Below are positions 1 to 12,918 of a stretch of DNA of 12,918 bases, piece after piece (the stretch's first letter is position 1; each line of letters opens with the position of its first letter). The DNA is taken from NCBI GenBank assembly GCA_003661385.1, contig QMWA01000028.1, forward strand, positions 1 to 12,918. Reading direction: 5' to 3'. The notes beneath the pieces are model-generated. The model made no database searches. It was not told the DNA's origin and saw only the letters and a program-made list of their open reading frames with translations. The DNA is from Thermoproteota archaeon (GTDB taxonomy: Archaea; Korarchaeota; Korarchaeia; B14-G2). A program made the translations under genes and the position numbers.

Positions 1-209
1 CTGTAACAGCTAGTGAGTGCGAGGAAAACATGAAGTTCGCCATGGAACTTGGGCTTGAGCCAGTGGAGCCGCCTGAGCTGGTTAAGAAGGCGGGAGAAGC
101 TTGTCAAGGAGCCGTCAGGTTCCACCCCCACGTCCATGACACACCAGGCTTCTTCATAGCAGTTTTCACAAAGCACAGAAAACATTTTTATTGTGACGAG
201 CGGGTATAA
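1..209 (+). CDS. NOL1/NOP2/Sun-type RNA cytosine-C5 methyltransferase, C-terminal end (partial)
   Basis: This is the 3' end of a gene that enters from the left edge; the first whole codon is at 3 and the TAA stop is at 207-209, leaving 68 visible residues. The tail RFHPHVHDTPGFFIAVFTK is typical of the C-terminus of the SAM-dependent NOL1/NOP2/Sun (RsmB/Trm4-like) family, which methylates cytosine C5 in rRNA or tRNA; in the family this segment closes the Rossmann methyltransferase fold. The catalytic cysteines and SAM-binding motifs lie outside the window, so the substrate cannot be judged. The stop is 4 nt before a tRNA-Leu gene, and the tRNA's TATA-like element lies within the last codons of this gene. 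A tRNA substrate would suit the neighbour, but that is inference. Confidence 0.8.
   Translation, partial: VTASECEENMKFAMELGLEPVEPPELVKKAGEACQGAVRFHPHVHDTPGFFIAVFTKHRKHFYCDERV
181..191 (+). promoter_or_regulatory. TATA-like box of tRNA-Leu(CAA)
   Basis: The AT-rich element AACATTTTTAT is centred about 27 bp upstream of the mature tRNA 5' end, the usual archaeal TATA position. The identical element stands upstream of the second tRNA-Leu gene in this window, which supports it as a promoter. It lies inside the final codons of the preceding methyltransferase gene. Confidence 0.6.
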
Positions 210-246
210 GCTAGCGGGGGTAGCCAAGCCTGGCCAACGGCGGCAG

Positions 247-258
247 TGAAACGCTGAG
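247..258 (+). other. Non-canonical tRNA intron (position 30/31), 12 nt
   Basis: The segment TGAAACGCTGAG interrupts the 5' anticodon strand between tRNA positions 30 and 31. This register forms a full bulge-helix-bulge: central 4-bp helix 241-244 with 253-256 (C-G, G-U, G-C, C-G), and 3-nt bulges AG|T and AG|A, each cut after the second base. The inner part is one G-C pair closing an AAA loop. Two shifted registers (245-256 and 246-257) would give the same mature sequence but do not form this motif. Such introns are known to need a heteromeric archaeal splicing endonuclease. Confidence 0.85.
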
Positions 259-271
259 ACTCAAGATCTGC

Positions 272-310
272 TCCCTTAGGGGTTCGTGGGTTCAAATCCC
301 ACCCCCCGCA
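272..310 (+). repeat. 39-bp perfect direct repeat, copy 1 (3' part of tRNA-Leu)
   Basis: The variable arm, T arm and 3' acceptor of this tRNA match bases 2319-2357 exactly. The match ends at the discriminator base in both copies and the flanking bases differ. The pair brackets about 2 kb holding two protein genes. Shared tRNA ancestry is the simplest explanation. Confidence 0.9.
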
Positions 311-324
311 CTCGGGTGCAGAAG

Positions 325-1089
325 ATGAGACTGTCAACAACCTTGATGCTAATGGTGCTTGGGGTAGTAGCTATCACAGTAGTCAGCTTTCTGATACCTG
401 GAAAAGAGAGGAGTCCTCCATTTGAGCTTAAGGTCAGGCTTGTGACCCCAGAGAGGTGTGTTTACGAGAGCTCTGGTGGAGATAGCAGAGTCAGGGTTGT
501 GATGGAGCTGACCTCTCAGGTAGAGCTCAACGGGAGCATGTTCTATAGGATAGTCGGGAGCATACGCGAGGAGGAAGAGGAAAGCTTCTATATGGTGAGG
601 GAAGAGCTCCTCGCCTCGTGCAACAGCCTTCTGCCCTTCATGGTGAACCTCACATACATAAACAACAGCATCACCGTAGCTAAGCTTAACATGACCTTCA
701 GCCAGGAGAGAGGGAAGGTCCTGATCTGTTTCCACAGGGTTGGGCTTGAAAAAGCCAAGACAGCCTGCATAGAGCCAGGTAGGAAGGTCTATGACTCTCT
801 CTCAGAGCTGTATTTCCTCAGGTCTATTAGCTGGAGGGAGGGAGTTGTAGTTAGGTTCTATTACTTGGCATCAGACTTCAAGGTTGAGGAAGTAGAGGCC
901 TCCTTTGCAGGATATGAGAACCTGACAGTTCCAGCTGGCAGCTTTAGCTGCGTGAGAGTGTTCATAAAGACACCTAAGCAGGAGATCTGGCTTTGGATAA
1001 GCTTGGCTCCACCCCACCCGATAGTTCAAATTGAGAGTAGAGGAGAAGAAAAGACTCTTCTCAAGCTTGTGGAGTACAGATCTAGCTAG
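325..1089 (+). CDS. Membrane-anchored exported protein of unknown function
   Basis: This 254-residue protein has one hydrophobic N-terminal segment (about residues 5-25) ending in FLIPGKE, which should act as an uncleaved anchor or signal peptide, followed by a soluble, probably extracytoplasmic domain. Five N-glycosylation sequons are visible (NGS, NLT twice, NNS, NMT). The C-terminal pattern NLTVPAGSFSCVRV, then a Trp-containing strand, P-H-P-I-V-Q-I-E and a final LVEY, resembles beta-rich DUF3108-like domains, but I cannot assign a family securely. ATG 325 is chosen because the longer frame runs back into the tRNA; GTG 316 is an alternative. The start is 14 nt after tRNA-Leu(CAA) with no separate promoter. 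The stop overlaps the convergent regulator gene by 8 bp. Its position opposite a membrane-tethered regulator suggests, without proof, a shared envelope role. Confidence 0.8.
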   Translation: MRLSTTLMLMVLGVVAITVVSFLIPGKERSPPFELKVRLVTPERCVYESSGGDSRVRVVMELTSQVELNGSMFYRIVGSIREEEEESFYMVREELLASCNSLLPFMVNLTYINNSITVAKLNMTFSQERGKVLICFHRVGLEKAKTACIEPGRKVYDSLSELYFLRSISWREGVVVRFYYLASDFKVEEVEASFAGYENLTVPAGSFSCVRVFIKTPKQEIWLWISLAPPHPIVQIESRGEEKTLLKLVEYRSS

Positions 1090-2092
1090 GCTCCTGGAAC
1101 AGACCAGCTACGCTCTTAGATAGCACTATGATGTTGGTCTTCCCCTGAGGCTTCTTGACGACTAGCCCCTTTTCCTCCAGAACCTTCAGAACCCTACTGA
1201 CCTTCGCCTTGGACAGGCCTGTTGCCTCTGGAAGCTCCTTTTGCAGCATGGATCCGCCAGCATCCAGTATCACCCTCAAGATGGCCCTCTCGTCATTTGT
1301 TAGAAGATCCATGCTGTTTATCTTTGGAAGCCTAGCCCTTCTCCTAGCCCTCATGAAGGCTACAGCTGCAACCGAGGCGCCACCTCCGACAATTAGCACA
1401 GCTACCACTGCGAGCATCGGAACCCTGCTACTCTCGCTTGCTACAACAGACGCTGAAACAGATATCCTCTGTCCGGGGGCTAGCTTGCTGAAGCTCCACT
1501 CTATTGTCATCTCACCAGACCATATATTCAGAGCAGTCCTGTTTGGTGTTGGAAAGTATACAGGGAGAGCTTCGACTATCTGCTTTGCTATATACCCCTC
1601 TGGGAGGATGACCTTTATCAGGACGCTATCAACAGAGGCATTTGGGCAGAAGAACTCATAGGACAGGTAGAACTTCTCCCCTTCGAGGACGCCAATCTTG
1701 ACATTACGCCGGTAAGCGAAGACAATCACCTTAAACTTAAATTGCTCGCTTGAGCCAGGTGGGATCTCCTGCTTGAACACAACCGCCACAGAGTCGCGGA
1801 AACCAGAGGTGTTGCTTAAGATCTCTACTGTGTACTTCTGCTCACCTCCTGCAGGCTCTGGAAAGGCCTCGCTGACCCTGTACTTCCTGTGAGCTTCACG
1901 CGGAATCACCGGGAAGACCACGGATTTTATCGGAGATCCGCCGCTGTTCACTACCGAGCCTGAAACAACCATAGTCACTGGCCCATCTGGTGGAACGAGA
2001 AGCTCTACTTTAAGCTCAGGAATGGTAGCCTCAGCCTGCTGTGGAAGAAACCCCGTGAAAGCCAGCAGGACAAGCATCAACACCTTAGCCAA
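1082..2092 (-). CDS. Membrane-tethered winged-helix transcription regulator with ectodomain
   Basis: This 336-residue protein reads in order: a Sec signal peptide (residues 1-22, MAKVLMLVLLAFTGF then QQAEA); an extracytoplasmic beta-rich region to about 224 with sequons NTS, NAS and NRT; one membrane helix (about 225-247) followed by the basic stop-transfer RARRRAR; and a cytoplasmic winged helix-turn-helix (about 262-325) with LTNDERAILRVILDAGG, recognition-helix region LSKAKVSRVLKVLEEKG and wing LVVKKPQGKTN. The last domain is MarR/IclR-like, as in many archaeal membrane HTH proteins. It could sense an envelope signal and act on DNA at the membrane; ligand and targets are unknown. TTG 2092 is chosen because AAGGTG lies 7 nt before it and because a TATA box at 2142-2150 leaves the upstream GTG 2140 too close to be transcribed. 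ATG 2077 is an alternative. Confidence 0.85.
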   Translation of the reverse strand: MAKVLMLVLLAFTGFLPQQAEATIPELKVELLVPPDGPVTMVVSGSVVNSGGSPIKSVVFPVIPREAHRKYRVSEAFPEPAGGEQKYTVEILSNTSGFRDSVAVVFKQEIPPGSSEQFKFKVIVFAYRRNVKIGVLEGEKFYLSYEFFCPNASVDSVLIKVILPEGYIAKQIVEALPVYFPTPNRTALNIWSGEMTIEWSFSKLAPGQRISVSASVVASESSRVPMLAVVAVLIVGGGASVAAVAFMRARRRARLPKINSMDLLTNDERAILRVILDAGGSMLQKELPEATGLSKAKVSRVLKVLEEKGLVVKKPQGKTNIIVLSKSVAGLFQEPS

Positions 2093-2141
2093 CTCATGAC
2101 ACCTTAATATGATGGTGCTGAAACTCCTATCTGACGGCACC

Positions 2142-2150
2142 TTTATACTT
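2142..2150 (-). promoter_or_regulatory. TATA box of the membrane winged-helix regulator
   Basis: Read on the minus strand the box is AAGTATAAA. A transcript start about 25 bp downstream (near 2120) gives a short leader of roughly 28 nt with an AAGGTG ribosome binding site (2100-2105) before TTG 2092. This rules against the longer GTG start at 2140. Confidence 0.65.
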
Positions 2151-2200
2151 TTCCTAAGCTGTTGTAGTCTAGAGTGCAGACAGCAGCACGCCCATAGGAT

Positions 2201-2211
2201 AACATTTTTAT
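2201..2211 (+). promoter_or_regulatory. TATA-like box of tRNA-Leu(TAA)
   Basis: The element AACATTTTTAT is identical to the one ahead of the first tRNA-Leu gene and is centred about 32 bp before the tRNA 5' end, implying a few bases of 5' leader removed by RNase P. It sits about 50 bp from the divergent regulator promoter. Confidence 0.6.
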
Positions 2212-2271
2212 CCCAACCTTAGAAAGCATAGACTAGAGGCGGGGGTTGCCGAGCCTGGACAAAGGCGCAGG

Positions 2272-2289
2272 AGCCGTCATGGCGGTGTG
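2272..2289 (+). other. Non-canonical tRNA intron (position 30/31), 18 nt
   Basis: This intron occupies the same 30/31 position as the one in tRNA-Leu(CAA). In this register, three of four central pairs form between 2266-2269 and 2284-2287 (C-G, G-U, C-G, then A/G mismatch), with 3-nt bulges GG|A and TG|A. An inner hairpin pairs GCCG 2273-2276 with TGGC 2280-2283 around a TCA loop. A register one base to the right (2273-2290) would give the same mature RNA. Confidence 0.8.
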
Positions 2290-2296
2290 ACTTAAG

Positions 2297-2312
2297 ATCT
2301 AGGTGGTGAGTA
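2297..2312 (+). other. Canonical tRNA intron (position 37/38), 16 nt
   Basis: The intron lies directly 3' of the anticodon loop base G37. It forms a regular bulge-helix-bulge: central helix CTTA 2291-2294 with TGAG 2307-2310 (one G-U pair), and bulges AG|A (2295-2297) and TA|A (2311-2313). The inner helix is only about 2 bp. The outer helix is the anticodon stem CAGGA/TCCTG, which itself is interrupted by the 30/31 intron. Confidence 0.85.
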
Positions 2313-2318
2313 ATCCTG

Positions 2319-2357
2319 TCCCTTAGGGGTTCGTGGGTTCAAATCCCACCCCCCGCA
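2319..2357 (+). repeat. 39-bp perfect direct repeat, copy 2 (3' part of tRNA-Leu)
   Basis: Identical to 272-310 over 39 bases, ending exactly at the tRNA discriminator base. The two copies are 2047 bp apart in the same orientation. Confidence 0.9.
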
Positions 2358-2362
2358 TCCAA

Positions 2363-2743
2363 GTGGGTGAGGAGTTGGAAGACGAGCTACTGCTTGCTAA
2401 GCTGAAGAAGCTAGCTCAGATGCAGAGGAAGATAGCTGCAGTGAGAGAGGAGGAAGAGAAAAGGAAGAGCAGGGAGCAGCTCAGAAGGAAGCTGATAGCA
2501 AGCATGACTACGCGAGACGGAGTTGAAAAGCTGGAGGCCTTAAGGAGCAGCAGCCCTGAGCTTGCAAGGAAGATAGAGGATGTAATGCTTGAGATAGGTA
2601 GATCTTATGGCTTCAGGGTCTTATTCGACAGGTATGCCATTGAAGCTATTAGGAGAAAGCTTGTTGGAGAGGAGACCAGGATAAGGATTCAGAAGGATGG
2701 GCGTACGATAGACTTCAGTGAGTACATCAGAGGAAGTACGTGA
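2363..2743 (+). CDS. Probable divergent PDCD5-family DNA-binding protein
   Basis: The 126-residue product is highly charged. A helical N-terminal part (about 4-48: ELEDELLLAKLKKLAQMQRK, then E/K/R-rich) precedes a compact segment with QLRRKLIASMTTRDGVEKL and SPELARKIEDVMLEI. It matches the order seen in archaeal PDCD5 (QL...ILTPEA.ERL...PELARQVE..L..L) and ends in a basic strand ETRIRIQK. PDCD5 proteins are small archaeal/eukaryal three-helix proteins reported to bind DNA. The usual ILTPEARERL is altered here and a tail of about 13 residues is added, so the assignment is tentative. GTG 2363 is taken as start since the frame otherwise reads back through the tRNA T arm; TTG 2375 is a weaker choice. 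It lies 5 nt after tRNA-Leu(TAA) and has no promoter of its own. Confidence 0.6.
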   Translation: MGEELEDELLLAKLKKLAQMQRKIAAVREEEEKRKSREQLRRKLIASMTTRDGVEKLEALRSSSPELARKIEDVMLEIGRSYGFRVLFDRYAIEAIRRKLVGEETRIRIQKDGRTIDFSEYIRGST

Positions 2744-2765
2744 AGCCTAAGCTTCATGGGCTAAA

Positions 2766-2776
2766 GTTATAAATAG
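2766..2776 (+). promoter_or_regulatory. TATA box of the DUF92 gene
   Basis: GTTATAAATAG is centred about 32 bp before the TTG start at 2803, which places the transcript start only a few bases upstream of the start codon, so the mRNA has little or no leader. Confidence 0.65.
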
Positions 2777-2802
2777 CTTGTTTTGATACCTGCTGATCAG
2801 CC

Positions 2803-3609
2803 TTGCTGGCGATTAGAACCCTGGAAGGACTCTTAGTCACTTCTATCTTGGGCGTATTAAGCTATAGGAGGAAGCTAGTTGACGAAAGTGGGGTTATAGC
2901 GGGAGTATTCGTCGGGACAAGCGTGATAGCATTCGGCGGCTGGGAGATGTTCATACTGCTGGCTATATTCCATTTTGTAGCCGGGTTTTTCACGCACTAC
3001 AAGTATGAGGCTAAAGCTGCTAAGGGAGTCGCAGAGTTCAAGGGAGGAGCTAGATCATGGCAAAATGTCCTGGCGAATGGGCTTGTACCCACCTTAACTG
3101 CAGTAGCAGAGTACCTCCATGGAGGAAACACCATGACTCTAGCTTTTGTAGGCGCTGTGGGCGCATCCCTCTCTGACACTCTGAGCAATGAGATTGGGGT
3201 CTTGAACCCTACGCCTCCAAGGCTGATAACGTCCTTAAGAAGGAGAGTGCCTCCTGGCTATCCTGGAGGAGTTTCTCCACTTGGAACGTTCACAGCTTTT
3301 GCTGCCCCACTGTCTCTGGGGATGGTAGCTTACTGGCTTGGAGTGATACCAAGGAGCATACCTGCAGCAATCAGTGTTGGGCTGGCTGGAGCTGTTGGTT
3401 CTCTAGTGGATAGCTTGATAGGAGCAACGCTACAGGGAGTCTATATATGCAGTGTCTGTGGGAAGTTTACAGAGAAGAGGTATCACTGTGGGAAGCCTGC
3501 TAGGCTGCATAGAGGATATGAGGCTGTGAACAATCATGTAGTCAATTTACTGATGTCTACTACTGGAGCTGCCGCCGCTATAGCTATATGGGGGTTATTA
3601 AACTTCTAG
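2803..3609 (+). CDS. DUF92 (VTE6/TMEM19-like) integral membrane protein
   Basis: The 268-residue protein has about six hydrophobic segments and the hallmarks of DUF92: GASLSDTLSNEIGVL (about residues 124-138), the adjacent PPRLITSLRRRVPPGYPGGVS, and a C-terminal CSVCGKFTEKRYHCGKP followed by RGYEAVNNHVVN. A plant member, VTE6, is a phytyl-phosphate kinase that uses nucleoside triphosphates; archaeal members may act on isoprenoid phosphates for lipid recycling, but that is inference. The loop with three cysteines and a histidine could bind zinc. The TTG start at 2803 is supported by the nearby TATA box and by the length, which is usual for the family. It is followed at once by the TFB promoter and seems monocistronic. 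Confidence 0.85.
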   Translation: MLAIRTLEGLLVTSILGVLSYRRKLVDESGVIAGVFVGTSVIAFGGWEMFILLAIFHFVAGFFTHYKYEAKAAKGVAEFKGGARSWQNVLANGLVPTLTAVAEYLHGGNTMTLAFVGAVGASLSDTLSNEIGVLNPTPPRLITSLRRRVPPGYPGGVSPLGTFTAFAAPLSLGMVAYWLGVIPRSIPAAISVGLAGAVGSLVDSLIGATLQGVYICSVCGKFTEKRYHCGKPARLHRGYEAVNNHVVNLLMSTTGAAAAIAIWGLLNF

Positions 3610-3616
3610 AAACAGT

Positions 3617-3642
3617 TATAAGCCAACACCGAAAAGCTTATA
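3617..3642. repeat. Inverted repeat overlapping the TFB TATA box
   Basis: The perfect 7-bp arms TATAAGC (3617-3623) and GCTTATA (3636-3642) are separated by 12 bp. The right arm is the first half of the TFB TATA box. It may be an operator or a back-to-back pair of TATA elements. Confidence 0.5.
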
Positions 3643-3646
3643 TATG
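3630..3646 (+). promoter_or_regulatory. Strong BRE/TATA promoter of tfb
   Basis: A purine-rich BRE (CGAAAAG, 3630-3636) precedes the box CTTATATATG (3637-3646). The predicted transcript start near 3666 lies between the TTG at 3664 and the ATG at 3673, so the TFB mRNA is leaderless or nearly so. Confidence 0.75.
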
Positions 3647-3672
3647 ATTTTATATTAAGTTTTTTGGTTGAT

Positions 3673-4620
3673 ATGCGAGAGCTTATAGGTGAGATACCTA
3701 AGAAGTGCCCATACTGTGGTAGTGACAGGATAATAATAGATGTGGGTAGCGGAGAAGCTGTCTGCATGGGGTGTGGCAGAGTAATAGAAGAGAACCTCAT
3801 AGACAGCGGGAAAGAGTGGAGAGAGTTCGATGATGAGGTGAGCGCTGAAAGGGCTAGAGTAGGGCCCTCAACGTCCCCTGTCAAGGTGGGCTTTGGGCTG
3901 ACAACAGAGTTCGATCTCTATAGCAAGGGAGTAAAGCTCCCTCAGGAAATAAGGAAGAAGGCAGGGAAGATAGCTCTGCTCCAGTGGAGAGCAACCAGAG
4001 ACACTATGCCAAAGAGGTCTGTCAGTACAGCACTACCACAGCTTAAGAGGGCTGCTTCAAGCCTAGGGCTCTCAGACCACGTGATAGAAGAGGCAGCCAT
4101 GATATACAGGAAGGCGTCAGCAGCAGACCTGATTAAGGGCAGAAGTGTGATAGCAACAATAGCAGCAGCAGTGTACATAGCTGTAAGGCTCAACCACGTC
4201 GCAAGAACACTTGAAGAAGTAGCTAAGGAATTTGGGATCTCAGAGAAGGACCTTGGGAGGAACTTCAGGCTCTTAATCAGAGAACTCAACTTAAAGCTCC
4301 CACCTCCATCACCAGAGGCCTTCGTTGAGAGAATCTGCAGAGAGCTGAAGCTCCCAGGTGAAGTCGCTGCTAAAGCCCATCAAGTGCTGAAAAAGGCTAG
4401 AGAGGCTGGGATAACAATGGGCAAGGAGCCCTGTGGGATAGCTGCAGCAGCAGTATACATGGCCTGCCAGGAAACCAATGAGAAAAGAACTCAGAGGGAG
4501 CTAGCTCAAGCAGCTGGAGTGACAGAGGTAACAGTCAGGAACAGGTTTAAGGAGCTTGTAAACAAGCTTTACCCCGGCAAGGCTATAGTCGAGGAGATCG
4601 CTAGCAAAAGAAGGGAGTAG
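3673..4620 (+). CDS. tfb: Transcription initiation factor TFB
   Basis: TFB, the archaeal TFIIB, bridges TBP-bound promoter DNA and RNA polymerase. The 315-residue product has an N-terminal zinc ribbon with CPYC (residues 12-15) and CMGC (31-34), the B-reader/linker region with KEWREFDDE and ERARVGPS, and two cyclin-fold repeats (about 105-200 and 205-300), the second ending in the helix-turn-helix-like TQRELAQAAGVTEVTVRNRFKEL that in this family reads the BRE. Length and all zinc ligands are normal. ATG 3673 is preferred; a TTG at 3664 is possible in the same frame and equally close to the predicted transcript start. The stop codon abuts that of the convergent aIF1 gene with no base between. 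Confidence 0.97.
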   Translation: MRELIGEIPKKCPYCGSDRIIIDVGSGEAVCMGCGRVIEENLIDSGKEWREFDDEVSAERARVGPSTSPVKVGFGLTTEFDLYSKGVKLPQEIRKKAGKIALLQWRATRDTMPKRSVSTALPQLKRAASSLGLSDHVIEEAAMIYRKASAADLIKGRSVIATIAAAVYIAVRLNHVARTLEEVAKEFGISEKDLGRNFRLLIRELNLKLPPPSPEAFVERICRELKLPGEVAAKAHQVLKKAREAGITMGKEPCGIAAAAVYMACQETNEKRTQRELAQAAGVTEVTVRNRFKELVNKLYPGKAIVEEIASKRRE

Positions 4621-4923
4621 CTACTCCTCTACCTCTATCCTCTCAGATGGGAACCCACGCTTTTCGAGTAGCTCTCGGACTCTTCTCGTATGCCTGCCTT
4701 GTAGGATTATCATGTTCTCCTTGACAGTTCCACCACAAGCGCACTTGGACTTCAAGTACTTGGCTATGTCATATATGTCGTCATCAGGGACGCCCTCTAT
4801 TATGGTTACATCCTTCCCCCACTTCCTTTTCTCAACCCTTATTTTGATCACTTGAAGCTCTAGCTCGCGGGTTTTACATGTGCAGAGTGCTATTGGTAGC
4901 CCACAGATTTCACATCTCTCCAT
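4621..4923 (-). CDS. sui1: Translation initiation factor aIF1 (SUI1 family)
   Basis: aIF1 binds the small ribosomal subunit near the P site and enforces start-codon fidelity. The 100-residue protein has the archaeal N-terminal cysteine cluster CEICGLPIALCTC (C4, C7, C13, C15) and the SUI1 core: KRKWGKDVTIIEGV, DIAKYLKSKCACGGTVK (the family signature LKSKCACGGT) and IILQGRHTRRVRELLEKRGF. Length is normal. ATG 4923 gives the usual N-terminus. Its tail meets the TFB stop. Its promoter is read leftward from the 152-bp gap shared with rpoP. The gene is essential in archaea and nothing appears missing. Confidence 0.96.
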   Translation of the reverse strand: MERCEICGLPIALCTCKTRELELQVIKIRVEKRKWGKDVTIIEGVPDDDIYDIAKYLKSKCACGGTVKENMIILQGRHTRRVRELLEKRGFPSERIEVEE

Positions 4924-4942
4924 GATATCCCACAGCTGCTCT

Positions 4943-4977
4943 GCTCTCTAGAGCATACCTTCCTAGGGTTTTAAAAC
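4943..4977 (-). promoter_or_regulatory. aIF1 promoter with a palindromic TATA box and an inverted repeat at the start site
   Basis: GTTTTAAAAC (4968-4977) is a perfect palindrome and the likely TATA box for leftward transcription. About 24 bp away, at the predicted transcript start, lies GCTCT-CT-AGAGC (4943-4954), an inverted repeat with 5-bp arms that could bind a regulator or form a hairpin in the leader of about 23 nt. Confidence 0.45.
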
Positions 4978-5035
4978 TTTATCATTGCTCTAAAGCCAGG
5001 AACTTAGGTAGAGTAAGAGGAATACCTGAGGCAAG

Positions 5036-5044
5036 TTTTAAAGG
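5036..5044 (+). promoter_or_regulatory. TATA box of the rpoP-signal peptidase operon
   Basis: TTTTAAAGG lies 36 bp before ATG 5076 and predicts a start near 5065. This makes the in-frame GTG at 5046 unlikely to be transcribed as a start codon. Confidence 0.55.
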
Positions 5045-5075
5045 AGTGCAATGGAGCCTGGTTCAGGTATTAGTC

Positions 5076-5228
5076 ATGAGCTATATATGTGCTAAGTGCA
5101 AGAGGACATTGACCATTGAGCAGCTTCAGGCAAGCTTCATGAGCCCTAGAGCAAGATGTGTTTACTGCCAGTCTAAGATCCTATTTAAGGCGAGGCCACC
5201 CGTTGTGAGGAGGGTTAAGGCGGTATGA
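5076..5228 (+). CDS. rpoP: DNA-directed RNA polymerase subunit P (Rpo12)
   Basis: A 50-residue zinc-binding subunit of archaeal RNA polymerase, the counterpart of eukaryotic Rpb12. The zinc ligands are CAKC (residues 5-8) and CVYC (about 28-31), followed by the family tail KILFKARPP and RRVKAV. ATG 5076 gives exactly the normal length and the expected MSYICAKC start; the longer frame from GTG 5046 adds ten residues with no family support and starts upstream of the predicted transcript start. The TGA stop overlaps the ATG of the signal peptidase gene (ATGA at 5225-5228), so the two are probably translationally coupled. Confidence 0.95.
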   Translation: MSYICAKCKRTLTIEQLQASFMSPRARCVYCQSKILFKARPPVVRRVKAV

Positions 5229-5785
5229 GCCTAGGAAAGCGAGCTGCTAGAAATATAGCCTCAGTGGTCCTGCTTGCAGCAGCAGTATACCTCGCCACAA
5301 ACGTCCTCATAGTGTACGCACTCGGAACCAAGACTCCATTTACCGTCGTCACAAGCGGGTCGATGAGGCCGACCTTGAAGGAAGGAGACCTACTCATAGT
5401 TAGAGGGGTCAGGAGCCCAAGTGCCCTTAAAGAAGGAGACATAATAGTCTTCAGGTATAAGTTTAGTGACAAGCCCGTTGTGCACAGGATAATCAGAGTC
5501 ATACGCACAGAGCACGGAGAAGTGTACTTCCAGACCAAAGGCGACGCCAACCCAGCCCCTGATGCAGGATATAGGACGGCAAGAGACATACTAGGAGTAG
5601 TTGCTGTCAGAATCCCAAAGCTGGGATATGTATTCTGGTTCTTTCACACAACAGAGGGGAGGGTTCTAGCGGTAGTGCTCATAGCTGGCATAGTGGTGTG
5701 GAGCATAATCGGAGAAGAGAGGGAGAAAGAGAGGAAAGCTGAGCATGGGGAGGAAGCTGAAGCTACCGCTGACCTGAATAAGTAA
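5225..5785 (+). CDS. sec11: Signal peptidase I, archaeal/ER type (Sec11-like)
   Basis: This membrane protease removes Sec signal peptides on the outer face of the membrane. The 186-residue protein has an N-terminal membrane helix (about 11-32), the catalytic-serine box SGSMRPTLKEGD (Ser46), the second box VVHRIIRV whose His87 replaces the lysine used by bacterial enzymes, and KGDANPAPDAG with Asp107 and Asp113 as candidates for the acidic residue of the Ser-His-Asp mechanism. A second membrane helix (about 147-162) and a charged cytoplasmic tail of about 20 residues follow. It overlaps rpoP by ATGA and has GAGGAGG a little upstream as a ribosome binding site. Two exported proteins encoded earlier in the window would be clients of this pathway. 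Confidence 0.95.
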   Translation: MSLGKRAARNIASVVLLAAAVYLATNVLIVYALGTKTPFTVVTSGSMRPTLKEGDLLIVRGVRSPSALKEGDIIVFRYKFSDKPVVHRIIRVIRTEHGEVYFQTKGDANPAPDAGYRTARDILGVVAVRIPKLGYVFWFFHTTEGRVLAVVLIAGIVVWSIIGEEREKERKAEHGEEAEATADLNK

Positions 5786-5807
5786 AGGATCTTCACAAAG
5801 TCATGAG

Positions 5808-5822
5808 TATACATGCTGTATA
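5808..5822. repeat. Inverted repeat upstream of the TBP promoter
   Basis: The perfect 6-bp arms TATACA and TGTATA flank a TGC centre. The site is 15 bp upstream of the TBP TATA core and 22 bp after the signal peptidase stop, so it could be an operator for tbp or a small 3' hairpin. Confidence 0.5.
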
Positions 5823-5832
5823 GTTACCACCA

Positions 5833-5845
5833 TATATTTATAAAG
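5833..5845 (+). promoter_or_regulatory. Strong TATA box of the tbp operon
   Basis: TATATTTATAAAG contains TTTATAAA centred at 5841, exactly 25 bp before GTG 5866. The predicted transcript therefore begins at the start codon. Confidence 0.75.
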
Positions 5846-5865
5846 TGTCAATGCAATAAGCGAGT

Positions 5866-6483
5866 GTGGGATGTTTGAGCAGCGTGAGAAGGAGTGAGCA
5901 GATTAAGCTAGAAGACTTGCCAGAGCCTTCAATAAACATAGAGAATGTCGTTGCATCTGTTGTGATAAACCAGAGGCTTGACCTCCACAAGATAGAACAG
6001 CTGATACCTGGAGCTACATTTAACCCAGATAAGTTCCCAGGGCTCATCTTAAAGCTTAAGGAGCCAAAGACTGCACTTTTGATATTCAGCAGCGGCAAGT
6101 TCGTCTGCACTGGAGCTAAGTCAGCAGCTACAGTGGCTAAAGCCGTCAACAAGGTTATAGAGATGCTTAACGCTAGGGGCATAAAGATCACGGGAAAGCC
6201 ATTAATCAAAGTTGAGAACATAGTAGCCTCAGCTAAGCTGCATGTTACAGTAGACCTCGAGAGGGCGTCTGTAGAGCTTGAGGGGACTGTATACGAGCCA
6301 GAGCAGTTTCCTGGAATGATCCTGAGGATGGAGAACCCGAACGTCGTCTTCCTGGTGTTCTCCTCTGGAAGCCTGGTGTGTACAGGGGCTAAGAAGGAAG
6401 AGGATGTCTATAAGGCAGTTTATAAGCTTAGGAGGATCCTAGCTGAAAAGGGGCTGATAATAAGTGTAGCCCTTAGGGGATGA
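5866..6483 (+). CDS. tbp: TATA-box-binding protein TBP
   Basis: TBP binds and bends the TATA box and recruits TFB. The 205-residue product shows the two direct repeats of the saddle fold: IENVVASVVINQRLDL...PDKFPGLILKL...LLIFSSGKFVCTGAKS (about 25-105) and VENIVASAKLHVTVDL...PEQFPGMILRM...FLVFSSGSLVCTGAKK (about 115-195). The repeats are clearly related to each other, as in all TBPs. GTG 5866 is chosen because it sits at the predicted transcript start; TTG 5875 and GTG 5884 are in-frame alternatives that would trim an N-terminal extension slightly longer than usual. Only 4 nt separate its stop from the next gene, fbp, so the two are probably co-transcribed. Confidence 0.97.
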   Translation: MGCLSSVRRSEQIKLEDLPEPSINIENVVASVVINQRLDLHKIEQLIPGATFNPDKFPGLILKLKEPKTALLIFSSGKFVCTGAKSAATVAKAVNKVIEMLNARGIKITGKPLIKVENIVASAKLHVTVDLERASVELEGTVYEPEQFPGMILRMENPNVVFLVFSSGSLVCTGAKKEEDVYKAVYKLRRILAEKGLIISVALRG

Positions 6484-6487
6484 TAGA

Positions 6488-7576
6488 ATGGGTAGAATAA
6501 CCGTGTCTGTTATCAAAGCCGATATAGGGAGCCTGGCAGGACACCATGTGGTTCCAGATGAGATAAAGGAGGTTGCTAAAAAGAGCCTCGAGAGAGCAGC
6601 AAGCAGAGGAGAGATAATAGACTACTATGTGACGAACTGCGGCGACGACCTTGAACTCATAATGACACACAGGAGGGGGGAGGATTCACCTGAGATACAT
6701 GAGCTAGCATTCAAGACGTTCAAGGAATGTGAGAAAAAGGCCAAGGAGCTTAAGCTCTATGCTGCCGGCCAAGATATACTGTCAGACGCCTTCTCAGGCA
6801 ACTTGAGGGGGATGGGGCCTGGATTCGCTGAGCTAGAGTTTGAGGAGAGACCTGCAGACCCAGTCGTGGTGTTCATGGCAGACAAGACCGAGCCTGGAGC
6901 CTTCAACCTCCCGCTCTTCAAGGTGTTCGCTGACCCATTCAACACAGCTGGGCTGGTTATAGACCCGAAAATGCACAGTGGATTCGAATTTGAGGTCCTA
7001 GATGTTGTAGAGGGGAAGTCTGTTATACTGAAGTGCCCTGAGGAGATGTATGACCTGCTAGCCTTGATAGGGACTACAGGGAGGTACATAATCAGGAGGG
7101 TGTACTCTAAGAGCGGGATCCCTGCTGCAGCAGTCAGCACAACCAGGCTTAGCTTGATAGCCGGCAGATATGTTGGGAAAGACGACCCCGTCGCGGTAGT
7201 AAGAGCGCAGGCAGGGCTGCCTGCAGTAGGAGAAATCCTGGAGGCATTTGCGTTCCCACACATGGTCGCAGGATGGATGAGAGGCTCTCACTACGGGCCT
7301 CTGATGCCTGTTTCAGAGCAGGATGCCAAGTGCACCAGGTTTGATGGGCCACCGAGGGTAGTCGCACTAGGATTCCAGGTGTCAGATGGAAAGCTACTCG
7401 GACCTGCAGACCTCTTCAATGATCCAGCTTTCAATAGAGCTAGAGAGCTGTGTAACCTGATAGCAGACTACATGAGGAGACATGGGCCATTCATGCCCCA
7501 CAGGCTTGGACCAGATGAAATGGAGTACACCACGCTGCCCAGCGTCTTAGAGAAGCTGAAGGACAGGTTCAGGTAG
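6488..7576 (+). CDS. fbp: Bifunctional fructose-1,6-bisphosphate aldolase/phosphatase
   Basis: This enzyme condenses triose phosphates to fructose-1,6-bisphosphate and dephosphorylates it to fructose-6-phosphate, making gluconeogenesis unidirectional in many archaea. The 362-residue protein matches the family along its length: metal-ligand region ADIGSLAGHH (Asp12, His19), NCGDDLEL (Asp53, Asp54), AAGQDILSDAF (Gln95), FMADKTEPGAFN (Asp132, Lys133), and GRYVGKDDP, in which Lys231 corresponds to the Schiff-base lysine and Tyr228 to the catalytic tyrosine of the family. ATG 6488 is 4 nt after tbp. The downstream AMMECR1 gene follows after 6 nt. All key residues are present. Its presence suggests gluconeogenic or autotrophic capacity. 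Confidence 0.97.
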   Translation: MGRITVSVIKADIGSLAGHHVVPDEIKEVAKKSLERAASRGEIIDYYVTNCGDDLELIMTHRRGEDSPEIHELAFKTFKECEKKAKELKLYAAGQDILSDAFSGNLRGMGPGFAELEFEERPADPVVVFMADKTEPGAFNLPLFKVFADPFNTAGLVIDPKMHSGFEFEVLDVVEGKSVILKCPEEMYDLLALIGTTGRYIIRRVYSKSGIPAAAVSTTRLSLIAGRYVGKDDPVAVVRAQAGLPAVGEILEAFAFPHMVAGWMRGSHYGPLMPVSEQDAKCTRFDGPPRVVALGFQVSDGKLLGPADLFNDPAFNRARELCNLIADYMRRHGPFMPHRLGPDEMEYTTLPSVLEKLKDRFR

Positions 7577-7582
7577 ATTGCC

Positions 7583-8200
7583 TTGCTGAGCAATGAGGAG
7601 GGAGAGTATCTAGTTAGGTTAGCTAGGAGGTCAATAGAGTATTGGTTTGAGAAGGGAGAGTATTTCGAGGACAAGCAAGCACCAAGTAAGCTCAAGGAGA
7701 AGAGAGGAGTCTTTGTCACACTCAACAGGTACCCCAGTATGGAGCTCAGGGGCTGTATAGGCTTCCCCTACCCTGTTTACCCCCTTGTAGATGCGGTGGC
7801 TAGAGCGGCTATCGCAGCAGCATTTGAAGACCCTAGGTTTCCTCCTTTATCTAGAGGAGAGCTAAGCGAGGTGGTGGTAGAAGTCAGTGCACTCACATTT
7901 CCAGAGAGGATATTTGCTAGCTCAGCTGAGGAGTACGCGGAGAGGGTGGTGGTAGGCAGAGATGGCATCATAGTGAGCTACCATGGAAGAAGCGGCCTTC
8001 TTCTGCCCCAGGTCGCTGTCGAGCAGGGATGGGACAGCATGGAGTTCCTGAGACACTGCTGCTTTAAAGCCTTCCTCCCAGCCAGCGTCTTAGACGACCC
8101 AGATGTTGAGGTCTACAAGTTTCAAGCTGAAGTTTTCGCAGAAGAGAGGCCAGGCGGAGCCGTAAGGAGGGTAGAGCTCACTACGAGGATGCATCGATGA
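7583..8200 (+). CDS. AMMECR1 family protein
   Basis: The 205-residue protein spans a full AMMECR1 domain, including the invariant LRGCIG motif (residues 55-60) followed by PLVDAVARAAIAAAFEDPRFPPL, VEVSAL, GRDGIIVSYHGRSGLLLPQVA and the C-terminal FLRHCCFKAFLP. The biochemical role of the family is unknown; the buried conserved motif suggests an enzyme or ligand-binding function. Many archaea pair it with MEMO1 and a radical SAM protein, but neither is next to it here. TTG 7583 is chosen since it gives the expected N-terminus 6 nt after fbp; there is no separate promoter. The last 20 bp overlap the end of the convergent gene. Confidence 0.92.
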   Translation: MLSNEEGEYLVRLARRSIEYWFEKGEYFEDKQAPSKLKEKRGVFVTLNRYPSMELRGCIGFPYPVYPLVDAVARAAIAAAFEDPRFPPLSRGELSEVVVEVSALTFPERIFASSAEEYAERVVVGRDGIIVSYHGRSGLLLPQVAVEQGWDSMEFLRHCCFKAFLPASVLDDPDVEVYKFQAEVFAEERPGGAVRRVELTTRMHR

Positions 8201-8717
8201 CAGCTCTCTTGATGGCGTTCAGCACTCTCTTCAGAGACCTCTCGTCTCTCAGGTTGTATACCACAATCCTCCTCAAAATGCCCCTCTCACCTTCTATCTT
8301 CCAGTCAACAACCTGCCTGTGCTCTATCTCGCCTCTCTTAGCTTTCCTAATGTCTTCCTCTCTCATGGGGTACAGTACCTTAGCGACAAGGAACCCCCTT
8401 ATGGGCTCTGAGTCCACCCTGAGGGCTATACCCTCAGAGGGCGTGAAAACCAGCATGTTCTCGTATCTTATGATTTTGCCGAGCTGCATTCCAGCTTTCT
8501 CGACTGGTATTGCCTGCTTCTCAGGCCTCTCAAGAAGCATCTGGTCAGCTGTCATTATGCTCTTAGAGACAGCAAGCGCCTCCAAGATGCCTATCAGCTT
8601 ACGGAGTAGCTTTTCCCTCCGCTGAACTTCCTCAAGCTCTCTTATCAGCTCAGCTCTAACCTCCATTATCTCTGCTAGAAGCTTGAACTCACTGGCTTTC
8701 TCCGAGTCTACTGACAT
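8181..8717 (-). CDS. Unrecognised coiled-coil protein
   Basis: I do not recognise a family for this 178-residue protein. The N-terminal part (about 8-50) is a continuous charged helix with heptad-like hydrophobic spacing (FKLLAEIMEVRAELIRELEE), predicting a coiled coil and so an oligomer. A beta-rich middle follows (about 75-150) with IIRYENMLVFTPSEGIALRV, GFLVAKVLYP and ILRRIVVYNL, and then a basic C-terminal helix LKRVLNAIKRAV. There is no signal peptide, membrane segment or metal motif. Base composition and start-site style match its neighbours, so it looks native and expressed. ATG 8717 lies about 34 bp from a TATA box shared with the divergent acyl-CoA synthetase gene. Its 3' end overlaps the AMMECR1 gene by 20 bp. 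Confidence 0.8.
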   Translation of the reverse strand: MSVDSEKASEFKLLAEIMEVRAELIRELEEVQRREKLLRKLIGILEALAVSKSIMTADQMLLERPEKQAIPVEKAGMQLGKIIRYENMLVFTPSEGIALRVDSEPIRGFLVAKVLYPMREEDIRKAKRGEIEHRQVVDWKIEGERGILRRIVVYNLRDERSLKRVLNAIKRAVIDASS

Positions 8718-8745
8718 GACTGTAACCCAGCTGACAGCCTGGGAA

Positions 8746-8756
8746 CTTATTTTAAG
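8746..8756. promoter_or_regulatory. Symmetrical, possibly bidirectional TATA element
   Basis: CTTATTTTAAG has inverted ends CTTA/TAAG around TTT and is centred at 8751, 33 bp before ATG 8784 on the plus strand and 34 bp before ATG 8717 on the minus strand. The 66-bp gap has no clearly better second box, though GGTTATTTGC at 8756-8765 might serve the plus-strand gene. Confidence 0.5.
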
Positions 8757-8783
8757 GTTATTTGCTTACAGCTTAAGAGGAGC

Positions 8784-10199
8784 ATGAAGGCGAAAGAAGC
8801 ATTGAAAGCCTTATTCTACCCGGATAGCGTGGCTGTTGTTGGCGCCTCCAGGAACCCGAGGAAGATAGGGTACCAGGTTCTCAGGAGCTTGGTAGAGTAT
8901 GGCTATCAGGGCAGGGTATACGCTGTGAATCCTGCAGCTGAGAGCATACTTGGTGTCAGATGCTATAGGAGCATCTCAGAGATACCAGATAGCATAGACT
9001 TGGCTGTCTTGATTGTGAAAGCAGAGGATGCGCCTAAAGCTGTTAGAGGGTGTGTGGATAAGGGAGCTAAGGGGATAATAATAGTCTCAGGTGGCTTTAA
9101 AGAGAGAGGAGAGGAAGGGGAGAAGCTTGAAAGAGAAATTGTTCAGGTGGCTAGGTCATATAATGCGCGTGTCATAGGGCCTAACTGCATCGGTATATAT
9201 AACTCGAGCAATAGGCTGGATACCCTGTTTCAGGCGGCTGAGAGGTGCTTAAGGCCGGATAAAGGCCCCCTTGCATTCATATCCCAGTCTGGGACGTTTA
9301 GCTTGGCTATGTTAGAGTGGGCAGCTGAGTGCGGGCTTGGAGTCTCTAAGTTTGTAAGCCTAGGGAATAGATGCGACCTAACAGAGGCTGAGCTACTGGA
9401 GTATCTTGCAGAAGACCCAGATACCCAGGTCATAGCCATGTACATAGAGAGCATACCTGATGGGAGAAAGCTTCTATCAGCCATAAGGAGAACAGCTGAA
9501 AAAAAGCCTGTTGTAGTGCTTCTCGTTGGGCGGACCGAAGAGGGAGCCATTGGAGCGAAGTTCCATACAGGTAGGCTTGCAGGAGACTATAGGAGAGCAG
9601 CTGGAGCACTTAGGCAGGCTGGAGCAATAATAGCTGATACAATATACCAGCTATTTGACTACGCTAAAGCACTAGCTTGGCAGCCTCTTCCACAGGGAAA
9701 TAGGGTGGCATTTGTGACCAATGGAGCAGGGCCTGTCGTCACAGCACTTGATAGGCTCAGCGAATGGGGCTTAAGGCTCGCTGACCTAGATGCTGCCACG
9801 ATCCAAAGGCTCAGAGACGAGCTACCAGCATATACTCAGGCAGAGCAGAACCCTGTTGACCTCACAGGTTCTGCTACAAGCTCAGACTTCAAGACAGCAC
9901 TGAGCATCCTTCTTGAAAGCAAGGCAGTTGACATCATCATGCCCTTCTTCGTCTTCCAAGACACACCGCTAGACGAGGGGATAGCTAGCGTGATGGCGGA
10001 GGTTTCGAGCAGATCAAAGGAAGCTGGGAAGCCTGTGGTGTGCTGTGCGATGGGCGGCCCGTACACCAGGTCTATGGTGTCTAAAGTTGAAGAGAGCAGG
10101 ATACCTGTATACGAGAGCCCTGAGAGAGCATTGTCGGCTGCATGGTCACTTTACATGTATTCAGCAGTCAGAAAGCGGCTTAGGTCTGGAGCTACCTGA
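8784..10199 (+). CDS. acdA: ADP-forming acyl-CoA (acetyl-CoA) synthetase, alpha subunit
   Basis: This enzyme converts acyl-CoA, ADP and phosphate to acid, CoA and ATP, the main substrate-level ATP step in many peptide- and sugar-fermenting archaea. The 471-residue protein has the N-terminal CoA-binding Rossmann domain (FYPDSVAVVGASRNPRKIGY, YAVNPAAESILGV), the central ligase domain with RVIGPNCIGIYN and LAFISQSGTFSLAML, and the region KFHTGRLAGDYRRAAGALRQAG, in which His261 corresponds to the phosphorylated catalytic histidine. The C-terminal domain includes FVTNGAGPVV and QNPVDLTGSA. The ATP-grasp beta subunit is not in this window, so it should be encoded elsewhere. The residues around the histidine differ from the more common K.GRT...SHTG, so substrate preference may differ. 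Its stop overlaps the convergent GTPase gene by 8 bp. Confidence 0.92.
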   Translation: MKAKEALKALFYPDSVAVVGASRNPRKIGYQVLRSLVEYGYQGRVYAVNPAAESILGVRCYRSISEIPDSIDLAVLIVKAEDAPKAVRGCVDKGAKGIIIVSGGFKERGEEGEKLEREIVQVARSYNARVIGPNCIGIYNSSNRLDTLFQAAERCLRPDKGPLAFISQSGTFSLAMLEWAAECGLGVSKFVSLGNRCDLTEAELLEYLAEDPDTQVIAMYIESIPDGRKLLSAIRRTAEKKPVVVLLVGRTEEGAIGAKFHTGRLAGDYRRAAGALRQAGAIIADTIYQLFDYAKALAWQPLPQGNRVAFVTNGAGPVVTALDRLSEWGLRLADLDAATIQRLRDELPAYTQAEQNPVDLTGSATSSDFKTALSILLESKAVDIIMPFFVFQDTPLDEGIASVMAEVSSRSKEAGKPVVCCAMGGPYTRSMVSKVEESRIPVYESPERALSAAWSLYMYSAVRKRLRSGAT

Positions 10200-10953
10200 A
10201 GTAAGCCTGGTCTAAAGCAGAGTAGAAGGCTTCGAGCCCTCTACCGTCCATTGCGCTGACTTCAGTTAAGGGGTGGGGAAGCCCTGTCTCCTCCAGGAGC
10301 TTCAGAAGCGATGTAGCTATGACTCTATACCTGTCAGATGACTCTAGCACCTGAGTGAGAACTACGTCTCTTAGCTCCTCGTAGGAGGATAGGAGAGATG
10401 CAATCCTCCTCTTGTCCTCATCGCTAAGTAGGTCGACCTTGTTTATTATGGTGTACATGGGTATGTTCAGCCTGAACTCAGCTATCTTTGACATCACCAG
10501 GCTGGTAAGCATGGAGTCAACCTTCATTAAGGCAGGGGCGCTCACAAGAAAGACACCTATCACACTTGACATCCTAGACAGGGAGGAAACCACCTCGGAT
10601 GATATCTCCCTCATTATGAACAACTCCATTTGCCCAGGAGTATCTACCACAATGTAGTCGGCGCTGAAAGCCTCTATATCGCTTACAATCCTGTTTAAGT
10701 GCTCAGATATCAGGTCACATGAGAGTATGAGTGCTCCATTAGGTCCTAGCTGGTACTCTCTTATCACGCTCTCATAGCTTACATAATCTCTTATGTCAAC
10801 ATCGGGGTCGTATGGGACCTCTACGACTGCGGGATCTAAGTTAACAAGGCACGTTGCCTCACCATAGCTGTCTAGTAGCTCTGAGAAAGCCTTTGCAAAG
10901 AGAGTCTTGCCTACTCCAGCTAGCCCCAGTACAAGTATGGAAACAGGCTGCAT
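10192..10953 (-). CDS. GPN-loop GTPase (XAB1/Gpn1-3-like)
   Basis: Archaeal GPN-loop GTPases form homodimers that hydrolyse GTP; eukaryotic relatives aid assembly and nuclear import of RNA polymerase II. The 253-residue protein shows the P-loop GLAGVGKT (residues 10-17), LVNLDPAV at switch I, the defining Gly-Pro-Asn in YQLGPNGAL (70-72), DTPGQMELF (104-112), the guanine-specificity motif NKVD (171-174) and a C-terminal VSAMDGRG. Length is normal. A TATA box 26 bp before ATG 10953 suggests a leaderless mRNA separate from the alba gene upstream. Given neighbouring rpoK and rpoP, a role in polymerase biogenesis is an attractive inference only. Confidence 0.95.
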   Translation of the reverse strand: MQPVSILVLGLAGVGKTLFAKAFSELLDSYGEATCLVNLDPAVVEVPYDPDVDIRDYVSYESVIREYQLGPNGALILSCDLISEHLNRIVSDIEAFSADYIVVDTPGQMELFIMREISSEVVSSLSRMSSVIGVFLVSAPALMKVDSMLTSLVMSKIAEFRLNIPMYTIINKVDLLSDEDKRRIASLLSSYEELRDVVLTQVLESSDRYRVIATSLLKLLEETGLPHPLTEVSAMDGRGLEAFYSALDQAYFR

Positions 10954-10974
10954 AACAGGCTGGAGCCTAAAGAC

Positions 10975-10984
10975 GATAATAAAA
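10975..10984 (-). promoter_or_regulatory. TATA box of the GPN-loop GTPase gene
   Basis: Read on the minus strand the box is CTTTTATTAT, centred about 26 bp before ATG 10953. It lies in the 48-bp gap after alba and predicts transcription starting at, or a base or two before, the ATG. Confidence 0.6.
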
Positions 10985-11001
10985 GTAGGGTAGTGGAGAG
11001 G

Positions 11002-11289
11002 CTAGGTTTTCCTCTCCAGCTCGATCTCTATTACACTGATCCCTCTTCTCTCTCCTGTTTCATCGAAGATCTCTTCAGTCCCTGTTCTGATGTCAGATAT
11101 CCTCAAGAGGCCCTGTAGGTACTTGAGCCTTAGGATCTCTGCTACATCAACTGCCCTAGATATTGACCTCCCCCTGGCCTTTAGAACCACCTTTTTTGCA
11201 CCCTGGTTTATCTGGAGGACTGTAGCCATAACGTAGCTTGTAGCAGGCTTCTTACCTATGTAGACAACACCCACTTCTCCTCTGGACAC
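11002..11289 (-). CDS. albA: DNA/RNA-binding protein Alba
   Basis: Alba is an abundant archaeal chromatin and RNA-binding protein that acts as a dimer. From GTG 11289 the product has 95 residues with the signature VVYIGKKP (Lys13 and Lys14 match the DNA-contacting, acetylatable lysine region of Sulfolobus Alba), KARGRSISRAVDVAEILR, and the beta-hairpin arms ending in RGISVIEIEL. GTG 11289 is chosen because GGGGTGA lies 5 nt before it and the N-terminus then has the family length; GTG 11322 would add 11 residues and is possible. It follows rpoK closely (47 nt from that start, 14 nt from the longer one), probably in one operon with thermosome and rpoK. Confidence 0.94.
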   Translation of the reverse strand: MSRGEVGVVYIGKKPATSYVMATVLQINQGAKKVVLKARGRSISRAVDVAEILRLKYLQGLLRISDIRTGTEEIFDETGERRGISVIEIELERKT

Positions 11290-11336
11290 ACTGCTCACCC
11301 CGTGGTAGGTGGGTAACCTCACGTGGTGGAGGCATT

Positions 11337-11600
11337 TTAACTTTTCCCTGAATGCCCTAGAAGCTCCTTCACCTTGATCCTACAGACCCTACCTCCCTTC
11401 GTAGTCCTCTCTACTACTATTGGGAGCACGCCAGCCTCCAGCTCCCTTTCAGCTATTTCAATAGGAGAGCGGAGGTAGGGGGGGATGTCCTTGAGCAGAG
11501 GAGGAGCCCCCTTAGCTAGCTGCAGAGCTCTTATCGTGACGATCTTCACTTTCTCATACTTTGTTAGCCTCTTGGGGCCTAGCTTACACCAGCTATTCAC
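11337..11600 (-). CDS. rpoK: DNA-directed RNA polymerase subunit K (Rpo6)
   Basis: RpoK is the archaeal counterpart of Rpb6 and bacterial omega and stabilises the large polymerase subunits. The 87-residue protein has the conserved LTKYEKVKIVTIRALQLAKG (about 13-32), then GAPPLL, the SPIEIAERELEAGVLPIVVER segment and a terminal strand. The GTG start at 11600 overlaps the thermosome TGA as GTGA and is preceded by GGGGAG at 6 nt spacing, so translation is probably coupled to that of the chaperonin. The alba gene follows on the same strand. Length and motifs are normal. Confidence 0.95.
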   Translation of the reverse strand: MNSWCKLGPKRLTKYEKVKIVTIRALQLAKGAPPLLKDIPPYLRSPIEIAERELEAGVLPIVVERTTKGGRVCRIKVKELLGHSGKS

Positions 11601-12918
11601 CCAAACTCCCCTGACTCCTCTTTGCCCTTCTTCTCCTCTTTAGCCTTGCCAGCAGCTATCACATCGTCTATCTTGAGTATAGCCTCTGCGGTTTCTGATG
11701 CGGACTTTATCACCTGCCTTTTTACCCTGGCAGGCTCGAGAATCCCCCTCTCTCTCATGTCTACTATCTCTCCTGTCTCTAGGTCTACTCCAGCATACTT
11801 GCTACCCTCTGTATGAGCCTTCACAAGCTCAGCTGACTTGGTTACCACATCGAAGCCTGAGTTCTCTATCAGTATCTTTGGTATGGTCATGACTGCGTCT
11901 GCAAACTTGTTTACTACAAGCTGCTCTTTGCCGCCCAGAGTCTTAGCATACTCCTGCAGTGCAAGTGCGATCTCAGTTTCTATCGCGCCTCCTCCGACTA
12001 CTATCTCCTGATCCTCTATTGCGTTTCTAACAACCGACAGCGCATCTTTAAGCGTCCTTTCTGCTTCGTCTATTATCTGCTTGGTTCCACCTCTGATCAG
12101 TATTGAGACAGATCTTGGGTTCTTGCAGCCCTCAACGAAGACCATCTTGTCCTCTCCTACTATTCTCTCCTCTACTAACTCTGCTTCACCTAGGTCCTCT
12201 GGCTTCAAGTCTCTTATGTTAGCTACTACGCTCGCACCGGTTGCTCTTGCTAGCTTCTCCATGTCAGACTTCTTGACTCTCCTAACTGCTAGGATGCCCA
12301 GCTGAGCAAGGAAGTGCTGTGCTACGTCGTCTATTCCCTTCTGGCAGAAAACCACGTTTGCACCGACTTCCTTTATTTTCTCCACCATGTTCTTCAGGAT
12401 CTCCTTCTCCTTTTCTTTGAACTTCCTCATCATCTCTGGCGAGGTTATGTTGATCTTTGAATCGTATTCTAGCTTCTCTATCTCTAGTGGAGCCTGTATG
12501 AGAGCTATCTTAGCGTTTTCTATTTTCTTAGGCATCTCTGGATGCACTACCTCCTTGTCTATGACAACTCCTCTTACCAACTGGCTGTCGTATACGCTCT
12601 TGCCATCCTTCTTCTCAATCTTCACGTTATCAAGGTCTGCTACTATCTTCCCATCTCTCTCCTCTGCTACAGCCAGGATTGCCTCTACTGCTAGGTCAGC
12701 TAGGTACTCTCTTGCATAGTATGCTGCCTTAGTTGACATTGAGACCATGGCTATCTTCTTTAGAGTCTCCTTATCCTTCCATTCTATCTTGATCTTCTGC
12801 TTGTCTATTGTCTCTAAAGCCTTCCTAGCTGCCTTCCTGTATGCCTCTACTATGAGCGTTGGGTGGATCTCTAAGTCTATTAGCTCCTCAGCAGCCTTCA
12901 GGAGTTCTCCTGTCAGGA
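11597..12918 (-). CDS. ths: Thermosome (group II chaperonin) subunit, C-terminal part (partial)
   Basis: The thermosome is the ATP-driven double-ring chaperonin of archaea. The frame stays open to the right edge, giving 439 visible residues of about 550; roughly the first 100-110, including the first ATP-binding motifs, lie outside. Visible landmarks are LTGELLKAAEEL and IHPTLIVEAYRKA near the edge, the apical domain with NVVFCQKGIDDVAQHFL, the equatorial VVGGGAIETEIALAL, and GVDLETGEIVDM with the C-terminal VIKSASETAEAILKIDDVIAA. The Lys/Glu/Gly-rich tail lacks the GGM repeats of some relatives, which is a normal variation. ATG 12748 lies within the gene and is not its start. It leads an operon with rpoK (GTGA overlap) and alba. 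Confidence 0.96.
   Translation of the reverse strand, partial: LTGELLKAAEELIDLEIHPTLIVEAYRKAARKALETIDKQKIKIEWKDKETLKKIAMVSMSTKAAYYAREYLADLAVEAILAVAEERDGKIVADLDNVKIEKKDGKSVYDSQLVRGVVIDKEVVHPEMPKKIENAKIALIQAPLEIEKLEYDSKINITSPEMMRKFKEKEKEILKNMVEKIKEVGANVVFCQKGIDDVAQHFLAQLGILAVRRVKKSDMEKLARATGASVVANIRDLKPEDLGEAELVEERIVGEDKMVFVEGCKNPRSVSILIRGGTKQIIDEAERTLKDALSVVRNAIEDQEIVVGGGAIETEIALALQEYAKTLGGKEQLVVNKFADAVMTIPKILIENSGFDVVTKSAELVKAHTEGSKYAGVDLETGEIVDMRERGILEPARVKRQVIKSASETAEAILKIDDVIAAGKAKEEKKGKEESGEFG

Follow-up and report, generated by a model that had tools for sequence, protein, structure and literature searches.

A putative transmembrane transcription regulator of Korarchaeia with a predicted ribophorin I-like ectodomain

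Background

Transmembrane transcription regulators (TTRs) are known as a class, and in the part of a census covered here the single-pass proteins are their commonest form (PMC10269533). Among archaea, ArnR and ArnR1 of Sulfolobus are membrane-bound one-component regulators, for the first of which DNA binding has been shown, and they have the HTH at the N-terminus, HAMP-like and sensor parts, and two membrane helices at the C-terminus (PMC6396743). The closest layout is found in the membrane regulators carrying Pfam DUF7343 (PF24034), including haloarchaeal DUF7345-DUF7343 proteins, which have a signal peptide or N-terminal helix, an ectodomain, one membrane helix and a C-terminal DUF7343 domain. 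In regulators of the ToxR/CadC type an outer sensor and a DNA-binding domain are also linked across one helix, in the opposite order, with the DNA-binding domain N-terminal and belonging to a different winged-helix family.

A further protein to which our results will be compared is Ost1 (ribophorin I), reported in TACK and Asgard archaea (PMC11417166, PMC10307638) and described as binding glycosylated peptides (PMC7226087); the cytoplasmic part of the Asgard protein binds ribosomes (PMC11417166). In Ost1 structures (6ezn, 6s7o, 8b6l) domain II is followed directly by a single membrane helix of type I.

Here we report on a gene found in a window of 12,918 nucleotides, meaning the whole stretch of DNA analysed; it corresponds to contig C28 in a genome of 1.74 Mb and 206 contigs. 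This genome sits alone in its own family (f1) within the class Korarchaeia, represented by 26 genomes. Our best reading is that the gene encodes a known kind of regulator carrying a sensor domain that is unreported with it in the open-access literature searched.

Results and Discussion

Gene structure and protein layout

The minus strand encodes the gene (1082..2092); the plus-strand frame over the same positions is riddled with stops. The open minus-strand frame runs from a GTG at 2140 to a stop ending at 1082 and gives 352 residues (P0001). The TTG at 2092, which gives 336 residues and was also the start of the original prediction, appears to be the better one, because a Shine-Dalgarno-like AAGGTG (2100..2105, minus strand) is found by eye 8 bases before it and because of a TATA-like box, AAAAGTATAAAG (2141..2152, minus strand), a predicted promoter recognized by its consensus by eye only. 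Transcription from this box would begin near 2117, that is downstream of GTG 2140. Residue numbers in this paper are those of P0001, and those of the original prediction are lower by 16. The reading frame exceeds chance, since its layout recurs across the class and a profile that leaves out the window copy still finds its ectodomain (E 2.9e-17, compared with 0.037 for the best of 2,000 shuffles).

The protein has a type I layout, with a signal peptide, an ectodomain outside, one helix and a winged helix inside, all its parts being encoded on the minus strand. The signal peptide of 22 residues, MAKVLMLVLLAFTGFLPQQAEA (2027..2092), ends in AxA at the predicted cleavage site and is supported by the hydrophobic stretch of residues 10-28; a similar N-terminal stretch is present in nearly all relatives. 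It is followed by a beta ectodomain of about 200 residues (39-240, 1421..2026), defined by the AlphaFold model, the fold match and the profile, and by a single transmembrane helix (241-263, 1352..1420), evident in the model and in hydropathy. Next comes the positive-inside, stop-transfer segment RARRRAR (264-270, 1331..1351), evident in the sequence and in the charge asymmetry. The winged helix-turn-helix, assigned by Pfam to DUF7343, occupies residues 280-340 (1121..1303). One K/R flanks the membrane helix before it and six after it, and the same asymmetry is found in nearly every relative, which favours a cytoplasmic C-terminus. The order of parts read originally from the letters of the sequence is thus borne out by sequence, hydropathy, charge, Pfam and the AlphaFold model, and the predicted cytoplasmic C-terminus is supported by the charges of the protein and of nearly all its relatives.

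With respect to the systems described above, the protein combines a predicted DNA-binding domain and a membrane helix in one chain, as TTRs do, and the part of the TTR census covered here mentions neither Korarchaeota nor an Ost1-like ectodomain (PMC10269533). In comparison with ArnR and ArnR1, its parts are in reverse order, and those proteins are without the large outer domain.

The winged helix and the family in Korarchaeia

The winged helix matches DUF7343 with 58.7 bits (cut-off 27.6, E 5.3e-16), and further Pfam matches are MarR_2 (9e-10) and the IclR HTH (2e-6), confirming that the domain is MarR/IclR-like as had been proposed. All 20 members of alignment A1 match DUF7343. In the AlphaFold model the domain resembles MarR/ArsR winged helices (for example 7wze_A, Z 12.3, 1.5 A over 72 residues), while the N- and C-terminal dimerisation helices of classical MarR proteins, which are soluble dimers, are absent, the window protein having the winged helix only, joined to the membrane helix. 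The most conserved part of the whole protein is the recognition helix region, GLSKAKVSRVLKVLEE (residues 308-323, 1172..1219, minus strand), with a mean column identity of 0.90 versus 0.48 in the ectodomain. That archaeal membrane HTH proteins of such a layout are known as sequence families, as originally stated, agrees with the DUF7343 family and with the covered part of the TTR census (PMC10269533); searches of open-access literature for COG2512 and DUF7343 turned up nothing relevant.

DUF7343-type proteins are present in all 26 genomes of the class, and among them at least three types of ectodomain are carried by one membrane-helix/DUF7343 module. Type A, the ectodomain of the window protein (alignments A1 and A3), defines a divergent family found in nearly all of the 26 genomes, including Thermoproteota/Crenarchaeota MAGs and Candidatus Methanodesulfokora washburnensis among the named ones; relatives were not found in plasmid records. 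The window protein shares 16-24% identity with other type A members in the ectodomain and 41-52% in the winged helix. In type B the ectodomain is a CWB2 cell-wall-binding domain (PF04122), present in 15 of the 17 paralogues scanned (alignment A2). Such one-helix CWB2-DUF7343 paralogues are widespread in the class (loci L055-L074, for instance L055:9235-10239, minus strand).

The third type is DUF7345, found in haloarchaea and, in the window genome (G000), on contig C32 (L056:7455-8381, minus strand), in a protein with the haloarchaeal layout whose match (E 3.5e-25) is the only one in that genome. DUF7345 (PF24036) was considered for the window ectodomain as well and rejected, as neither the window protein nor its orthologues have a Pfam match to it; locus L066 belongs to the family of the window protein, and the DUF7345 match comes from L056. 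In its ectodomain the window protein therefore differs from the DUF7345-DUF7343 proteins. The occurrence of the same module on CWB2 and DUF7345 ectodomains in the same organisms would be as expected of a sensor-swapping regulator.

In our opinion the window protein is likely to be a transmembrane one-component transcription regulator of the DUF7343 kind. A regulator held in the membrane is the most economical reading, because the recognition helix is the most conserved element and because one module occurs with several kinds of outer domain.

Predicted fold of the ectodomain

The ectodomain was modelled twice with AlphaFold, using different lead sequences (the window protein and its relative L040). 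Fold search gave domain II of Ost1/ribophorin I as the best structural match of both models: Z 15.4, rmsd 2.4 A and 169 aligned residues for the window, and Z 17.0, rmsd 6.7 A over 192 for L040, in an alignment that runs into the Ost1 membrane helix. Other matches of the L040 model have 3.1-3.6 A over 182-187 residues with Z about 15. The N-domains of M1 aminopeptidases trail in the two models with Z 11.3 and 12.8, and Pfam finds no M1 zinc-binding catalytic domain in the window protein. From these models a beta domain like domain II of ribophorin I/Ost1, of the M1-aminopeptidase-N-domain type, is well supported. The original prediction had described a beta-rich ectodomain of roughly 200 residues, which stands, and had been unable to place it, which no longer holds given the domain II-like fold of both models. 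The predicted fold and its position just before a single membrane helix are shared with Ost1, whereas the window protein is without domain I and has a winged helix instead of the cytoplasmic helical bundle.

At the sequence level the support for this kinship is only suggestive. Of 24,736 Pfam families compared with the window ectodomain, Ribophorin_I (PF04597) ranks second, with E 0.17 and 11.4 bits versus a cut-off of 25, so that by this cut-off the protein is not a member of the Ost1 family; DUF2207 is another weak match. When the class was scanned with PF04597 no genome passed the cut-off, and four of the seven sub-threshold matches were in type A genes, all from closely related genomes. 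With hhalign, the family aligned colinearly with human and yeast domain II (p 0.0038), and none of 200 column shuffles reached the score, the reported probability being only 8.75%; the human reference was checked letter for letter against 6s7o, and the yeast one was taken from the printed search alignment. The whole protein, the ectodomain profile A3 and the C-terminal half of the ectodomain were each searched against PDB sequences, and none of them returned a useful ectodomain match. Shared descent with Ost1 is possible.

Across the loci examined, the type A ectodomain profile finds type A proteins only, besides a weak match in L105 (E 6e-4). This protein (L105:1138-2838, plus strand) and that of L104 (319-2019, minus strand) are membrane proteins of 566 residues, DUF2207-like by eye and with no Pfam match at E 0.01. 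They match PF04597 and the type A profile weakly and end in a Cys-rich tail of the CVSCACACA type.

The same data bear on the possibility that the protein is a generic sensor of an envelope ligand, its ectodomain being a common beta scaffold of the M1 N-domain type unrelated to glycosylation. The good matches of the M1 N-domains (Z 11-13) and the weak one of DUF2207 are in keeping with this, and Foldseek alone does not separate Ost1 from the M1 group, their E-values overlapping. However, in both models Ost1/ribophorin chains score 2-4 Z units higher, including the approach to the membrane helix, and the hhalign alignment is colinear with a score that no column shuffle reaches. We give such a generic sensor somewhat less than an even chance; it alters the signal and leaves the reading as a regulator intact.

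The ectodomain carries a sequon that is conserved throughout type A. In the window protein it reads PNAS (residues 166-169, 1634..1645, minus strand), and in all type A members P166 and N167 are invariant, with S or T two places on (PNLT, PNVT, PNAT or PNIS elsewhere; alignments A1 and A3). With ectodomain identities of about 20%, this invariance of PN-x-[S/T] is notable. The oligosaccharyltransferase STT3/AglB is present in 24 of the 26 genomes, in the window genome on contig C79 and unlinked to the regulator, and its presence makes a glycosylated sequon thinkable. The motif may mark a glycosylated position, or it may be a structural turn that merely reads as a sequon.

An Ost1-like fold before a single membrane helix, together with STT3/AglB in nearly the whole class, could also suggest a structural relative of Ost1 acting in secretion or N-glycosylation, where the winged helix would serve protein or RNA contacts and not promoter control; the ribosome binding of Asgard Ost1 and conserved neighbours that act on RNA (see below) point the same way. 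This role is very improbable to us, considering that the match to DUF7343/MarR is clear, that conservation is highest in the recognition helix, that the same module occurs on unrelated ectodomains and that a PF04597 match over the cut-off is absent. A transcription regulator remains our preferred reading, and it leads to a bolder version: an envelope-stress regulator whose Ost1-related, sequon-bearing ectodomain would sense AglB activity or unglycosylated protein at the membrane and signal across the one helix to the DNA-bound winged helix. This idea of glycosylation or secretion sensing is a speculation, built on the fold likeness, the sequon and the presence of AglB, and we regard it as unlikely. 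No report of an Ost1-like domain joined to a DNA-binding domain was found in the open-access literature searched.

Gene neighbourhood and a candidate operator in Korarchaeaceae

The homologue survey revealed conserved neighbours in Korarchaeaceae, where the regulator is divergent from a gene with a Toprim domain, which is followed by an RNA-binding (PF01877) gene. Nearby are genes for RNase Z, an RNA methyltransferase, a GTPase, an M50 protease and an M20 peptidase, the methyltransferase, GTPase and peptidase being named from sequence by eye. In several genomes a gene similar to MCM helicase (cluster c8, L035:1-12153) adjoins the regulator; it encodes about 1,100 or 713 residues, and the long form has what by eye is an intein-like insertion.

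In 18-19 Korarchaeaceae loci the M50 protease gene (cluster c6) and the regulator are no more than a few genes apart, and this holds in Methanodesulfokora after rearrangement too. Such a site-2 protease could free the winged helix as a soluble regulator by regulated intramembrane proteolysis. Other conserved neighbours, however, are housekeeping genes (RNase Z, RNA methyltransferase, GTPase), and the linkage may be plain synteny. The M50 genes of the window genome are on contigs C59, C78 and C9, and that of genome G006 is likewise on another contig, so the protease was rejected as an obligate partner. Moreover, site-2 proteases usually cut type II helices, whereas the window protein is of type I. 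Release by proteolysis is in our view unlikely, and we continue with a regulator that acts while held in the membrane.

In the largest genus (g5) a strongly conserved block lies between the two divergent start codons, beside the TATA region, and carries a 12-bp interrupted inverted repeat, CGACY-NN-AGCCG. In a degenerate scan the 14 g5 members matched all 10 specified positions, with 0-1 of 200 shuffles as good; these genomes are related and not independent. Matches to a 14-base pattern, ATCGACYDKAGCCG, number about one per g5 genome, and 14 of the 16 are at the regulator/Toprim promoter. One match per genome was found in 14 of the 15 g5 genomes having the repeat at the regulator promoter, with the reversed control pattern near zero. 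Kindred, weaker repeats exist in genera g6 (L052, L066) and g4 (L048), the repeat was not significant in g3 and g7, and in Methanodesulfokora (g6) a similar sequence apparently falls within the Toprim coding region. Judging from these patterns, the repeat is a likely candidate operator in Korarchaeaceae. A local autoregulatory operator would suit it better than a regulon, because the pattern occurs about once per genome; use across a regulon was rejected at the stringency tried. It could also belong to the promoter of the Toprim gene and be read by another protein.

The window locus has neither the divergent Toprim/RNA-binding pair nor the M50 protease as neighbours, and the Toprim orthologue of this genome is on contig C125. 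No significant repeat was found upstream of the window gene, either in the degenerate scan (8 of 10 positions, equalled by 40 of 200 shuffles) or with the exact consensus (8 of 12, 407 of 1000). A 10/12 match, AGACTAGAGGCG (2230-2241), seen by eye just beyond the scanned stretch, with a rough chance of about 1% and overlapping the start of a tRNA gene, was not counted. Since the neighbourhood has been lost and no significant repeat lies upstream, the window copy shares the protein with the family and not the regulatory setting.

At this locus the regulator is convergent with a DUF3108 gene (286-1089, plus strand) and divergent from an apparent tRNA-Leu gene. The DUF3108 protein has an N-terminal hydrophobic stretch, and its gene overlaps the 3' end of the regulator by 8 bases and was not found near the family elsewhere. 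The other genes of the window show no synteny near the family elsewhere, except for distant matches similar to acyl-CoA synthetase. A tRNA gene at 214-310 (plus strand; Rfam 36.3 bits, missed by ARAGORN) is by eye a tRNA-Leu whose anticodon is CAA and which has a small insertion close to the anticodon stem. Neither ARAGORN nor Rfam detected the apparent second tRNA-Leu, from which the regulator diverges (2239-2357, plus strand). By eye it has the anticodon UAA and is interrupted by a long intron, and its 3' end is the same as that of the first. The DUF3108/regulator pair is thus flanked by two tRNA-Leu genes, and an insertion site is possible. Close to the regulator there is also a cluster of general transcription factors (3664-6483, plus strand), in which about 1.2 kb containing the SUI1 and signal peptidase genes separates TFB from TBP.

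A model for the regulator

The protein probably relays a signal directly between the cell surface and a promoter; the signal, the DNA binding and the targets are what we infer. An event at the outer face, which might be a ligand, a partner protein or the state of the glycosylated envelope or secretion machinery, would alter how the cytoplasmic winged helices are paired or positioned, and these would bind as a dimer to a short operator with an inverted repeat. For Korarchaeaceae this operator would be CGACY-NN-AGCCG, between the regulator and the divergent Toprim and RNA-binding genes, so that the regulator would act on its own gene and possibly on the divergent pair as well. The window copy would have moved next to a tRNA-Leu gene.

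Conclusions

Membrane-bound regulators are common in archaea, and few have a known signal. In this family the predicted fold of the sensor is recognisable, its sequon is invariant and g5 genomes have essentially one candidate operator each, all of which would make both signal and target testable. Should the similarity to Ost1 domain II be due to common descent, it would bear on the origin of a subunit of the eukaryotic oligosaccharyltransferase. If, in addition, the sensing of glycosylation were true, the unit of Ost1 domain II and membrane helix would have existed in archaea outside the oligosaccharyltransferase.
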